Shown here: in pieces, positions 1-64,000 of the stretch
Layout of the letters: every line of letters starts with the position of its first letter
Position numbering within the stretch: position 1 is the first letter of the stretch
NCBI RefSeq assembly: GCF_000591035.1
Contig: NC_022521.1
Location: forward strand, 806,001-870,000
DNA from: Aeropyrum camini SY1 = JCM 12091
Lineage (GTDB): Archaea > Thermoproteota > Thermoprotei_A > Sulfolobales > Acidilobaceae
Direction of reading: 5' to 3'
Length of the DNA stretch: 64,000 nt
The notes under the pieces: model-generated
Told to the model about the DNA's origin: nothing
What the model saw: only the letters and a program-made list of their open reading frames with translations
The model's database searches: none
Position numbers and translations under genes: made by a program

Positions 1-1
1 T

Positions 2-196
2 TCCAGGGATGATGTTCTAGACAGGGTCTTCAACGAGATATCGGACCTCGCACTCCTTTTAAACATCGAACACCCCACTAAGCATAGGAGCCCGGCGCGG
101 GGTAATACACAGGGTAATACCTGGGTCTCGCGCTTCGTAACGTGCGCCGTAAAGACTCCCGAGGCAGCGAGAGTGTGGGGTGCAGAGGTGGGTTGA
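2..196 (+). CDS. C-terminal tail of an unidentified upstream gene (partial)
   Basis: One frame is open from the window edge to a TGA at 194-196, giving about 64 residues with coding-like codon use (many GAC, GAG, AGG and CTC codons). The beginning reads like a helix (residues D, V, L, D, R, V, F, N, E, I at the start), followed by an Arg/Gly-rich tail. The stop lies 3 bases before the GTG of the next gene, which fits an operon. No family is recognisable from this fragment, and it may be only a fortuitous open frame. Confidence 0.4.
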   Translation, partial: SRDDVLDRVFNEISDLALLLNIEHPTKHRSPARGNTQGNTWVSRFVTCAVKTPEAARVWGAEVG

Positions 197-199
197 GGG

Positions 200-1123
200 G
201 TGAGGTTAGCTATCCTACACTCTAGGGTTAAACTAGCCGCGAAGAGGAGTAACGCCAGGAGACACTCAATACTTATTGAGAAGGTTGTTTCCACAAGGAC
301 TGTCGACCTCATAGTCCTACCTTCATACCCCTTCACGGGCCCCCTCATAGGCTACTACCCCCCGAGCAAGGCCAGGCTCAAGCTAAGGGAGCTGGCGGAG
401 AAGATCTCCGAGAAGAACATACCAGCTGGGCCGAGTGTGAGCTTCATGGCGAGGTGGAGCCAGGAATACGGGGTGTACATCCTCGGAGGCCCTATAATCG
501 AGAGGGCCGGCCCAAGGGTCTACGTGACAACCGTCCTCACAGCCCCCGACGGCTCCATAGCTGGGAAGTATAGGAAGGTGTCGCTCACCGAGGAGGAGAG
601 GGACATGGGGATAAGCCCTGGGAAGGAGCCGGGTATATTTAAGCTGAAGGTTAACGGCTCGGAGATTAGCCTGGGCGTGTTCAGCGACGAGGACCTCGCC
701 ACCCCCGAGATATTCAGGCACCTCCAGCTGGGCGGCTCGAAGATGATTATCGGAACGATATTCCCCTACAACAGCGGCTTCCTGGGCGGCATTATAGACG
801 ATGACGGTCTAGTCACCATGGACCACAACGTTGTAAAGACATTCCTCGAGGTGAGGAGCCGGGAGACGGGCGTCCCCATAATACTGGTCGGCAGCATAAT
901 AGACAGCGGTGTAGAGACGCTGGCATACATGAGCACCATACCGGTGGAGCCAGATGAAGGCGTCATAGAGGACAAGATGTTCGGCCCCGATGACGAGTCC
1001 CCCATATTCATCGACTTGAACGAGAAAGCCACTAACCCGAGGAAGCCGCCGGAACACCTGAACATACTGGTGAAGAGCCTCTGCAGGAACAACTCCAGGC
1101 GTGGGGGAAACAAGGCCTTCTAA
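200..1123 (+). CDS. Nitrilase-superfamily (carbon-nitrogen hydrolase fold) protein, probable pseudoenzyme
   Basis: 307 residues with the nitrilase-superfamily layout: an N-terminal strand ending in IVLPS where active members have PE, a GKYRK motif, and GVFSDEDLATPEIFR where active members have the G-x-x-I-C-Y-D-x-x-x-P-E motif. By this alignment only the Lys (K126) of the Glu-Lys-Cys triad is kept; the Glu position is S42 and the nucleophile position is D163. Amidase activity is therefore unlikely, and a binding or structural role is inferred. The GTG start at 200 follows a GAGGGG ribosome-binding site. Length is normal for the family (about 270-310). The next gene is 115 bases away behind its own TATA box. 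Confidence 0.8.
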   Translation: MRLAILHSRVKLAAKRSNARRHSILIEKVVSTRTVDLIVLPSYPFTGPLIGYYPPSKARLKLRELAEKISEKNIPAGPSVSFMARWSQEYGVYILGGPIIERAGPRVYVTTVLTAPDGSIAGKYRKVSLTEEERDMGISPGKEPGIFKLKVNGSEISLGVFSDEDLATPEIFRHLQLGGSKMIIGTIFPYNSGFLGGIIDDDGLVTMDHNVVKTFLEVRSRETGVPIILVGSIIDSGVETLAYMSTIPVEPDEGVIEDKMFGPDDESPIFIDLNEKATNPRKPPEHLNILVKSLCRNNSRRGGNKAF

Positions 1124-1193
1124 CCCCCCTCTTGACAACAATATTTTCCGGTACTACGATGGTGGGATAGACTATAGACTGGGATACGTCCAC

Positions 1194-1203
1194 GGTATAA
1201 GAT
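1194..1203 (+). promoter_or_regulatory. TATA box for the EamA transporter gene
   Basis: GGTATAAGAT is centred near 1198. Adding about 25 bases puts transcription start near 1223, 16 bases before the TTG start at 1239. Confidence 0.5.
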
Positions 1204-1238
1204 TTCCGGAGCGGCCCAATGCCTACTAGGGCTCCTCG

Positions 1239-2123
1239 TTGCCGAGATTCAGCGGTGTAGCCGGCCTGCTGCTACCAGCCCTCGCGGCGATCTCGTGGGG
1301 CACCAACGCTGTCGCCGGGAGGTATCTTGTGGGCGGGGGGCACATCGACGGTGTAACCCTCACTCTAGTCAGGTTCGCCCTCGCAACACCGCTAATCGGC
1401 GTCTCCGCCTTCTACATTGCCCGCGACAAGATGTTTAACCCCGATAGGAGTCTGATGGGTTGGAGCGCTGTTCTAGGCCTCCTAGGGATAACAGGGTTTA
1501 ACATATTCTTCTACAGCGCTCTAGGCCATATGGACGCGAGCATCACAGCCCTGGTCACCGCCCTCGCAACACCCCTTACATACATGGCTGCTGTCGTCCT
1601 GGGGCTGGAGAAGGCGACCCTCCTCGCCACGGCCGGGGCACTAGTCTCGGTGGCCGGGACCTACCTCGTGCTATCTCCATCCCCCGGCTCCAACGTCAGC
1701 CTCCTAGGCTTCCTGCTGGCGTTCGGGGCGGCCCTCTCCTGGGTGGTATACACTATCATCCTCAGGGTCAAGCTGGCGGGTTATGACCAGAACGTTGTGA
1801 TGTTCTGGACATCCCTCTTCGGCACGATATTCACGATACCAGCCTATGCTGCACTAGCCCCCGGGGGAGGCCTAAGATTGGGCCCTGTGGAGGCTGCGCT
1901 GATACTATATGTTGCAGCGGTCCCCGGGGCTCTAGGCTACACGCTATGGAACCTGGGTGTTGAGAAGGTCGGGGCTTCTAAGAGCGCCGTCTTCATACCA
2001 CTCGTCCCGTTGACAGCCGCCATACTCGGCTGGCTGTTGCTGGGGGAGACGCTCACCATACGCCAGCTCGTTGGCGCCGCACTGATAATAGCCGGGATTA
2101 TCGCCGTGGTGTGGAGGCGGTAG
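1239..2123 (+). CDS. EamA/DMT-superfamily membrane transporter
   Basis: 294 residues, almost entirely hydrophobic, with about ten predicted membrane helices. These form the two tandem EamA halves (residues about 8-140 and 155-290). The first half carries the typical AAISWGTNAVAGRYL opening and the second half ends in the usual LGxxLLGETLT-x-RQLVGAALIIAG pattern. Such proteins export or exchange small metabolites such as amino acids or sugars; the substrate cannot be inferred. It probably starts with TTG at 1239, since the nearby ATG at 1219 is out of frame. It is a single gene with its own promoter, convergent with the acyl-CoA synthetase gene that follows 19 bases later. Confidence 0.9.
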   Translation: MPRFSGVAGLLLPALAAISWGTNAVAGRYLVGGGHIDGVTLTLVRFALATPLIGVSAFYIARDKMFNPDRSLMGWSAVLGLLGITGFNIFFYSALGHMDASITALVTALATPLTYMAAVVLGLEKATLLATAGALVSVAGTYLVLSPSPGSNVSLLGFLLAFGAALSWVVYTIILRVKLAGYDQNVVMFWTSLFGTIFTIPAYAALAPGGGLRLGPVEAALILYVAAVPGALGYTLWNLGVEKVGASKSAVFIPLVPLTAAILGWLLLGETLTIRQLVGAALIIAGIIAVVWRR

Positions 2124-2142
2124 CCCCCCTCGCCAGGCCTCG

Positions 2143-4116
2143 CTAGCCTCCCGCTATCCTGCGTATTACTTCCTTAAGCTTCTCAACCGACTCAGGGTTC
2201 TCCAGCACACTCAACTCCCTCGGCTCTACACCCCGGGCCAGGTCCCTCAGCACCCTCCTGGTTATCTTCCCGCTCCTCGTCTTCGGGAGCTCGCTTACTA
2301 TCACAACATGCTCCGGGGCGAACGGCTTGCCGAACCTCTCCACAATGGCCTTTCTAGCCTTTGCGGCTAGCTCTTTAGCATCGAACCCTCCCTTAGGGAC
2401 TAGGAAGCACGCTATGACCTCGCCCTTGATAGGGTGGGGTACTCCTATGCACGCCGCCTCAGCCACCTCAGGTAGCTGCGTGAGAACGCTCTCAAGCTCC
2501 GCGCTACCTATCCTCTTACCAGCCACCTTTATCACGTCATCCGCCCTCCCGAGTATGTACCAGAACCCGTCCTCGTCGACTAGGGCGTAGTCGCCGTGGT
2601 ACCAGACTCCCGGGAAGCGGGACCAGTAGGTTTTTATATACCTCTCCGGGTCCTTCCAGAGGCCTCTAGTCATGCTGGGGAAGGGCTTCTTAACAACGAG
2701 ATACCCTGGCTCCCCTCTAACGGGCCTCCCCTCGTCGTCGAAAACATCGGCGTCGACACCGAGAGCCGGGCCCCAGAGGGTGGTCGGCTTCAGGGGGACT
2801 ACGGTGCTTGGTAGCAGTATGCAGCCGAACACCTCGGTGCCGCCGCTAAGGTTTATCAGCGGCCTCCTCCACCCGCCCAGCTTCTCCATAACCCACATCC
2901 ATGTGGCGTGGTCTATGGGCTCCCCGGTGTTGCCGAAGGCTCTGACGCTGGATAGGTCGTACTCCTCGACAGTGTCGCTGGCTATAGCCCTGAGCATTCT
3001 GGCCACTGTTGCTGCGAAGCCGAAGTGGGTTACCCCGTGCTCCTGGATAAGCCTCCAAACCCTGGACTTGTCAGGATAGTCTATGGCACCCTCAACCATC
3101 AGGTGGCTAGCCCCGAGCAGCTGGGAGCCTAGGACCTGCCACGGCCCCATCATCCAGCCTATATCGGTTATCCACCACAGCCTATCCCCCCCTTCTCTCC
3201 AGGCTGGGTGGATGTCTAGGTTGAAGTAGTGCTCCTTACCCGGCTGGAGTATGGAGCCTGCGTGGCTTATCACAGCCCCTTTGGGCTTTCCGGTGGTGCC
3301 GCTGGTGAACAGGAGGAGTGCGGGATGCTCCGGGTCCAGCTCCTCCGGCTCCACAGGCCCCGCCTTGCCCGCTATAGCCCTATCGTACCACTCATCCCTA
3401 CCCTCAACCCAGGGGATGTCTATGCCGAGCCTCCTGATCACAACAACATGCTCTACCCCGCCCCCCGCGAGCTTCACAGCCTGGTCAGCCTGCTCCTTCA
3501 GGGCTATCCTCCTCCCCCTCCTAAGGTATCCGTCGACTGTGACGAGCACTCTGGCCTCTCCAAGCTTAAGCCTCTCAGCGACAGCTGGGGGGGCGAATCC
3601 GGAGAATATGGGTGATGCCACAGCCCCGATCTTCATTGCAGCGAGCATTGCCACTATGCTCTCCGGCATCATGGGAGCGTAGATTGCAACTACGCTTCCA
3701 ACACTTACCCCATAGTCCTGGGAGAGGAGGCGGGCCATCCTGTCTACCTCGTCCTTCAGCTGGAGGTAGGTGTACCTCCTGACCTCACCGTCCTCGCCTA
3801 CCCATGTGAAGGCCTCTCTATGGCCATAGCCCATCTTGACAATCCTGTCGACCACGTTGTAAGCAGCGTTGAGCAGGCCTCCGCGATACCATTGAGCCCA
3901 CTCGACACCCCTGCTCAGGTCGAGAACAGATTTAGGCTCTCGGAACCACTCTACGCCGAGCCACTCGGGAAGGCCTCCCCAGAACCACTTGAGGTCCTCG
4001 GTGCTCCTCCTAACCAGCTCTCCATAGCTCTTGATTCCAAGCTTCTCCATGAAAAGATGCACGTTACTCTGCTCCACGATCTCCCGGGGGGGATGCCATA
4101 TCTTCTTCTGCTGCAA
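2143..4116 (-). CDS. AMP-forming acetyl/acyl-CoA synthetase
   Basis: 657 residues, the usual length of acetyl-CoA synthetase-type enzymes. They activate a carboxylate through an acyl-adenylate and transfer it to CoA in the cytoplasm. Visible motifs are the P-loop-like LLLFTSGTTGKPKGAV (about 270-285), the YHGDYALVDEDGFWYILGRADDVIKVAGKR hinge region (about 510-540), and the C-terminal PKTRSGKITRRVLRDLA whose lysine is the conserved catalytic and regulatory residue. Acetate is the default substrate guess, but crenarchaeal relatives also use propionate or 3-hydroxypropionate. The start is TTG at 4116 behind a GGAGGTGG site (4124-4131); the ATG at 4133 is out of frame. Confidence 0.9.
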   Translation of the reverse strand: MQQKKIWHPPREIVEQSNVHLFMEKLGIKSYGELVRRSTEDLKWFWGGLPEWLGVEWFREPKSVLDLSRGVEWAQWYRGGLLNAAYNVVDRIVKMGYGHREAFTWVGEDGEVRRYTYLQLKDEVDRMARLLSQDYGVSVGSVVAIYAPMMPESIVAMLAAMKIGAVASPIFSGFAPPAVAERLKLGEARVLVTVDGYLRRGRRIALKEQADQAVKLAGGGVEHVVVIRRLGIDIPWVEGRDEWYDRAIAGKAGPVEPEELDPEHPALLLFTSGTTGKPKGAVISHAGSILQPGKEHYFNLDIHPAWREGGDRLWWITDIGWMMGPWQVLGSQLLGASHLMVEGAIDYPDKSRVWRLIQEHGVTHFGFAATVARMLRAIASDTVEEYDLSSVRAFGNTGEPIDHATWMWVMEKLGGWRRPLINLSGGTEVFGCILLPSTVVPLKPTTLWGPALGVDADVFDDEGRPVRGEPGYLVVKKPFPSMTRGLWKDPERYIKTYWSRFPGVWYHGDYALVDEDGFWYILGRADDVIKVAGKRIGSAELESVLTQLPEVAEAACIGVPHPIKGEVIACFLVPKGGFDAKELAAKARKAIVERFGKPFAPEHVVIVSELPKTRSGKITRRVLRDLARGVEPRELSVLENPESVEKLKEVIRRIAGG

Positions 4117-4148
4117 AACCTCGCCACCTCCATGTAAAAACTTTACGG

Positions 4149-4160
4149 TTTAAAGTATTA
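4149..4160 (-). promoter_or_regulatory. TATA-like box for the acyl-CoA synthetase gene
   Basis: On the reverse strand TAATACTTTAAA lies 33-44 bases upstream of the TTG start, which leaves room for a short leader containing the GGAGGTGG site. Confidence 0.45.
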
Positions 4161-4258
4161 GAAGGTGAGCGCGCTGTTGGTATAAAAGACAGTGGGCTCT
4201 AGGCCGTGGCGGCTTCCGCCTTGCTCCGGGTTTTGTGCTAGACGGGTTTCCGAGAAAC

Positions 4259-4268
4259 GTTTATAAAA
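4259..4268 (+). promoter_or_regulatory. TATA box, leaderless promoter of the 105-residue gene
   Basis: GTTTATAAAA is centred near 4263, so transcription should begin near 4290, essentially at the GTG codon at 4293. No ribosome-binding site precedes that codon, which fits a leaderless mRNA. Confidence 0.6.
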
Positions 4269-4292
4269 CAGTGGACAGCTATAATAATATCC

Positions 4293-4610
4293 GTGGACCA
4301 GGGCCTGACTGAGGCTCCTCCTGAGGTGGTATTCACCTTGGCAGAGCGGTTCCTCCGCGACATCCTGTCCCGCAGGGATCCCCACGGCTACTATGTAATA
4401 CCCCTCAAACCGGAAGCGAGGGAAACCCTCTCCCGCATGCGCCTTCCGCGGGACGCTAAGATAGTGGATGGTGTTGACGTGATCCTAGTTAAACTGAGGA
4501 GCAGAGGAGAGGCTATGAAGCTCCTCCGCATATTCAACAGGAAGGGCCTGATCCATGTTGAGGGCGATGAAGCCGACGAGCCTCTTGACGCCGCCTTCGA
4601 GGTCTACTGA
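4293..4610 (+). CDS. Small protein of unknown function (105 aa)
   Basis: I do not recognise a family. The protein is soluble with an alternating alpha/beta pattern: an N-terminal helix (LAERFLRDILSRR), strands around YYVIPL and VDVILVKL, a basic helix (EAMKLLRIFNRK) and an acidic tail. It lacks cysteines and membrane segments. The start is GTG at 4293, set by a TATA box 25-30 bases upstream. It is divergent from the acyl-CoA synthetase gene and convergent with moaC. Expression as a leaderless transcript supports it being a real gene. Confidence 0.75.
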   Translation: MDQGLTEAPPEVVFTLAERFLRDILSRRDPHGYYVIPLKPEARETLSRMRLPRDAKIVDGVDVILVKLRSRGEAMKLLRIFNRKGLIHVEGDEADEPLDAAFEVY

Positions 4611-4657
4611 GGGTGTCCAAAAACGGATCTCCTCGGCATACTATACATTAGTTCTCT

Positions 4658-5125
4658 TTATCCCTTCCTTTTGACCTCGACCCTCACGCCCGTTATAACT
4701 GTATCAGGGTAGTTGCCCGTCTCATCCTTCTCCAGCGATTTAACCATATCCCACACAGTCAGCAGGGCCGCTGTAACCCCGGCAAGAGCCTCCATCTCGA
4801 CCCCCGTCTTAGCGGTCGTCGCCACCCTCACCCTAACCTCCACCCCATCATCCCTCACCCTAACCTCGGGCTCAACCTTCTCAATAGGGATAGGGTGGGT
4901 TAGGGGTATCAGGCGGGGTGTCTCCTTCGCCGCGAGCACAGCAGCTACAGATGCGACGGAGACAACATCACCCTTAGCCACCACACCCCTCCTTATAGCC
5001 TCGACCGTTTCCCTCCTCAGCTTTATGAAGCCAGAGGCCACTGCCTCCCTCCTCACAGGCTCCTTACCCGTTATATCAACCATTCCAGCACTACCCAAGG
5101 CAGGCCACCCACGGAAACTATCCAT
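4658..5125 (-). CDS. moaC: Cyclic pyranopterin monophosphate synthase MoaC
   Basis: 155 residues. MoaC converts the MoaA product (3',8-cyclo-GTP) to cyclic pyranopterin monophosphate in molybdopterin/tungstopterin synthesis. Visible family motifs are MVDITGKEPVRREAVASG, LIPLTHPIPIE (the usual Cys before the His is Thr) and TGVEMEALAGVTAALLTVWDMVKSLEKD, which carries the catalytic lysines. About 14 extra residues precede the conserved MVDITGK. The TATA box at 5147-5155 places transcription start at the ATG at 5125, supporting this longer start as a leaderless message. No other molybdopterin gene is adjacent. Confidence 0.95.
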   Translation of the reverse strand: MDSFRGWPALGSAGMVDITGKEPVRREAVASGFIKLRRETVEAIRRGVVAKGDVVSVASVAAVLAAKETPRLIPLTHPIPIEKVEPEVRVRDDGVEVRVRVATTAKTGVEMEALAGVTAALLTVWDMVKSLEKDETGNYPDTVITGVRVEVKRKG

Positions 5126-5146
5126 ACCACTACCTAACAGGGCGCG

Positions 5147-5155
5147 GGTATAACG
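5147..5155 (-). promoter_or_regulatory. TATA box for moaC, leaderless
   Basis: Reverse-strand CGTTATACC is centred near 5151. The predicted transcription start, about 26 bases downstream, coincides with the moaC ATG at 5125. Confidence 0.5.
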
Positions 5156-5506
5156 TCAAAGCCCCCGGGCCTCCCGGGTATGGCCGTTGGGGAGGGTGGC
5201 GTTGAACGTAGCAGGCTATACCGCTCCTCGGTGCAGCGTCCTCGGGGGCGTTGTAGGTCGTGCTTCGAGAGCCAGGGGGTCTGAGCAGTATGGGAGGCCC
5301 GCGCCCTTTGGCCTCCAGCGCCGCCTACGAGTCCACACGGGATATCCGGACCTAACTTGTGCGGGCGTGTGGATGTTTTCGCCGTCGATAGAAGACACTA
5401 CGGTTTAAACAAATTGGGGCGGTTGGGAGAGAAGCGGTTTAGCCCTAATTAGAGGGTCTGCACTACCTGGATCTAGGGTGGGGCTGGACGCTCCGGCGGG
5501 TGTTGC
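5156..5506. other. GC-rich gap of about 350 bases with strong inverted repeats
   Basis: No convincing protein gene is visible; short open frames on both strands look random. GCCCCCG (5161-5167) can pair with CGGGGGC (5243-5249), and GGAGGCC (5293-5299) forms a hairpin with GGCCTCC (5310-5316) around a 10-base loop. I looked for SRP RNA, RNase P RNA, tRNA and box C/D signatures and found none. The last part holds the helicase promoter. Confidence 0.4.
5402..5410 (+). promoter_or_regulatory. TATA box for the large helicase gene
   Basis: GGTTTAAAC is centred near 5406. Transcription would start near 5432, giving a leader of about 75 bases before the TTG start. Confidence 0.45.
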
Positions 5507-8500
5507 TTGTTGAAGAAGTTTTGGGAGAGGATAGCTGATAGTCTTGGGCTGAGGAAGGAGCTTTCCTTCGGGGAGGTCCTCGACAACCCCCTGCTCCTGG
5601 GGAGGTATATTAGTGAGAAGGGGTGTCCGGGGGATGAGTGGCTCCGCGAGGCTGTTGATAGGGGTCTCCATGAGCTTGTCGCCAGGGTGAAGGCGGCTGG
5701 GTGCAGCGTTCCAAGTGATCTTGAGCTTGAGGCGGCAGCCGTCCTCCTCTTCTCGGGTAGAAAGCCTTGGAGTCTAGAAGGTGTTGAGCCTGGGGGTGTT
5801 GCGGTAGCTGTATGCAGCGAGGGCAGGGTGGTATTCGGGTATGGCGGGCTTATGGTGGACACCGCGGCCATGGGGCCTGGGGGTAGGGCTAGGGTTTTGT
5901 CGAACAGCGATGCCGCCGGGCTGGCTGCATGGGGTTTAGGAGCCTCTATACTCGTCCACTGGGGCTGCTCCACCCGGTATCCCAGGGCTGTGGACGCTTC
6001 TCTACTCTCCGCGATAGCCGTGCCTGAGGCGGGAGGCGATCTCGGGCTTAGCATCTACCACTTCTCCTCTACAGCCGGGAGCATCGTCGATGCAGTGGCG
6101 GATATAGTATCGAAGTCGGTGTCCCTCCTGGAAAGCCTGGGGGTGGACTGGTCTAGAATGCCGCCCGAGGTGAGGCTGGCCCCCGAGGCGGCGTCATCCC
6201 TAACACCCTCCCCAGAAGGAGCTGGCCAAGCCCATCCCTCAGGCGATGTGGTGGCCACAGACGCCCCCCGCCTCCTCTACAAGACATGGAGGCCCTACCT
6301 TCTTGATCCTCCCGACGATCCAGGCTATAGGGGGTTCGAGTACGCCGCGTACATGGCTGTTAAGAGCATAGCGGCCCGGGGGGGAAGCGTCTGGCGGGCT
6401 CTAGAGGCAGCCCCACCGAGCCTCTCCGAGAGCATGCTTAAGCTCCTAAGATCCTCGGAGGTTGTGCCGAACCCTCGCCACCCCGCTAGGGGTGAGCAGG
6501 TGGAGGCGGGGGAGCTGCGCCTCGCCAGGCTGGGGGGCGAGGTTCTGCTGGACTGTGTAAAGCCGCTGGACCGCTGTCTCTCTAGACCCGCTGAAGCACA
6601 CTCCCACCTGCCGGAGGACCTTAGAGCGAGGATAGAGAAGGCATCCCAGAGGCCCGCCAGCCAGGGGAGGGGGGTGCGGGTCAGGCTTAGAGTCAAGGGC
6701 TGGGCTCCCCAGGAGTCTGCTGCTATGCTCGGCGTGGAGGCCCCCTCAGGGGCTGAGGCTCCTGAAGTACGGCTCGAGCCCCCACAAGGTAGGGGGCCGA
6801 GGGGGCTGATCACAACCCTTGAGAGGCTCCTCGAGGGTGAGGAGGGGAGGGTGCTTGTCGTAACTCCCGAGGAAACCCTTGCATCCCTCGTTGCAGAGAG
6901 TCTGGGCGGCTTCCTTGCAGGCCTACGGGGAGGAGTGCTGCACCGCTGGTTCGTCGAGGGGGGTCTCCTGGTTGTGCCTTGGAGTTTTCTCCAGGCCCGT
7001 CCAGAGCTCGCCGTTGTTGCCGAGAGGACTGTGGTTATTCTGCCAGAGGTGTTGCTGAGGGACGAGGTCCTCCCACGCATCATACGCCGCTTCTACTCCG
7101 GGAAGGCGAGCCTGGTATCCTGGCAGTGGGGGAGGATAGTTGAGCTCTTGCACAGGCTCGGCGCCGTCGGCATCTCCTGGGCCGCTGGCCACAGGCCACT
7201 CACCGCCCGTGGTGAGCCTGTTGACAGCGGTGTTGTGAAGAGGGTTCTTACCCGTGTTGCCGTGACACTCCTCGGGGCCTCCAGCATGAGGCCTGGCCAG
7301 GAGGCTGTACTGGAGAGGATATCCAGGGTGTACTCCTCGCTCAGCCCATCCGTGACGATAGCCGTCCTTCCCACCGGCTACGGGAAGTCCCTCCTCTTCC
7401 AGGCTCCCGCCAGGGGGCTGGCGTACCTGGGCTATGGTGCTTTGACACTGGTTGTCACGCCTCTTAAGGCTCTTATGAGAGACCAGACTAGGGGGGCTCT
7501 AAGGAGGGGGCTGGCCGCCTGCTACATCGACTCTAGCCTAAGCTCCAGGGCTAGGAGTGAGGTGGTGAGGGCTGCTGCTCTCGGCCTCATAGACCTCCTC
7601 TACATAGCGCCGGAAAGGTTTGAGGACGCCGGGATAAGGGAGGTTGTAGGCGGCGGCGGTCTCACCCTGGCTGTGCTTGACGAGGCTCACACGGCCTCTA
7701 GATGGGGGGAGACGTTCAGGAACAGCTACCTCTACATGGCTAAAACCCTGGCTGACCTTAGGCTGGAGCAGGGCTGGCCTCCGATACTGGCTCTCACTGC
7801 CACAGCCACCCTGGATATCATAGAGTCCGTCGCGTCTATGCTGGGCGCGGAAGGATATTTGATTGTAGACCTTGAGGAGGATGGTGCGGCTGAAACGGAG
7901 CCGGGCCCCGAATCCACAGTGGTCTATAGGATAGCCCCCATCAGGCCGAACATAATGGTGGAAGCCAGGGTTTCCCCCCCGGGCAGGGCTAGGCTTGATG
8001 CAGCCGCAGAGCATGTCAGAGAGCTCGCAGCCTGGGCTACAGGGGTGTCGGAGAACTGGGTGGGAGCAGTCTTCACAGGCTTTGTCAAAAGCAGGGTGAT
8101 GGATTGGGCTAACGCGGAGACAATCGCCTCCAGGCTGGAGCCGGCCTTGGGGGGTGTTTGCGAGGTCCTCCTATACCATGGGCAGATGGGCGAGAGGAGG
8201 AGGAAGCTCGTTGAGGAGATGGCATCCGAGGGCCGCGGGAGGAAGGTAATAGTGGCTACCAAGGCGTTTGGGATGGGCGTGGACATAAGCAACCTTAGGT
8301 GGACCCTACACCTTTTCCCCAGCGACTCGGTCGAGGACCTGGTGCAGGAGATAGGTAGGGCGGGAAGGGATGGGCTGCCTGCGAGGTCGGTTATACTGTT
8401 CGCCCCTGAGGACTTCCGGGTTAGACGTGCTATGGGCCTGAAGCAGCTGCCCCGTTTGTCAACTGTGCTCGCACTCTACAACGCCCTAGTCGAGCTACAC

Positions 8501-9472
8501 GCTCGGGAGGAGAGCTTCACCCTGCTCCTCTCCCCGCCCGCTACACCCCCCAGAGCAGTGAGGCTCCTGGACATATTGAGGACCTCAGGCCTCCTAGACT
8601 ATAGTGTAGCTAGGCGGCTTCACATATACAGGTTGAGGAAGGGAGTTTCATGGAGAGACCTCGAGGACTCCGGCCTCGCTCCAAGGATTGTGCTACCCAG
8701 GTTGGGCATAGTTGGGTTCGAGGAGGAGCTGCCTCGTGGTGAGCTGCTCGAGCCTGCAAGCCTCTCCATAACCCTTTGTAGCGGGCCCGGGGGAGGGCTG
8801 GCGATACACTATAACAGGCCCGGGGGAGGGGGTGAGTGTAAGAGGGCTATAATCCAGCGCTCCGGGCCCGCTGTGATAGTTGACATGAACCCTGAGGTGA
8901 GGCATAGGAGTATAACAATCCCGACTACTGACCTTCTTATCTACCACGCCCGGCTCGCCTCGCTGGAAGCTCTTAAGGTAGAGAGATTGAGAAGGCTTCT
9001 CGAGAGCATCTCAGGCCTGAGGGGTGAGAGGGCCAGCCGGGCTTTCAGGGAGGGTGTTAGGGAGTACTTCAACACACCCCTACTCAAACCGCTTCCCGAC
9101 AGCCCAGAGAGGCTGTTGAAAGCCCCTAAAACTATGAAATGCCCAAGCATCTCCAAATGCCGCCCACTAGCCTCTACGCTCGAGAGGCTTGTGGATGTTC
9201 TGGGCCCCATGGGTATAACGGTGGCTGTAGCTGGCGAAGAGGCTAGGGCAGCCTTCATCAGAGCCTACAGTAGACTATTCCCAGTAGAGCCCAGGATAGT
9301 GGGGTTGAGAAGGGCGCTCAACAGGATGAAGGCGGGCGGGGTCGAGGCTGCAGACCTGGGATTCATAGTCGCAGTCCTACACCGGGAGAGCCACTACCAC
9401 AGGTTCGCCTCTACAGTGGAGAGTTCCGACTACCCCTACGTAACCGTAGCTCACGTGAAAATGCCTGTCTAA
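5507..9472 (+). CDS. Large RecQ-like DEAH-box helicase with long flanking domains
   Basis: 1321 residues. The core is a superfamily 2 helicase of RecQ type: RPGQEAVLERI (motif 0), LPTGYGKS (Walker A, near residue 620), TPLKALMRDQ, LDEAH (near 725), LTATAT, KAFGMGVDISNL and QEIGRAGRDG (near 950). About 590 residues precede it and about 350 follow. Within the N-terminal part, residues about 435-540 (VLVVTPEE, LLVVPWSFL, VVILPE) resemble a second, degenerate helicase-like fold without a Walker A. The C-terminal region is unrecognised. It is expected to unwind DNA, but whether in repair, replication restart or defence is unknown. It starts with TTG at 5507 or 5510. No partner gene is adjacent. 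Confidence 0.9.
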   Translation: MLKKFWERIADSLGLRKELSFGEVLDNPLLLGRYISEKGCPGDEWLREAVDRGLHELVARVKAAGCSVPSDLELEAAAVLLFSGRKPWSLEGVEPGGVAVAVCSEGRVVFGYGGLMVDTAAMGPGGRARVLSNSDAAGLAAWGLGASILVHWGCSTRYPRAVDASLLSAIAVPEAGGDLGLSIYHFSSTAGSIVDAVADIVSKSVSLLESLGVDWSRMPPEVRLAPEAASSLTPSPEGAGQAHPSGDVVATDAPRLLYKTWRPYLLDPPDDPGYRGFEYAAYMAVKSIAARGGSVWRALEAAPPSLSESMLKLLRSSEVVPNPRHPARGEQVEAGELRLARLGGEVLLDCVKPLDRCLSRPAEAHSHLPEDLRARIEKASQRPASQGRGVRVRLRVKGWAPQESAAMLGVEAPSGAEAPEVRLEPPQGRGPRGLITTLERLLEGEEGRVLVVTPEETLASLVAESLGGFLAGLRGGVLHRWFVEGGLLVVPWSFLQARPELAVVAERTVVILPEVLLRDEVLPRIIRRFYSGKASLVSWQWGRIVELLHRLGAVGISWAAGHRPLTARGEPVDSGVVKRVLTRVAVTLLGASSMRPGQEAVLERISRVYSSLSPSVTIAVLPTGYGKSLLFQAPARGLAYLGYGALTLVVTPLKALMRDQTRGALRRGLAACYIDSSLSSRARSEVVRAAALGLIDLLYIAPERFEDAGIREVVGGGGLTLAVLDEAHTASRWGETFRNSYLYMAKTLADLRLEQGWPPILALTATATLDIIESVASMLGAEGYLIVDLEEDGAAETEPGPESTVVYRIAPIRPNIMVEARVSPPGRARLDAAAEHVRELAAWATGVSENWVGAVFTGFVKSRVMDWANAETIASRLEPALGGVCEVLLYHGQMGERRRKLVEEMASEGRGRKVIVATKAFGMGVDISNLRWTLHLFPSDSVEDLVQEIGRAGRDGLPARSVILFAPEDFRVRRAMGLKQLPRLSTVLALYNALVELHAREESFTLLLSPPATPPRAVRLLDILRTSGLLDYSVARRLHIYRLRKGVSWRDLEDSGLAPRIVLPRLGIVGFEEELPRGELLEPASLSITLCSGPGGGLAIHYNRPGGGGECKRAIIQRSGPAVIVDMNPEVRHRSITIPTTDLLIYHARLASLEALKVERLRRLLESISGLRGERASRAFREGVREYFNTPLLKPLPDSPERLLKAPKTMKCPSISKCRPLASTLERLVDVLGPMGITVAVAGEEARAAFIRAYSRLFPVEPRIVGLRRALNRMKAGGVEAADLGFIVAVLHRESHYHRFASTVESSDYPYVTVAHVKMPV

Positions 9473-9779
9473 ACACTTTATTAATTAGGAAGACAACCAG
9501 ACGATCCAGCTCTTATGTAGCAAACCGGGCCTGGGCAAGGGCTGGATGTATAGCTCCGGCAGTTTTCCGGGGCGCCTCCAAACATGACGGTGAGGTGAGG
9601 CCGCTGCACTCCAATCTCCTCAGGCCATAGTCCAGCGGTGTTTAGGCTTTGAGGGTTGAGACGCTTGTTCCCATAATAGAGGCTACGTACCTCGACTCCC
9701 GTAGGGAAATACTCCTGTGTTGGGGTAGGGTGGGCGGCGGGGGCTCGATGCTTCTCCGGGGCTACCGTGCTCCATACCG
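9473..9779. other. 307-base gap without a recognisable gene
   Basis: Located between two convergent genes. Short open frames (30 residues or fewer) have no ribosome-binding site or promoter. I see an AT-rich stretch right after the helicase stop (TTTATTAATTA, 9478-9488), which may act as a terminator, and no tRNA, C/D or other RNA signature. Confidence 0.5.
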
Positions 9780-10388
9780 TTACTCGCCCTTTAGGGGGCC
9801 GTAGACTATGAGTCTCAAGCGCCTCCGGGGCAGAGGCTCTGAGAGGTGTCTTTCCTCGAGCGGCCCTCTATCCTCCTGGGCGGCCGCGACTAATTTCCCT
9901 CTGCAAATCTTCAGGAATATGGAGGGTGTATCTATCGTTTTTGCCACGAAGCAGCCTTCTCCCACGGCCTTCTCCACCTCGGAGTAGAGATCCTTTGCAA
10001 CCTCCTCTAGTGTTGCCCCTGAGGCTGTGAATGTTAGAGGCGTATAGTCCAGTACCAGGCCAGCCTGGAAAAGGGGGTCCAGCAGCTTCTCGGCCTCCTC
10101 AATGTCGTATTCATGAGTCTCGGCCTCCACAGCCTGCTCTCTCCGCTCCTCCGTGGCGGGCCTCCCACTAGCTGGTATCGGCGGTGTTCCAGCGGAGGGG
10201 GTCCTGGTGAGAGAGGTCTCGGCACTAGCCGCAGCCTCCTCGGCCTGCGCCTGCCTGTAGAACCTGCAGCTAACATACCTTGCTGTAGTGCAGGGAAATG
10301 CTAGTGGATTTACAGGACGCTTCACAACCCTGCAATACACCACCGGCCCCCTACTCTCGCCCAAGGGGCACACTACGCGCGGCGCCAT
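9780..10388 (-). CDS. Unknown protein with an N-terminal four-cysteine region
   Basis: 202 residues, no recognised family. The N-terminus has C7, C19, C33 and C41, a spacing that could bind zinc or an Fe-S cluster. Residues about 45-95 are a low-complexity Ala/Thr/Pro/Glu linker. The C-terminal half (about 95-202) has a mixed alpha/beta pattern (EAEKLLDPLFQAGLVLDYTPLTF..., with helix ATLEEVAKDLYSEVEKAV) and reads like a small ligand-binding or effector domain. The ATG at 10388 directly follows AAGGAGGT, closer than usual, so initiation a few codons later is possible. It lies downstream of the membrane protein and PadR genes on the same strand. Confidence 0.75.
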   Translation of the reverse strand: MAPRVVCPLGESRGPVVYCRVVKRPVNPLAFPCTTARYVSCRFYRQAQAEEAAASAETSLTRTPSAGTPPIPASGRPATEERREQAVEAETHEYDIEEAEKLLDPLFQAGLVLDYTPLTFTASGATLEEVAKDLYSEVEKAVGEGCFVAKTIDTPSIFLKICRGKLVAAAQEDRGPLEERHLSEPLPRRRLRLIVYGPLKGE

Positions 10389-10540
10389 ACCTCCTTACCC
10401 TTGCTCCCCCAATATTATTTACAAGGCGCTGGATACATTTCAAAATATGAATGATAGAGGGAGAACATTATTAATAGTGAGGATGCCTCCACGGCCTGAA
10501 CAAAGTGCGCGGTAGGCACGTTCTAGCCTTGAAAACCCGT

Positions 10541-11248
10541 TCACCCTGCAACCGCCTCCCTCTGCTCTTCTGTCAGCAGCCTGAAGCCGTATGCCGCCAG
10601 GAGGGCGGGCATTATCCCACCCACAGCGTACCACAGGCCTAAGGTAACCATACCCAGGCTCTTCGCGACGGAGTACAGCGGGAGTGTGAATCCGTGCATT
10701 ATGAACGCTAGGCCTATAAGCATGGCCGCCCGGCTCCCTGTAGGCAGTGCCAGCTCTCTGGTGAAGTATGCTCCCGCCAGAAGTGCTAGGGGGACTAGCT
10801 GGCCTAGCACCCTGCCTATGCTGCTGACAAGTAGCCTATGGCTGGGCGGCTCAATACCGCTCAACAGGTTGACAGCCAGGGTGTACACGGTCCCAGACAC
10901 GAATACTATTCCCGGGAGGCCTAGCCTTATCCACCTACTCTCAACACCTATAGTCTCAATTAACACTGACGCCATGGCCGCGCTCCAGAAAACTATTGCA
11001 ATACCCCTAACCGCGTCGAGGGCATAGTGTGTTGATGATCCGTAGAAAGCCGGGCTCCTCAACACCATAACGTTAATCACAGATTCTAGAACAGCCTGTA
11101 TGAACACCGCGAACAGGCCCGCGGATAGGGCTAGCGCGGCCGTCGAGCCAGAGTTCCTATAAGCGGTGTATGCGTAAAACGATGCAGCCAGGGTGGCTGC
11201 TGCAGTAGCAAGTGGGAACCCGGCCGCCTCCACATACTCTATGGCCAA
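10541..11248 (-). CDS. Membrane protein with about seven transmembrane helices, unknown function
   Basis: 235 residues, with hydrophobic segments near 10-28, 35-60, 78-98, 105-128, 145-165, 172-195 and 200-222. No transport or enzyme motif is recognisable. The only charged clusters are short loops and the C-terminal TEEQREAVAG. The PadR-type regulator gene lies 88 bases upstream on the same strand. Membrane proteins next to PadR regulators are often their targets, so a regulated export or stress role is a reasonable inference. The ATG at 11248 has no strong ribosome-binding site. Confidence 0.8.
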   Translation of the reverse strand: MAIEYVEAAGFPLATAAATLAASFYAYTAYRNSGSTAALALSAGLFAVFIQAVLESVINVMVLRSPAFYGSSTHYALDAVRGIAIVFWSAAMASVLIETIGVESRWIRLGLPGIVFVSGTVYTLAVNLLSGIEPPSHRLLVSSIGRVLGQLVPLALLAGAYFTRELALPTGSRAAMLIGLAFIMHGFTLPLYSVAKSLGMVTLGLWYAVGGIMPALLAAYGFRLLTEEQREAVAG

Positions 11249-11336
11249 GGCTTGGACACCCGCCCTTAGCGGGTTCTATGCTGTTAGGTATAAAAGGTGG
11301 TTTAGTGTTGAAGACACCCCCATTCATGGCCTCTAG

Positions 11337-11849
11337 TTAGCCAGAGGTCCTCCTGCTCTCTACCTCCAGTAGGGGCTCTTGGATGCCGCACGACTCTTCC
11401 AGCGCCTTCTCAAACTTCGCCACAGCCCTCCTAGCCTCTCCACAGACACTATTAGCCTCCTCTGCAAAACCATGCTCCCTGAGTATCTTGCAGCCCTCCA
11501 TAAGATAGTAGATTAGATAGTCCACCTTTCTAGTCTTCTCTATCATTATACTTGCCAGCCTTCTCCAACCTTGTTCGGTGAGGGCATAGACTATCCTTCT
11601 CCCCCCCTTAACGCCCTCCTTATCCATCCTTTCCACGCGTATGAGACCCTCCCTCTTTAGCTGGTCCAGCAGCGGGTACAGTGTGCCCGGTGCTGGCCTC
11701 CAGGCTCCGTAGGTTATCTCCTCTATCCTATTCATAATCTCGTAGCCGTGATAGGGCCTTTCAGCGAGGACCCTGAGGACGAGCTGCCTCAGACTCTCTC
11801 TTATAATGTTGCTCCTAGAGCTCCCGCTGCTCTCACTAGCTCCAACCAA
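11337..11849 (-). CDS. PadR-family transcriptional regulator
   Basis: 170 residues. The N-terminal PadR winged helix is clear at about 17-85: LRQLVLRVLAERPYHGYEIMNRI, then APGTLYPLLDQLKREGLIRVE and GGRRIVYALTEQG. A C-terminal helical dimerisation region follows (about 95-160), with two cysteines (C119, C136). Such proteins repress genes controlling export or stress response and often bind their own promoter. The TTG start at 11849 lies about 20 bases from an AT-rich box (reverse strand AAATTATATTTAC, about 11862-11874), so the message is probably leaderless or nearly so. The neighbouring palindrome GTATAC could be part of an operator, but this is speculative. Confidence 0.9.
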   Translation of the reverse strand: MVGASESSGSSRSNIIRESLRQLVLRVLAERPYHGYEIMNRIEEITYGAWRPAPGTLYPLLDQLKREGLIRVERMDKEGVKGGRRIVYALTEQGWRRLASIMIEKTRKVDYLIYYLMEGCKILREHGFAEEANSVCGEARRAVAKFEKALEESCGIQEPLLEVESRRTSG

Positions 11850-11918
11850 ATTTTCAAACCCGTAAATATAATTTAGTATACAATCGCCCGGGGTTATAAA
11901 GTCGAGGGCTTTGAAGGC

Positions 11919-11991
11919 GGCGGCTCAAAGACTGGTGTCCATCCTCAACGGCTACCCGCCTTCGGCAATACCAGCCATCATCACAGCCGCC
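11919..11991 (-). ncRNA. Possible box C/D sRNA with degenerate D boxes
   Basis: On the reverse strand a perfect C box GTGATGA (11984-11978) is followed by a 12-base spacer, a D'-like CCGA (11965-11962), an 11-13-base spacer, a C'-like TTGAGGA (11948-11942), 13 bases, and a D-like TTGA (11928-11925). GGCGGC just before C pairs perfectly with GCCGCC just after D, as in a terminal stem. Both D boxes deviate from CTGA, which keeps the confidence low. I could not recognise a target for either guide. Confidence 0.35.
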
Positions 11992-12043
11992 TCCTAAGAA
12001 TATTTCCACTTTACACCTGAAAGGGTTTTAGTGGGCAGGATCG

Positions 12044-12823
12044 TTGGCGCGGTGTGGAGGGCTTGTTCTAGGTGGGAGCCGGGGTCTTGGTTTCCATGCA
12101 GCCCGGGCTCTCGCAAGCCTCGGCTGCAACCTGGTGATTGTCGCTAGGGGGAGGGAAGCGCTTGAGGCTAGCGCCAGGGTCTTGGAAGACAGCTTCGGGG
12201 TTGTTGTAGAGCCGCTGGTGGGAGATCTGAGGGTCAAGGGACATGTTGAGGCCGCTGTCAAACACGCAGTGGAGGTACTAGGGGGTGTGAACGCTGCCGT
12301 CACGGCATACGGCAACATATCGCGGGAACCCCTGACTCTACGGGAAGCAGAGTGGGAGGACTGGATAGAGGCGGCGGCACTCTACCTGGCCTCCACATCC
12401 AGCCTATTCAAAGCGTTAGCGTCTTACAACCCTGTTAAGTCTACTGTAATCCTACTTTCAAGCTTCACAGTAGCCGAGCCTATGGACCCCCTGATAGTAT
12501 CGGACTCTGTTAGAGCAGGTCTCTCGAGGCTCGTGAAATCTGCGGCAAGACTCTATCCTGAAAAGATAAGGCCTATACTCCTCTTGCTCGGCAGCTTCAG
12601 GACGCCTGGAGCGCTGAAGACTGTGGGGAGGATAGCTGAGGTGAGGGGGGAGGAGCTGGAGAGCGTCTGGAGAAGGGAGGTTGAAATGCTTAGCCCTCTA
12701 GCCAGATCTGGGAGGCTGGAGGAGTTCGAGGAGGTTATAAGGCTACTGGTGAAGAGCCCCGAGTATATGCATGGGGCTATAGTCGTGTTTGACGGAGCCT
12801 CGGGAAGGGTTGCGTGGCCCTAG
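12044..12823 (+). CDS. Short-chain dehydrogenase/reductase family protein with atypical active site
   Basis: 259 residues with a Rossmann start GGSRGLG (10-16), a nucleotide-binding second strand ending VARG, and strand LLSS (137-140) holding the usual catalytic serine. Where classical members have Y-x3-K, this protein has S153-D-S-V-R157. An S-x-x-x-R pattern is known in a divergent SDR subgroup annotated as FabG-like, so the protein may use another mechanism or only bind NAD(P). The substrate is unknown. The likely start is TTG at 12044. It is convergent with the nucleotidyltransferase-like gene 6 bases later. Confidence 0.85.
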   Translation: MARCGGLVLGGSRGLGFHAARALASLGCNLVIVARGREALEASARVLEDSFGVVVEPLVGDLRVKGHVEAAVKHAVEVLGGVNAAVTAYGNISREPLTLREAEWEDWIEAAALYLASTSSLFKALASYNPVKSTVILLSSFTVAEPMDPLIVSDSVRAGLSRLVKSAARLYPEKIRPILLLLGSFRTPGALKTVGRIAEVRGEELESVWRREVEMLSPLARSGRLEEFEEVIRLLVKSPEYMHGAIVVFDGASGRVAWP

Positions 12824-12829
12824 CAAGGC

Positions 12830-13306
12830 CTAGCTCTTGTACAGCTCGATAGGCGGGCACTCGATGCCTTTTGACAGTCTCAGGGCATATACATCGTTTA
12901 TATGCATTTCCACCACGTTATGCTTGAGCCCCCTCTGGTAGTGCTCGAGAAGCCTCCTGTAACCCTCGTAGCTCACAGTGGTGAAGAAGGCCTCCTTAAC
13001 GGCATTATCAATTATCTCTTCTAGCGTTGAAAGGGCGTACGCCTCCGCGGGGCTGCGCACCTTTATAACCAGGTCTATGTCGAAGCTGCCGTTAACGCTC
13101 GTATCACACTCTCCCCCGGAGAGGTCAGAGAGGGCTATGTAGTCTATAGTGTGGAAGTATTTTGCGAGGATACGCGCTATTTTCGCCGCCAGACTCACCT
13201 TTATCCGGCCCCACTCCTCGCCGCTCCCCATTCTGATGCTACGGAATATTTTCGATGCTTCATCGAAAACCTCATACCAAATCTGCTTCTCCACAGAAGT
13301 CGGCAA
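12830..13306 (-). CDS. Nucleotidyltransferase-like protein (tentative)
   Basis: 158 residues. The segment SGGECDTSVNGSFDIDLVIKV (about 64-84) fits the hGG-x(9-13)-D-h-D pattern of minimal nucleotidyltransferases, with D-I-D as the possible metal-binding pair. The surrounding helices (KIFRSIRMGSGEEWGRIK; STLEEIIDNAVKEAF) are compatible with that fold. No other family is recognisable. The ATG lies at 13306, and an AT-rich box (TATGTATATCC, reverse strand, near 13345-13356) could serve as promoter. Confidence 0.65.
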   Translation of the reverse strand: MPTSVEKQIWYEVFDEASKIFRSIRMGSGEEWGRIKVSLAAKIARILAKYFHTIDYIALSDLSGGECDTSVNGSFDIDLVIKVRSPAEAYALSTLEEIIDNAVKEAFFTTVSYEGYRRLLEHYQRGLKHNVVEMHINDVYALRLSKGIECPPIELYKS

Positions 13307-13484
13307 ACCACCTCACCTATCCCACTGTAATCCCACTATGGAGAAGGGATATACATAAGAAGCACACCCCGCCTTAATATATAGTATTCAAAACTTGAAA
13401 ACTCTAACATGGATTCTCCCCTGGCCTCCAGCCCCGGTTAGAGTGGTTTAAGATCTTTCACCTCAGACGGCTTTAATTCTACTA

Positions 13485-14210
13485 ATGTATGGGATGAAGC
13501 AAGTGGACCGGACCAGACCGGGTGGGGGGATGAAGAGCAGGGCCTCTAGTAGACCGCTCTACCAAAACCCCAATCATGAAACCCTAACTATAGGCCGTCC
13601 GACTATTGTGGTAGAGCTTCTGGAGGAAGCACCCTCTAGATGGCTTCTGGAGGAGCTCTGGGAATCATACCTCTTCGCGGGCGAGAGGGGGTTTAGGCTT
13701 GTTGTAGCAGGAGCCTCAAACCCGGTTCTATACGCGGCTGTTCGGGCCATGGGTGTGCCTGTTTCTATGGAGCGTGGGTTTAGGTTTAACAAGCCAGGTT
13801 GTATTCTCCTCGACCTATGGTCTCGTAGGAATCTGGAGCCCGAAGAGGCGGCCCACGCTACCTATATGATAGTGGGCGGCATAATGGGGGATCATCCCCC
13901 CAGAGGGAGGACCTACCTCCTCTCATCCCAGGTGTACACGGCCTGTGCGAGGAGGAACCTCGGGCCTGAGCAGCTGAGCATTGATGGAGCCGTTAAGACG
14001 GCCATACTTGTGGCTGAAGGCTACAGTCTGGGGGAGATTGAGTTTGCGAGAGGCCTTGAAATCGAGCTGGAAAGCCCGATAAAGGGTGTTACAGCTAGTG
14101 TAAGTCTCCCCTATGCCTATCCCAAGATTGGGGGGAGGGTGCTGGTGTCTCAGAGGCTCCTACACCTACTGTCGAGGGGGATAGTGTATGAGGAGGAATA
14201 CCTAGCCTAG
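13485..14210 (+). CDS. SPOUT-family methyltransferase, Sfm1/DUF431 type
   Basis: 241 residues. The conserved region from about 40 shows the family signatures: IVVELLEEAPSRWLLEEL, CILLDLWSRRNLEPEEA, IVGGIMGDHPPRGRT, RRNLGPEQLSIDGAVKTAILVAEG and LEIELES. This is the SPOUT family to which yeast Sfm1, an arginine methyltransferase acting on ribosomal protein S3, belongs (PF04252). The archaeal substrate (ribosomal protein or RNA) is not settled from sequence. The first ~39 residues are basic and unconserved in character, so ATG at 13530 is an alternative start. A TTTAAG box near 13447 would place transcription start close to the ATG at 13485. Confidence 0.88.
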   Translation: MYGMKQVDRTRPGGGMKSRASSRPLYQNPNHETLTIGRPTIVVELLEEAPSRWLLEELWESYLFAGERGFRLVVAGASNPVLYAAVRAMGVPVSMERGFRFNKPGCILLDLWSRRNLEPEEAAHATYMIVGGIMGDHPPRGRTYLLSSQVYTACARRNLGPEQLSIDGAVKTAILVAEGYSLGEIEFARGLEIELESPIKGVTASVSLPYAYPKIGGRVLVSQRLLHLLSRGIVYEEEYLA

Positions 14211-14317
14211 GAGGAACTCGGGTGAAGAGGTCTGCAGATGCTGGGCGAGGCTAGTTTTATAGTGATGCCTTCAAGCTGGCTAAGACTCTGATAGCTTTGG
14301 CTGGGAGGCTCCCGGTG

Positions 14318-15058
14318 CTAGGGGGGTAGATAGAGTATCCACGCGCCCTTATCCTCGTCGAAGACCGCTATACCCGCCCTGACCATCTCTCTAAAGAGCT
14401 TTGCAGCCCTCTCGCCGAGCTTCTCCTCAACTATCTTTTCCGCCGCTATGCTGTCCGAAACGTCGAGTTCTTCCAGGACGGTTCTAAACCTCTCCCAATA
14501 GTCCTTGTCAACAGCAACGTACCTACCCTCTATGTTGAGAACGACGGCTCCCCTCTTCTCGAGGGAGGCAAAGAACCTCTGGGGCGACCTTATCCAGCCG
14601 GCTTCATCCTGAAACAGTATCCCCTCCTTCCTGAGCCTATCAATAGCGTCCCCGCCTCTGTACTCGCCCCTCTCGTACCGCCTCTGTTCCCTCCCTGCCA
14701 GCCTCCCCTCCTTATACTCTGGGAGGGCGCGCTCAAACTCTTCGCGCTTCACAGACTCCATAGCCTCGATCATCTCGATTATCCTTGACAGCTTGAGGTT
14801 GATCTCGTCAATTTTGCCTGTGTAAGGGTTTAGAAGATCCATTATACGCCTCTCTAGGCTGGCCATAAGGCTTCTAAGTACTTCGGGAGAGACTCCTGTG
14901 GCCGGCTCCTCACCGCCCTCCACGTGCCTGGAGAGAAGCCATCTAACGTATTCTGCTACGCTGGTGAAGCCGTTTCTCCGTGCTTGGTCGCGGAGCCTCT
15001 CGTACTCCTCCCTCGTGAGCCTAACCTTTATGTAGTACTCCTCCACCGTTAGCCCCAC
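14318..15058 (-). CDS. Ribbon-helix-helix protein with coiled coil and C-terminal winged-helix-like region
   Basis: 246 residues. The N-terminus (YYIKVRLTREEYERLRDQARRNGFTSVAEYVRWLLSRH, about 8-45) is a CopG/MetJ-type ribbon-helix-helix DNA-binding unit, including the F-x-S-V-x-E-Y turn. A coiled coil covers about 60-110. The C-terminal part contains segments such as DAIDRLRKEGILFQDEAGWIRS and KLFREMVRAGIAVFDEDKGAW that look like a winged helix. A DNA-binding architectural or regulatory role is inferred. It sits 28 bases from the GTP cyclohydrolase III gene on the same strand. Confidence 0.8.
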   Translation of the reverse strand: MGLTVEEYYIKVRLTREEYERLRDQARRNGFTSVAEYVRWLLSRHVEGGEEPATGVSPEVLRSLMASLERRIMDLLNPYTGKIDEINLKLSRIIEMIEAMESVKREEFERALPEYKEGRLAGREQRRYERGEYRGGDAIDRLRKEGILFQDEAGWIRSPQRFFASLEKRGAVVLNIEGRYVAVDKDYWERFRTVLEELDVSDSIAAEKIVEEKLGERAAKLFREMVRAGIAVFDEDKGAWILYLPP

Positions 15059-15086
15059 TGGTTAATAGATGCTCTCCCAGAGGTTT

Positions 15087-15806
15087 TTATTGCGTTTTGA
15101 CCACGATAGGGCCAGGGTTTACCTTTGCCCTAATCTCGTGCAGAGCCTCTGCTGCCAGAGCTAGGCTGGCTCGGGCTGTCGGTGCTATGCCTATACCTGC
15201 TTTCAAGTCGTTCCTCACAAGGAGTTTTTCCACGGTTCTCTCTACTGAGCCTGTGAGCGGTATGACGGCGAGTATGTTATCGCCTCCTAGATACTGTGTT
15301 ACAGCCCCGATCTCCTCGGCTACCTTAGAGATCTTCGCCATGAGATCCATAACCTCATAGTAAGTCCTCACCGGGCCCTCGGCCCTTGTTATGGCTGTCA
15401 CATTGTTGAGGTCTATATGGGCGATTGAGGCGTATTCCTCGGCCTCACATGGTTCATAGATGAGTCTATCCCCCTTATCGTGGAGAGCTGACCAAGCTTT
15501 CTCCACTGCGTCCAGCGGCCTGACACTGCAGTAGCTTGCCATTCTAACTCTCACCTTAGATAGGCTGGCTACTGTATCTAGAACCCTAGCGTGCTCTCCC
15601 ACGCTCATGTTCGAGGAGATTAGGAGCATTATATCGTATCGGATCGGGAGGACGAAGCCCCCGTATTTAGCGGCCTCTTTCTGGGCTGCAGCATATATGT
15701 CGCTCTGGAGGGTCTGTATTATCCACTCCCGGTCACTGCCCAACTCCTCAGTCCACTCTCTATATCCAACCTGCTCGACGACCGCAACCCTAACAGCTCT
15801 CGCCAA
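15087..15806 (-). CDS. gch3: GTP cyclohydrolase III
   Basis: The archaeal enzyme converts GTP to 2-amino-5-formylamino-6-ribosylamino-4(3H)-pyrimidinone 5'-phosphate, the first step toward riboflavin and F420 in archaea. Family features are the first domain with LQSDIYAAAQKEAAKYGGFVLPIRYDIMLLISSN, and a second domain with HIDLNNVT, YLGGDNILAVIP and LKAGIGIAPTARASLALAAEALHEIR, matching the two-domain palm-like fold known from the Methanocaldococcus enzyme. The ATG at 15836 would add ten residues. The TTG at 15806 is preceded by a G-rich ribosome-binding site (AGGGGGG) and matches family length better. The lumazine synthase gene is directly upstream on the same strand. Confidence 0.92.
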   Translation of the reverse strand: MARAVRVAVVEQVGYREWTEELGSDREWIIQTLQSDIYAAAQKEAAKYGGFVLPIRYDIMLLISSNMSVGEHARVLDTVASLSKVRVRMASYCSVRPLDAVEKAWSALHDKGDRLIYEPCEAEEYASIAHIDLNNVTAITRAEGPVRTYYEVMDLMAKISKVAEEIGAVTQYLGGDNILAVIPLTGSVERTVEKLLVRNDLKAGIGIAPTARASLALAAEALHEIRAKVNPGPIVVKTQ

Positions 15807-15891
15807 AACCCCCCTACACCCCTCCGGCCTGACCATACTGTGGCTGCCCCATCCTCAGAAGGTGTCATGCATCAGCAGGTTGTGCCGCTGT

Positions 15892-16365
15892 TTAGCATTC
15901 GCCCATCAGTTCCTTAGACCTTCTGGCGAGCTTTACGGCGGACTCGACGGCTCTTCTAGCGTATTCCTCCGCTCTCTCAAGAGCCTCTAGCCGACTAGCA
16001 CCAGGGCCTATAATTCCCAGGGTTACCGGTTTGCCGTGCTCTATACTTAGATCTAGAATCTTCCTAGCGGCCTGGTGCGCTACCACCTCGTCATGTTTTG
16101 TGTCGCCCTTAATAACGGCGCCGAGCACCGCAACTGCATCTATATCCTCACGGGAGGTTAGGAGCCTCGAAACAATAAAGGGGGTGTCAAACGTTCCCGG
16201 CGCTCTGGCTACAACAGCCACCTCAGCCCCTAGGAACCGTGCGTGGTCTACCGCCTTCTCCTCCATAATACGGGTTACGTCATAGTTAAACTCCGAGACC
16301 ACGATAGCGATCCGCAGCTTATCCCCGCAAGACACTGCTTTGAACCCAAGAACCCGTTGGCACAC
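15892..16365 (-). CDS. ribH: 6,7-dimethyl-8-ribityllumazine synthase
   Basis: 157 residues. It condenses 5-amino-6-ribitylamino-uracil with dihydroxybutanone phosphate in riboflavin synthesis. Family motifs are [39 protein letters not shown] (the histidine after TK is the catalytic one) and [16 protein letters not shown] followed by a C-terminal helix. The start is GTG at 16365, about 33 bases after a TATATC-type box. It lies upstream of GTP cyclohydrolase III on the same strand (gap of about 85 bases), so two riboflavin steps are probably co-expressed. Confidence 0.93.
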
Positions 16366-16404
16366 TAAACCGGAAATAGCTTAGCGTCTATACGTGGTAT
16401 ATCG

Positions 16405-16503
16405 GGGCCGGTGAGGATGCGTAGCAGGACCGAAGCCCTAGGCTCTATCCTAGAGGGCTTGTGCGGCCGCCGCGCGGGGCTGAGGCCCCTTAAACTCCGG
16501 CCC
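16405..16503 (+). other. Inverted-repeat multi-stem structure between ribH and cdc48, possible RNA gene
   Basis: A perfect 7-bp outer stem (GGGCCGG 16405-16411 with CCGGCCC 16497-16503) encloses a hairpin AGCCCTAGG/CCTAGAGGGCT (16434-16459, two-base bulge) and a hairpin GGGGC/GCCCC with TGAG loop (16476-16489). The fold is equally possible on either strand, so the strand given is arbitrary. It has no tRNA T-loop and no C/D boxes. It lies upstream of the ribH TATA box, so it is not the ribH leader. Confidence 0.4.
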
Positions 16504-16588
16504 TTTAAGACTCGGCAGCATCCCTCAGACTAACCTTGATGTCACTGGTCGATCACGTTATCCAGGCCGGCCTAGTCTAGACCTGACC

Positions 16589-16597
16589 GATATAACC
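16589..16597 (+). promoter_or_regulatory. TATA box for cdc48
   Basis: GATATAACC is centred near 16593, which places transcription start near 16619. That is 6 bases before an ATG at 16625 and 27 before the TTG at 16646, which has a ribosome-binding site. Confidence 0.45.
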
Positions 16598-16645
16598 TCC
16601 AGGTCTTTTAGGTTTAGATAGTGGATGTTTGGAGGTGAGGATGAA

Positions 16646-18826
16646 TTGGTCAAATCTAGTGTTGAGCTGAGGGTGAGCGAGGCTTACCCTCGGGATGTTG
16701 GGAGGAAGATTGTCCGTATAGACCGTCAAACAGCGGCGAGGCTTGGGGTCGAGGTAGGCGATTTCGTTAAGGTTTCGAAGGGTGACAGAAGCGTAGTAGC
16801 GGTGGTATGGCCCCTCAGGCCCGACGACGAGGGCAGGGGCATTATAAGGATGGACGGCTACCTAAGGGCTGCTCTAGGTGTTACCGTCGGGGATACTGTT
16901 ACCGTAGAGAAGGCTGAAAAGGTGGAGCCGGCCTCGAAGGTGGTTCTAGCGCCCACGGAGCCTATCAGGTTTGGCAGGGACTTCGTGGAGTACGTTAAGG
17001 AGTTTCTACTTAGGAAGCCGATTAGCAGGGGAGAGACTATCATAGTACCGGTTCTCGAGGGGCTCCCGCTGGTAGTGGTTTCAACACAGCCCGCTCACTT
17101 CGTGTATGTTACCGAGGCTACTGAGGTTGAGATTAGGGAGAAGCCCGTTAGGGAGGAGATCGAGCGGCTAAGGGGCGTTCCAAAGGTCACCTGGGAGGAT
17201 ATAGGTGACCTTGAAGAGGCTAAGGAAAGGATAAGGGAGATAGTCGAGCTGCCTATGAAGCACCCCGAGATATTCAAGCACCTGGGCATCGAGCCTCCGA
17301 AGGGTATTCTCCTTTATGGGCCTCCGGGTACTGGTAAGACTCTGCTCGCCAAGGCTTTGGCTAACGAGATCGGAGCGTACTTCATCTCTATTAACGGCCC
17401 GGAGATTATGAGCAAGTATTATGGGGAGAGCGAGCAGAGGCTTAGGGAGATCTTCAAGGAGGCTGAGGAGAACGCGCCCAGCATTATATTCATAGACGAG
17501 ATAGACGCCATCGCCCCCAAGAGGGAGGAGGTTACTGGGGAGGTGGAGAAGAGGGTTGTGGCCCAGCTCCTCACCCTCATGGACGGCCTGAAGGAGAGGG
17601 GCAGGGTTATAGTAATAGGCGCCACCAACAGGCCCGACGCCATAGACCCTGCGCTGAGGAGGCCCGGAAGGTTCGACAGGGAGATAGAGATCAGGCCTCC
17701 AGACAAGAGGGCCAGGGCCGAGATACTGAAGGTGCACACTAGAAACATGCCCCTGGCGGAGGATGTGGACTTGGATAAGCTGGCGGAGATGACGCACGGC
17801 TACACTGGCGCGGACCTCGCAGCCCTTGCTAAGGAGGCTGCCATGGCTGCGTTGAGGAGGTTCATACGGGAGGGTAAGATTAACTTCGAGGCTAAGGAGA
17901 TACCGGCTAGTGTCCTCAAGGAGCTGAAGGTTACTATGAAAGACTTTATAGAAGCTATGAAGATGATACGGCCGACGCTCATAAGAGAGATCTACGTAGA
18001 GGTTCCCGAGGTTAGGTGGAGCGATATAGGTGGCCTTGAGGACGCTAAGCAGGCTCTAAGAGAAGCTGTGGAGTGGCCCTTGAAACACCCCGAGATATTT
18101 GAGAAGATGGGTATTAGGCCTCCTAGGGGTGTGTTGTTGTTTGGCCCTCCGGGTACTGGTAAGACTTTGCTTGCTAAGGCTGTTGCCACTGAGAGCGGGG
18201 CGAACTTCATAGCCGTCAGGGGGCCGGAGATACTGAGCAAGTGGGTGGGAGAGAGCGAGAGAGCCATCAGGAAGATATTCGAGAGGGCGAGGCAGGCAGC
18301 CCCCGCCGTAGTATTCTTCGACGAGATAGACGCCATAGCCCCCGCTAGGGGGGCTAGATTTGATACGAGCGGGGTCACCGACAGGATAGTTAACCAGATG
18401 CTGGCGGAGATGGACGGGATACAGCCGCTGACCAACGTTGTCGTCATAGGCGCCACCAACAGGCCCGACATCATAGACCCTGCGCTGCTGAGGCCCGGAA
18501 GGTTCGACAGACTAATATACGTGCCTCCCCCGGACAAGGAGGCCCGTAAGGAGATATTTAGGATACATACCAAGAAGGTTCCACTTGCGGACGACGTTGA
18601 CCTAGACAGACTCGCAGAAATGACCGAAGGCTACACGGGGGCCGACATAGAGGCTGTGGTTAGAGAGGCGGTTATGGCAAAGCTCAGGGAGAAGCTCGAA
18701 GTAGGCAAGGTGGAGATGAGGCACTTCCTAGAGGCGCTAAAGAAAGTGCCGCCGAGCCTAACCAAGGAGGATATACTGAGGTACGAGAGGCTCGCCAAAG
18801 AGCTAAAGAAACTCACCCTAGGGTGA
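16646..18826 (+). CDS. cdc48: Cdc48/VAT-type AAA+ ATPase
   Basis: About 726 residues (733 from the ATG at 16625). This is a hexameric unfoldase that extracts and unfolds proteins, often feeding the proteasome. An N-terminal double-psi barrel/Cdc48 N domain (about 1-190) precedes two AAA+ modules. D1 has GPPGTGKT (near 231), [15 protein letters not shown] and an arginine-finger region [12 protein letters not shown]2 has GPPGTGKT (near 505), [15 protein letters not shown] and [11 protein letters not shown]. The TTG at 16646 lies 8 bases after GGAGGTG (16631-16637) and is the better start, while the ATG at 16625 has no ribosome-binding site. It is a single gene with its own promoter. Confidence 0.96.
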
Positions 18827-18981
18827 CTCACCCAACATATCCATGTAGCCATCCCCACTATGGGTTCTAGCCACCCCTCTACCCTACTTGGAGCCCACGC
18901 GTCTTTCCCAAAATACACACCACCCCCCTAGGGCTCTCGCTGCGTCAGGGCGGAAGGAAGGGGGAACGAGGGCTGTTCTGA

Positions 18982-19070
18982 TGGCGCCGGGGGCGGGATT
19001 CGAACCCGCGCGCCCCTCGCGGGGCAACGGGTCTCAAGCCCGCCGCCTTGGGCCGCTCGGCCACCCCGGC
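18982..19070 (-). tRNA. tRNA-Ser (anticodon UGA), CCA encoded
   Basis: Class II tRNA read on the reverse strand. Acceptor GCCGGGG pairs with CCCCGGC. It has a D arm GCC...GGC, an anticodon loop CTTGAGA with TGA at 19036-19034, a long GC-rich variable arm (CCCCGCGAGGGGC), and a T arm GCGGG-TTCGAAT-CCCGC. Discriminator G is followed by an encoded CCA (18984-18982). No intron. The discriminator and long arm exclude leucine. AT-rich boxes at 19086-19095 and 19101-19110 are possible promoter elements. Confidence 0.96.
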
Positions 19071-19256
19071 GCTCTCCAACCTTAATCATATTTCCCCGAA
19101 GGTTAATAGGGTGGCGTGTAATCCTCTATATCTCTCCTAGGTTTATACAGTATGTTGGGCCCGGTGAGTGGAGCTCGCACTCTGAGCATTAGTTATGAGG
19201 AGGGCCTGTGTTGCCGAGGGCCCTTGCCCGGTGTCCCGCTAACCTATCTATAGTGC

Positions 19257-19327
19257 TTTGGGGGATGATGTTAACGAGGTAGTCTGAAAGGTTGGGAGTG
19301 TTGAGGTTATCCCCGGCTGACCGCAAA
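19257..19327 (+). ncRNA. Box C/D sRNA, predicted 23S rRNA 2'-O-methylation guide
   Basis: C box ATGATGT (19265-19271, one deviation), 12-base guide, D' box CTGA (19284-19287), 11 bases, C'-like TGTTGA (19299-19304), 12-base guide, D box CTGA (19317-19320). Flanks TTTGGGGG and CCGCAAA can form an imperfect terminal stem. The spacer lengths are those of archaeal C/D sRNAs. The D guide (GGTTATCCCCGG) is complementary over 11 bases to the universally conserved 23S sequence CCGGGGAUAAC. By the N+5 rule the methylated base is G2446 (E. coli numbering). The D' guide target was not recognised. Confidence 0.72.
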
Positions 19328-19350
19328 CAGGGCTCTCGGGTGTAACGGGA

Positions 19351-19881
19351 TTGGGAGGCTATTCTAGCATAGCCTACAGGGTTTCCAGGGCGAGGGGCAT
19401 AGAGGGGTGCTCCTGGTATGTAGTCGGCTCAATTTATGTAAGGCCGGATAGCGTTTTTTCGAGGCTCGTAAAGGCTCTGGATGATGAGGGAGCTTTGCTG
19501 CATTATGTCGACGAGGTTGAGAGGAGGGTTGTGTTTAAAATAGGGTTTAAGGGCCTAACTAGGCTTGCACGGCTGATAGCTATGTCATCCAGGGCGGTCT
19601 CACTAGAGCTGAAGGCCTCCTGCAGGGCGGAGAGCTGGAAGGACGCCTTAGCCGATATCATGGATAGTTACAGGATTTTCAGGAAGGATAGAGAATCCGG
19701 TGTTCTGGTGGTTTACGGCATTGCCATGGGGAGAATAGTCGAGGCCGAGGTTAAGGGGAGCCGTGTCCATCTAAAGATAGGGAGGCCATATAGAGGCTCC
19801 CTGGGCTCTGTGCCGCCACAGGGCCTATTCAGGCTGTCTCTGGAGGAGGTTTTTGAGCTGATGGGGTATGGTGGAAACTAG
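19351..19881 (+). CDS. Unknown protein (176 aa)
   Basis: No family is recognised. Soluble alpha/beta protein: SWYVVGSIYVRPDSVFSRLVKALDDE resembles a strand-helix unit, repeated loosely by RVVFKIGFKGLTRLARLIAMSSRAVSLEL, then helix and strand pairs SGVLVVYGIAMGRIVEAEVKGSRVHLKI. The LxxL-rich C-terminus (LFRLSLEEVFELMG) overlaps the start of the membrane protein gene by 14 bases, so translation is probably coupled. The start is taken as TTG at 19351, downstream of the C/D sRNA. Confidence 0.75.
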   Translation: MGGYSSIAYRVSRARGIEGCSWYVVGSIYVRPDSVFSRLVKALDDEGALLHYVDEVERRVVFKIGFKGLTRLARLIAMSSRAVSLELKASCRAESWKDALADIMDSYRIFRKDRESGVLVVYGIAMGRIVEAEVKGSRVHLKIGRPYRGSLGSVPPQGLFRLSLEEVFELMGYGGN

Positions 19882-21334
19882 CATCGGCTACGAGGATTTT
19901 ATACTCAGGATTGGAACCGGCCTGCTAGTAGGAGCTCTAATAGGTATCGAGAGGGAGAGAGCCCAGCTTGTTGGGAGGAGCGAGAAGTCGGGCAGTATTC
20001 CCGGCTTCAGAAGCATGGGCTTTATAGGACTCTACGGCAGCGCTACCGGCTACATAACCTCATATACAGCCTCCCAGTATGGTGTGCTGTTTGCAGCCTT
20101 CGAGGCAGGCCTGGGCACTGTAACTGTGACCCTCCTCACACTCCTCTTCGCCTATACAAGGATGATCAGGCTCAGAGCGCTAGGATTCACGACTTACATA
20201 GTCATACTCATAACCTTCTTGGCCGGCCTAATGAGTGGTTTTGGCCTCATACTGGAGGGGGTGGCTGTCGGCGTTATTGGAGGCCTGCTCCTCGCTTCGA
20301 AGTACCCGGTAGTCAGGATAACCAGGTCCGTCAGCTACTCTGAGCTAATAGCTTTAATGGAGGTTGCCGCTCTCGTTCTCGTGCTGGGTCCTGCAGCCTA
20401 TTATGCGAGCGATTACATACCCTTCATCAACGTGTTCCAGGTCTACGTATTCTTCACGGCTATAGTGGCAGTTAGCTTCGGTAGCTACATAGCCTCGAGA
20501 ATATGGGGGGTTAGGGGGTTTGTGACCAGCATAATTCTTGGTAGCATAGTAAACAGTGAGGCTGTAGTTGCTAGCATAGCCTCGAGACGCGACATAGAGG
20601 CGGAGGTTATCTTCCAGGCCGTCATAACAGCCTTAAGCGTGATGCAGCTTAGAATAGCTGCTCTTGGCCTTTTAGCACTCCTACTGGGGGGGAGCATACC
20701 CCGGGGGGAGATAGTTCTCAACCTGCAGGAGGCCGCCGTGCCCGCGGTTATCCTGCTAGCCCTTATGACTATAGCCACGCTAATAGCCTGGGCTTCAACC
20801 ATAGCTCTGGAGAAGGTCGAGAACAAGGGGGTAACCCCAAGCACGCCTCTCCAGTGGAGTGTGGCTGTGAGAGGTGCGGTGGCGTTCTTCCTCCTAACTA
20901 TGCTATTTGACGCTGCTTCCAGGCTACTGTCGGGCTACACAGGTAGCATAGCACTGCTTGTGCTATCCATAGTAGGAGGCTTCATAAGCGCTAACGCTAC
21001 TCTACTATCCCTCGCAGGACTGTTGACGAGGTTAGGGGTGGACACTTTCACGCTGGGGATACTGGGGATAACGCTTGGAGCAACGTTCAACAAGATATTA
21101 TACACTCGGGCTGTAGGAGCGCCTCCAGAGACCGTGAGAGAGATAGCGAAGGCGACTGGCTTGATGAGCCTGCTACCAGCATTCTTCCTGGCTATATACA
21201 CGCTACTACCCCTCGTCTTAACCCCCGGTGCTATACTGGAGAGGGTAGCATCTGATACTCTCAAAAATCCTACATCCCGCAAACTATGGTGGAGGTGTTC
21301 GGGAGGTGCCTCAGAGAGGGGTTATAAGGGTTAG
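19868..21334 (+). CDS. MgtC/SapB-like and DUF4010 membrane protein
   Basis: 488 residues with about 11-13 predicted membrane helices. The N-terminal module has the MgtC/SapB signature GLLVGALIGIERERAQ (about 17-32) followed by PGFRSMGFIGLYG. From about 180 it matches the DUF4010 layout, including SIVNSEAVVASIASR and the glycine-rich final helices. The cellular role is unclear; MgtC proteins modulate stress or Mg2+ adaptation in bacteria. It overlaps the preceding gene by 14 bases and the next by 29, so the three genes form an operon. ATG at 19868 or GTG at 19871 could start it. Confidence 0.85.
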   Translation: MVETSIGYEDFILRIGTGLLVGALIGIERERAQLVGRSEKSGSIPGFRSMGFIGLYGSATGYITSYTASQYGVLFAAFEAGLGTVTVTLLTLLFAYTRMIRLRALGFTTYIVILITFLAGLMSGFGLILEGVAVGVIGGLLLASKYPVVRITRSVSYSELIALMEVAALVLVLGPAAYYASDYIPFINVFQVYVFFTAIVAVSFGSYIASRIWGVRGFVTSIILGSIVNSEAVVASIASRRDIEAEVIFQAVITALSVMQLRIAALGLLALLLGGSIPRGEIVLNLQEAAVPAVILLALMTIATLIAWASTIALEKVENKGVTPSTPLQWSVAVRGAVAFFLLTMLFDAASRLLSGYTGSIALLVLSIVGGFISANATLLSLAGLLTRLGVDTFTLGILGITLGATFNKILYTRAVGAPPETVREIAKATGLMSLLPAFFLAIYTLLPLVLTPGAILERVASDTLKNPTSRKLWWRCSGGASERGYKG

Positions 21335-21581
21335 GGATGGAGTCAGGCCCGAGGACCTGGCTATAACCCTGATAGTGGAGTGTCAGGAAAGGGGGAGAGT
21401 CAGGCTTAGGGCTGTGGGGGATGAGGTCTGCACGCTCTTCGAGACCCTGAGGATAGCTCAGGAGAAAATGGGGAGGGCTCTCACGATTAAGGTTTTAGAC
21501 TTAAGGCCAAACTTCTCCGGGCCAGCCCGTGAGACAGAAATTCTCGTTGAGGTGTCTCTAGAGGATAGCCACCGCTCCTAG
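21306..21581 (+). CDS. Small protein, weakly Alba-like
   Basis: 91 residues. The order strand-helix-strand-helix-strand, with RVRLRAVGDEVCTLFETLRIAQEKMG followed by LTIKVLDL, resembles the Alba nucleic-acid-binding fold (compare the VVIKARGRAISRAVD... segment of Alba), but the usual N-terminal lysine motif is absent. This is a resemblance, not an assignment. The start overlaps the end of the MgtC/DUF4010 gene by 29 bases. Reverse gyrase follows 140-200 bases later. Confidence 0.7.
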   Translation: MPQRGVIRVRDGVRPEDLAITLIVECQERGRVRLRAVGDEVCTLFETLRIAQEKMGRALTIKVLDLRPNFSGPARETEILVEVSLEDSHRS

Positions 21582-21787
21582 AAGAGGTGGTAGTGGAAGG
21601 GCCCTAGACAAGCTCCTAATATTCACTCCTCACTCATCTAGGCTAGGTTAACTCCATTCTTCTCGGCTCGGTATTACATACCCTTCTACCACTCAATCCC
21701 AGCGCCCCTTTAGTCTCATCGGTGTCTAGGCCGGGGGTTAGGCTAGCTGTAGCTGTGGCACCCCCGCAAGAGGGTGGGGTAGTCGGT

Positions 21788-24700
21788 ATGCCGGGCGGAG
21801 TGAACGCTGTTTACATGGGCTTATGCTACAATTGCGGCGGTATTATTGAAGAGGACAGGTTGGAGAGGGGGTTGCCGTGCTCAAAGTGCTTGCCCCGGCC
21901 TCCACGTAGAATCACTCCCTCCAACGTCTATAGAGCCCTAAAGAGGGCCGGTAGCCTGGGGGCTTACTCGTGGGAGTACTTGAGCCTCAGGGAGGTTAGG
22001 GAGTTTGAGTCATATTTTGCGGCTAAGAGCGGGAGCCGACTCTGGTCGGCGCAGCGGAGCTGGGCTAAGAGGCTTGTTAAAGGGGACAGTTTCGCTATAA
22101 TCGCCCCTACTGGGGTAGGTAAAAGCACTCTCCTAACAGTCTATGCAGCCTATATTGCAGCCGTGAAAGGTGGGCGGGTGCTATACCTTGTCCCGACGGA
22201 AAACCTTGTACGGCAGGTTCACGCTAGGCTCGAGGAGATAGAGCCAGGGCTAGCCACTGCATACTACTCTAGAATGCCGGCTAAGGCCAAACAGGCTAGC
22301 ATAGACGAGATTAGCAGGGGTGAGGCCAGACTCTTAGTTGCAACTACCGGCTTCCTATCCCGCAGGTTCGACCTTCTCTACCCAAAATACAGGTTCAATC
22401 TAGCAATAGTTGATGATGTGGATAGCCTCCTCAGGAACAGTAGGAACGTCGAGCGTGTACTCCTCCTAACTGGCTTTACGGAGGAGGCTGTGGAGGCTGC
22501 CTACAGTCTCGTCAAGGCCAGAGTGAAGCTTTACCGGGCCCTGAGTAGCGGAGCAGGAGACTCCATAGTGTCGAAGCTGGAGCAGGAGATTGCCAGTCTC
22601 GAGGCCCGGCTGAGGCTGAGCCTCTCAGAAACCTCTCCCGGCCAGCTGGTTATAGCGAGTGCAACGGGAAGGCCCAGAGGGTTGAAGCACCTTATCTTCA
22701 AGGAGCTCCTAGGCTTCGAGGTAGGGGGAGGGAGCGATTACCTCAGGAACATTGTTGACGCCTATGTTATCGACGCAGACATTGTGGGTAGAGCCGTGGA
22801 TATAGCATCGGATCTCGGTGACGGCGTCATTGTATTCGTAAGCCAGAGGCTAGGGAAAGACGCAGCCAAGCTGATAGCCGAGAGGCTACGTGAGAGGGGT
22901 GTTTCAGTGGCTCTCGCTCTGACAGGGGCGAGGCGGCCTGTAGAGGCTTTTGCTAGAGGCGAGGCCCAGGTCCTGGTTGGCATGGCCAGTAGGTACGGGG
23001 TTATAGTCAGGGGCCTCGACATTCCAGAGAGGTCGAGGTACGCTGTCTTCCTCGGCGCGCCCTCGACAAAAACACCGCTACTGGAGGCCCTATACTCGCC
23101 GAGGAGGATGCTAGTTTTCCTGTCCCTAGCACAAGATAGTGGTGTTGAATGGGCGGGGGAGGCTTTCAGGAGGCTCTCACGGCTGCTTGAGAGAGTAGTA
23201 GACACGAGCATAGTCTCCCTGGCAGCCAGGGGGAAGCTAGAGGCACATGGTCCTGCTGGAGAGGCCGCCGAGATAATCAGGGAGGCGGCACCCAGACTTG
23301 CGGAATGGCTGGCCGAAGAAGCTCGACTCCGGGGTGGGCTACTCCGGGTGGGAGGGCTTGTTGTGGATCCCAGTGGGCCTTATCTCGTGATACCTGACGC
23401 CCCCACCTACATCCAGGCCTCTGGAAGGGTCAGCAGGCTATACAAGGGAGTTATGACTAGGGGGCTGAGCATAGTCGTTGAGGAGTCGCCGGAGTATGTT
23501 GAGGCCTTGGGTGAAAGGCTCAAATGGACCACTAGCTCCCGACTCCAGCCTCTAGACCAGGTTGACATGGAGAAGCTTGAGAGGGAGATAGAGGAGTCGA
23601 GGAGGGGGCGTGGGAGGAAGGTTAGGGTGAAGACTACGCTTCTGGTTGTTGAGTCCCCCACCAAGGCGAGAACAATAGCGTGGTTCTGGGGTAGGCCGGG
23701 TAAAAGGAGGATGGGCCGTAGCGTAATATATGAGGCTAGTGTAAGCGACCCGGAGAGCGGAGTAGTCTATATCCTGCAGGTAACAAGCACTAGGGGACAC
23801 TTAACAGACCTCACCACCGACCCTGTGGGCAGCAAGTACGGGGTGGACGAGAATGGAGGGGGCTATAGGGCCTACTACTCCACTATAAAGCGTTGCCTAG
23901 ACTGTGGAGCCCAGCACACATCATCGTCGACAGTATGCCCGCGCTGCGGCAGCCCAAGGCAGGTGGATTCTAAGGGGGTTCTAGAGATACTTAGGAAGCT
24001 TGCAAGCGAGGTTGACGAGGTTGTAATAGCGACCGACCCTGATAGGGAGGGTGAGAAGATTGCTTGGGACGTATATCTCACGGTAAGGCCGTACAACTCC
24101 AACGTCAGGAGAGGTAGGTTCCACGAGGTCACGCCGAAAGCAGTTCTAGAGGCACTCAGGAGCGGCGAAACCGTTGATAAGAGTCTGATAGAGGCCCAGA
24201 AGGTTAGGAGAATAGTGGACCGGTGGATAGGCTTCCACCTATCCACCCATCTCAAGCTAAAGTTCTCTAAACCGTGGCTAGGCGCAGGCAGAGTCCAGAC
24301 ACCGGTTCTCGGGTGGATAGTAGAGAGGTATAGCGAGTGGCGGGAGACGAGGGGTTACCTGGTAGTTTTCAAGCTCTCCCCCAATGGTAAGACCAAATAT
24401 TTCACCAGGGATCGGGGGGAGGTTGAGATGCTAAGGAAGACCGAGTGGCTCAAGGTGGTTGACGTCGCTAGGAAAGTAGAGGAGAGGAGCCCACAGCCCC
24501 CATATACTACCGATGAGTACCTGTATGATGCGAGCAGGAGGCTCGGTCTAAGCGCAGGGCTAGCTATGAGGATAGCCCAGGACCTGTTCGAGTCTGGGCT
24601 CATAACATACCACAGGACAGACTCGACGCGTGTTAGCCCTACAGGGGTTAGGCTGGCTCTCGAGTATCTAGAATCAAAGGGGCTCGGGTCGGAGGCCCAG

Positions 24701-25429
24701 CCCCGTGGCTGGGGGGAGGGGGGCGCCCATGAGGCAATAAGGCCCACGAGGCCTCTGGACGCTCAGGACCTCGAAAGGGCGGTGCTATCAGGGTCGATAA
24801 GGATGCCAACCCGGCTCACCCGCCTCCACCTTAGGGTGTACGATATGATATTTAGGAGGTTTATAGCGAGCCAGATGAAGCCGGCGAGGCTTGAGATCGT
24901 TGAGGCTACGCTACAGGCGGGGGAGACAGTGTTTAGCCATGCTGGAGTATCCAGGGCGAGAGGCGGCTATTCCATTGTGAACCCGCCCCTAGTAGAGGAG
25001 TGGCTGGCTAGCATAGCGAGGGGGGAGTTGCTGAGGGTCGAGGAGGTGTCAGTAGTTAGGTCTAGCCTGAAGAGGCTCTACAGGGCTGGCGACATAGTTA
25101 GGATGATGAGGGAAAGCGGTATAGGGAGGCCTAGCACCTACGCTAAGGCTATAGAACAGAACAGGAGACACGGATATGTAATAGAGAGCAAGAGGATGAG
25201 ATACCTGATACCGACTAAAACTGGCGTGACAGTATACGGCTACCTTGCTAACGGCTTCAAGAATCTAGTCTCTGTTGAGACGACTAGAACGCTTGAGGAG
25301 GCTTTGGAGAGGGTGGAGAAGGGTGTTGAAAAGCCGGAGGCCGTCCTCGCCACCGTGTGGAGGATTGTCGATGAAGCTGTTAGCCTTCACACCCCGGTCG
25401 AGACGGTGTTGGGCCAGAGTGAGGCTTAA
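21788..25429 (+). CDS. rgy: Reverse gyrase
   Basis: About 1213 residues (1235 from GTG at 21722). It introduces positive supercoils with ATP, a hallmark of hyperthermophiles. It has an N-terminal zinc finger (CYNCGG...CSKC), a helicase-like half with Walker A APTGVGKST and the DDVD box typical of reverse gyrases, then a topoisomerase IA half starting LLVVESPTKARTIAWFWG. That half has a second zinc finger (CLDCG...CPRCG), DPDREGEKIAWD and the active-site tyrosine in LITYHRTDSTRVS. ATG at 21788 is preceded by GAGGGTGGGG at a good distance and is preferred to GTG at 21722. Crenarchaea often carry two reverse gyrases; only one lies in this window. Confidence 0.97.
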   Translation: MPGGVNAVYMGLCYNCGGIIEEDRLERGLPCSKCLPRPPRRITPSNVYRALKRAGSLGAYSWEYLSLREVREFESYFAAKSGSRLWSAQRSWAKRLVKGDSFAIIAPTGVGKSTLLTVYAAYIAAVKGGRVLYLVPTENLVRQVHARLEEIEPGLATAYYSRMPAKAKQASIDEISRGEARLLVATTGFLSRRFDLLYPKYRFNLAIVDDVDSLLRNSRNVERVLLLTGFTEEAVEAAYSLVKARVKLYRALSSGAGDSIVSKLEQEIASLEARLRLSLSETSPGQLVIASATGRPRGLKHLIFKELLGFEVGGGSDYLRNIVDAYVIDADIVGRAVDIASDLGDGVIVFVSQRLGKDAAKLIAERLRERGVSVALALTGARRPVEAFARGEAQVLVGMASRYGVIVRGLDIPERSRYAVFLGAPSTKTPLLEALYSPRRMLVFLSLAQDSGVEWAGEAFRRLSRLLERVVDTSIVSLAARGKLEAHGPAGEAAEIIREAAPRLAEWLAEEARLRGGLLRVGGLVVDPSGPYLVIPDAPTYIQASGRVSRLYKGVMTRGLSIVVEESPEYVEALGERLKWTTSSRLQPLDQVDMEKLEREIEESRRGRGRKVRVKTTLLVVESPTKARTIAWFWGRPGKRRMGRSVIYEASVSDPESGVVYILQVTSTRGHLTDLTTDPVGSKYGVDENGGGYRAYYSTIKRCLDCGAQHTSSSTVCPRCGSPRQVDSKGVLEILRKLASEVDEVVIATDPDREGEKIAWDVYLTVRPYNSNVRRGRFHEVTPKAVLEALRSGETVDKSLIEAQKVRRIVDRWIGFHLSTHLKLKFSKPWLGAGRVQTPVLGWIVERYSEWRETRGYLVVFKLSPNGKTKYFTRDRGEVEMLRKTEWLKVVDVARKVEERSPQPPYTTDEYLYDASRRLGLSAGLAMRIAQDLFESGLITYHRTDSTRVSPTGVRLALEYLESKGLGSEAQPRGWGEGGAHEAIRPTRPLDAQDLERAVLSGSIRMPTRLTRLHLRVYDMIFRRFIASQMKPARLEIVEATLQAGETVFSHAGVSRARGGYSIVNPPLVEEWLASIARGELLRVEEVSVVRSSLKRLYRAGDIVRMMRESGIGRPSTYAKAIEQNRRHGYVIESKRMRYLIPTKTGVTVYGYLANGFKNLVSVETTRTLEEALERVEKGVEKPEAVLATVWRIVDEAVSLHTPVETVLGQSEA

Positions 25430-25458
25430 TAGTACAGCCGGGACACACGGAATCCCTG

Positions 25459-26409
25459 GTGCCCCTCCACTTGGGCTTCGAAGTATCCGCAGCCTCTCTT
25501 TCTAAAAGGTTCGGCAGGCGCCATGCCTATAGGGATGTAGAGTTCTCGTTCGCCTCAGGCGTCCTAGGCGTCCTAGGCCCTAACGGGGCCGGGAAGACGA
25601 CTCTACTCAAAACTATCCTGGGCCTGGTGAAACCGACCGACGGTAAGATTCTGGTAGAGGGGGTTGACCCGCGGAGTCCAGAGTTTGAGAGGCTAATGCC
25701 CAAGATAGGGTACGTCCCTGAGCTCCCGGAAGCCCCGCTCTGGACTACACCGTGTATGCTCCTGGAGACCCTGGCTAGGCTTGAAGGTTATAGCGGTGTC
25801 GACGCCAGGGTGAGAGCGGGAGAGGCTCTGGAGCTTGTGGGCCTTGGAGCCGAGTGCGGCACTCCCATAGGTAGGCTGAGCAAGGGAGCCAGGAAGAGGG
25901 TGCTAGTGGCCCAGGCCTTCCTAGGGGAGAGGGAGCTACTGGTTCTCGACGAGCCCTACACCGGTCTAGACCCAGAATGGGTGTTTAGAGTTAGGGAGCT
26001 TGTGCGGGCGGCTGCTAGGGAGGGTGCGACGGTGATAGTGTCAAGCCATATACTCAGGGAGCTTGAGGACCTCGCAACTCACATCCTCGTCCTCCGAACG
26101 GCCCCGCTTTTCTACGGGACTGTCGAGGAGTTTAGAGCATGGCTCTCAGGTCCTCCACGGGTCATACTCTCGGCTGGTGAGCCTAGGAGGGCCGTGGAAG
26201 TTCTAAAGAGGGAGGGCTTTAACGCCTACACTATCGACCGGGGGGGCGAGGTTCTGGTTGCGGTGGAGGGGGTCGAAGATTCGTCTAGAATACTGAGCCT
26301 CCTCCTCTCCGAGAAAATTGAAATTAGGGAGTACAGGGTGGAGAGAGCGAGCCTGGAGGAGGCTTATCTGAAGCTCGTGGGTGCAGGCGATGGCGTGGGA
26401 GGAGGCTAA
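25459..26409 (+). CDS. ABC transporter ATP-binding protein
   Basis: 316 residues, CcmA/Nod-type ATPase: Walker A GPNGAGKTT (about 37-45), Q-loop region YVPELPEAP, a signature LSKGARKRV (diverged from LSGGQ), Walker B LLVLDEPYTGLDP and H-loop SSHILRELEDL. The C-terminal ~90 residues form the regulatory tail usual for exporter-type ATPases. It overlaps the permease gene by 29 bases, so the pair forms one transporter, probably an exporter. The substrate is unknown. The GTG at 25459 or TTG at 25471 starts it, 30 bases after reverse gyrase. Confidence 0.93.
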   Translation: MPLHLGFEVSAASLSKRFGRRHAYRDVEFSFASGVLGVLGPNGAGKTTLLKTILGLVKPTDGKILVEGVDPRSPEFERLMPKIGYVPELPEAPLWTTPCMLLETLARLEGYSGVDARVRAGEALELVGLGAECGTPIGRLSKGARKRVLVAQAFLGERELLVLDEPYTGLDPEWVFRVRELVRAAAREGATVIVSSHILRELEDLATHILVLRTAPLFYGTVEEFRAWLSGPPRVILSAGEPRRAVEVLKREGFNAYTIDRGGEVLVAVEGVEDSSRILSLLLSEKIEIREYRVERASLEEAYLKLVGAGDGVGGG

Positions 26410-27313
26410 GGCCATCATATACTATGAGGTCCTGAGGCTAGTGAAACGCCGGGCTGTGATCTTCATGGCCGCCATGGCCGTCCTACCAGTGCTGGGAGCG
26501 CTGGTGGCAAAACTCGTTGCTTCCAGAGACATAGGCGGGGAGAGGCTTTGGGCGGTTCTCATGGGCTTCGACATAGGCACAGGCGCCTTAACAGGTCTCC
26601 TAGCGTCAGTGGGTGTTGCAGGCTGGGCGTGGCTCCTGGGTGTTGTCATAGGGGGCGACCTATTCGCCTCCGACATTAGGGACGGCTCTTTCCAGCTATT
26701 TATGCTAAGACCGTCTAGGAGGATCTACCCGTTAGCGAAGTTGGCGGCCGCCGGCCTCTTCTCTACGGTCTTCTACACTGTTGCCTCTTTGACAGTCCTG
26801 ATATCCTCGGTTATACTGGGCGGCTGGCAAAGGGACTGGTGGCTCGCCCCCTTGACAGGGGTCATACTGGGAATAGGCCTCTATCCGGTCATACTAACCT
26901 CCAGTATACTGGGTATTATCACAAGAAGCTCTATAGCCGGCATGATACTGGGCGCTGCAGTCTATCTCGTCACAGGTATGGCCGTGAGCTTTGGCCTATC
27001 CATAATCCTCCTGATAGAAGGGTTCACCAATATCGAGGCGTGGATCGACTTCCTGGAGAAGGAGATAATCGTGTCAGGCACCATACCCTACCTAGCAGGC
27101 ACCAACCTCCCGTCAATAGTGTACTACGCTATCACCCTCGGCAACAGCTTCACCCCCATACCACTACCCGCCGTCGGCGCAAGCGGCCAAGTAACAGTGA
27201 CTCTGGAGCTAAAACCCCTCGAGGTCCTCCCCCTATATCTCGCCTCGCTAGCAGTGGGCACTTTAGCCTTGGCAGCGGCTAACCTGGCTATGATCAGGCG
27301 CATCGAGGTATGA
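26381..27313 (+). CDS. ABC transporter permease (ABC-2 type)
   Basis: 310 residues with about six membrane helices (near 25-45, 75-95, 120-145, 155-180, 185-210 and 285-305) and the ABC-2 permease layout: an N-terminal cytosolic segment, a large loop between helices 1 and 2 (GDLFASDIRDGSFQLFMLRPSRR, typical of this class), and an extracellular region before the last helix. It partners the overlapping ATPase gene. Starts at GTG 26381 or ATG 26390. Confidence 0.88.
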   Translation: MQAMAWEEAKAIIYYEVLRLVKRRAVIFMAAMAVLPVLGALVAKLVASRDIGGERLWAVLMGFDIGTGALTGLLASVGVAGWAWLLGVVIGGDLFASDIRDGSFQLFMLRPSRRIYPLAKLAAAGLFSTVFYTVASLTVLISSVILGGWQRDWWLAPLTGVILGIGLYPVILTSSILGIITRSSIAGMILGAAVYLVTGMAVSFGLSIILLIEGFTNIEAWIDFLEKEIIVSGTIPYLAGTNLPSIVYYAITLGNSFTPIPLPAVGASGQVTVTLELKPLEVLPLYLASLAVGTLALAAANLAMIRRIEV

Positions 27314-27374
27314 CCCCTAAGACTCATGGAACGGGGGGACCGCGCTGTTTCCGGCTGTTCAACGGCCGTATAGC

Positions 27375-27382
27375 TTATAAAC
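27375..27382 (+). promoter_or_regulatory. TATA box for the NCS1 permease gene
   Basis: TTATAAAC is centred near 27378. Predicted transcription start is near 27404, 11 bases before the ATG. Confidence 0.55.
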
Positions 27383-27414
27383 TCTAACAGACCGGAAGCA
27401 TGTAGGCAGGGTTT

Positions 27415-28767
27415 ATGGGTCTGGGCAATACCCCCGCGAGAAAAGGGGGCCTAGGAGCCCTTGAGTACGTTTTTATAATGTTCAGCATGGCGTCCTGCCT
27501 TCCACTGTTCTTCCTAGGCCCCATAGCCTTCAACCTCGGCCTCTCACTCCAGGAAGCCCTTCTAGCAGCCCTCGCAGGCAACCTAATAGTAGCGGTGGCG
27601 ATGGCGCTTAACGGCCATGCGGGGATAAAGCACAAGATAGACTTCCCAGAACAGGCCGTCAGAAGCCTTGGAAACCTCACTGGCAAGGCTGCAGTAGTTA
27701 TGAGAGGGCTTGTGGGGGCTATGTGGTTCGGCGTGGAAGCCTACAACGGAGCTCTAGCCCTAAACCTGATACTGCTCTTCGCCCTCGGCCTCTCAGGGGC
27801 CGTACTACTTGATAAGGCGACTGTACTCATACCAGCAGCCCTAGTAGTCTACCTGGGCTCCATGTACCTAGTGCTCAGGCTAGGAGTCAGGGGTATAGGT
27901 AAGGCGGCGACCCTCGCAGGCCCCCTGCTGCTCCTCTACTTCGCCTGGCTCTGGCTCTGGATGAAAAGCGCCGGATTCCAGCCCGCCTCAGTACCGCAGG
28001 GCGTGGGCCTGCTAAGCTCCGGCTTCCTAATCTACCTCGCTATACAGACCAACTGGTGGGCCACTGTAGCGGTTAACATTAGCGACCTCTCGCGGGAGGC
28101 CAAGAGCTGGGGGGCACTCTGGATAGGTGTCATGCTGGGCATGGTAGGGGGCCAGCTTCTAGGCACTTACCTAAGCTACGAGCTCGTCCTGCTCACAGGA
28201 AAGACTCTGCCCCAGGAGATAATCACCGAGTATGCCCCAGGCGCAATAGCGGTTCTGCTGGGGCTATCCTTCGCCTTCCTAGCGCCATGGACAACGGATC
28301 TAACGGCCAACCTGCCTCCCATGATAGACATACTCAAAAGCATAGCCGGCATGAGCTGGAGAAAGGCAAGCCTCATCTCAGCCGCAGCAGGCTTCATACT
28401 CGCTCCCTGGTGGCTCCTCGACAACGCCCCTGAGATAGTAGGATACGTTACCTCATTCGCAGCAAGCTACGGCGTGATACTAGGACCGATACTAGGAGCC
28501 CTACTAGCAGCACACTGGATAGGAGGCCTGAACAGACCTCCAAACCCGAGCTACAAGCCCGTCATACTTCCGACCACAGTAGGCCTCTTGGCTGGCCTCA
28601 TATTATCCTATATAATAGCGTATCCACTAGGGATGGTGAACAGCGTCCTAGGCGTGCCATTCCCCCAGGGTCCAATATGGTATGTAGGGGTGGCTATCAG
28701 TATGGTGGTGGCGGCAATACTCCTCAAGCTCATACCAGTCAACATCAAGTTCAGGAGCGAAGCTTGA
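27415..28767 (+). CDS. NCS1-family nucleobase/cytosine-type permease
   Basis: 450 residues with about 12 membrane helices. The opening ALEYVFIMFSMASCLPLFFLGPIAFNLGLSLQEALLAALAGNLIVAVAMALNG and the following FPEQAVRSLGNLTGKAAVVMRGLVGAMWFGVEAYNG match the nucleobase:cation symporter-1 family (cytosine, allantoin or hydantoin transport driven by H+ or Na+). The substrate cannot be fixed. A single gene with its own TATA box, ending in a perfect hairpin at 28767-28791. Confidence 0.9.
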   Translation: MGLGNTPARKGGLGALEYVFIMFSMASCLPLFFLGPIAFNLGLSLQEALLAALAGNLIVAVAMALNGHAGIKHKIDFPEQAVRSLGNLTGKAAVVMRGLVGAMWFGVEAYNGALALNLILLFALGLSGAVLLDKATVLIPAALVVYLGSMYLVLRLGVRGIGKAATLAGPLLLLYFAWLWLWMKSAGFQPASVPQGVGLLSSGFLIYLAIQTNWWATVAVNISDLSREAKSWGALWIGVMLGMVGGQLLGTYLSYELVLLTGKTLPQEIITEYAPGAIAVLLGLSFAFLAPWTTDLTANLPPMIDILKSIAGMSWRKASLISAAAGFILAPWWLLDNAPEIVGYVTSFAASYGVILGPILGALLAAHWIGGLNRPPNPSYKPVILPTTVGLLAGLILSYIIAYPLGMVNSVLGVPFPQGPIWYVGVAISMVVAAILLKLIPVNIKFRSEA

Positions 28768-28791
28768 TGCTAGCCCAGCAATGGCTAGCAT
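28767..28791 (+). terminator. Perfect 9-bp hairpin at the end of the permease gene
   Basis: ATGCTAGCC and GGCTAGCAT flank a 7-base loop and start inside the TGA stop region. No T-run follows at once (CTTTTAAAC comes about 25 bases later), so a role in termination or mRNA 3' stability is plausible but not certain. Confidence 0.4.
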
Positions 28792-28886
28792 GCCCCCTAG
28801 CAACATCAACCTAGCTTTTAAACAACAACTTTTCCCAACAGCCATCGTTAGGCGGAGGATTGTTTTGGAGAGGCAGGTTTTTCATG

Positions 28887-28961
28887 TGGTGCCGCCGCGG
28901 GGATTCGAACCCCGGACCACCCGGTCTTCAGCCGGGCGCTCTCCCGCTGAGCTACGGCGGC
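28887..28961 (-). tRNA. tRNA-Phe (anticodon GAA), CCA encoded
   Basis: Reverse strand. Acceptor GCCGCCG pairs with CGGCGGC; D arm GCTC...GAGC; anticodon stem CCCGG/CCGGG with loop CTGAAGA (GAA at 28929-28927); variable loop TGGTC; T arm CGGGG-TTCGAAT-CCCCG; discriminator A followed by encoded CCA (28889-28887). No intron. Confidence 0.97.
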
Positions 28962-29042
28962 TGCCTAGCCCCACCGCTCTAAAATTCCGGGTGGGAGGCT
29001 TTAACCTTAAACGGGCCTGTAGCACGTTTGACCCCTCCCTTC

Positions 29043-29702
29043 TCACCGGCCCATAGGTCTTCTCCGGGTTGAGAACCACTTAACAGCCTCGTCGAGGTCC
29101 TCCCTGGTGAAGTCTGGCCAGAGCTTGTCAGTGAAGTATAGCTCGGCGTATCTTGTTAGGAGGGGGAAGAAGCTGCTCAGCCTTTTTTCACCACCCGTTC
29201 TTATAACTAGGTCTATTTCGTCGAGAAGCCTGCTGGGGAGGAGCTTGGGGCTGTAATGTTCTATCTCCCAGAAGGGGTCGTAGCATAGGCCGGCCACAAC
29301 TCTACGCCCCTCGGGCAGGCCACCGTTTTTCATGTAGAAGTCGAAGTGGTAGGGGGCTAGGCCTTCCCTTATGTTTTCGGGCAGGTTTGGATGGTTGAGA
29401 TCGCCTACTATGACGAGCGACGCCCCACTCATCTTGATTTCCTCTATATCCTTCTCTATCGACCTCCTCATGATCCTGTATAGTATTGAGAGCTCTCCCC
29501 TGCTCCTCTTGCTACAGTTATCCCTGCTGAGCACGTAAAGGTAGACTGACCTTACGCTGGGGTAGAAGTCCCTTATGTAGCCGAGTATCCTTTTGACATT
29601 TCTATATCCTGTATAATATGCTATGTAGAGGTTTTCCCCGCGGAGCCGTGCCCACCTTCGGTTGCCGTCCGGTATGATGCCTATAGCCTTGGGCAGCTTC
29701 AT
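29043..29702 (-). CDS. uppS: Cis-prenyltransferase (undecaprenyl diphosphate synthase family)
   Basis: 219 residues, shorter than the usual ~250. It makes the polyprenyl diphosphate used as lipid carrier for glycosylation. Motif I IIPDGNRRWAR (D12 binds Mg2+), the Y-x-G-Y-x-N segment, and motif V DLVIRTGGEKRLSSFFPLLTRYAELYFTDKLWPDFT, with the E-L-x-F-x-x-x-x-W-P-D core, are clear. The shorter helix alpha-3 region may set product length. Divergent from glutamate dehydrogenase; ATG at 29702. Confidence 0.93.
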   Translation of the reverse strand: MKLPKAIGIIPDGNRRWARLRGENLYIAYYTGYRNVKRILGYIRDFYPSVRSVYLYVLSRDNCSKRSRGELSILYRIMRRSIEKDIEEIKMSGASLVIVGDLNHPNLPENIREGLAPYHFDFYMKNGGLPEGRRVVAGLCYDPFWEIEHYSPKLLPSRLLDEIDLVIRTGGEKRLSSFFPLLTRYAELYFTDKLWPDFTREDLDEAVKWFSTRRRPMGR

Positions 29703-29795
29703 TATGCAGCAACCTCTGCCTTCTGCCTGTGGGGTTGAGGCCTGTGGTTGTTTTGTGATAAGCTGCTGTAAAAACGTTTAGGGTTGCAAAATATG

Positions 29796-29804
29796 CTTAA
29801 ATAG
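29796..29804 (+). promoter_or_regulatory. TATA box, probable main promoter of gdhA
   Basis: CTTAAATAG is a strong archaeal TATA match, giving a leader of about 90 bases. A weaker box (CTAATATTC, 29858-29866) would give a short leader starting near 29890. Confidence 0.4.
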
Positions 29805-29914
29805 GTCTAAACCCACGCGTTGGAGGGATCTTTGTGGGACCTGTTAGTATCTTCGCCTAATATTCTGCTAAAATCCTTCCCACACTTTAAAATAAAATGG
29901 TGGAGGTCTTGGCC

Positions 29915-31171
29915 TTGCACCCTACAGACCCTCTAGATGAGGCCCGTGCACAGCTTAGGAGGGCTATCGACCTTCTGGGATATGATGACCATGTCTACGA
30001 GGTCCTGGCCAGCCCCGACAGAGTACTTCAGGTAAGGATCACGATTAAAATGGACGACGGCACTGTAAAGACGTTTCTAGGCTGGAGGAGCCAGCACAAC
30101 AGCGCTCTCGGCCCCTACAAGGGAGGGGTAAGGTATCACCCCAACGTTACAATGAATGAGGTAATAGCCCTCAGCATGTGGATGACGTGGAAGAACAGCC
30201 TGGCAGGACTGCCATACGGCGGCGGTAAGGGTGGTGTTAGGGTTAACCCGAAGATACTGTCTCCCCGCGAGCTTGAACTTCTATCGAGAAAGTACTTCGA
30301 GAGTATCAGCGACATAGTAGGCGTGGACCAGGATATACCAGCACCCGACGTCTACACAGACCCCCAGGTCATGTCCTGGTTTCTCGATGAGTATAACAAG
30401 GTGAAGAGGGGCCAGTTCTTCGGCGTTGTGACCGGGAAGCCTGTTGAGCTTGGAGGCCTCAACGCCAGGATAGTGTCGACAGGCTATGGTGTAGCCGTCT
30501 CAACCCGTGTTGCAGCGGAAAAGTTCCTGGGCGGTCTTGAGGGGAGAACCGTCGCTGTCCAGGGCTACGGAAATGTCGGATACTATGCAGCCAAGTTTCT
30601 CGCAGAAATGGGGGCTAAGATAGTTGCCGTCAGCGACAGCAGAGGTGGTGTGTACGATCCCGAGGGTATAGACCCTGAGGAGGCGTTGAAGGTGAAACGG
30701 AGTACAGGCACCGTGGCTAACTACCAAGGTGGCAAGAAGATCTCAACAATGGAGATACTCGAGCTACCCGTGGACATTCTAGTCCCCGCCGCGATAGAGG
30801 AGGTTATCACGGAGGAGAATGCAGACAGGATTAAGGCAAAGATAATATCCGAGGGTGCAAACGGCCCAACAACAACAGCCGCCGAGAAAATACTGGTTAA
30901 GAAGGGTATCATAGTTCTCCCCGACATTCTGGCAAACGCCGGCGGCGTCATAATGAGTCACATAGAGTGGGTAAACAATAGGATGGGCGGGTGGATCACC
31001 GATGAGGAGGCTCTGAATAAGCTCGAGCAGAAAATGGTGAATAACACTAAGAGCGTTATAACGTACTGGGAGAAGAAACTGAAGCCAGACGAGAACAGCC
31101 TCAGGGACGCCGCATACATGATAGCCGTGGAGAGGGTTGTAAAAGCGATGAAGCTCAGGGGCTGGATCTAG
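29915..31171 (+). CDS. gdhA: Glutamate dehydrogenase
   Basis: 418 residues from the TTG at 29915. Interconverts glutamate and 2-oxoglutarate plus ammonia, as a hexamer. The substrate lysines lie in GPYKGGVRYHP and GLPYGGGKGG; the catalytic aspartate in DIPAPDVYTD; the dinucleotide fold begins VAVQGYGNVGYYAAKFLAEMGAKIVAVSDS. The Ser after VAVSDS is compatible with NADP use. GGAGGT (29902-29907) sits 7 bases before TTG 29915, giving MHPTDPLDEARAQL, which resembles the N-terminus I recall for the A. pernix enzyme. ATG at 29897 would add six residues but has no ribosome-binding site. Confidence 0.97.
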   Translation: MHPTDPLDEARAQLRRAIDLLGYDDHVYEVLASPDRVLQVRITIKMDDGTVKTFLGWRSQHNSALGPYKGGVRYHPNVTMNEVIALSMWMTWKNSLAGLPYGGGKGGVRVNPKILSPRELELLSRKYFESISDIVGVDQDIPAPDVYTDPQVMSWFLDEYNKVKRGQFFGVVTGKPVELGGLNARIVSTGYGVAVSTRVAAEKFLGGLEGRTVAVQGYGNVGYYAAKFLAEMGAKIVAVSDSRGGVYDPEGIDPEEALKVKRSTGTVANYQGGKKISTMEILELPVDILVPAAIEEVITEENADRIKAKIISEGANGPTTTAAEKILVKKGIIVLPDILANAGGVIMSHIEWVNNRMGGWITDEEALNKLEQKMVNNTKSVITYWEKKLKPDENSLRDAAYMIAVERVVKAMKLRGWI

Positions 31172-31196
31172 CCGGGACCCGGGGGAGGATCAACAA

Positions 31197-31766
31197 CTAC
31201 TCTATTGTGCCGACACAGGCTCTAGCCGCCACTATTAAAAACCTCCTCACGCCCATGTCGTTCTCCACAAGTCCTCTATAGCCGGGTGAGGGAGCGTCTA
31301 CAAGCCTCAAGCCTCCCCCCCTTTCCCTATCCTCAAGCTCCAGATCCACACTGCCCCAATACACTCCACGGTAGCGCCCGACACCCATTTCGAGTATTGC
31401 TGAGGCAAGGTTTGCTGCTTGAATAGCCTCAACATACTCCCTTCCCACCCTATCTAGCTCGCCCCGGGAGAAGGGGGTGATAAGGGCTGCTAGCCTAGCC
31501 TTGAAAACCTTATAGGGGCTAGGCTTCTGTCTAGCTATCTCCCTAAGCCCTTGTAGGACCTCCTCAGGAGACATCTTTGGCTTGAGTACACAGTTGCCCT
31601 CTGCTTTCAACCCCAGCTTGGAGATGGGGACGGCTAAGAGGCTCCTTCTGAAGCTCATATCAACAGCTCTCCAGAGACTTGCGTCAAAGCCTATTCCCCC
31701 CTCTCCCTTCTCGGTTTCGAAAACATGGTAAGGTATGGCTAGCCTAACTCTCCTTATCCCCTCCAA
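31197..31766 (-). CDS. Unknown protein coupled to the DUF1028 gene
   Basis: 189 residues, no recognised family. It has an acidic/basic soluble composition, a central helical region (PEEVLQGLREIARQKPSPYKVFKARLAALITPFSRGELDRVGREYVEAIQAANLASAILEMG) and a C-terminal strand FLIVAARACVG. Its start overlaps the end of the DUF1028 gene by 23 bases, so translation is coupled and a shared function is likely. It is convergent with gdhA. Confidence 0.75.
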   Translation of the reverse strand: MEGIRRVRLAIPYHVFETEKGEGGIGFDASLWRAVDMSFRRSLLAVPISKLGLKAEGNCVLKPKMSPEEVLQGLREIARQKPSPYKVFKARLAALITPFSRGELDRVGREYVEAIQAANLASAILEMGVGRYRGVYWGSVDLELEDRERGGGLRLVDAPSPGYRGLVENDMGVRRFLIVAARACVGTIE

Positions 31767-32631
31767 CCCTCCTAGCCTCCTCGAGCAGGAATCTATACAC
31801 CGTTCCCCATATGTACCCGTCCTTCCTTATCTTGTTCTCGAAATTGTTTATAGCCATCCAGGATTCGAGAGCCTCGAGAAGCTCACGTGATGGTTTACCC
31901 CTGAAGGGCCCTCTATAGAACCCGAGGGCCGCGAGAGCTCTTTCAAGCTCACCCGCGACATCCTCTATGCTGACAATGTCGCTCGGATCCTCCCTCTCGA
32001 GTATCGTTATCTCCCATATCTTAAACAGCCGTAAAAGCTCATTGACAGCGTCTGGATGGTGGTCGACCCTAAGGTCAACATACTTGCCCACGCCCTCCTC
32101 GCACCCCCCATATCCTCCGCAGGGCTTGTAGACTACGATGGCGGCGCTCTCCCGGCCTCTCCTATCTCCGCCAGCCCTGTCACCAGCTGCGAGAGCGGCC
32201 AACAGCTTGTCCACAAGCTCTCCGCTGGTGGTCTCGTAGGCCCTTGCCATCGACTCCAGGACCTCCGGCCCAGCTAGTATGTTGCCCTGGACCGCGAAAC
32301 CATCACCAATAATATGGCCCGCATACTCTATGCACTCCTTCCCTGTGAACGCATAGGCCTCGCCACCAGCAGACACTATACCTATCTGCCTCATCTCCCT
32401 CCTCGGGTCGCCCGTCAGAACCATCTCGACAGCCCTCCGGGGAGTGTACCCGAGTTCGAGCAGCCTGAGCAGAGCAGGGCCGAATTTAACGTTGGCCCAC
32501 GACTGAGTTGCCACAGCCCCGACCCCAAGCTGGACCCACGGTACCAGCGAGCCAGCGGCTATGAACTTTGAAGCAACTGCAACTCCAATCTCACCCGAGC
32601 CTGGGTTAGCCGCTACTATCGAAAAGGTCAT
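31744..32631 (-). CDS. DUF1028 family protein (Ntn-hydrolase-like)
   Basis: 295 residues. The DUF1028 signature is unmistakable: TFSIVAANPGSGEIGVAVASKFIAAGSLVPWVQLGVGAVATQSWANVKFGPALLRLLELG, then AYTGxxC-like AFTGKECIEYAGHIIGDGFAVQGNIL, and AAIVVYKPCGGYGG with VDLRVDHHPDAVNELLRLF. The family resembles Ntn hydrolases, with a conserved T-F-S-I start (T2) that could act as nucleophile after Met removal. About 85 C-terminal residues after the domain (peptidoglycan-binding-like helical region) are less conserved. The substrate is unknown. Confidence 0.92.
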   Translation of the reverse strand: MTFSIVAANPGSGEIGVAVASKFIAAGSLVPWVQLGVGAVATQSWANVKFGPALLRLLELGYTPRRAVEMVLTGDPRREMRQIGIVSAGGEAYAFTGKECIEYAGHIIGDGFAVQGNILAGPEVLESMARAYETTSGELVDKLLAALAAGDRAGGDRRGRESAAIVVYKPCGGYGGCEEGVGKYVDLRVDHHPDAVNELLRLFKIWEITILEREDPSDIVSIEDVAGELERALAALGFYRGPFRGKPSRELLEALESWMAINNFENKIRKDGYIWGTVYRFLLEEARRVGGDKES

Positions 32632-32757
32632 ACCGAAATACCGCCTCCACAGTTCAAAAAGTATCTGGCCGGGATTTAAGCCCTATATTGGGGAGACGGA
32701 GGCCTCTTAACAGGTATTTATGCTCTCCACTGGGCAACGGCCTGTGGAAATTATAAT

Positions 32758-32766
32758 CTTTAAATA
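32758..32766 (+). promoter_or_regulatory. TATA box of the ABC importer operon
   Basis: CTTTAAATA is centred near 32762, so transcription starts near 32788. This excludes upstream start codons such as 32720 and supports GTG at 32807. Confidence 0.65.
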
Positions 32767-32806
32767 CAGTTCCTGGTCAATCTATCCTCTACTAGAACGG
32801 AGTGGG

Positions 32807-35071
32807 GTGGCTCCACGCTTGGCTTTGGAGGATAGGAGGCTACTGATAGCGGGGGCTGTGGTCGTCGTCATAGTCATCCTAGCGGCGATATACCTGATGG
32901 GCGGCGGTGGAGGGGCTCAGGAAACGACGACAACCCAAACCCCAGTTGAAACGACGACACCAGCAGCCACAACCACTCCCACGGAGACTGGCACTCAGAC
33001 TGCTACCCAAACACAGCCAGCCCAGACAACTCCATCTGAAACAACACCTACAGGCCCGCAAGCAATGGTTATCGAGACTAGCAAGGCCTTCGTGGTTGTA
33101 GGGCCCGTTGGTGCGTATGTACCCGACTTCGACCCTAAGGGGAAGCCTATTATAGCGGTTAAGTTTGAGGTGGACGAGGCGAATACCAAGCCTGTTGAGG
33201 AGTCGGTCTCCTTCGTCGACATAAACCCAGCCTTCTACAGGAACGAGTATGCTGACGCCCTAATCATCGTTGGTAGGAAGTCGGCGGACCCCTTCATCAG
33301 AGAGGCTGTATACGAGGCGGTGTATAAGCTGAGTAACGAGGAGGTCCCTATACTATGGCTCGGCCAGTATAAAGTCGTGTTCGTCTACTGGAGCTGGGTA
33401 CAGGGGCTGTACTACCATCCCACACTAGACATTAGATTCGACCTCATCAGCGAGGACCCGAACGCCCCGGTGGTGGACCTAGGCTTCGGTGGCTACTCCA
33501 ACGGGCCTAACACCTGGGTAGACGTGACCTTCGGCTGGCCAGACACCTTCGACCCTGCTGCCGACTACGAGACCTTCGGCTGGCATATATGGCACAACAT
33601 AGGCCAGACACTCGTGACGTTCTGGAAGGACGAGACCACTGAGCTCATGCCGGAGCTGGCCGTGGCGTGGGCTCACAACGAAGACTCTACGGAGTGGTAT
33701 TTCGTGATAAGGGGTGGGGTAAAGGCTTTCGACAACTGGAACAACAAGACTTATGATATAACAGCTGTGGACGTGCTCTTCACTATATGGAGGATAGCGA
33801 GGCTCGGCCTAGACCCCAGCTGGATGATAACAGAGTTTGTCGACGTTAACAACAGTCAGGTCCTCAGCGAGAACGAGTTCAACCAGCTCCTAAGCCAGGG
33901 AGGCATATACGCATCCTACGGAAGCTTCAACGGCGAGGTTAAGAGCCTGGACGAGCTACTCCAGGCTTTCGGTTACAGCGGAGACACTGCAGGCGTCGTA
34001 AAGATCAAGCTCTACTACCCATATGCCCCGATTCTGAGCATCTTCGCGGATCCATTCACCAGCGTAATACCAATGAAGTACATTTTTGACAATGTCGAGG
34101 AGCTCCAGGGCAAGTATGAGGAAGCCCTCCAGGCGTCCGACTTCGGCAAGAACCCCGCGGCCTGGGAGGCATACATAGGCTCCGGTGAGAACGAGCCGAG
34201 CCACATACTTCTCCACCAGAAGCCTATAGCCACCGGGCCATACTATGTGAAGGACTACAAGGAGGGTAGCTACATAATACTCGAGTATAACCCGTACTAC
34301 TGGAACAAGCAGCTATGGCAAGACCTCTACGGCCAGGACAAGCCCCAGCATGAGGTCGTCATCTTCCTGATAAACGATGACGCGGTGTCCAGGATAGAGA
34401 CCATGAAGAGCGGTCAGGCCGACACAGGCGCTATACCCCTCGACAGGCTCGAGGATATAAAAGGCTACACAATGGAGGGAACGAACTTCCAGATAATTGT
34501 TGAGGAGAAGGGGCTATCCCCTACTATAGTCTTCATAGTGCTCAACGCCATGAAGGAACCGTTCAACAACACCAAGGTTAGGCAGGCCCTAATGTACGCC
34601 ATACCATTCGACCAAATTAAGACCTCCGTTTACGCCGGATACATAGAGAGGCTCAACGGAGTGCTGCCCGCAGGTTTCCTCGGCCACAACGACGATATAG
34701 TCACACAGTACGAGTTCAACATAGTTAAGGCTAGGGAGTTGATCAAGGAGAGCGGCATCAACCCCTCAGACTACACCATTAAGATCTGGTATAATAAGGG
34801 CAACTCGCAGAGGGAGAAAGTGGCTAACATGCTCAAGACGATATGGGGCAACCTAGGCTTCAACGTGGTCGTCGAGCCTCTAGAATGGCCCACGCTACTT
34901 TCCAGAACCGAGAAGGGCGATTTCGACGTGTGGATAGTAGGCTGGGCTCCAGACTATATAGACCCTGATAACTATGCAGGCCCCCTGTTCTACGGTGGCA
35001 CTAAATTCACAGTACTACAGGTTGACCAGTTCCAGAGCCTGAGCGAGCTGAGAACCTTCTTCTCAGGCTGA
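32807..35071 (+). CDS. ABC importer solute-binding protein (family 5), apparently circularly permuted
   Basis: 754 residues from GTG 32807. A membrane anchor (about 12-31) and a Thr/Pro/Gln-rich linker (about 37-83) tether it outside the cell. A segment at about 143-206 (YADALIIVGRKSADPFIREAVYEAVYKLSNEEVPILWLGQ, then WVQGLYYHP) matches what is normally the C-terminal end of SBP_bac_5 proteins. The usual N-terminal part (FGWPDTFDPAADYETFGWHIWHNIGQTL ... MPELAVAWAHNEDSTEWYFVIRGGVKAF) starts only near 240. The C-terminus stops at IDPDNYAGPLFYGGTKF plus about 25 residues, lacking the usual last 60-80. Binds peptides or oligosaccharides for the following permease/ATPase genes. Confidence 0.9.
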   Translation: MAPRLALEDRRLLIAGAVVVVIVILAAIYLMGGGGGAQETTTTQTPVETTTPAATTTPTETGTQTATQTQPAQTTPSETTPTGPQAMVIETSKAFVVVGPVGAYVPDFDPKGKPIIAVKFEVDEANTKPVEESVSFVDINPAFYRNEYADALIIVGRKSADPFIREAVYEAVYKLSNEEVPILWLGQYKVVFVYWSWVQGLYYHPTLDIRFDLISEDPNAPVVDLGFGGYSNGPNTWVDVTFGWPDTFDPAADYETFGWHIWHNIGQTLVTFWKDETTELMPELAVAWAHNEDSTEWYFVIRGGVKAFDNWNNKTYDITAVDVLFTIWRIARLGLDPSWMITEFVDVNNSQVLSENEFNQLLSQGGIYASYGSFNGEVKSLDELLQAFGYSGDTAGVVKIKLYYPYAPILSIFADPFTSVIPMKYIFDNVEELQGKYEEALQASDFGKNPAAWEAYIGSGENEPSHILLHQKPIATGPYYVKDYKEGSYIILEYNPYYWNKQLWQDLYGQDKPQHEVVIFLINDDAVSRIETMKSGQADTGAIPLDRLEDIKGYTMEGTNFQIIVEEKGLSPTIVFIVLNAMKEPFNNTKVRQALMYAIPFDQIKTSVYAGYIERLNGVLPAGFLGHNDDIVTQYEFNIVKARELIKESGINPSDYTIKIWYNKGNSQREKVANMLKTIWGNLGFNVVVEPLEWPTLLSRTEKGDFDVWIVGWAPDYIDPDNYAGPLFYGGTKFTVLQVDQFQSLSELRTFFSG

Positions 35072-35179
35072 ATATGGTAGAAGAGGCGGGGCCCCTGCGA
35101 CTACAAAGGTTTTTTACCAGCATAGACGCTCTTTCCAGCCCGGGATCGCGTATATGCTTTTTGCTCCTGGATATATCGA

Positions 35180-36220
35180 GTGGTTAGTAGAAGGCGCAAG
35201 CCAGGAAGGGTGAGAGTGGGAGTGTCTAACCTTACCCGCTTCCTTGTGAGGCGTATCCTAACGTTTATACCCACGCTAGTAGGCGTAACTTTCGTCACGT
35301 TTCTAATAGCCACTGTTGTACCGGGCAATCCTGCTAAGCTATGGGCTGGCGGGGAGAAGGCTAGCCCAGAGGTTGTAGAGCAGATTGTAAAGGAGTATAG
35401 GCTAGACAGGCCGTTCTGGGAGCAGTACTTCTTCTTCATGTACAAGCTACTGACGAACACCATGATAAGCCCGGTCACCAGCAACTACGTGTGGGATATG
35501 ATAGTGGATCGTTTGCCGGTTACAATCCAGCTAACACTGTTAGCCTTCGTCTTCATAATTATCCTGGGAATACCCCTCGGCATAATATCTGCATTGACCA
35601 GAGACACTATAGTAGACGCTGTAATTAGAATCATGGCGCTGGTCGGCATCTCAGTCCCCATCTTCTGGCTAGCCTACCTGCTCATATTTGTGTTCTACAC
35701 TAAGTACAGGCTTATAACACTGGCAGGGACTCCCGAGCCGCCATACTCCATAACCGGGATACCCCTTATAGACTCTATCATAATGCTCGACATGGCCACC
35801 TTCGAAGACGTACTCAGACGCTACACGATACCAGCCTTCACACTAGCATACCCCAGTATAGGGTTCGTAGCCAGGCTAGTTAGGAACAGCTTCCTCGACG
35901 CGATGAGCGGTGATTATGTAGAGTTCATGGACGCGAGAGGGCTCCCATCCACATGGAAGTACAGGCATATTCTGAGGAACTCTTCGATCCCTATAGTGAC
36001 GGTTCTGGGACTCATCTTCGGCGGCCTCCTGACAGGAGCCCCTATAACAGAGACGATATTCGGGCTGCCGGGCCTTGGAAAGTTCCTGCTCGACAGTATA
36101 AACAACTACGACTACCTATCGCTAATGGGAGGTGTTCTATTCGTAGGCATCATCTACCTTACAGTAAACCTACTCGTGGACATTACCTACGCTATAATTG
36201 ACCCTCGGGTGAGATACTAG
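35180..36220 (+). CDS. ABC importer permease, DppB/OppB type
   Basis: 346 residues, six membrane helices. Typical opening LTRFLVRRILTFIPTLVGVTFVTFLIATVVPGNPA, periplasmic loop, and the EAA-type cytosolic motif RNSFLDAMSGDYVEFMDARGLPSTWKYRHILRNSSIPIVTVLG that docks on the ATPases. The C-terminus (NYDYLSLMGGVLFVGIIYLTVNLLVDITYAIIDPRVRY) matches the family end. GTG at 35180 is the longest start; GTG at 35210-35222, after GGAAGGGTGAG, is also plausible. The TTTTTT at 35109-35114 before it may partly terminate the binding-protein transcript, as is common for more abundant binding proteins. Confidence 0.93.
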   Translation: MVSRRRKPGRVRVGVSNLTRFLVRRILTFIPTLVGVTFVTFLIATVVPGNPAKLWAGGEKASPEVVEQIVKEYRLDRPFWEQYFFFMYKLLTNTMISPVTSNYVWDMIVDRLPVTIQLTLLAFVFIIILGIPLGIISALTRDTIVDAVIRIMALVGISVPIFWLAYLLIFVFYTKYRLITLAGTPEPPYSITGIPLIDSIIMLDMATFEDVLRRYTIPAFTLAYPSIGFVARLVRNSFLDAMSGDYVEFMDARGLPSTWKYRHILRNSSIPIVTVLGLIFGGLLTGAPITETIFGLPGLGKFLLDSINNYDYLSLMGGVLFVGIIYLTVNLLVDITYAIIDPRVRY

Positions 36221-36221
36221 G

Positions 36222-37385
36222 ATGTCGGGGGACGAGGTATACGAGAAAAAGCTTCTAGACAGGGTTGCAGATGCAATTGTGGATAGTCTAGCTGCCCTCA
36301 TGAACGTGCTGAGGCCTGGGTGGAGGGAGAGGAATAGGGCGAGGCTAGACGAGCTTAAGCTCACCCTCTATGCCCTCAACAGGAGCCCGATAGGCCTGCT
36401 TGGGGTTGCACTAGTTGTTATCTTCATTATGATAGCCATTATAGGCCCATTTATCGCTCCACTGGGATACAACGACCAGCTAGTATACTGTGTAACAGAT
36501 TTCGACGCCGTAAGGCTAGCCCCGCCAGGGACTGTAGTGGAGGTGCCTGAAGACTCTATATGCACCCAGCTCGGCATAGAGCCGGGTACGTATAAGCTCT
36601 GGCTTGGAGCCGACGAGTATGGGAGAGATCTCCTCAGCAGGATATTGTACGGAGCAAGGACTAGCTTCATAGTAGTAATCCTTGTCATGGCGATCGGCCC
36701 ATGGATAGGGATTCTCCTCGGGCTCTTCTCAGGCTATAAGGGAGGGGTTGTCGACGAGATCATTATGAGGGTTGTCGACGTGTTCCTAGCCTTCCCGGGA
36801 CTGATACTGGCGATAGCCCTCTCTGCAGTACTCCCAAGCAGGCTAGACCCTATAATAATGAATAATGAGCTATTGCTTGGAACGCTCTTGAGACTCTTCG
36901 CACTTAACCCGGAGGACGCGCTTCCGATGGTGAGGCTTGTGGTTGTTGTTATAGCACTGTGGATAGTGTGGTGGCCGGTCTATGCGAGGCTGGTTAGGGG
37001 GATGGTGCTGTCGGCTAGGGAGAATACTTATGTCGAGGCGGCGCGTGCTCTAGGCATACCAACCCACTCTATCCTCGTAGGCCACATACTGCCAAACATC
37101 CTAGGCCCTGTCCTCGTCTACCTTACCCTCGATTTCGGCGCTGTTATACTCGTCGAGGCTGGCCTCAGCTTCCTCGGTCTAGGCGCAGTTCCGCCTATAG
37201 CTGACTGGGGCAGGATAATCTACGATGGCGCCCAATACTACCCTAACGCTTGGTGGCTAGTTTTCTTCCCAGGACTGGCAATACTATTCACCGTGCTCGG
37301 GTTCAACCTCTTGGGTGACGCCCTTAGAGATATAATGGACCCGAGGACCAGGAGGAGAATAGAGTTTAAGGTTAAGGGGAGGTGA
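36222..37385 (+). CDS. ABC importer permease, DppC/OppC type
   Basis: 387 residues, starting 1 base after the previous stop. The N-terminal region (about 1-55) is long and charged and may form cytosolic helices. Helix 1 (about 58-80) leads to a ~60-residue external loop (with C88 and C110 that could pair). The core has GADEYGRDLLSRILYGARTSFIVVILVMAIG and the EAA motif YVEAARALGIPTHSILVGHILPNILGPVLVYLTLDFGAVILVEAGLSFLGLG. Ends LGDALRDIMDPRTRRR as expected. Forms the membrane heterodimer with the DppB-type subunit. Confidence 0.94.
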   Translation: MSGDEVYEKKLLDRVADAIVDSLAALMNVLRPGWRERNRARLDELKLTLYALNRSPIGLLGVALVVIFIMIAIIGPFIAPLGYNDQLVYCVTDFDAVRLAPPGTVVEVPEDSICTQLGIEPGTYKLWLGADEYGRDLLSRILYGARTSFIVVILVMAIGPWIGILLGLFSGYKGGVVDEIIMRVVDVFLAFPGLILAIALSAVLPSRLDPIIMNNELLLGTLLRLFALNPEDALPMVRLVVVVIALWIVWWPVYARLVRGMVLSARENTYVEAARALGIPTHSILVGHILPNILGPVLVYLTLDFGAVILVEAGLSFLGLGAVPPIADWGRIIYDGAQYYPNAWWLVFFPGLAILFTVLGFNLLGDALRDIMDPRTRRRIEFKVKGR

Positions 37386-37392
37386 GGATATA

Positions 37393-38394
37393 ATGTCCAG
37401 TGGTGACTGCGACCCCATAATTGAGGTTGAAAACCTGAAGGTTTACTTCTACACATACGCGGGTGTAGTCAAAGCCATAGAGGATGTCTCATTTAGGATT
37501 TGCAGAGGCGAAACATATTGTCTCGTCGGCGAGACAGGATGCGGGAAATCTGTTACAAGCAGGGCCTTGACAAGGCTTATATACCCGCCCGGCCGGATAG
37601 TTGAGGGCAAGATATACTACTACCCAGAGCCCGGCAAGAGGGTCGACATCATGTCACTGAGCGTGAAAGAGCTGCGACGGCTAAGGGGTGAGGAGATTGC
37701 CTACATATTCCAGGATCCTTCAGCAGCTCTGGACCCCCTCTATACCATAGGCTATCAGGTTGGGGAGACGATGCTGGCCCACGAGAGAGTGACGAGTCTC
37801 AAGGAGGGGGTAAGGCGGGCTGTAGGAGTGTTGAAAACCGTGCTAATGCCTGACCCGGAGAAGCGGGTCAAAAGCTATCCGCACGAGCTCAGCGGGGGGA
37901 TGAAGCAGAGGGGCGTCATAGGGATATCACTATCAAACAGGCCTAAGCTCCTGATAGCCGACGAGCCCACAACAGCCCTTGACGTCACAATCCAGGCTCA
38001 GATAATGGACCTCCTAACAGAACTGAAGAAAAGACATGGTCTGACCCTCCTTCTCATAACCCATAACCTAGGCCTTGTGGCGGAGTATTGCGACAGGGTC
38101 GCTGTTATGTACGCTGGAAACATTGTTGAGGAGGCTCCGGTAGAGGAGCTATTCAAAAACCCCCTACACCCTTACACGAGGGCCTTGATAAAAGCTGTTC
38201 CTAACCCTCTGGCCAGGATAGACAATCTAGAGCATATACCGGGCACCGTGCCAAACCTAATAAAACCGCCCCCCGGCTGCAGGTTCCACCCCCGCTGCCC
38301 CCTAGCCTTCGATAGGTGTAGCAGGGAGAGGCCTTTGCTCAAGGAATATAGCCCCGGGCATAAGGCGTCGTGTTGGGCGCTTGAGAAAGGCTAG
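37393..38394 (+). CDS. ABC importer ATPase, DppD/OppD type
   Basis: 333 residues: Walker A GETGCGKS (about 48-55), Q-loop YIFQDPSAALDPLYTIG, signature LSGGMKQR, Walker B LLIADEPTTALDVTIQ, H-loop ITHNLGLV. The C-terminal oligopeptide-family extension has cysteines in PGCRFHPRCPLAFDRC...ASCW. This arrangement is known to bind an Fe-S cluster in some family members. It is co-translated with the permeases (7-base gap) and pairs with the DppF-type ATPase. Confidence 0.95.
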   Translation: MSSGDCDPIIEVENLKVYFYTYAGVVKAIEDVSFRICRGETYCLVGETGCGKSVTSRALTRLIYPPGRIVEGKIYYYPEPGKRVDIMSLSVKELRRLRGEEIAYIFQDPSAALDPLYTIGYQVGETMLAHERVTSLKEGVRRAVGVLKTVLMPDPEKRVKSYPHELSGGMKQRGVIGISLSNRPKLLIADEPTTALDVTIQAQIMDLLTELKKRHGLTLLLITHNLGLVAEYCDRVAVMYAGNIVEEAPVEELFKNPLHPYTRALIKAVPNPLARIDNLEHIPGTVPNLIKPPPGCRFHPRCPLAFDRCSRERPLLKEYSPGHKASCWALEKG

Positions 38395-38408
38395 CTTGGG
38401 GTGAGCCG

Positions 38409-39446
38409 GTGTTGACTGTGAGGGGCGAGCAGATGGGAGTTGATGATGCTAGGAAGGTTCTCCAGAGGATGTTCCTCGGGAGGAAGTTGCTCGTAGAGAC
38501 GGTGGGGTTGAAGAAGTACTTCCCGGTGAAGAGCCTCTTCTTCACCAGAGCCTTTGTCAAAGCGGTTGACAACGTGACAATGGGGATACCCCGGGGCAAG
38601 ACGCTCGGGCTCGTTGGTGAGAGCGGTAGCGGCAAGACGACCCTCGGCCGTGTAATACTGAGGCTGGAGGAGCCTACCGGAGGAAAGATATTCTTCGATG
38701 GCACCGACGTTATGAGTCTGAGGGGCAGGAGGCTTAAAGAGTTCAGGAGGAGGGCTCAGATTATATTCCAGGATCCCTACGGCAGCCTAAACCCCAGGAA
38801 AACCATATTCAACCTTATAGCCGAGCCTATAAAAGTACACGGTATAAAGGTTGGCGACCTCCAGGAGTATATAGTCAGCCTCCTATACCAGGTGGGCCTG
38901 AACGAGACGCACCTCTACAGGTATCCCCACGAGTTCAGCGGAGGGCAGAGGCAGAGGATAGCCATAGCCAGGGTACTAGCCCTAAGGCCCGAGTTCATAG
39001 TTTTGGACGAGCCTACGAGCGCGTTAGACGTTAGCGTGCAGGCACAGATACTAAACCTTCTGAAAGATCTTCAAAAGAGGTACAGCCTGACATACCTGTT
39101 CATAAGCCACGACCTCGGGGTAGTTAGATACATGAGCGACTATATAGCTGTAATGTATCTTGGAAAGATAGTTGAGTTCGGCGAGGCGGAGGAGGTGTTC
39201 GAAAAACCGCTGCACCCCTACACTAGGGTCCTGTTAGAATCCATACCAGTCCCAGATCCCGAGTTGGCAAGGAGGAGGTCCCGCATAAGGATAAGAGGCG
39301 AGCCGCCGAGCCCTATAAACCCGCCTTCAGGCTGCAGGTTCAGGACACGCTGCCCACTAGCCGTTGATAAATGTCTCGAAGAGCCGCCTCTAGAAGAGGT
39401 TGAAAAGGGCCATTGGGTAGCTTGCTGGAGGCCTGGGGAGCTTTAA
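38409..39446 (+). CDS. ABC importer ATPase, DppF/OppF type
   Basis: 345 residues: Walker A GESGSGKTT, Q-loop IIFQDPYGSLNPRKT, signature FSGGQRQR, Walker B FIVLDEPTSALDVSVQ, H-loop ISHDLGVV, and C-terminal PSGCRFRTRCPLAVDKC...VACW. About 28 residues precede the conserved LLVETVGLKKYFPV; a later start at the ATG of RMFLGRK is possible. Last gene of the importer operon, convergent with aroA 12 bases downstream. Confidence 0.95.
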   Translation: MLTVRGEQMGVDDARKVLQRMFLGRKLLVETVGLKKYFPVKSLFFTRAFVKAVDNVTMGIPRGKTLGLVGESGSGKTTLGRVILRLEEPTGGKIFFDGTDVMSLRGRRLKEFRRRAQIIFQDPYGSLNPRKTIFNLIAEPIKVHGIKVGDLQEYIVSLLYQVGLNETHLYRYPHEFSGGQRQRIAIARVLALRPEFIVLDEPTSALDVSVQAQILNLLKDLQKRYSLTYLFISHDLGVVRYMSDYIAVMYLGKIVEFGEAEEVFEKPLHPYTRVLLESIPVPDPELARRRSRIRIRGEPPSPINPPSGCRFRTRCPLAVDKCLEEPPLEEVEKGHWVACWRPGEL

Positions 39447-39458
39447 GCGCCCGCCATT

Positions 39459-40721
39459 TTACTTTACAACCTCTATCTCAGCCCCTACACTCCTCAGGTC
39501 CTCCACGAAGCCGGGGTAATAATCCTTGAAGCGGGATGCACCTGTGACCTTCACTCCCCTTCGGGAGGCCAGCCCCGCCACTGCAAATGCCATGGTTATC
39601 CTTGGGTCGCCGTAGCCTTTCGCCGTACCGCCCTCCACGAAACCCTCGCCATACACCTCGAGACAGTCTCCACCGCACTGGGGTCTAGCCTTCACTTTCA
39701 GTCTCTTGAGGTTTGAGGCGAGAGGTTTCAGATTGCCCCCCTCCTTGAGCCTTAGCCGGGAAATACCTCTTATTATTGTCCTCCCTTTAGCATATGCTGC
39801 TAGAACGGCCAGAACAGGAGCTAGGCTTGGCGTCTCAGATACGTCCGTCTCAAACGGCTCGAGAACACTGTCGGCGGTGACCTCAACGGCATCACCTATA
39901 ATGTTTAGCTTTGCTCCGGCCTGACCCAGTATATCTAGGAAAACTTTCTCTCCCTGGGGGTCATTGGGGTCTAGCCTGCGCACTCTAACCCTACCTGCTA
40001 TAGCGCCGGCCAGGAGAAGTGGAGCAGCGCTTACATAATCCCCTGGAACCTTATAGGTTCCAGGCCTATAGGGCTTCTCGGGGTGGTATACATCACCTTC
40101 ATAACCTATTTTCGCTCCAAATCCGCGGAGCACGTGTAGTGTGACTGCAACATGGTGCCATAACTGTGTCCCAGCTTTCTTAATAGAGAATCCCAGCAGT
40201 GGCGAGGCTAGGAGCAGCGCTGCGAGCGACTCGCCGTCGCTAGCCCCAACAGTCTCACCCTCGCAGCAGCCTCGAGGTAGGGGGCCTTTGACGGCTACAG
40301 GGGGCTTGCCATTAGTGGTTAGGACCTCCGCTCCTAACTTTCTCAGGGCCTTCGCCAGCTCGTCAACAGGCGTGGAGTTGGTATGGGAATCACCGTAGAT
40401 AAGAGAGATTCCGGGAGCTAGGGAGGCCGCCACGATCGAGCTTCTAAGTACGGTGGCCGACCTCCTACAGTTCACCACTTTCGGCCACCAAGGTCTTGGC
40501 GGGGAGGATACGACAAGTTCTCCAGGGTCGCTTTGAACAGATACTCCAAACCTCTTAACCGCATTTACCGCGGCATCAACATCCCTCGAGTAAAGGGGTT
40601 CCAGGATTTTTGAGCGGCCGCCTGCGAGTAGGGATGCGAATATCGCCGCTATAGTGTGGCTCTTGGATGATGGCGCCTTAACCTCGCCATTGATATGACT
40701 TGGCTTTACAATCAAGTCCAT
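39459..40721 (-). CDS. aroA: 3-phosphoshikimate 1-carboxyvinyltransferase (EPSP synthase)
   Basis: 420 residues. It transfers the enolpyruvyl group of PEP to shikimate 3-phosphate in aromatic amino-acid synthesis. Motifs: GEVKAPSSKSHTIAAIFASLLAGGRSKI at the N-terminus (K19 and S20 contact substrate), LVVSSPPRPWWPKVVNCRRSATVLRSS, SGDESLAALLLASPLL-like DGESLAALLLASPLLG, PGDYVSAAPLLLAGAIAG, and C-terminal YGDPRITMAFAVAGLASRRGVKVTGASRFKDYYPGFVEDLRSVGA. Other shikimate genes are not adjacent, although they often cluster in archaea. ATG at 40721. Confidence 0.95.
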   Translation of the reverse strand: MDLIVKPSHINGEVKAPSSKSHTIAAIFASLLAGGRSKILEPLYSRDVDAAVNAVKRFGVSVQSDPGELVVSSPPRPWWPKVVNCRRSATVLRSSIVAASLAPGISLIYGDSHTNSTPVDELAKALRKLGAEVLTTNGKPPVAVKGPLPRGCCEGETVGASDGESLAALLLASPLLGFSIKKAGTQLWHHVAVTLHVLRGFGAKIGYEGDVYHPEKPYRPGTYKVPGDYVSAAPLLLAGAIAGRVRVRRLDPNDPQGEKVFLDILGQAGAKLNIIGDAVEVTADSVLEPFETDVSETPSLAPVLAVLAAYAKGRTIIRGISRLRLKEGGNLKPLASNLKRLKVKARPQCGGDCLEVYGEGFVEGGTAKGYGDPRITMAFAVAGLASRRGVKVTGASRFKDYYPGFVEDLRSVGAEIEVVK

Positions 40722-40895
40722 TACAGCTGCACCACCTCCTAACTACTGTTCAATCCACCGTCCGGTTACTGCCAAGCTATGCGGCCCTAAGCTAGTGTTA
40801 ATCGTTTTTATGCTCCTTATAGGGTTTTCTCCCCCGCCATTGGGTGTCGTTGTTTTGTGGTATCCATAAGGAGGTTATGCAGGGAAGTATGCGGG

Positions 40896-40907
40896 CTATA
40901 TAATAAG
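40896..40907 (+). promoter_or_regulatory. TATA box for the coiled-coil/subunit C-like operon
   Basis: CTATATAATAAG is centred near 40901. Transcription start would be near 40927, just before the first TTG at 40930. Confidence 0.5.
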
Positions 40908-40929
40908 ACTTCTCGGGATTAACTCTACC

Positions 40930-41274
40930 TTGTTGGGTGTGGGTTTGTTGTCGGTGGAGAAGCTGGCCAGGGCGCTGGACGTTATAGACTCGACTGCAAG
41001 AAAGCTTGACGAAGCCTCCATTGACTTATCAGGTAATATAGCATCTACCGCGGACAGCGAGGCTAAGAGGCTGGAGAGAGAGATTGGCAAACTGCTGGAG
41101 GCCGCTTTGGCCGAGCTTGAAAAGATGCTTTCCAGCGCTGAGGAGGAGCTCGAGAGGGAGACTAAGTCGAGGGTAGAGTCTGCCAAACGAGAGCTGAGGG
41201 AGAGTGCCGAGAGAAACTGGGGCAAAGGTGTAGAGGCCTTTCTTAGTGAGCTTGAGAGCCTGCTAGGGGGGTAG
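40930..41274 (+). CDS. Coiled-coil protein, possibly A-type ATPase subunit H-like
   Basis: 114 residues. From about 20 to 105 it is a continuous charged heptad-like helix (EAKRLEREIGKLLEAALAELEKMLSSAEEELERETKSRVESAKRELRESAERNW), like the peripheral-stalk subunits H/G or E of archaeal/vacuolar ATPases. The assignment rests on this shape and on the neighbour, which resembles subunit C. Possible starts are TTG 40930 (near-leaderless) or TTG 40948 after GGGTGTGGG. The next gene begins 5 bases later. Confidence 0.7.
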   Translation: MLGVGLLSVEKLARALDVIDSTARKLDEASIDLSGNIASTADSEAKRLEREIGKLLEAALAELEKMLSSAEEELERETKSRVESAKRELRESAERNWGKGVEAFLSELESLLGG

Positions 41275-41279
41275 AGCTG

Positions 41280-42320
41280 TTGGCCTCGGACTATGCAAAA
41301 GCCGTCCCCTACATTAGGGCTGTTCTATCGATGCTTCCGGACCCCTCGCAGTATAGAGAGCTTATGGAGTCGGAGAGCCTTGCAGAGGCTCTTTCCACCG
41401 CGTCAGCACCAGCATTCCCCGGTGTTAAGGAGGCTAAGAGCATGTCAGCCCTAGAGCCTCTCCTATGGAGGGATTTCGCTTCTATCGTGGTTAAAGCCGT
41501 AAAACTTTCTCCCGCAAAGGCAAAGTATGCAGTCGGCTTTAACCTCATGATAGAGGATGCCAAAGACGTCATATCTACACTGTACTCCCTCCGAGCCGGA
41601 AACCTAAACCTGGAAAACATCTCCAAGCTACCAACCTCGGCGGTAGAGGGTACTACGCTCAACAAGATAGTTTCATCGGGGGAGGAGCCTGAGAGTGTAG
41701 AGGCTATTGTCAATAGCGCTCCATCCCCCCTACTGAGGAAGCTTTACATTAAGCTGGCCAGCCTACTATCCGAGCCGGATAAGAGGCTCATACTTTACGC
41801 CCCAGGCCCCCTGGCTGTCAGCATGCTGGAGGCGGCCACGAGTAGTCTTCCAAGGGAGTCCAGCCTAGTCTGGAGGGTATACTGCCCGAGGATAAAGTTC
41901 ATGCTAATATCCGGTGTTTTACAGGCGAAATACTCCGGAGTTGACGCCAGAAGCCTTGACACGGTCTACAAAGGTGTAAGCACCTGCGGCTTCAACTGGG
42001 ACGGGGGCGTGAGGCAGATTTACGAGAGCGAGGACAGCGCCGCCGGGCTTGCCGTCTCACTCTCTCAAGTCATCCCAGGGGTTAGGCTTGAGGGCGGTGA
42101 CGTGGGTTCAATGCTTGAAACCCTTAGACAAACTACTAGAGCCGAGACCCTGAGGTCTGCTAGGGCTGCACTAGCTGGCTATCCCTTCCAAGCGGGCTTT
42201 ATAGCTGGAGGGCTGGAAGTAGCTAGGCTCGCCTTCGAGGACATGGCATACGTGCTAGCATCCATACACATGAAGCTACACAAGGAGAGGGTGCTAGCGA
42301 GGATCTCACAGACCTACTAA
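41280..42320 (+). CDS. A/V-type ATPase subunit C-like protein (tentative)
   Basis: 346 residues, the length of archaeal AtpC, mostly helical. The end (AALAGYPFQAGFIAGGLEVARLAFEDMAYVLASIHMKLHKERVLARI) resembles the conserved C-terminal YPF-x-x-x-x-x-x-x-x-x-x-E-x-R-N-L-R-x-I segment of subunit C. The middle contains pairs of helices consistent with the three-part subunit C bundle. The usual catalytic subunits A and B are not nearby. If the assignment is right, the protein links rotor and stalk of the ATP synthase; otherwise it is an unknown helical protein. Co-transcribed with the preceding coiled-coil gene. Confidence 0.65.
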   Translation: MASDYAKAVPYIRAVLSMLPDPSQYRELMESESLAEALSTASAPAFPGVKEAKSMSALEPLLWRDFASIVVKAVKLSPAKAKYAVGFNLMIEDAKDVISTLYSLRAGNLNLENISKLPTSAVEGTTLNKIVSSGEEPESVEAIVNSAPSPLLRKLYIKLASLLSEPDKRLILYAPGPLAVSMLEAATSSLPRESSLVWRVYCPRIKFMLISGVLQAKYSGVDARSLDTVYKGVSTCGFNWDGGVRQIYESEDSAAGLAVSLSQVIPGVRLEGGDVGSMLETLRQTTRAETLRSARAALAGYPFQAGFIAGGLEVARLAFEDMAYVLASIHMKLHKERVLARISQTY

Positions 42321-42398
42321 TCCCTCCTTCTAAACCCAACGATGGTATTTGTAACGTTTAAACCCAGCCAAGCATTCATTAGGCATAAATCGGCATGA

Positions 42399-42433
42399 CG
42401 GAAAACGTCTCAAGGCGGAAAACGTGGTTTTCC
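42399..42433 (+). repeat. Direct repeat and perfect hairpin before the winged-helix gene
   Basis: CGGAAAACGT occurs at 42399-42408 and 42416-42425 (17-base period). The second copy also forms a perfect 7-bp hairpin, GGAAAAC-GTG-GTTTTCC (42417-42433). It lies about 55 bases upstream of a small winged-helix gene and downstream of a possible TATA box (GGCATAAATC, 42381-42390), which is a position suited to an operator or leader structure. Confidence 0.5.
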
Positions 42434-42488
42434 AGGGTAATACCCGGTCTCGATCCTTACACCCTACAGCCCACCCAATCTCATTAGG

Positions 42489-42752
42489 GTGTTCAGCGTG
42501 CCCGGCGATCTGGAGGGCTGCATACACGTTTTAAGGATCGCTTCAGCCCTTGATGGTGAGAGGCTGGGTACTATAGTAGATGCTGCGCCCGGTTTTGGAG
42601 TAGACAGAGAAGACGTGGAAAAATGTCTGCAAACGCTGGCCGCAGCAGGTCTTATAAGGCTGTGTAAGGGGAGAGTCAAGATTACCTGGAGCGGTAGAGC
42701 CAAACTCCACCGCTTCCTCGAGGCAAAACTGGCCGGAGAGGAGGTCGGCTAG
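42489..42752 (+). CDS. Small winged-helix DNA-binding protein
   Basis: 87 residues with a compact winged-helix pattern: helix 1 LEGCIHVLRIASALDG, helix 2 LGTIVDAAPGFG, recognition helix REDVEKCLQTLAAAGLIRLC, then wing GRVKITWSGRAKLHRFLEAKL. This is the size of small archaeal transcription regulators. The repeat at 42399-42433 is a candidate binding site, suggesting autoregulation. GTG at 42489 or 42498 starts it. The FdhE-like gene follows 90 bases later with its own TATA box. Confidence 0.75.
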   Translation: MFSVPGDLEGCIHVLRIASALDGERLGTIVDAAPGFGVDREDVEKCLQTLAAAGLIRLCKGRVKITWSGRAKLHRFLEAKLAGEEVG

Positions 42753-42812
42753 ATCGTTCTAACCCGACCTCTCTGCTTCGGGCTATAGTCTTCTCCATAA
42801 ATCCTTGGACAA

Positions 42813-42821
42813 GTAAATATA
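42813..42821 (+). promoter_or_regulatory. TATA box, leaderless promoter of the FdhE-like gene
   Basis: GTAAATATA is centred near 42817. The transcription start, about 26 bases downstream, coincides with the ATG at 42843, making that codon the likely start rather than GTG at 42825. Confidence 0.55.
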
Positions 42822-42842
42822 CTCGTGGGGACTGTGAAGGCA

Positions 42843-43622
42843 ATGGCAGATGGTGCTAGATCCCAGAGGATTAGACGGAGAGTCTCCGAGCTGGTAAGAT
42901 CTCTAATGGCCTATAAGAGTCTGCACAGGCTCGAACTACCCGATCTAGAGAAGGTGAGAGAGGTTGAGAGGCTTCAGTCTGAAATTATCGAGGACCTTAG
43001 GGGTAAGATAGATGTAGAAGAGTGTGACGCGAGATGTGTAATAGAGAAGGCGGAGGATCTACTTGGCAGCGATAGGATAAGCGAGTACTGTAAGAGGGCA
43101 CAGATCCTCTTAGGCTTAGACCCCTCCGGATGCAAGCCCGAGGACCTGGTCAGCGTGGCTGAAGGCAGCGATGTAGATCCTTACAGGAGTGGTGGAGTGC
43201 TCCTGGTAGTCCAAGGCATTTTAAGGGGGCTCTCCGAAGAGCTCAAGAGAAAGGGATACATGTGGTCTGGCATAAGCCATAGGTGCCCCGTATGTGGGGT
43301 TGAGAGCGAGACGATGGTTAGAAGGGACGAAGGATTCTACATGGTGTGCCACATGTGCTTCTACACATGGCTTGTCTCAAGAGGAATACCCGTGTGCCCG
43401 CGCTGCGGCGCCACGGTACCGCTTGAGGTGGGCATATTCACGGACAAATCAAGAAGGATAGGACTGGGATTCTGCAGCAGATGCGGCTACACCTGGAGGG
43501 TACTCTTAGACCAATTTATGAGTGTCCCAGATCACGCAGCACCCCTCATAGCCTTAGGCGCTGAAAGGTTCAGACCAGCCATGGAGAAGGCTCTAGAGAA
43601 AGGGCTTGAGGAGGCTGGTTAG
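42843..43622 (+). CDS. FdhE-like zinc-ribbon protein
   Basis: 259 residues. An N-terminal helical domain (about 1-130) precedes two zinc ribbons with four C-x-x-C pairs (about C148/C151, C169/C172, C185/C188, C211/C214). The spacing and context (CPVCG...MVCHMCFYTWLVSRGIPVCPRCG...FCSRCGYTW) resemble FdhE, the assembly factor that passes sulfur-modified cofactor to formate dehydrogenase. No formate dehydrogenase lies in this window, so the client may be another molybdo/tungsto-enzyme encoded elsewhere, or the protein may have another zinc-ribbon function. It is convergent with the complex I operon. Confidence 0.8.
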   Translation: MADGARSQRIRRRVSELVRSLMAYKSLHRLELPDLEKVREVERLQSEIIEDLRGKIDVEECDARCVIEKAEDLLGSDRISEYCKRAQILLGLDPSGCKPEDLVSVAEGSDVDPYRSGGVLLVVQGILRGLSEELKRKGYMWSGISHRCPVCGVESETMVRRDEGFYMVCHMCFYTWLVSRGIPVCPRCGATVPLEVGIFTDKSRRIGLGFCSRCGYTWRVLLDQFMSVPDHAAPLIALGAERFRPAMEKALEKGLEEAG

Positions 43623-43797
43623 CACAGCTCCCAGCTGACCCTGGAATCCTAGGGTAATACCATCGACACACCCCAAGTATATAGCCAGAGCTGGTAACTC
43701 TGTTAGCGAGTTAACTATCGGTAGCCTAGGGAAAGTTTTCCGGGAAGGTGAAGCCCCTTTCTACACCTTTAACTTAGATTGGGGCTGGAACATTAGG

Positions 43798-45183
43798 TTA
43801 AAAGAAGGAGTTTACAACTAGGGGTGCTGCGAGGCCCAGTAAGAGTGTGACCAGGGCTGCGAGCACTAAGACATACCTACTCTCCTCTGTTATGCTGGGG
43901 GCCTCGTCGGCCTCGTCAAACGCGTCCCTGAGGAACCTGATATAGTAGACGGAGCTGACTCCGCTGTTGACGAGGGCTATAAGTACTAGTATTGAGCTGT
44001 AGCTTGTGGCTGGTAGAAACATGTAGAGCTTGCCCCAGAAGCCTATGAGCGGGGGGACGCCCAACAGGCTTGCCAGCAGTATGGCTACGCTCACAGCAGA
44101 GGCCCAGTCTCCCTTGAGTATCCCCTTAACCCTGCCCTCTGTCTCCGCGGCTAGGCTGAAGAGGGGGGCCTTGGCTACGGCGTAGGCTACAGCCTGGAGG
44201 CCTATCCCCGCCAGCGCTATTGTCGGGTTAACTCCGGCGCTCACTAGGTTGGCAACCGCCACCATGCCAACGAGGAGGTATCCGGTCTGTGCGATACTGC
44301 TGTATGCAAGCATCGCCCTCAGGTCTCCTGTGTTCAGTGCGGAGAGGTTTCCAAGAGTCATTGTGACTACTGCCGATGCGGCGAGTAGGAGGGCAAGGGC
44401 GTCTGCTTCAAAGGGTGTTAGGCCTCCTGAAAGCGTGTATACTAGCCTTACCAGGAGGCCTAGGAAGGCGAGCTTAGCGACGCCCGCAACTATAGCAATG
44501 GCCCTGCCGTCAGCCCTGCCATATACGTTTGGAACCCACCAGTGGAAGGGGAAGGCGCCAAGCTTGAACCCTATGCTAGCCATTATAGCGACAATCGCCA
44601 GAGCCTCAAGAGCTAGCGGAGGCCGGAGGCCAGCGTAGAATGCGGCTATCCAAGCGGCCATGAAAAGTGTGGCCAGTGTGCCTACATAGATGTATCTGAC
44701 GGCCGCTGCCACGCTGTTTCTATCGCCAGGCAACCCTGTTATGATGTACGTGGCCACTGAGAGCACTAGCCATGAAGCCAGTATTAACAAGGGGCTTAGA
44801 CTTCCCATTAGGAAGAAGGTTCCGAATAGGGTTAGAGGTAGGAGGCCGTAGTATCCTGGGTGTGTTGGCCACTCCTCTGCTTTGTAGTAAGCTTGTATAT
44901 ATGCTAGTGCAGCTGCAATAGCCGCTCCAAGCAGCATTACAGAGGACAGCTTGTCATGCACGATCATGTTGTTAGCTGTAGTGAGATTACCGTACGAGAA
45001 GACATAGTAAACTGTAGCTGCCGAGGCTATCAAAAACGCTAGAACGGCAACGCCCGTCAGCGCCTGCACATACCTGGCAAGGCCCGGCGCCGCCACGTAT
45101 ATAGCTGGTATGATAACAGCCAGGGCTAGCTCGACGTATATGAGGCCTGCGACAGCATTCCCGACAAGCTCTGCACTAACCAT
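43798..45183 (-). CDS. nuoN: Complex I membrane subunit NuoN-like
   Basis: 461 residues, about 14 membrane helices, a proton-pumping antiporter-like subunit (ND2 type). It has the FHWWVPNVYGRADG and GNLSALNTGDLRAMLAYSSIAQTGYLLVG motifs, with the functional lysines on helices 7 and 8 of the antiporter fold. ATG at 45183 follows GGAGGTGGG at a good distance; the longer open frame to 45273 runs back into nuoL and is rejected. Last gene of the operon. The final helices (LALVTLLLGLAAPLVVNSFF) match the family end. Confidence 0.92.
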   Translation of the reverse strand: MVSAELVGNAVAGLIYVELALAVIIPAIYVAAPGLARYVQALTGVAVLAFLIASAATVYYVFSYGNLTTANNMIVHDKLSSVMLLGAAIAAALAYIQAYYKAEEWPTHPGYYGLLPLTLFGTFFLMGSLSPLLILASWLVLSVATYIITGLPGDRNSVAAAVRYIYVGTLATLFMAAWIAAFYAGLRPPLALEALAIVAIMASIGFKLGAFPFHWWVPNVYGRADGRAIAIVAGVAKLAFLGLLVRLVYTLSGGLTPFEADALALLLAASAVVTMTLGNLSALNTGDLRAMLAYSSIAQTGYLLVGMVAVANLVSAGVNPTIALAGIGLQAVAYAVAKAPLFSLAAETEGRVKGILKGDWASAVSVAILLASLLGVPPLIGFWGKLYMFLPATSYSSILVLIALVNSGVSSVYYIRFLRDAFDEADEAPSITEESRYVLVLAALVTLLLGLAAPLVVNSFF

Positions 45184-45196
45184 AGAACCCACCTCC

Positions 45197-47305
45197 CTAT
45201 CCTCCAAGAATCCTGAGCAGGGGGCCGATCTTGTCCTCAAACGCGGCGTAAGCCGCCAGAGCGGCAAAGGCAAGGGAAACTATGTAAAGTGCGATAATGT
45301 AATCTGTCCTGCCCCTGTATATCTTCCGGGCCAGAAACGCTAGGCCGCCTCCCGCGGCCACGAGTATGGAATGGTAGAGCAGGTCTATACCGAGGTCTAG
45401 CTCCTGTAGAGCGGCGACTAGGGCCCCGCCACCCCCCAGGACGACTATATACACTATAGCGTTGAAGTACATCCTATCATACAGGAACCCATGTATCGCT
45501 GAGGCGATGGAGTATTCTCTTATAATTCTCCTGAAGTCGACCCTCAGCACCATGTAGAGCCCGGCCACGAGAGCTATGGAGGCTAGAACTCCAGCTACGA
45601 CACTGTAGGTGAGGCTTGTTACCTTGAATTTCACGAGCGCCTCCTCCACGGCCAGGCTCAGGGTCACCGCCTTCGATAGTGTGTCGAAGAACCCTGTGAA
45701 CCATAGCCCGAGCACCAGGCTTGCAAAGGCTAGTATAGTGTATGGTACAAGCATTAGCGGCGGCGCCTCGTGGAGGTGCTCCTCCACCCCCTTCTCGTAG
45801 GGTGGAAGGTGGAAGACCCTGATTATCATACGGGCTGTGTATGCGGCTGTGAGCAGGGCGGTTAGCGCAGCTAGCCCTCCGATAAACGGCTCGGCCTTAT
45901 ATGCGACCGCTACTACCTCCTCCTTTGTGAAGAACCCGCTCAACGGCGGCACCCCGGCTAGGCTTAAGCCGGAGAGCCAGAACGCCAGGGCTGTCAGCCT
46001 CATATACCTGGCGAACCCTCCCATGTGGTCTATGAACCTGCTGTGGGCAGCGTGTATAACCCATCCTGCTGCGAGGAAGAGGGCGGCTTTGAAGACTGCG
46101 TGGCTGACCAGGTGGCCTAGGCCGGCTGCTACTCCCTCGCCAGCCAGCTCGGCGGCGCTCCCGCCTGCGAGGGCTGAGGCTACTATGCCTCCGGCCGCCG
46201 CCGCTAGTATCATATAGCCGAGCTGGCTTGCTGTTGAGAAGGCTAGTATGAGTTTCAGCTCGTCGCTCACTAAAGCCATGAGGGATAGGAGCAGCGCTGT
46301 TAGAACGGCTATCCAGGCTAGAAGGGTGAAATAAGAGTTCACTCCGCCGAGGACCTCGGGCGCCCCCACCGCGAGAGCGCCAGTCACGATTATTGGGGTG
46401 AATCTCAGCACGAAATACACTCCCGCCTTAACCATAGTGGCAGCGTGTATAAGTGCTGAGACAGGGGTCGGGCCTGTCATCGCTGTTACAAGCCACTCGT
46501 GGAAGGGGATCTGGGCGCTCTTGGCTAGGGCACCTAGGGTGAATACTAGTAGGAGCAGGGGCAGCACTCCCTGGCCTGCGAACTCAGCCAGCCATACGTG
46601 TGCCGTGGAGGCTAGCTCCGGTATGCTCAATGTTCCCGCGGTAATGTAGAGGGCTGCAATCCCTATCAGAAAACCTATGTCCCCTACTCTCGTGAATAGT
46701 ATAGCTCTCACCGCGCTATGGCTCGGCTCGAAGAACATAGGCGTACCTAGCACCCTCCTACCCGGCCTGCCGACCCAGTAATCCTCCTCGTCGGTGTACC
46801 AGTGGCCTATCAGGGCGTAGCTCGCTATGCCCGTCCCCTCCCAGCCTACGAACATTAGGACGAGGTTGTCGGCGACAACTAGGAGCATCATACTTCCTAC
46901 GAAGAACGATATCATGAAGAAGTAGCGGCCATAACCCCAGTCACCCTCCATGTATTTTATAGAGTAGACGGCGATCAGGAGGCTTATCCATGAGACTACG
47001 AGGCTCATGATTGCAGAGAGGCCGTCGAAGTAGCTGCCCCAGCCTACTCCAAGGTGGGGTATCCAAACACTATCTGCCCCCACGTGCACCGTTTTCCCGT
47101 CGACTAGAACAAGCTTCGCGAGATACGTTGAGAACAGGGCTGACACAAGTATTCCAGCGACGCTCACCCAGCCATAGAAAGACTCCCTCCTAACTCCTAG
47201 AAGCCATCCAACCGCTATCACTACCGCTGCGAGATAGGGAGCCATCCATACGAGGCTCCAGGGCATTAGGGGGAGATTTATCACGCTGCTCTCCACAGCC
47301 ACCAT
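45197..47305 (-). CDS. nuoL: Complex I membrane subunit NuoL-like
   Basis: About 702 residues, the longest antiporter-like subunit (ND5 type), with about 16 helices and the C-terminal lateral-helix extension (about 540-700) that distinguishes it from NuoM and NuoN. Motifs: VADNLVLMFVGWEGTGIASYALIGHWY, AQIPFHEWLVTAMTGPTPVSALIHAATMVKAGVYFVLR (lysine after MV), and SGFFTKEEVV. ATG at 47305 (two codons inside the longest frame) follows GGGGGTGG. It lies between nuoM and nuoN, the reverse of the common L-M-N order. Confidence 0.95.
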   Translation of the reverse strand: MVAVESSVINLPLMPWSLVWMAPYLAAVVIAVGWLLGVRRESFYGWVSVAGILVSALFSTYLAKLVLVDGKTVHVGADSVWIPHLGVGWGSYFDGLSAIMSLVVSWISLLIAVYSIKYMEGDWGYGRYFFMISFFVGSMMLLVVADNLVLMFVGWEGTGIASYALIGHWYTDEEDYWVGRPGRRVLGTPMFFEPSHSAVRAILFTRVGDIGFLIGIAALYITAGTLSIPELASTAHVWLAEFAGQGVLPLLLLVFTLGALAKSAQIPFHEWLVTAMTGPTPVSALIHAATMVKAGVYFVLRFTPIIVTGALAVGAPEVLGGVNSYFTLLAWIAVLTALLLSLMALVSDELKLILAFSTASQLGYMILAAAAGGIVASALAGGSAAELAGEGVAAGLGHLVSHAVFKAALFLAAGWVIHAAHSRFIDHMGGFARYMRLTALAFWLSGLSLAGVPPLSGFFTKEEVVAVAYKAEPFIGGLAALTALLTAAYTARMIIRVFHLPPYEKGVEEHLHEAPPLMLVPYTILAFASLVLGLWFTGFFDTLSKAVTLSLAVEEALVKFKVTSLTYSVVAGVLASIALVAGLYMVLRVDFRRIIREYSIASAIHGFLYDRMYFNAIVYIVVLGGGGALVAALQELDLGIDLLYHSILVAAGGGLAFLARKIYRGRTDYIIALYIVSLAFAALAAYAAFEDKIGPLLRILGG

Positions 47306-47320
47306 AACCACCCCCGGGGT

Positions 47321-48862
47321 CTACGAGAGGAAGGCCTCAACCATTGCGAGGCTAGATGCGGCTAGGTCGGTGACCATAGGGCCTGCTACTAGGAATAGGG
47401 CTACTCCGAGGACCGCAAGGAGGGCTACCGTCGATTTGAACCCATCTACCTCCTCCCTCGCTGATATCTCGGAGCGGGGTTTGCCAAAGAATATCCTTCT
47501 CATAGTTATGAACGAGTAGGCGGCTGTTACAGTGAAGGCGGTTATAAGAATGATTGTCAGGAGGCCGAGGCTCAGAGCATCGCTGTAGCCTGGATAGTTT
47601 ATCACGGAGAGTGTGAGGTAGAGTTCACCCCAGAAGCCGAAGGCGGGGGGGATGCCGGCTAGGTGCAGGAAGCCTATCAGGGCTGCCGCCGCCGTGAGTG
47701 GATAGAGTCTGGCCAGCCCTCCCATCCTGGCAATATTCCTCAGCCCGTGTACCTCGGCTATGAAAACGCCGGCTGTCATGAAGAGGACAGCCTTGCCAAC
47801 GGCGTGGCCGAGGAAGATTAGGCTTGCGGCCGCGAAGCCTAGGGGGTGCAGCGTCGCCAGGGCTAGAAGCATGTAGCCCATCTGGCTTATGCTCGAGTAG
47901 GCCAGGAACCTCTTGAAGTCTAGCTGTGAAAGAGCCACTAGACCACCGTAGACTATGGTGACGAAGGCAAGCCCGAGCAGCAGCGGTCTGAGGTCCTCAA
48001 GCAGCCACGGGTAGAATGCAGCTGCAAACCTGGCTATCCCGTAGCCTCCGAGGCCTATCAGGTTTGGTGATAGGAGTGCTGAGATGGGTGTAGGCGCCTC
48101 TGCGTGGGCGTATGGCAGCCACATGTGGACGCCGAAGACCGCCATTTTCACGAGCATCCCGAGGAGGAGGCTCACGCCGGCAATCGCTGCGTATACGCTC
48201 CTGTCCACGGGGCTCGCAAAGTAGACTATCCTACCGCCCTCGACCGTGGCGACGTCGAAAGTGCCAGTCTTTATAACGTAGTAGAGGCCGCCTAGCAGCG
48301 CTAGAGCCCCGGCTATGTGGGTCCAAACGAAGTATAGGAGCGCTATCCTCCTCCTATCTCCATAGCCGTAGAAGGCTATGAGAAGGAAGGAGGATAGGAG
48401 GCTAAGCTCCAGGAAGATTATGAACAGTAGGAAGTTCAGCGAGTAGGCTATGCCGAGCATCGCCGAGGAGAATATGCTGTATAGGGTTAGGTAGGCTGCA
48501 TGGCCAGGGGCTCTCCCTCCCTCACGCTCCATCTCCCCTATCCTCACTGCCATGTACTTGTAGCTATAGACGGCGACAAGGGCTGTTACAATGGACACGC
48601 CTAGGACGAAAGGATAGGAGAACCCGTCGACGGCGAGCGCCACAACCCCGATTCCTACCCTGGATAGGTCTATGCTCAGAGGGTCTACAACGCCTTCAGA
48701 AAGTACGCCCTGGAAGGCGTAATAGGTTGATACAACACCGGGGATTGCCAGGGCCGCCGCGAGAAGCCAGTATACAGTCCTCGGTGGGAGAGCCACTACG
48801 GTTAGAGATGCGAGTATAGGCAGGATCAGGCTTAGCCAGAGTAGTGGGAATCCTAGCTCCAT
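47321..48862 (-). CDS. nuoM: Complex I membrane subunit NuoM-like
   Basis: 513 residues, about 14 helices, ND4 type. Motifs: FLLFIIFLELSLLSSFLLIAFYGYGDR (membrane glutamate in the FLELS segment), FGVHMWLPYAHAEAPTPISALLSPNLIGLGGYGIARF, and QLDFKRFLAYSSISQMGYMLLALATL. Starts 5 bases after nuoK, so translation is coupled. One of three proton-pumping modules in this operon. Confidence 0.95.
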   Translation of the reverse strand: MELGFPLLWLSLILPILASLTVVALPPRTVYWLLAAALAIPGVVSTYYAFQGVLSEGVVDPLSIDLSRVGIGVVALAVDGFSYPFVLGVSIVTALVAVYSYKYMAVRIGEMEREGGRAPGHAAYLTLYSIFSSAMLGIAYSLNFLLFIIFLELSLLSSFLLIAFYGYGDRRRIALLYFVWTHIAGALALLGGLYYVIKTGTFDVATVEGGRIVYFASPVDRSVYAAIAGVSLLLGMLVKMAVFGVHMWLPYAHAEAPTPISALLSPNLIGLGGYGIARFAAAFYPWLLEDLRPLLLGLAFVTIVYGGLVALSQLDFKRFLAYSSISQMGYMLLALATLHPLGFAAASLIFLGHAVGKAVLFMTAGVFIAEVHGLRNIARMGGLARLYPLTAAAALIGFLHLAGIPPAFGFWGELYLTLSVINYPGYSDALSLGLLTIILITAFTVTAAYSFITMRRIFFGKPRSEISAREEVDGFKSTVALLAVLGVALFLVAGPMVTDLAASSLAMVEAFLS

Positions 48863-48867
48863 ACTGC

Positions 48868-49176
48868 CTACACCCCCTCCTCCTCAAGGGGCATGGTTTC
48901 GAGGGTGCCTAGCCTCCTGTAGAGGGCGGCTACAAGGGCGACGACAACTATTATCTCGCCAGAGACGACTATAACAAGCATTATACCAAGGATGTTTGCT
49001 GCAAGGCTGCTCCCGCTGAGGACGACTATAATCAGGAGCAGTATGGCGTTGAATATGACTTCGGCGGATATCAGCTGCCTCACTAGATTCTTGGAGCCGG
49101 CTAGACCGTAGGCGCCTATAGCCGCTAGAACGGCGGACAGCAATACCACTACCTGCGACAGGGCTGCGTCTGCCAC
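48868..49176 (-). CDS. nuoK: Complex I membrane subunit NuoK
   Basis: 102 residues with three helices, ND4L type: LSAVLAAIGAYGLAGSKNLVRQLISAEVIFNAILLLIIVVL and NILGIMLVIVVSGEIIVVVALVAALYRRLG. The two buried glutamates typical of the family (in AEVIFNA and SGEIIVV) are present; they are needed for proton translocation. It follows nuoJ by 7 bases. Confidence 0.94.
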   Translation of the reverse strand: MADAALSQVVVLLSAVLAAIGAYGLAGSKNLVRQLISAEVIFNAILLLIIVVLSGSSLAANILGIMLVIVVSGEIIVVVALVAALYRRLGTLETMPLEEEGV

Positions 49177-49183
49177 TTTCCCC

Positions 49184-49678
49184 TCACCTCCTCCTGGCTA
49201 TAGCTATACCCTCGAGGATAGTGGCTGCCAGGCCGGCGGCCAGCACTATTATCACCGGGTAGAGATCTCTGGTTAGTATTAGAGCTATGCTGTCTAGCCT
49301 CACAGGCTGCGGGGCCGTATAGAGCTGCCAGAGGCCGCCTACGAATCCTAAGAGTATGACTGTGGAGAAGGCTGCGGCCGCTGCAGCCAATCCTCTCCAG
49401 TCATCCCACTCCTCCCTTCCTCCACCGCCGAGCATGCTCACACTAACTATGATGAACATTACCGCGGCGCCAACGTACACTATAACGAGGAAGACTGCCA
49501 CCAGCGGGAAGCCTAGAAGGCCCAGTATTGCGGCTGAGGCCAGCCCCACGAGCGCTAGTGAGGCGCTGGCGTATACCATGTCCCTATACCTAACTACAAA
49601 CATGCTGAAGAGGGTTGCGAGACCTGCTACTCCAATGAGTACCGCTGCCTCGAGGCTACCCGCCATTCTCTTCGGCAC
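49184..49678 (-). CDS. nuoJ: Complex I membrane subunit NuoJ
   Basis: 164 residues, five helices, ND6 type. The conserved LVIVYVGAAVMFIIVSVSMLGG segment (pi-bulge helix region of NuoJ) is at about 64-85. GTG at 49678 overlaps nuoI by 23 bases; ATG at 49666 would shorten the protein by four residues. Confidence 0.92.
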   Translation of the reverse strand: MPKRMAGSLEAAVLIGVAGLATLFSMFVVRYRDMVYASASLALVGLASAAILGLLGFPLVAVFLVIVYVGAAVMFIIVSVSMLGGGGREEWDDWRGLAAAAAAFSTVILLGFVGGLWQLYTAPQPVRLDSIALILTRDLYPVIIVLAAGLAATILEGIAIARRR

Positions 49679-50216
49679 CCCTCACAGGTATTTTAACTAG
49701 CCCATACTCCTCGTGTATCACAAGCCTTATCGGCGTCCCCTCAAGCGCCGTCCTGTACTCCGGCTCTTTCTGGAACGTCTCTAGATCCCAGAACATCTCG
49801 GCCAGGTTGTCGTACACTATGTCGTGGTAGTTAACATGGTAGAGCGCCTCGGTCGGGCAGATGTCTACACAGTAACCGCAGAAGATACACCGCTGGTAGT
49901 TTATGACAGGGAATTGTTTTGTAACCGTCTTTTCAGGCTCCTTAGGGTGTGGAACCGGTACTCTTATCATCTTCATGGCGGCGCTGGGGCATATCCTTGC
50001 GCAGGCGGCGCAGCTTATACACTTAGCCTTGTTAAGGATTATAAAACCTCTGTAACCCTGCCGGAGCTCAGGATATTCCCTAGGATAGTATATTGAGAAC
50101 CTCCTGGGATTAACGAAATATTTTAGGCCTATCATTAGGGCCGCTAGATTATCCGCCACTCCAGCGAACAGCCCACCCCTTCTGGGAAGAGTCTTAGCCA
50201 CCGCCTTCGGAGGCAT
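49656..50216 (-). CDS. nuoI: Complex I iron-sulfur subunit NuoI
   Basis: 186 residues from ATG 50216. Carries two 4Fe-4S ferredoxin motifs, CISCAACARICP and CIFCGYCVDICP, which relay electrons to NuoB. The frame stays open to an ATG at 50273, but a TATA-like box (50259-50270) lies inside that extension and would start transcription near 50238. GGGGTG precedes the ATG at 50216, which is therefore preferred. The gene is separated from nuoH by about 127 bases, the largest gap in the operon. Confidence 0.93.
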   Translation of the reverse strand: MPPKAVAKTLPRRGGLFAGVADNLAALMIGLKYFVNPRRFSIYYPREYPELRQGYRGFIILNKAKCISCAACARICPSAAMKMIRVPVPHPKEPEKTVTKQFPVINYQRCIFCGYCVDICPTEALYHVNYHDIVYDNLAEMFWDLETFQKEPEYRTALEGTPIRLVIHEEYGLVKIPVRGAEENGG

Positions 50217-50258
50217 TATCGACACCCCACAACATCCATCTCGCGCTGCCACAGATCC

Positions 50259-50270
50259 AAATATATAATC
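50259..50270 (-). promoter_or_regulatory. Possible internal promoter of the complex I operon, before nuoI
   Basis: Reverse-strand GATTATATATTT is centred near 50264. Transcription would begin near 50238, giving a 22-base leader with GGGGTG before the nuoI ATG at 50216. Confidence 0.45.
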
Positions 50271-50343
50271 CATGAACTAGGAGTTCACGAGGAGAGTATA
50301 TTAAAAGGAGGTATTTACGTGATGCCGTGCCAGGCTTTACAAG

Positions 50344-51378
50344 CTAGACTATGCCCAGGTAAGCCTCTATTAACGCCAGCAGTATAGCCGCGAGAGACAG
50401 CGGAAGGACAAGCCTCCACGCCAGGTCTAGCGCTTGATCGAGCCTGTACCTCCCGTAGACAGCCCTGAGGAAGCTTATAGCTAGAGTGACGAGAGTGGCC
50501 TTCGCCACCACAACCAGGCTTGGCAGTAGGTAGCCGGTCACAACCCCTTCGCCGGGAACTATGGGATACCAGCCTCCCAGGAGTACTAGGGATACAATAA
50601 GGCTGAAGGCGAACCTTCTCATGTACGCCCCTCCCATATTCAGTGCATAGAGGATGCCCGAGTACTCTGTGAAGGGGCCTGCAACCACCTCTGGCTCGGA
50701 CTCCGGTATTTCGAAGGGGAAGGCCGAGGTGGACATGGCTATGGCTATGAGGGCTGCTATGAACGCCAGGGGGTTGAGTATTATGAACCACTTGACGAAG
50801 CCCTGAGCCTCCACTATATCCACTATGTTGAAGCTGCCCACAGTTACGGCGGATGCTAGGAGCGAGAGTATGGCTATCAGCTCATAAGCCAGGATTATGA
50901 AGGCCTCTCTGACGCCGCCCACTATAGTGAAGGGGTTGTTGGCCGCCCAGCCTGCTACGATGAGGAAGATTGGTGGCAGTGTTGATATTGCTAGGGCGAG
51001 TAGGAGGCTATATTCGATAAGACCCGGCGGGAGGGGCCAGTAGCTGGGGTTAGAGGTGAGGGGTACTACTGCGAATGGCAGTATCGATACCGCCATACCC
51101 ACTATCGGGGCTACGAGGAAGGGGAAGTAGTCTACAGTCCTGGGGATTATCACCTGCTGGAACGCATATCTCATCATATCGGCAACCAGGTGTAGGAGGC
51201 CGCCGAGCCTTGGGCTCGCCCAATATGGCCCTATCCTCCTTTGCACCCTAGCAGCCGCCTTCCTCTCGAACCATACCGCGACTATAGCTATGAGAAGGGC
51301 TCCGCCGAAGCCTAGTATGAGCAGCTGCCATATGGGCGGGTAGAAGATGATAGCGAGCAGCGCACTAAGGAGTGACAT
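50344..51378 (-). CDS. nuoH: Complex I membrane subunit NuoH
   Basis: 344 residues, eight helices, ND1 type; forms the quinone-site entrance between membrane and hydrophilic arms. Diagnostic motifs are WFERKAAARVQRRIGPYWASPRLGGLLHLVADMMRYAFQQ and FPFEIPESEPEVVAGPFTEYSGILYALNMGGAY, with the acidic E-channel residues. Starts 30 bases after nuoD. Confidence 0.96.
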   Translation of the reverse strand: MSLLSALLAIIFYPPIWQLLILGFGGALLIAIVAVWFERKAAARVQRRIGPYWASPRLGGLLHLVADMMRYAFQQVIIPRTVDYFPFLVAPIVGMAVSILPFAVVPLTSNPSYWPLPPGLIEYSLLLALAISTLPPIFLIVAGWAANNPFTIVGGVREAFIILAYELIAILSLLASAVTVGSFNIVDIVEAQGFVKWFIILNPLAFIAALIAIAMSTSAFPFEIPESEPEVVAGPFTEYSGILYALNMGGAYMRRFAFSLIVSLVLLGGWYPIVPGEGVVTGYLLPSLVVVAKATLVTLAISFLRAVYGRYRLDQALDLAWRLVLPLSLAAILLALIEAYLGIV

Positions 51379-51408
51379 CCCATATTCACCCCTGAACCAT
51401 CCAGGGGT

Positions 51409-52653
51409 CTACCTATCAGCCTCCGGTGGGAAATAGTCTAGGCTGCCGTAGATGGCTGGTATGTCCATAACCCTATGGCCTGGGAGCACGTACTTGAACG
51501 CTATCACGTTCCTAGCGCTGGCCGTCACTATTCTAACCCTGTAGGGGTTCACCCCCCCATCGCTCTCAACGTAATAGACCGTTTCGCCCCTGCCCGTCTC
51601 AGCCCTACCTATAGCCCTTCCTGCCGGGACCTTCATGGCCGCTACGGTAGGAAGCAGCTTCGCCCTCCCCTCAGACTCGAGAACCTTCTTATGCAGCGGA
51701 GGATACTTTCCATAAAGGTATTTATCAACTATAGGCTCCCTTGGATGCTTCTCGAGCCACTCAACAGCCTGCTCTATAATCCTTAGGCTCTGCTTGATCT
51801 CCTCCACCCTAACATAGGTCCTAGCCAGGGCGTCCCCCTCTTCGAACACGGGGACCTCGAAGTCGAGCTCGGGGTAGGCATCGTAGGGGTGAACGAGCCT
51901 CACGTCATAATCTATCCCGCTGCCCCGTGCGTTAGGGCCTACGAGGCCCATCTCCGCAGCAGCCCTCTTCGGTATAACACCAACCCCCTCCAGCCTACTC
52001 CTTATAACCGGGTTGTTAAGGAATATTTTCGCGTATTCATCCAGCCTTCTCCTCAAATACTTTACAGCCCTCCTCGCCATGTCTGGGAAGTCGGCTGGTA
52101 TGTCCCTCCGGGCGCCACCCGGTATGGGGTATGAGTGGGTTAGCCTTGCACCGGTGAGAGCCTCTGCGAGCTCTATGAACACTTCTCTATCTCCCATAGC
52201 CCACATGTACATGGTGCTGTGGCCAAGGAATACTCCGAATATCGCGAAGCCGTAGAGGTGCGCACCTATCCTGTTTATCTCGCAGAGGAGCGTCCTCAGG
52301 TATTTAGCCCTGAGTGGAGGCTCCACCCCCATAAGCTTCTCGACAGCCAGAACGTAGGGTAGTGTTATGTTGCAGGCGTCGTGTATAGCCATTCTCTCGA
52401 ATAGCGGTATAGGCCTTATCCAGCCCCTGATCTCGCCAAGCTTCTCCATTGTCCTGTGGACATAACCTATGTCGGGATCGGCCTCTACAATTATGTCGCC
52501 GTCGACCCTTATGGTTATCCTCATATGGCCCGAGCCAGGGTGCTGTGGGCCTATGTATATCTCGTACAGGTCCTTGGCAACCTTCTTCGAGGGTATGATC
52601 TTAAGGCCCAGATCGTCCCTCCAGCCGCCGTAAACCCTTACGCCTTCGACCAC
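51409..52653 (-). CDS. nuoD: Complex I 49-kDa-type subunit NuoD
   Basis: 414 residues. It shares the fold of the [NiFe]-hydrogenase large subunit and lines the quinone site. Conserved parts: IYIGPQHPGSGHMRITIRVDGD (quinone-binding histidine in GPQHPG), PDIGYVHRTMEKLGE, RIGAHLYGFAIFG, GRAETGRGETVYYVESDGGVNPYRVRI, and a short C-terminus ending EADR in place of the usual GEVDR. GTG at 52653 overlaps nuoC by 16 bases. Confidence 0.95.
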   Translation of the reverse strand: MVEGVRVYGGWRDDLGLKIIPSKKVAKDLYEIYIGPQHPGSGHMRITIRVDGDIIVEADPDIGYVHRTMEKLGEIRGWIRPIPLFERMAIHDACNITLPYVLAVEKLMGVEPPLRAKYLRTLLCEINRIGAHLYGFAIFGVFLGHSTMYMWAMGDREVFIELAEALTGARLTHSYPIPGGARRDIPADFPDMARRAVKYLRRRLDEYAKIFLNNPVIRSRLEGVGVIPKRAAAEMGLVGPNARGSGIDYDVRLVHPYDAYPELDFEVPVFEEGDALARTYVRVEEIKQSLRIIEQAVEWLEKHPREPIVDKYLYGKYPPLHKKVLESEGRAKLLPTVAAMKVPAGRAIGRAETGRGETVYYVESDGGVNPYRVRIVTASARNVIAFKYVLPGHRVMDIPAIYGSLDYFPPEADR

Positions 52654-53252
52654 TCCTTAGGCACCCCCTCGTAAATGCTCTCCTCCCTAACAACAAAGTC
52701 CTTCCTCAAGGGCCTCTTCTCAGCCACAGGAGGGGTCAGGAGAAGAGGCCTAAGATCCGTATGGCCCTCGAACTCTATCCCGAAGAACTCGTAAACCTCC
52801 CTTTCCTGAAACTCTGCGCTTACCCAAACCTGGGAGAGGCTAGGCATCGAGGGCTTCTCTACTCTAGGGATCTCCACTCCCAAGCCGACTATAGCGCCCT
52901 TAAGGTGGGGGTCGAGGTAGCTTGAGACGTGGTATACGACTCTAAACTTCCTCTCCTTGGGGTAGTCCACTGCAGTTACGCTGACTACATGGTCGAAACC
53001 AGCCGCCTTAAGGGCCTCAGCAGCCTTTACTAGATCGTCAACGCTGACTATGAAGTCCACAAACCCCTTGCCTTCATCCCGCCTAAACTCGACACCTATT
53101 TCCCTAAGAGCCTTCTCAGCCATCTCCACTGCCTTCGCCAGGGTAGACTCGGCATCCCTGGGTTGGGACGCTAGCCTACCCTCCTCGGCAACATCACCAG
53201 ACGCCAAGGCACCTCCCCTCTCCTTCACACCTTCTTCACAGCCCACCCGCAA
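52638..53252 (-). CDS. nuoC: Complex I subunit NuoC
   Basis: 204 residues. After a poorly conserved, charged N-terminus (about 1-60), the 30-kDa-subunit domain is clear: VSVTAVDYPKERKFRVVYHVSS, SLSQVWVSAEFQEREVYEFFGIEFEGHTDLRPLLLTPPVAEKRPLRKDF. Its first ~9 codons overlap nuoB by 28 bases; a later start is possible because the N-terminal ~35 residues are not family-conserved. Confidence 0.93.
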   Translation of the reverse strand: MRVGCEEGVKERGGALASGDVAEEGRLASQPRDAESTLAKAVEMAEKALREIGVEFRRDEGKGFVDFIVSVDDLVKAAEALKAAGFDHVVSVTAVDYPKERKFRVVYHVSSYLDPHLKGAIVGLGVEIPRVEKPSMPSLSQVWVSAEFQEREVYEFFGIEFEGHTDLRPLLLTPPVAEKRPLRKDFVVREESIYEGVPKEWSKA

Positions 53253-53833
53253 AGATCCTCCGTCGGTATTAGTGGCTCCCTGTCGGGCCTCCAGCCCTCC
53301 TTTACCCAGCCGCTGGCTATCTTCCTACTCCTAATCTTCCGCTGGAGCTCTACGATAGCCCTAGCCACGCCCTCCGGCCTGGGCGGGCATCCTGGGATAT
53401 ATATGTCTATGGGGAGTACCTGCCACGGCTTGACTATATTGTAGCTGTTGTAGAATAGGCCGCCGTCCAGGGCGCACGCCCCCATGGCAATTGCGAACTT
53501 GGGGTGGGGCATCTGCTCCCAGGTCAGTCTCACGGCGCACGCCATCTTCTTGGTAACAGTGCCCTCTATTATGATCAGGTTCGTCTGCCGAGGGCCGACC
53601 CAGGGGAGGGCCCCGAACTGCTCGCCGTCAATCCTTGGGCCGAAGGTTGCGGCGAACTCGGTGCTGCAGCAGCTTGTAGTCAGGTGGACTGGCCATAGGC
53701 TGAAGCTCGTGGCCCAGTCAACTATTTTATCCAGAGGTACCTTGCCGAGGAGAATGTCTCTAGCCTTCTTGGCCGCGACATCAACATTTCCAACGTAGAC
53801 CTTATCCTCGCTCTCGAGAGCCAATGCAGTCAC
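53225..53833 (-). CDS. nuoB: Complex I iron-sulfur subunit NuoB
   Basis: 202 residues. Binds the terminal cluster N2 that reduces quinone. The four ligands are visible as the double cysteine in LTTSCCSTEF (C55, C56), GACALDGG (C120) and IPGCPPRPEG (C149). The C-terminal ~35 residues extend beyond the usual end. ATG at 53833 is 8 bases after nuoA. Confidence 0.96.
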   Translation of the reverse strand: MTALALESEDKVYVGNVDVAAKKARDILLGKVPLDKIVDWATSFSLWPVHLTTSCCSTEFAATFGPRIDGEQFGALPWVGPRQTNLIIIEGTVTKKMACAVRLTWEQMPHPKFAIAMGACALDGGLFYNSYNIVKPWQVLPIDIYIPGCPPRPEGVARAIVELQRKIRSRKIASGWVKEGWRPDREPLIPTEDLCGWAVKKV

Positions 53834-53841
53834 CCCCAGTT

Positions 53842-54294
53842 TTACCCGAGTATCCAGGCTTCGAGCCGCCTGGACTCTCTAATGCCATAGTATAGGAGTG
53901 GAGCGTAGATCAGTAATATAGCGATATATAGAAATATCACCCTCGCCAGCGCCTCCCTCGGCGCTATCAGTATGAGGGCCATCAATATTACTATAGGCTC
54001 GACGGCCAGGAAGAGTATGAGATAGCCGAGATACTGCATGCTTACCTTCCGCCGGAAGTCGCCCGGCCTGGGGGGGTTGCCCGCGTCATACCTTAGATAT
54101 TTCCTATACTCTATCTTCTCCACATCCGGCCTGCCGGAGGTGACTAGCTTGAGCAGTATAACGAGGGCTACTGTAGCCCCTATAACGAGTAGGGGTATGA
54201 GTACAAGTGAAACTAAGAGCATCACGCCGGGGCTGTATAGCGTTTCTATGAGCCCCAATATCCGAACCCTAGGCGTATCACTATTATGTAACAT
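53842..54294 (-). CDS. nuoA: Complex I membrane subunit NuoA-like
   Basis: 150 residues with three helices (about 24-50, 87-108, 113-135), ND3 type. The loop after helix 1 normally reads Y-E-C-G-x-x-P; here it is YDAGNPPRPGDFRRKVSMQYLGYLILFLAVEPIVIL, so the redox-sensitive cysteine is missing while the buried Glu (AVEP) is kept. The start is uncertain. TATA-like boxes near 54299 and 54313 would start transcription inside the first codons of the 54294 frame, so TTG at 54258 or ATG at 54222 may be used. First gene of the operon. Confidence 0.85.
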   Translation of the reverse strand: MLHNSDTPRVRILGLIETLYSPGVMLLVSLVLIPLLVIGATVALVILLKLVTSGRPDVEKIEYRKYLRYDAGNPPRPGDFRRKVSMQYLGYLILFLAVEPIVILMALILIAPREALARVIFLYIAILLIYAPLLYYGIRESRRLEAWILG

Positions 54295-54428
54295 TAAAAT
54301 ATGGGGTGAATATACCTCGAGTCCCGCTCGAGCCGGAAGCCCTCCATTACCCGTGTAAACACTTGATAAACTGTCATAATGCTAATAAAGTATGAGGGGA
54401 AGAGAAGGGGGCCTCATTACCTCGTTGG

Positions 54429-56639
54429 TTAGGGGCCGATCAGGTCGTCGATCTTGGGCGGGTTCGGCGGTAGGCCCTTCCTCTGCCTTATCTTGGAAAT
54501 AAGGTCCTGGAGCATCTGGTCCGGCACTGGAGCCCAGCCGTAGAACTCGACGCCCCAGAAGGCTCTCCCGGCGGTGGCGCTTCGCAGCTCCCCGGCTAGG
54601 TCGAAGCTCTCGGCCACAGGGATGGCTGCTATTATCCTGGCCATCACCCCTGTGGTCTCGACGTTGATTATTCTGCCCCTCTTCCTGGTTAGGACCGCTG
54701 TAATGTTGCTTAGATACTCCATAGGCGCCCTTATGTCAAGCTTCTGGAGCGGCTCGAGAAGAGTCGGCCTGCCGTCCAGTATCCCGGCCCATATGGCGTT
54801 CCTAACTGCTGGATACAGCTGCCCGGGGCCCCTGTGAACCGGGTCCTCGTGTATCACCGCGTCGTGGAGGACTACCTTGACACCCCTCACAGGCTCCGCC
54901 GCCAGCGGGCCCTCTTTGAGAGCCAACCTGAACCCCGCTATTATAGTGTCCTTAACCTCCCTAAGATACTGGACTCCCGCCGTCTTGTCGACGAACACGT
55001 TTATATTCTCGTCTATCGCCCATATCTTCCTAGCCTCGTTATAATCCCAACCCGCCTTGTCGGCAAGGATCCTCGCCCTATCCTTCGGGTCCTGGTCCTC
55101 GGTGACGGCCCCATTCTGGATAAGCGTTATCGTCTCCTCATTCAGGGGCTCTACACTTATATAGAGCTTGTTATGCTTGTTAGGGCTCTTACCCTCGAAC
55201 ACCCTGCTCTGCTGTCTAACCGTCTCCCTGTATACCACTATGGGTGGGCTCGCCTTGACCTCGACGCCGAACTTCTCCCTAAGCATTGTAAGGGCTATCT
55301 CGAGGTGCAGCGGACCCATTCCAGAGAGGAGGTACTCTCCGGTTTCCTCGTTGATCTTCACAACCAGGTTGGGGTCCTCTATTGTGAGTTTCCTCAGAGC
55401 CTCTATCATCTTAGGGAGATCCTGTATTTTAACCGGCTCTACCGCAATGGTTACAACCGGCTCGCTAACATATCTAAGGCTCTCGAAGGGAGCAGCGTTC
55501 TCCTCGTAGCCGAGCGAAACGACAGTCTCACCCGCCCTCACATCCTCGAAGCCCATCACAGCACCTATGTTACCAGCGGGTATCTCCTTGGTAACCTCTC
55601 TGAAGGGTCCCATGTAAATGCTGACCTGGAGCAGCCTGGACTTTTTGCCAGCGTTAAGTAGGTAAACCTCCTCTCCGCTCCTGAGGGTGCCGGAGAACAC
55701 TCTACCAGTAGCAACGAGCCCTGCCTTCTCAATCCTGACGTCGTTTATGAAGAACACGAGAGGCCCGTCGGGGTCTGCATTGAGCATGGCCTGGCCGATC
55801 TCAGAGTTAATATCGCCCTTCCAGATCTTGGGTATCCTGTACCTCTGAGCCTCCCGCGGGTTCGGGACAAATTTTATTACCATGTCAAGCAGGGTCTCGT
55901 GGAGAGGCATCTTCTTCGACAGCTCGGCCACAGCCTCTTTGCCTTTCTCATAGGCCTGTATAATCTCCCTGAATGTGATACCCTTCTTCTTGACCTGCGG
56001 GACCGAGATCCCCCACTTGTCTTTTGCACTGCCGAAGGCTACCATACCAGCGTTGGGGTCTAGCTTCCACTTCTTCCTAAACTCGGGCTCTGCATATAGG
56101 TCTATGAGGTTGTTGACTTCCTTGATAATCTCTACGAAGCGCTGCTGTATCTTCTCGGGAGGGAGCTTTAACTCCTTTATCAGCCTGTCAACCTTGTTTA
56201 TGAACAGTATGGGCCTGACCCTCTCCTCGAGGGCCTGGCGTATGACTGTCTCAGTCTGGGTCATCACACCCTCAACAGCGTCAACAACAACTATGGCGCC
56301 GTCCAGCACCCTGAGGCTCCTGGTGACCTTGCCCGAGAAGTCGACGTGGCCTGGGGTGTCGATGAGGTTTATGACATAGGGTTTACCCTCGTACTCGTGG
56401 TAGAGGCTGACGTTAGCGCTCTTAACGGTTATTCCCCTCTGCTTCTCCACGTTCAGATAGTCCAGTACAAGGGCCTCGCCAGCGATCCTCTCGGATATAA
56501 TGCCAGCGGCTGCCAGGAGGCTATCTGACGTGGTCGTCTTTCCATGGTCGACGTGGGCTATTATGCCTATGTTCCTTATCTGGTCTATATTCCTCATTAT
56601 CTTCTCTATCTCAGATACAACCTTTACTCTAGCTCCCAT
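54429..56639 (-). CDS. fusA: Elongation factor 2
   Basis: 736 residues. GTPase that drives ribosomal translocation. G motifs: AHVDHGKTT (G1), RGITVKSA (G2), DTPGHVDF (G3), INKVDR (G4). The diphthamide site is the second histidine in [14 protein letters not shown] at 56639 has GGAAGGTG at a good distance; the GTG at 56651 lies inside that site and is rejected. A pyrimidine-rich stretch with T-runs after the stop (reverse strand, about 54410-54365) is the probable terminator. Confidence 0.97.
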
Positions 56640-56689
56640 GGTGTGCGACACCTTCCAAGATTAGCCGGTGAGTGCCGGGGGTTTTTAGC

Positions 56690-57439
56690 TTATCCAGAAT
56701 CCCCCTCCCCGCCTCTCTTGTAGAAGTCCTCCAGACTAGCAGGCCTTTTAGCCCCACTCGGGGAGGTCCTGTAGGGTGTCATGAGAATCCTCTTTATATC
56801 CTCCGCCCTCTTCTCACCTATACCCTCAACCTTGGATATCTCGGCCTTAGAAGCGGTGAGGAACCTCTCTAGGCTACCGAACCGTTCAAGTATCCGCTCC
56901 GCCGTTCTCCTCCCTATCCCGGGGAAAGACTGGAGTATGTAGAGCTGCCACTCTCTAATGTCGGACAGCCTAGGCTTCTTATGAATAACTATCCTCTGGC
57001 CGCCGCCTCTGGAGGAGAATCGGGCCAGGCTCTCGATCGCGAGTGCCGTGCCCCTCGGATCCATAGTGTTCATTATCCTAACCCCATAATCCAGCTGGAG
57101 GGAGACCATGGATGCATAGAGACTCCTCTCCCTCCCCCTATAGCGCCTTGGAACAGGAGGTCCCTCTATTATAATGAAGACGATATCGTAGTGCTCGGCG
57201 AGCCTCGAGGCCTGCTCAAAGAGTCTACCGTCGAAGAGGCTCCTGGCAAAGTCATTACTGGTCTTTCTCTCGACCACTATGGAGTCGGAAACTAGATAAT
57301 CACCCATAGGAAGCTGCCTTACTATAACCCTAACACCTAGACTCTCCAGTATAGCTGGCACAGGGCTCTTCTCCTCCCTGACATCAGCATAAACCCTAGG
57401 TCTCTGACCGCCGCTTCTGCCCCCTCCACTCTCCAACAC
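56690..57439 (-). CDS. xpf: XPF/Mus81-family structure-specific endonuclease
   Basis: 249 residues, the short crenarchaeal form without a helicase domain. The ERCC4 nuclease domain (about 15-145) carries GDYLVSD and VERKTSNDF (E57-R58-K59...D63). A tandem helix-hairpin-helix domain (about 165-225) has LQSFPGIGRRTAERILERFG and KVEGIGEKRAEDIKRI. The tail ASLEDFYKRG resembles a PCNA-interacting peptide, as known for Sulfolobus XPF. It cleaves 3' flaps and forked DNA as a dimer. ATG at 57439; located downstream of the DHH gene. Confidence 0.94.
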   Translation of the reverse strand: MLESGGGRSGGQRPRVYADVREEKSPVPAILESLGVRVIVRQLPMGDYLVSDSIVVERKTSNDFARSLFDGRLFEQASRLAEHYDIVFIIIEGPPVPRRYRGRERSLYASMVSLQLDYGVRIMNTMDPRGTALAIESLARFSSRGGGQRIVIHKKPRLSDIREWQLYILQSFPGIGRRTAERILERFGSLERFLTASKAEISKVEGIGEKRAEDIKRILMTPYRTSPSGAKRPASLEDFYKRGGEGDSG

Positions 57440-57544
57440 TCACGCCCCAAAGTATACCCCGAACACCTCCTCAACCCAACTAGTTAGATGGCGAGGATAA
57501 GAGGTGGGAGACCACTCGTCGCCTGCCCAGCGTTTACACAATCA

Positions 57545-58615
57545 TTATCTCCTCTCTTCACGCTTTGACACGCACATCCAGCCGAGCCTCCCCGAGACAA
57601 GGTTAAACGCTTTCTCCGCCATCTCCTCCGCGCTGGCCGCCGCCGAGTAGGGTATGTGGGCCATACCAGCCTCATCATGCCCCCCACCCTCCCCTCCAAA
57701 CTTCTCCGCCAGCATGGATGCTATAGCCTGTGCTGTAACCCCATTCTCTAGAGCTAGGTGTGAGACCCTCACGGACACCCTGAACTCCGTGGCCCTCTCG
57801 GCCACAGCTATGGCAACGTCCGCGGCCTCGTCCACTAGGCTCTTTGCAACAGTGCTCTCGAAACTACCAATGTATGTTGCAGCTATCAACAGCTCGCCAC
57901 ACGCCCTCCCCACCCTGAGGCGGGAGTAAGCCTTCAACTTAGCCAGCCTGAGGGATAGATCCCCCCTGTCCCTCCTACCCTTCTGCCGGCTGGTGTCAAG
58001 CACCTTCCCATAGTCCGCCCCGAGGGCTATCAGGTGTGCTGCGGCCTCGAAGCTAAGCCTAGAGGCCCTCAGGAAGCGGCCAGTATCGTATACTATGCCT
58101 CCCAGGGCTGCGGTTGCCACAGGGGATGGTATCTTAACCCCCGCTTCGACAGCCGTTTTGACTGCGAGCTCGCTTGAGCTGCCCGCACCGGGGTCTACAA
58201 CCGCTACATCTACTGCCTCATGTATGGATCCTCTCTCATGGTGGTCGATGACGGCCTTAAACCGTGCCGTCTCGAAGAGCTTCTCCGCCCCTGCTATCTG
58301 GCTTAGATTGGCCGCGTCGACCACAATAGCTGCTATAGGCTTTTCATCCAGACTACACAGGGGTTCGAACCTCTCGCCCACAGCCTCAAGGAGCTTCCTA
58401 GAAAGCCTTGAAACCCCCTCAGGGCTGTAGAGGCAGGGGATGTGTCCTAGGGTCTTGAGGACCTCGCGAATAACCAGAGCAGCCCCCACAGCGTCGGGAT
58501 CGGCGTTTCTATGCGTTATCACCGCCGACCTCTTCCCTACCCCGCCGCCTGCCAACGCTCTTAAAGCTTCCACCAGTCTTGAGGCGTTCCTCAAGCCTCC
58601 TAACCTCCTCCTCAA
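57545..58615 (-). CDS. DHH-family phosphoesterase (RecJ-like)
   Basis: 356 residues by the longest frame. It has an N-terminal DHH domain with [20 protein letters not shown] (His/Asp metal ligands), IVVDAANL and FKAVIDHHERG, and a C-terminal DHHA1 domain with LVDEAADVAIAVAERATEFRVSVRVS and GGEGGGHDEAGMA. Family members hydrolyse oligonucleotides, cyclic dinucleotides or single-stranded DNA. The longest frame overlaps DUF3194 by 107 bases. TTG at 58552 or GTG at 58522 (giving [13 protein letters not shown]) are better starts. Downstream end of the exosome/KEOPS superoperon. Confidence 0.88.
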   Translation of the reverse strand: MRRRLGGLRNASRLVEALRALAGGGVGKRSAVITHRNADPDAVGAALVIREVLKTLGHIPCLYSPEGVSRLSRKLLEAVGERFEPLCSLDEKPIAAIVVDAANLSQIAGAEKLFETARFKAVIDHHERGSIHEAVDVAVVDPGAGSSSELAVKTAVEAGVKIPSPVATAALGGIVYDTGRFLRASRLSFEAAAHLIALGADYGKVLDTSRQKGRRDRGDLSLRLAKLKAYSRLRVGRACGELLIAATYIGSFESTVAKSLVDEAADVAIAVAERATEFRVSVRVSHLALENGVTAQAIASMLAEKFGGEGGGHDEAGMAHIPYSAAASAEEMAEKAFNLVSGRLGWMCVSKREERR

Positions 58616-58841
58616 CTATGGCATCCACAATATCCTGCAGACCTTCAAGACCAGGCCTAACCGCCTCCACCTCCACGCTAAGGCTGGATATCCCGGCTTC
58701 ATCGCCCGAGGCTTTAACCACTATTGTAAAATGCAGTGTAGAGGAGCCCAGGGCTTCCTGAAGCCTCCTCCTTATCCTCTCCTCTAACTCCACCAAAGCC
58801 TCCTCTAGGCTTTGCGGGCTATGCTCCCTTCGCCCCTCCAA
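58509..58841 (-). CDS. DUF3194 family protein
   Basis: 110 residues. Its position directly downstream of prefoldin beta and the pattern [30 protein letters not shown] between two helices match DUF3194. This family of small archaeal proteins is known for that neighbourhood; its function is not established. The C-terminal ~20 residues are charged and may be disordered. Overlaps prefoldin beta by 23 bases and the DHH gene at its other end. Confidence 0.8.
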
Positions 58842-59190
58842 GTGCCCCTCCCTGCAAGAGCCTCCTCAGCTCAGACTCTATCCTCTCAAGCTCCTTCTTA
58901 AGGTGCTCCTCCTGGCTCTTAAGCACCTTCAGCTTCAGCTCTAGATCCTCCTTCCTCTTGTTGAGATCATCGACTATCTCATTCTTACTCCTCTTCACGA
59001 GCACGAAACCTGTGAGCCTATAGAGTTCTGCGTCGTCCGGCAGCCCCTCAAGCTCTTTGAGCACGCTCTCGACCTCAGCAAGCCCAGCCTCTACAGTGGC
59101 CTTCTCCCTCATGACAACGCTAAGGGTTTCCCTAAGCTTGAGATACTTAGTGTATTTAGCCTCAACCTCCGGCGGTAGCCTCTCTACCAT
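58819..59190 (-). CDS. pfdB: Prefoldin beta subunit
   Basis: 123 residues. Two long coiled-coil helices (about 6-48 and 70-113) separated by the beta-hairpin segment ([26 protein letters not shown]) that is diagnostic for beta-type prefoldins. Four copies with two alpha subunits form the jellyfish-shaped chaperone that hands unfolded proteins to the thermosome. ATG at 59190. Confidence 0.94.
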
Positions 59191-59215
59191 AGCCGTTCAA
59201 CCGGGATACACTTTC

Positions 59216-59488
59216 CTAATGGGGAGATTTATCCTTGAGCCCCCCACCCCTATACGATCCACGTATTGCTGATACTGAGGCGTGTATGAGGAGGATAAAA
59301 CTGTTTGCTATGGCCCTTAAACCCGCCAGGTCGCGTGCCTCAATGTCTAGCCCCACACAACCACCATCCATAGACAGTCTTACGACACCCTTCGCAGGCC
59401 CCCTCTGCCTGGCCTCGGCCTCCAGGCTCCTATAGACAGTCTCGGAGTCTTCGCCCAGGCAGAACCTGAGCTTAGCCCTGTATCTCAC
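59216..59488 (-). CDS. pcc1: KEOPS complex subunit Pcc1
   Basis: About 90 residues from GTG 59488. Pcc1 dimerises the KEOPS complex that makes t6A37 in tRNAs. Family features: RYRAKLRFCLGEDSETVYRSLEAEA, a central strand GVVRLSMDGGCVGLDIEARDLAGLRAIANSFILLIHASVSAI. The frame is open to 59554, but that would overlap the MscS gene by 83 bases and adds a poorly ordered basic stretch. GTG 59488, after GGGGAGAAGG, is preferred. Confidence 0.87.
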   Translation of the reverse strand: MRYRAKLRFCLGEDSETVYRSLEAEARQRGPAKGVVRLSMDGGCVGLDIEARDLAGLRAIANSFILLIHASVSAIRGSYRGGGLKDKSPH

Positions 59489-60329
59489 GCCCTTCTCCCC
59501 CGATGCTGAGGGGTGTTCTGAACCACACATCCACCTGCGTAAACGGTATCTCAATGCCCTCCCTAGCCAGAGCCTCCCTAACAGTCTTGATAACCTGCAT
59601 TGTCGCTTGGTACCAATAGTCTGTGGGCACCCATACCCTAACGTCTATTATGACACCGCTGTCCCCCAGCTCGGAAGCATACACCTCCGGCTCAGGATCC
59701 TTGAGGACAAGGTAGACATCGCCGAGCGCTTTCGAGATAGTTTCTATAGCCTTACCTATGTCCTCTCTATAGGCTATCGAAGCCTTGAAGGTAAGCCTTC
59801 TAACCGCACTCTTGCTATAGTTCACCATGTAGTCGTTTATTATCTTCGAGTTAGGTATCCTTACCACCTCGCCGTCTATCGTCCTGATCCTGGTGGACAT
59901 TGTGGAGACTTCCACCACTCTCCCCATGAAACCGCCTACAGAGACTAGATCCCCGATGACAAGGCTCTTCTCCCCGTAGAGGTAGAGGCCTGAGAAGAAG
60001 TTTGAGAAGAGGGGCTGTAGAGCAAGGCTCAGCACCAGACCTGCGAAACCTCCCGCGACGAGGAGGGCTGTAAGCTCGATCCCCAGAGCCTGGAGTACAG
60101 CCACCGCCGTTAGAAACAGTACCATATAGTAGGTTGACCTAGCCAGCAGAACTGTAATATCGCGGGGGAAAACCCTCGACCCATACCTCTCGATAGCCCT
60201 TCTCGCAGCAACAGCCGCAACCAGCCCTACGGCAAGTATCAGCAGGGCCAGACCCACCCTCTCAAGAGGCAGGCTTGCGAGGCTAGAGAGGACCTCAGCC
60301 GCAGACCCGCCTATAGCCACCCTATACAC
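59472..60329 (-). CDS. MscS-family mechanosensitive channel
   Basis: 285 residues. Three N-terminal helices (about 22-42, 60-82 and the pore helix 88-112, ALLVAGGFAGLVLSLALQPLFSNFFSGL) are followed by the beta domain (KSLVIGDLVSVGGFMGRVVEVSTMSTRIRTIDGEVVRIPNSKIINDYMVNYSK) typical of MscS, and a C-terminal alpha/beta cage. Opens under membrane tension to release osmolytes. Overlaps DUF432 by 8 bases and Pcc1 by 17; its placement inside an RNA-processing superoperon is unusual. Confidence 0.93.
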   Translation of the reverse strand: MYRVAIGGSAAEVLSSLASLPLERVGLALLILAVGLVAAVAARRAIERYGSRVFPRDITVLLARSTYYMVLFLTAVAVLQALGIELTALLVAGGFAGLVLSLALQPLFSNFFSGLYLYGEKSLVIGDLVSVGGFMGRVVEVSTMSTRIRTIDGEVVRIPNSKIINDYMVNYSKSAVRRLTFKASIAYREDIGKAIETISKALGDVYLVLKDPEPEVYASELGDSGVIIDVRVWVPTDYWYQATMQVIKTVREALAREGIEIPFTQVDVWFRTPLSIGGEGREIQG

Positions 60330-61035
60330 CCCACATCATGTCGGTCCGCTGGAAGAACCTAGGTGGTCTTACCTCCGGCGGGTCGGCTATCGGGACCGCC
60401 TTCTCCACGAAGGGCTGTCTATACATGACGACGCCCCGGTACCTATCCACCTCCACCACCAGCTCCTGGGTATAGGCCCTCCACCCCCCGGGCTCATAGT
60501 AGAGCTTTAGCGGAGCCGAGTCTAGGAGGATCCTTGATACTGTGACAGGAGTTCCCGAGGTGTTCCTCACAACTATCTTGGCTAGAGCCCGCCCCAGCCT
60601 GGGCTCGAGCGGGCGTGGGGAGGGGCTGCATACTGCGAGCCTCGCCACGACACCTGCCTCTGGTGTCCCGTAGAGCACGAGACCAGGCTTATCGTCCATA
60701 GGGATAACGTCAACCACACTCGGCTCGTCTCCTGGTGAGGCGTAGACAGCGGTATCCACCGGGATGAGAGTATAAAAGGTTCTCTCGGAGCCGGGGGAGA
60801 CTACTATCTCCGGTTTTACCCTCAGCAGTATGAATCTGGTGACATAGATCGGCTTGAATATGGGATACATAGGCATAGGCCGGATGTCTAGGCCCCCGTC
60901 GAGAAGAAGCTCTACAGCGCCCCCGCCCTCACGCCTGTATCTCACAAACCCGCTGTCAACAGGCTCAACAACAACCCTGTACGCCCCGAAATCGTGTCTG
61001 CCATATGTTAGAGGGACTCCATAACCCGCCGCCAA
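60322..61035 (-). CDS. DUF432 family protein
   Basis: 237 residues, mainly beta-strand, no membrane helix. The pattern YRREGGGAVELLLDGGLDIRPMPMYPIFKPIYVTRFILLRVKPEIVVSPGSERTFYTLIPVDTAVY and the later IVVRNTSGTPVTVSRILLDSAPLKLYYEPGG fit DUF432, an archaeal family I recall as often lying beside MscS genes. It overlaps the MscS gene by 8 bases, so they are probably translated together. A role as a modulator or partner of the channel is inferred only from context. Confidence 0.8.
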   Translation of the reverse strand: MAAGYGVPLTYGRHDFGAYRVVVEPVDSGFVRYRREGGGAVELLLDGGLDIRPMPMYPIFKPIYVTRFILLRVKPEIVVSPGSERTFYTLIPVDTAVYASPGDEPSVVDVIPMDDKPGLVLYGTPEAGVVARLAVCSPSPRPLEPRLGRALAKIVVRNTSGTPVTVSRILLDSAPLKLYYEPGGWRAYTQELVVEVDRYRGVVMYRQPFVEKAVPIADPPEVRPPRFFQRTDMMWGV

Positions 61036-61036
61036 A

Positions 61037-61636
61037 TTACCACCCTTCCTTGCCCCCCAAATTCTTCTTTACCATTTCGGCGGGCTTCCCTAGCTTGAGC
61101 CTGGGCCCGACTTCGACTCCTCTAAAGCGGAATGTCACGACGGCCGTCCTGCTGTCTAGACTTTCTATAACGGCTTCAACATAACCCTTGTTAGCCGGCG
61201 GCTTCAAGCGGGCGTGGAAGGCTATTATGAATGCGTCTGCAAACTCCGAGGCAACCCCTGTGTCGAGAGGCATGGCGACGAGGACCTCATCCCCCCTTAG
61301 TTGGGGCAGCCCCCTCCTGCGCTCACGCGATAGGCTTACCCCCTTAACTATAAAGCTAACAATGTTCTCGGGCTTGCCAGGGCCTTCCACTGAGTAGACC
61401 CTCATAATACCCGGGTTTCCCCTCCTCTCACCAACAACAACCACACGGTCAGCGCCTCGAATTACGGCTTCCCTGGCGAGCTCCTCCATACTGTAGTGGC
61501 CTCTTGTGAAGCGGAAGGCCCCTGGTATGGTGGCTGAGATGTCCTTCACAAAGCTTCTAACCCTCGGGCTGGGCCTCCTGCTCGTTGTGACTAGTATCCT
61601 ATAGCCGCCAGTATCTATCGACGATTCCCCGCCCAA
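61037..61636 (-). CDS. Brix-domain ribosome-biogenesis protein
   Basis: 199 residues. Archaeal single-domain Brix/Imp4-like protein: YRILVTTSRRPSPRVRSFVKDISATIPGAFRFTRGHYSMEELAREAVIRGADRVVVVGERRGNPGIMRVY is the typical N-terminal half, and EALPLDTGVAS-like VAMPLDTGVASEFADAFIIAF begins the second repeat. It is expected to act in ribosomal subunit assembly. ATG at 61636, one base before DUF432 in the operon; the paired TATA-like inverted repeat at 61670-61717 may drive this and downstream genes. Confidence 0.9.
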   Translation of the reverse strand: MGGESSIDTGGYRILVTTSRRPSPRVRSFVKDISATIPGAFRFTRGHYSMEELAREAVIRGADRVVVVGERRGNPGIMRVYSVEGPGKPENIVSFIVKGVSLSRERRRGLPQLRGDEVLVAMPLDTGVASEFADAFIIAFHARLKPPANKGYVEAVIESLDSRTAVVTFRFRGVEVGPRLKLGKPAEMVKKNLGGKEGW

Positions 61637-61669
61637 CCTCAGTAGCCTGTTAGAACATGGGTTAGTCTA

Positions 61670-61717
61670 GGAGTTTAAAGCGGGTCGGGAGGTGTAGTAA
61701 TGCGGTGTTTAAACTCC
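61670..61717 (-). promoter_or_regulatory. Perfect inverted repeat of two TATA-like boxes before the Brix gene
   Basis: GGAGTTTAAA (61670-61679) and TTTAAACTCC (61708-61717) are exact inverted copies 28 bases apart. Read on the reverse strand, the proximal TTTAAA would start transcription near 61650 (13 bases before the Brix ATG) and the distal near 61685. This is the only gap above 100 bases within the superoperon. Confidence 0.5.
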
Positions 61718-61751
61718 AATGGGCAGGGGTGTGGAGGCTAGCGTTGTTGAG

Positions 61752-62012
61752 TTATGTTCTCACAATATACCTCCTGAAGTATTTAGCGAGGCCGCTTCTC
61801 GGTGTGTAGGCTGCTCCCGCCCACATGTTTCCGCATTTCCGGCATGACCATATACCCACTGACACCCTCTTCACGGTTCCGGTGGAGCCGCAGAAGGGGC
61901 ACTCGTGGGGTTGGTAGCGTCTTATGAGTATGTCTCTAACCCTCTTCCTCACGCTGACCCCATACCTAGGTCCATATCTCCCGGCGGGGCCCACGACCTT
62001 TGTCCTGCCCAT
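61752..62012 (-). CDS. rpl37ae: Ribosomal protein L37Ae
   Basis: 86 residues. Zinc-ribbon protein of the large subunit: TKVVGPAGRYGPRYGVSVRKRVRDILIRRYQPHECPFCGSTGTVKRVSVGIWSCRKCGNMWAGAAYTP, with C-x-x-C...C-x-x-C ligands. Located directly after the exosome genes as in many archaea. ATG at 62012, 16 bases after rrp42. Confidence 0.96.
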   Translation of the reverse strand: MGRTKVVGPAGRYGPRYGVSVRKRVRDILIRRYQPHECPFCGSTGTVKRVSVGIWSCRKCGNMWAGAAYTPRSGLAKYFRRYIVRT

Positions 62013-62028
62013 ACCTTACCGACCCCCA

Positions 62029-62859
62029 CTAGGGCTTGATTGCCTCTTCGAGGGCTTTAAAGTAAACTTTCGAGGCCTCTAGGCTGTAGTTCACCATAGT
62101 CTCTATGTCTGCCTCCGTTAGGCTTCCCATGCCCGTCTTCTGCATTCCAACTATCCTGCCCTCCCCGTCTATAGCGGTTGCAAGCCTCACGTCGCTTACA
62201 GTCTCCTCCTCGAGGCTCGGGTCCACCACAATGTAGCGGTCTATTTTTGCGGTGGTGACAGTGACTACCCTGGTTTTAACCTTTACCTTCTCTCCCTTCT
62301 CCCCCTTCTTAATCACTATGTCTCCCGTCTCGCTCTCCTCATACTTGGGTAGCCTAGCCGTCATGAGTGCGGCCATGGTTGCAAGCATGCTGGCGTCGAA
62401 CAGGTTGCCGTCGTGGTCAATGATGTATAGGTCGACCCATAGGACCCAGACTTTCTCGCCCGGTCTTATGACAAGGCTCTCTAGGTCGATTGCACCGACC
62501 TCCCTGAGGCTCCTGTCGACAACACGGGCCAGCTCTATAGCGTTCTCGTCAGGGGGCCCTGGCTCGAACACAGGGCTGGCGAGGGGAACGAATTCTGCGT
62601 GTACAGTTAGAACGCCCTGGTTCGGAGTATCCCTGAAGGGAGCACCCACGCTAGCCTTAACACCAGCTATCACCTGGGTCTTCCCAAGCTTCACCAGAGC
62701 GGAGCCTTCAGCCTTCTCCACTATACCTGTCTCTATCTTAACGTTCCTCGGCGTCTTCAAATCCCTATCCTCAAGCCTCCACCCCTTCCGCAGGAGGGAG
62801 AGGTACGCCTCCCTCACGATAACTGGGGCCACGGGTAGCCTGTGGGGCGTTATACTCAC
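62029..62859 (-). CDS. rrp42: Exosome subunit Rrp42
   Basis: 276 residues, RNase PH fold, catalytically inactive partner that forms the hexameric ring with Rrp41 and contributes RNA-binding arginines. Typical parts: [62 protein letters not shown], and [31 protein letters not shown] at the end. Overlaps the end of rrp41 by 4 bases. Confidence 0.96.
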
Positions 62860-63599
62860 TCCTGACCACCTCCAACCTCGAGATAGGTCCTCCTAATAGC
62901 CTCCTTTTCAAACTCTACAACCCTATCTATCGCCCTCAACGCCATAGAGAGCGCCGTCCTAAACTCCTCTCTCGTAAGAACGCCGTTAAGCTGTAGCAGT
63001 GTAATCTCCCCTATATCAGGCGCGGCGGCTACAGGCATATCCGCCTCCCCATACATATCCTCGAGCTCGTCAACATCAACCACAAGGACACCCTGTATCT
63101 TCCCAACTGCAACGCCACCCACGAGAGCCCTCATAGGTATGCCAGCGTCCGCCAAGGCCAGGCTGGCGGCTGTGACCGCTGCAGTCCTTGTTCCGCCATC
63201 AGCCTGGAGCACCTCGAGAAAAACGTCTATAACAGTCCTCGGGAACTCCTCTGCCAGGACAACGGGCTCTAGCGCCTCCCTAACGACCTTCGAAAGCTCT
63301 ATTTCCCTCCTGCTGGGGGCTGGGCTTTTCCTCTCGTCGGTGGAGAATGGGGCCATGTGGTATCTAACCCTGAGGGCGGCCCGGTCCGGCAGTATGTAGA
63401 ATCTTTGGTGAGGCTCCCTCGGCCCGTATACGGCCGCCAGAACCCTCGTCCTCCCGAACTCTACGAGAGCGCTTCCATCGGCGTTGTTGAGGATGCCGAC
63501 CTGCATTCTAATGGGCCTGAGGTCCTCAGGCAGCCTCCCGTCATGCCTCCTACCATCTCGAAGCAGCTCAACACCCTCGGGTACTGGGCCCGCCACCAC
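62856..63599 (-). CDS. rrp41: Exosome subunit Rrp41
   Basis: 247 residues, the phosphorolytic subunit. RNase PH motifs: [46 protein letters not shown] (phosphate-binding GGTRTA), and [16 protein letters not shown] with the catalytic aspartate. Degrades RNA 3' to 5' using phosphate and can add A-rich tails. The rrp4 stop lies 1 base upstream. The GTG/ATG region at 63599 gives a normal family length. Confidence 0.97.
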
Positions 63600-63600
63600 A

Positions 63601-64000
63601 CTACACCTCCCTTATCCTCCTCTCCTCCTCTATAAACTTGATAATCCTCTTAGTAAGCCCCGAGGTGTACGCCTCCTCCTCTATGATCTTTATCGCCATG
63701 ACAGCTATTGCCTCCAAGTCCTCGTTTGGGCACTCGAGATGTATTCTTCCGTTCCTCGCCACGAATATCTTACACTCTGTCTTCTCCTCGAGGGTCTTCA
63801 GCATGCTCATCTTCCTCCCAATAACACGTGGCACCTTCGCAGGTGATATCTCCACGACTTTCCCCCTTATGATCCTCCCTAGACCCTCTCCCTGAACCGT
63901 GAGCAAGGGGCTTCTAGTCTTGTCGAAAGCGACCACCTTAGCCTTAATATAGTCCCCGACCTTCAGCAGGGAGTGCATATCATCGACAGACGGGTTAAAA
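63601..64000 (-). CDS. rrp4: Exosome cap subunit Rrp4 (partial, N-terminus beyond window)
   Basis: The frame is open to the window edge (at least 132 residues), so this is the C-terminal part of a ~230-residue protein. It holds the end of the S1 domain ([20 protein letters not shown]) and the KH domain ([70 protein letters not shown]), with the G-R-K/G-x-x-G-type loop. It forms the RNA-recruiting cap on the Rrp41-Rrp42 ring. First visible gene of the superoperon. Confidence 0.94.

Follow-up and report, generated by a model that had tools for sequence, protein, structure and literature searches.

The window analysed here is a stretch of 64,000 nucleotides of Aeropyrum camini SY1 = JCM 12091 (NC_022521.1, positions 806,001 to 870,000); the genome is a single contig (C1) of 1,595,994 bases. 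Within the window a candidate box C/D sRNA gene lies between a tRNA-Ser(TGA) gene and an open reading frame that we call ORF176 (Table 1). The original prediction placed it in a 280-base gap, and this is the distance from the end of the tRNA gene at 19070 to the next listed ORF at 19351.

Table 1. Features of the sRNA locus (window positions) and of its targets and partner protein genes (contig positions, C1).
Feature	Position	Strand	Remark
tRNA-Ser(TGA)	18985-19070	-	
Box C/D sRNA gene	19260-19324	+	covariance-model match including terminal stem
Terminal stem 5′ arm, with first base of bulge	19260-19264	+	arm 19260-19263; 19264 is first base of kink-turn bulge
Kink-turn bulge G-A-T	19264-19266	+	3 nt
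C box to D box span	19265-19320	+	
C box ATGATGT	19265-19271	+	6/7 of RTGATGA
D′ guide TAACGAGGTAGT	19272-19283	+	12 nt; fifth base before D′ is G, facing 23S C2498
D′ box CTGA	19284-19287	+	4/4
D′-C′ spacer			10 nt, given C′ at 19298-19304
C′ box GTGTTGA	19298-19304	+	6/7
D guide GGTTATCCCCGG	19305-19316	+	12 nt; fifth base before D is C, facing 23S G2446
D box CTGA	19317-19320	+	4/4
Terminal stem 3′ arm	19321-19324	+	
ORF176	19351-19881	+	176 aa; adjoins sRNA downstream
23S rRNA C2498	C1:1161388	-	
23S rRNA G2446	C1:1161440	-	
Fibrillarin and Nop5 genes, side by side	C1:1333104-1334618		

Gene anatomy and genomic context

The gene has every sequence-level defining feature of a box C/D sRNA that was tested. 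C and D boxes stand near its ends, with C′ and D′ boxes between them; the guides beside D and D′ are complementary to rRNA, the target nucleotide facing the fifth guide nucleotide; a terminal stem and kink-turn close the C/D motif; and the organism encodes L7Ae, Nop5 and fibrillarin, the genome having two L7Ae-family genes. The TGA cores of the C and D boxes are invariant among 19 relatives. A box C/D sRNA with near-consensus boxes and guides had been predicted, and it is as described, with strong comparative evidence behind it. The proposed 12/11/12 spacing holds for the two 12-nt guides, while the D′-C′ spacer is one base shorter than claimed with C′ assigned as in Table 1.

Three other genomes of the genus share the gene order CDC48, tRNA-Ser(TGA), sRNA, ORF176, MgtC/DUF4010 protein. 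Among more distant relatives in the family, the sRNA adjoins ORF176, the MgtC-like gene or both, and the tRNA gene lies farther off. ORF176 has no Pfam match, and its identity is 74% in genome G001, falling to about 25–35% elsewhere. Its conserved adjacency suggests that the sRNA may arise by processing of the ORF176 transcript leader. No convincing promoter was found for the sRNA; a scan for promoters and terminators of bacterial type, which is not applicable to archaea, gave nothing useful.

Relatives and the terminal stem

A covariance model (R1) was built from the 19 double-guide relatives. The window copy matches it at G000:C1:825260-825324 with E 9.3e-16, its own sequence being among those of the model. 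At E ≤ 0.01 the model matches 127 of the 229 genomes of the class, the weakest of which may not be orthologues. In the scan of our genome collection, the double-guide form came from Acidilobaceae, Pyrodictiaceae, Pyrolobus and Desulfurococcales records. At seven loci (L005, L145, L146, L149, L151-L153) the guides are intact but the D box departs from CUGA, reading for example ATGA, CCGA or GCGA.

No Rfam 15 family reaches its gathering threshold for the window copy, whose best score is 16.2 bits against the cut-off of 38 for sR30. The relatives too fall below the Rfam cut-offs (families sR30, sR11, sR14, sR38 and snoPyro_CD), and the best sub-threshold matches include other archaeal C/D families.

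The window copy forms three of the four terminal stem pairs (G19263-C19321, G19262-C19322 and G19260-C19324). Bases 5′ of the C box match bases 3′ of the D box beyond permuted partners, with none of 2000 permutations doing as well, and the match is clear with a 3-nt kink-turn bulge and not with other bulge sizes; the best-fitting geometry is the one that a kink-turn requires. Each of the four stem pairs has changed on both sides somewhere in the double-guide set. The covariation score is 0.567, where shuffling gives 0.181 on average, and is reached by 0 of 500 shuffles, relatedness of the genomes inflating these counts; sliding the stem partners strongly weakens the signal.

Two variants of the stem were seen. 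In family f3 (L025-L029, L031, L036) the C box reads GGCGATGA and GCC follows the D box; pairing runs directly to the G-A pairs, and the usual 3-nt bulge is absent. Around a D-guide match on the minus strand of another genome of the genus (L010 in G004) lies a diverged member whose terminal stem is long (GGCGGGGG/CCCCCGCC), whose D guide is in register and whose C box is poor; it is possibly a decaying or altered copy.

Guides and their 23S rRNA targets

The D guide forms 11 Watson-Crick pairs with CCGGGGAUAAC (2442-2452) of the organism's own 23S rRNA, bearing out the 11-base complementarity that had been proposed. E. coli 23S numbering places the first base of CCGGGGAUAAC at 2442, which puts the fifth base before D opposite G2446. 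This nucleotide had been named in the original prediction, and both the numbering and the register across the order agree with it. The pattern GTTATCCCCGN{0,4}CTGA matches 69 of the 214 genomes of the order, the reversed pattern few. Precisely one base separates GTTATCCCCGN from CTGA in most of these matches, which fixes the register on G2446.

The one-base form is found in 60 of 229 genomes at class level, with a C box and a C′-like box upstream of most of the matches, though some (such as L012 and L044) resemble chance. An exact D-guide match is absent from 145 of the 214 genomes of the order, many of them incomplete. In family f9 the D guide is weaker, most members having 10 bp, among them a G-U at position 6, and G177 having 9 bp. 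Sulfolobaceae matches with zero bases between GTTATCCCCG and CTGA (L065-L067, L069) look unrelated and were set aside; the genuine Sulfolobaceae members were found through the covariance model.

The D′ guide had been left without a target, and a search of the organism's own rRNA and tRNAs had been suggested. It pairs with GCUACCUCG at 23S 2494-2502 of the same peptidyl-transferase loop, the fifth base opposite C2498, in a register that is conserved and in a duplex that covaries. C2498 and G2446 are 52 nt apart, one on either side of helix 89. Alternative high-scoring sites for the D′ guide are mostly flanks of tRNA loci, and the relatives support the 23S site. Families f1, f5, f8, f10 and f11 all preserve the guide, (A/T)CGAGGTANN, in its register. 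An order-wide search with the D′ guide alone (TCGAGGTANNCTGA) was too noisy to use, hitting 39 of 214 genomes with many matches to the reversed pattern.

Guide and target were compared in 17 genomes for which the D′ guide and the 23S rRNA could both be read. Positions 3-9 of the duplex are all paired in 16 of them. Guide base 6 is G in the genomes with C at 23S position 2499 (8/8) and T in those with A there (8/8, all in family f9, which we infer to be Sulfolobaceae, with the D′ guide ATCGATGTAGG); and the single genome with U2499 retains the guide G as a G-U pair. The change from G to T at guide position 6 seems, from these sequences, to represent few independent events, mainly one at Sulfolobaceae.

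An unrelated D′ segment accompanies the D guide in several f3 and f8 genomes with A2499, which implies that D′ guides are swapped or disappear while the D guide persists. Two exceptions, G219 and G220, have C2499 in their 23S rRNA and yet a different D′ segment. Across families the G2446 D guide is joined to several unrelated D′ segments (L023-L042, L049-L058, L137-L141). Judged from these arrangements, the two guides appear to behave as separable modules.

Interpretation and significance

A chance resemblance in an intergenic stretch, with no RNA made, is one alternative. Under strict C/D rules this locus is the sole candidate in the window, against 0.07 per simulated window (100 windows of the same dinucleotide make-up); looser rules yield 0.65 per simulated window, none with an 11-bp rRNA match. 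The looser rules also pick out a second C/D-like motif at 37998-38060 on the minus strand, without an rRNA match of 9 bp or more, which is about the number expected by chance. An 11-bp rRNA match by itself is not rare enough to settle the matter: when 60 shuffles of each guide were scored against the 12.5-kb rRNA region, 5 for D and 3 for D′ did as well as the real guide. Guide shuffling in a single genome was accordingly rejected as proof, and the argument that a match to so conserved a sequence makes chance unlikely is invalid when it stands alone. It is the register conserved across many genera, together with covariation of guide with target and of the terminal stem, that rules chance out; with synteny added, the comparative data leave a chance origin scarcely credible.

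The element could instead be a kink-turn in the leader of ORF176 that binds L7Ae to regulate the mRNA, and not a free guide RNA. Its position immediately before ORF176 is shared by the genus and several more distant genomes, and L7Ae-dependent mRNA regulation has been suggested in archaea (PMC5539422). We nevertheless think this very improbable, since an L7Ae switch needs neither two rRNA guides in N+5 register nor covariation with 23S rRNA. The two roles would be compatible if the sRNA were processed from the mRNA leader. A somewhat stronger competitor, though still improbable, is a C/D sRNA in which the D guide alone methylates, the D′ half being a spacer or mainly a chaperone contact. The window's own D′ duplex opens with a G-U at position 1, has eight Watson-Crick pairs at positions 2-9, is broken by an A-A mismatch at position 10 and pairs again at 11; and f3, f4 and parts of f8 carry the same D guide beside a D′ segment that is quite different. 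Conservation of the D′ guide and its register in at least five families plus Sulfolobaceae, and the way guide base 6 follows 23S base 2499, argue against it. The locus is thus very probably a double-guide box C/D sRNA gene, with predicted sites Gm2446 and Cm2498 in the peptidyl-transferase loop.

By comparison with its family, the sRNA would bind L7Ae at the C/D and C′/D′ kink-turns, after which Nop5 and fibrillarin would join the sRNP. The sRNP would then pair with two 23S rRNA stretches flanking helix 89, the D guide on 2442-2452 directing 2′-O-methylation of G2446 and the D′ guide on 2494-2502 that of C2498. The sRNA is presumably expressed, and it may help fold the peptidyl-transferase loop. 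A more speculative possibility, which we regard as rather doubtful, is that this Sulfolobales-conserved lineage simultaneously grips the two sides of helix 89 (2442-2452 and 2494-2502). In addition to methylating G2446 and C2498, it would act as an assembly chaperone that keeps the loop open, and it would be the RNA-guided counterpart of the protein-made Cm2498 of E. coli and the snR38-made Gm2446 of eukaryotes.

The gene resembles the archaeal double-guide box C/D sRNAs of the Sulfolobus, Pyrococcus and Pyrobaculum sR families in its C/D′/C′/D boxes, guides of about 12 nt, the N+5 rule, two targets within 100 nt and a terminal kink-turn stem, but it reaches no Rfam 15 family cut-off. A relative may possibly have been predicted already in published sRNA lists (A. 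pernix, Ignicoccus, Sulfolobus). Yeast snR38, a eukaryotic snoRNA, guides 25S Gm2815 (PMC5199042), and its likeness to the present gene is one of target site. By counting from Um2921 in the yeast sequence, we take Gm2815 to be the equivalent of G2446; position 2870 is then a C, which agrees with the listed m5C2870.

In Pyrobaculum, most C/D sRNAs that target rRNA carry two guides whose sites lie within 100 nt of each other (PMC7994747). Cm2498 is a known modification in E. coli, and in ribosome structures C2498 pairs with G2454, extending helix 89 (PMC4690841). There the same nucleotide and modification predicted for the D′ guide are made by RlmM, a stand-alone protein enzyme (PMC11542601), whereas here an RNA guide would choose the site. 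In the open-access subset of the literature we found no report of Gm2446 or Cm2498 in archaea; the peptidyl-transferase region is treated as a hotspot in Dennis et al., 2015 (PMC4644070) and in a 2021 review (PMC7994747), and the main text of neither mentions these positions.

The gene belongs to a well-known kind, and understanding of C/D sRNAs in general is unchanged by it. It provides an instance of guide and target changing together (guide base 6 with 23S base 2499), and the family illustrates how the D′ partner may be swapped while the D guide persists. It also offers two exact predicted methylation sites in the catalytic centre of the ribosome, and a candidate family for inclusion in Rfam. 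If the predicted sites are right, a single archaeal guide RNA would tie together Gm2815, known from eukaryotes, and Cm2498, known from E. coli.
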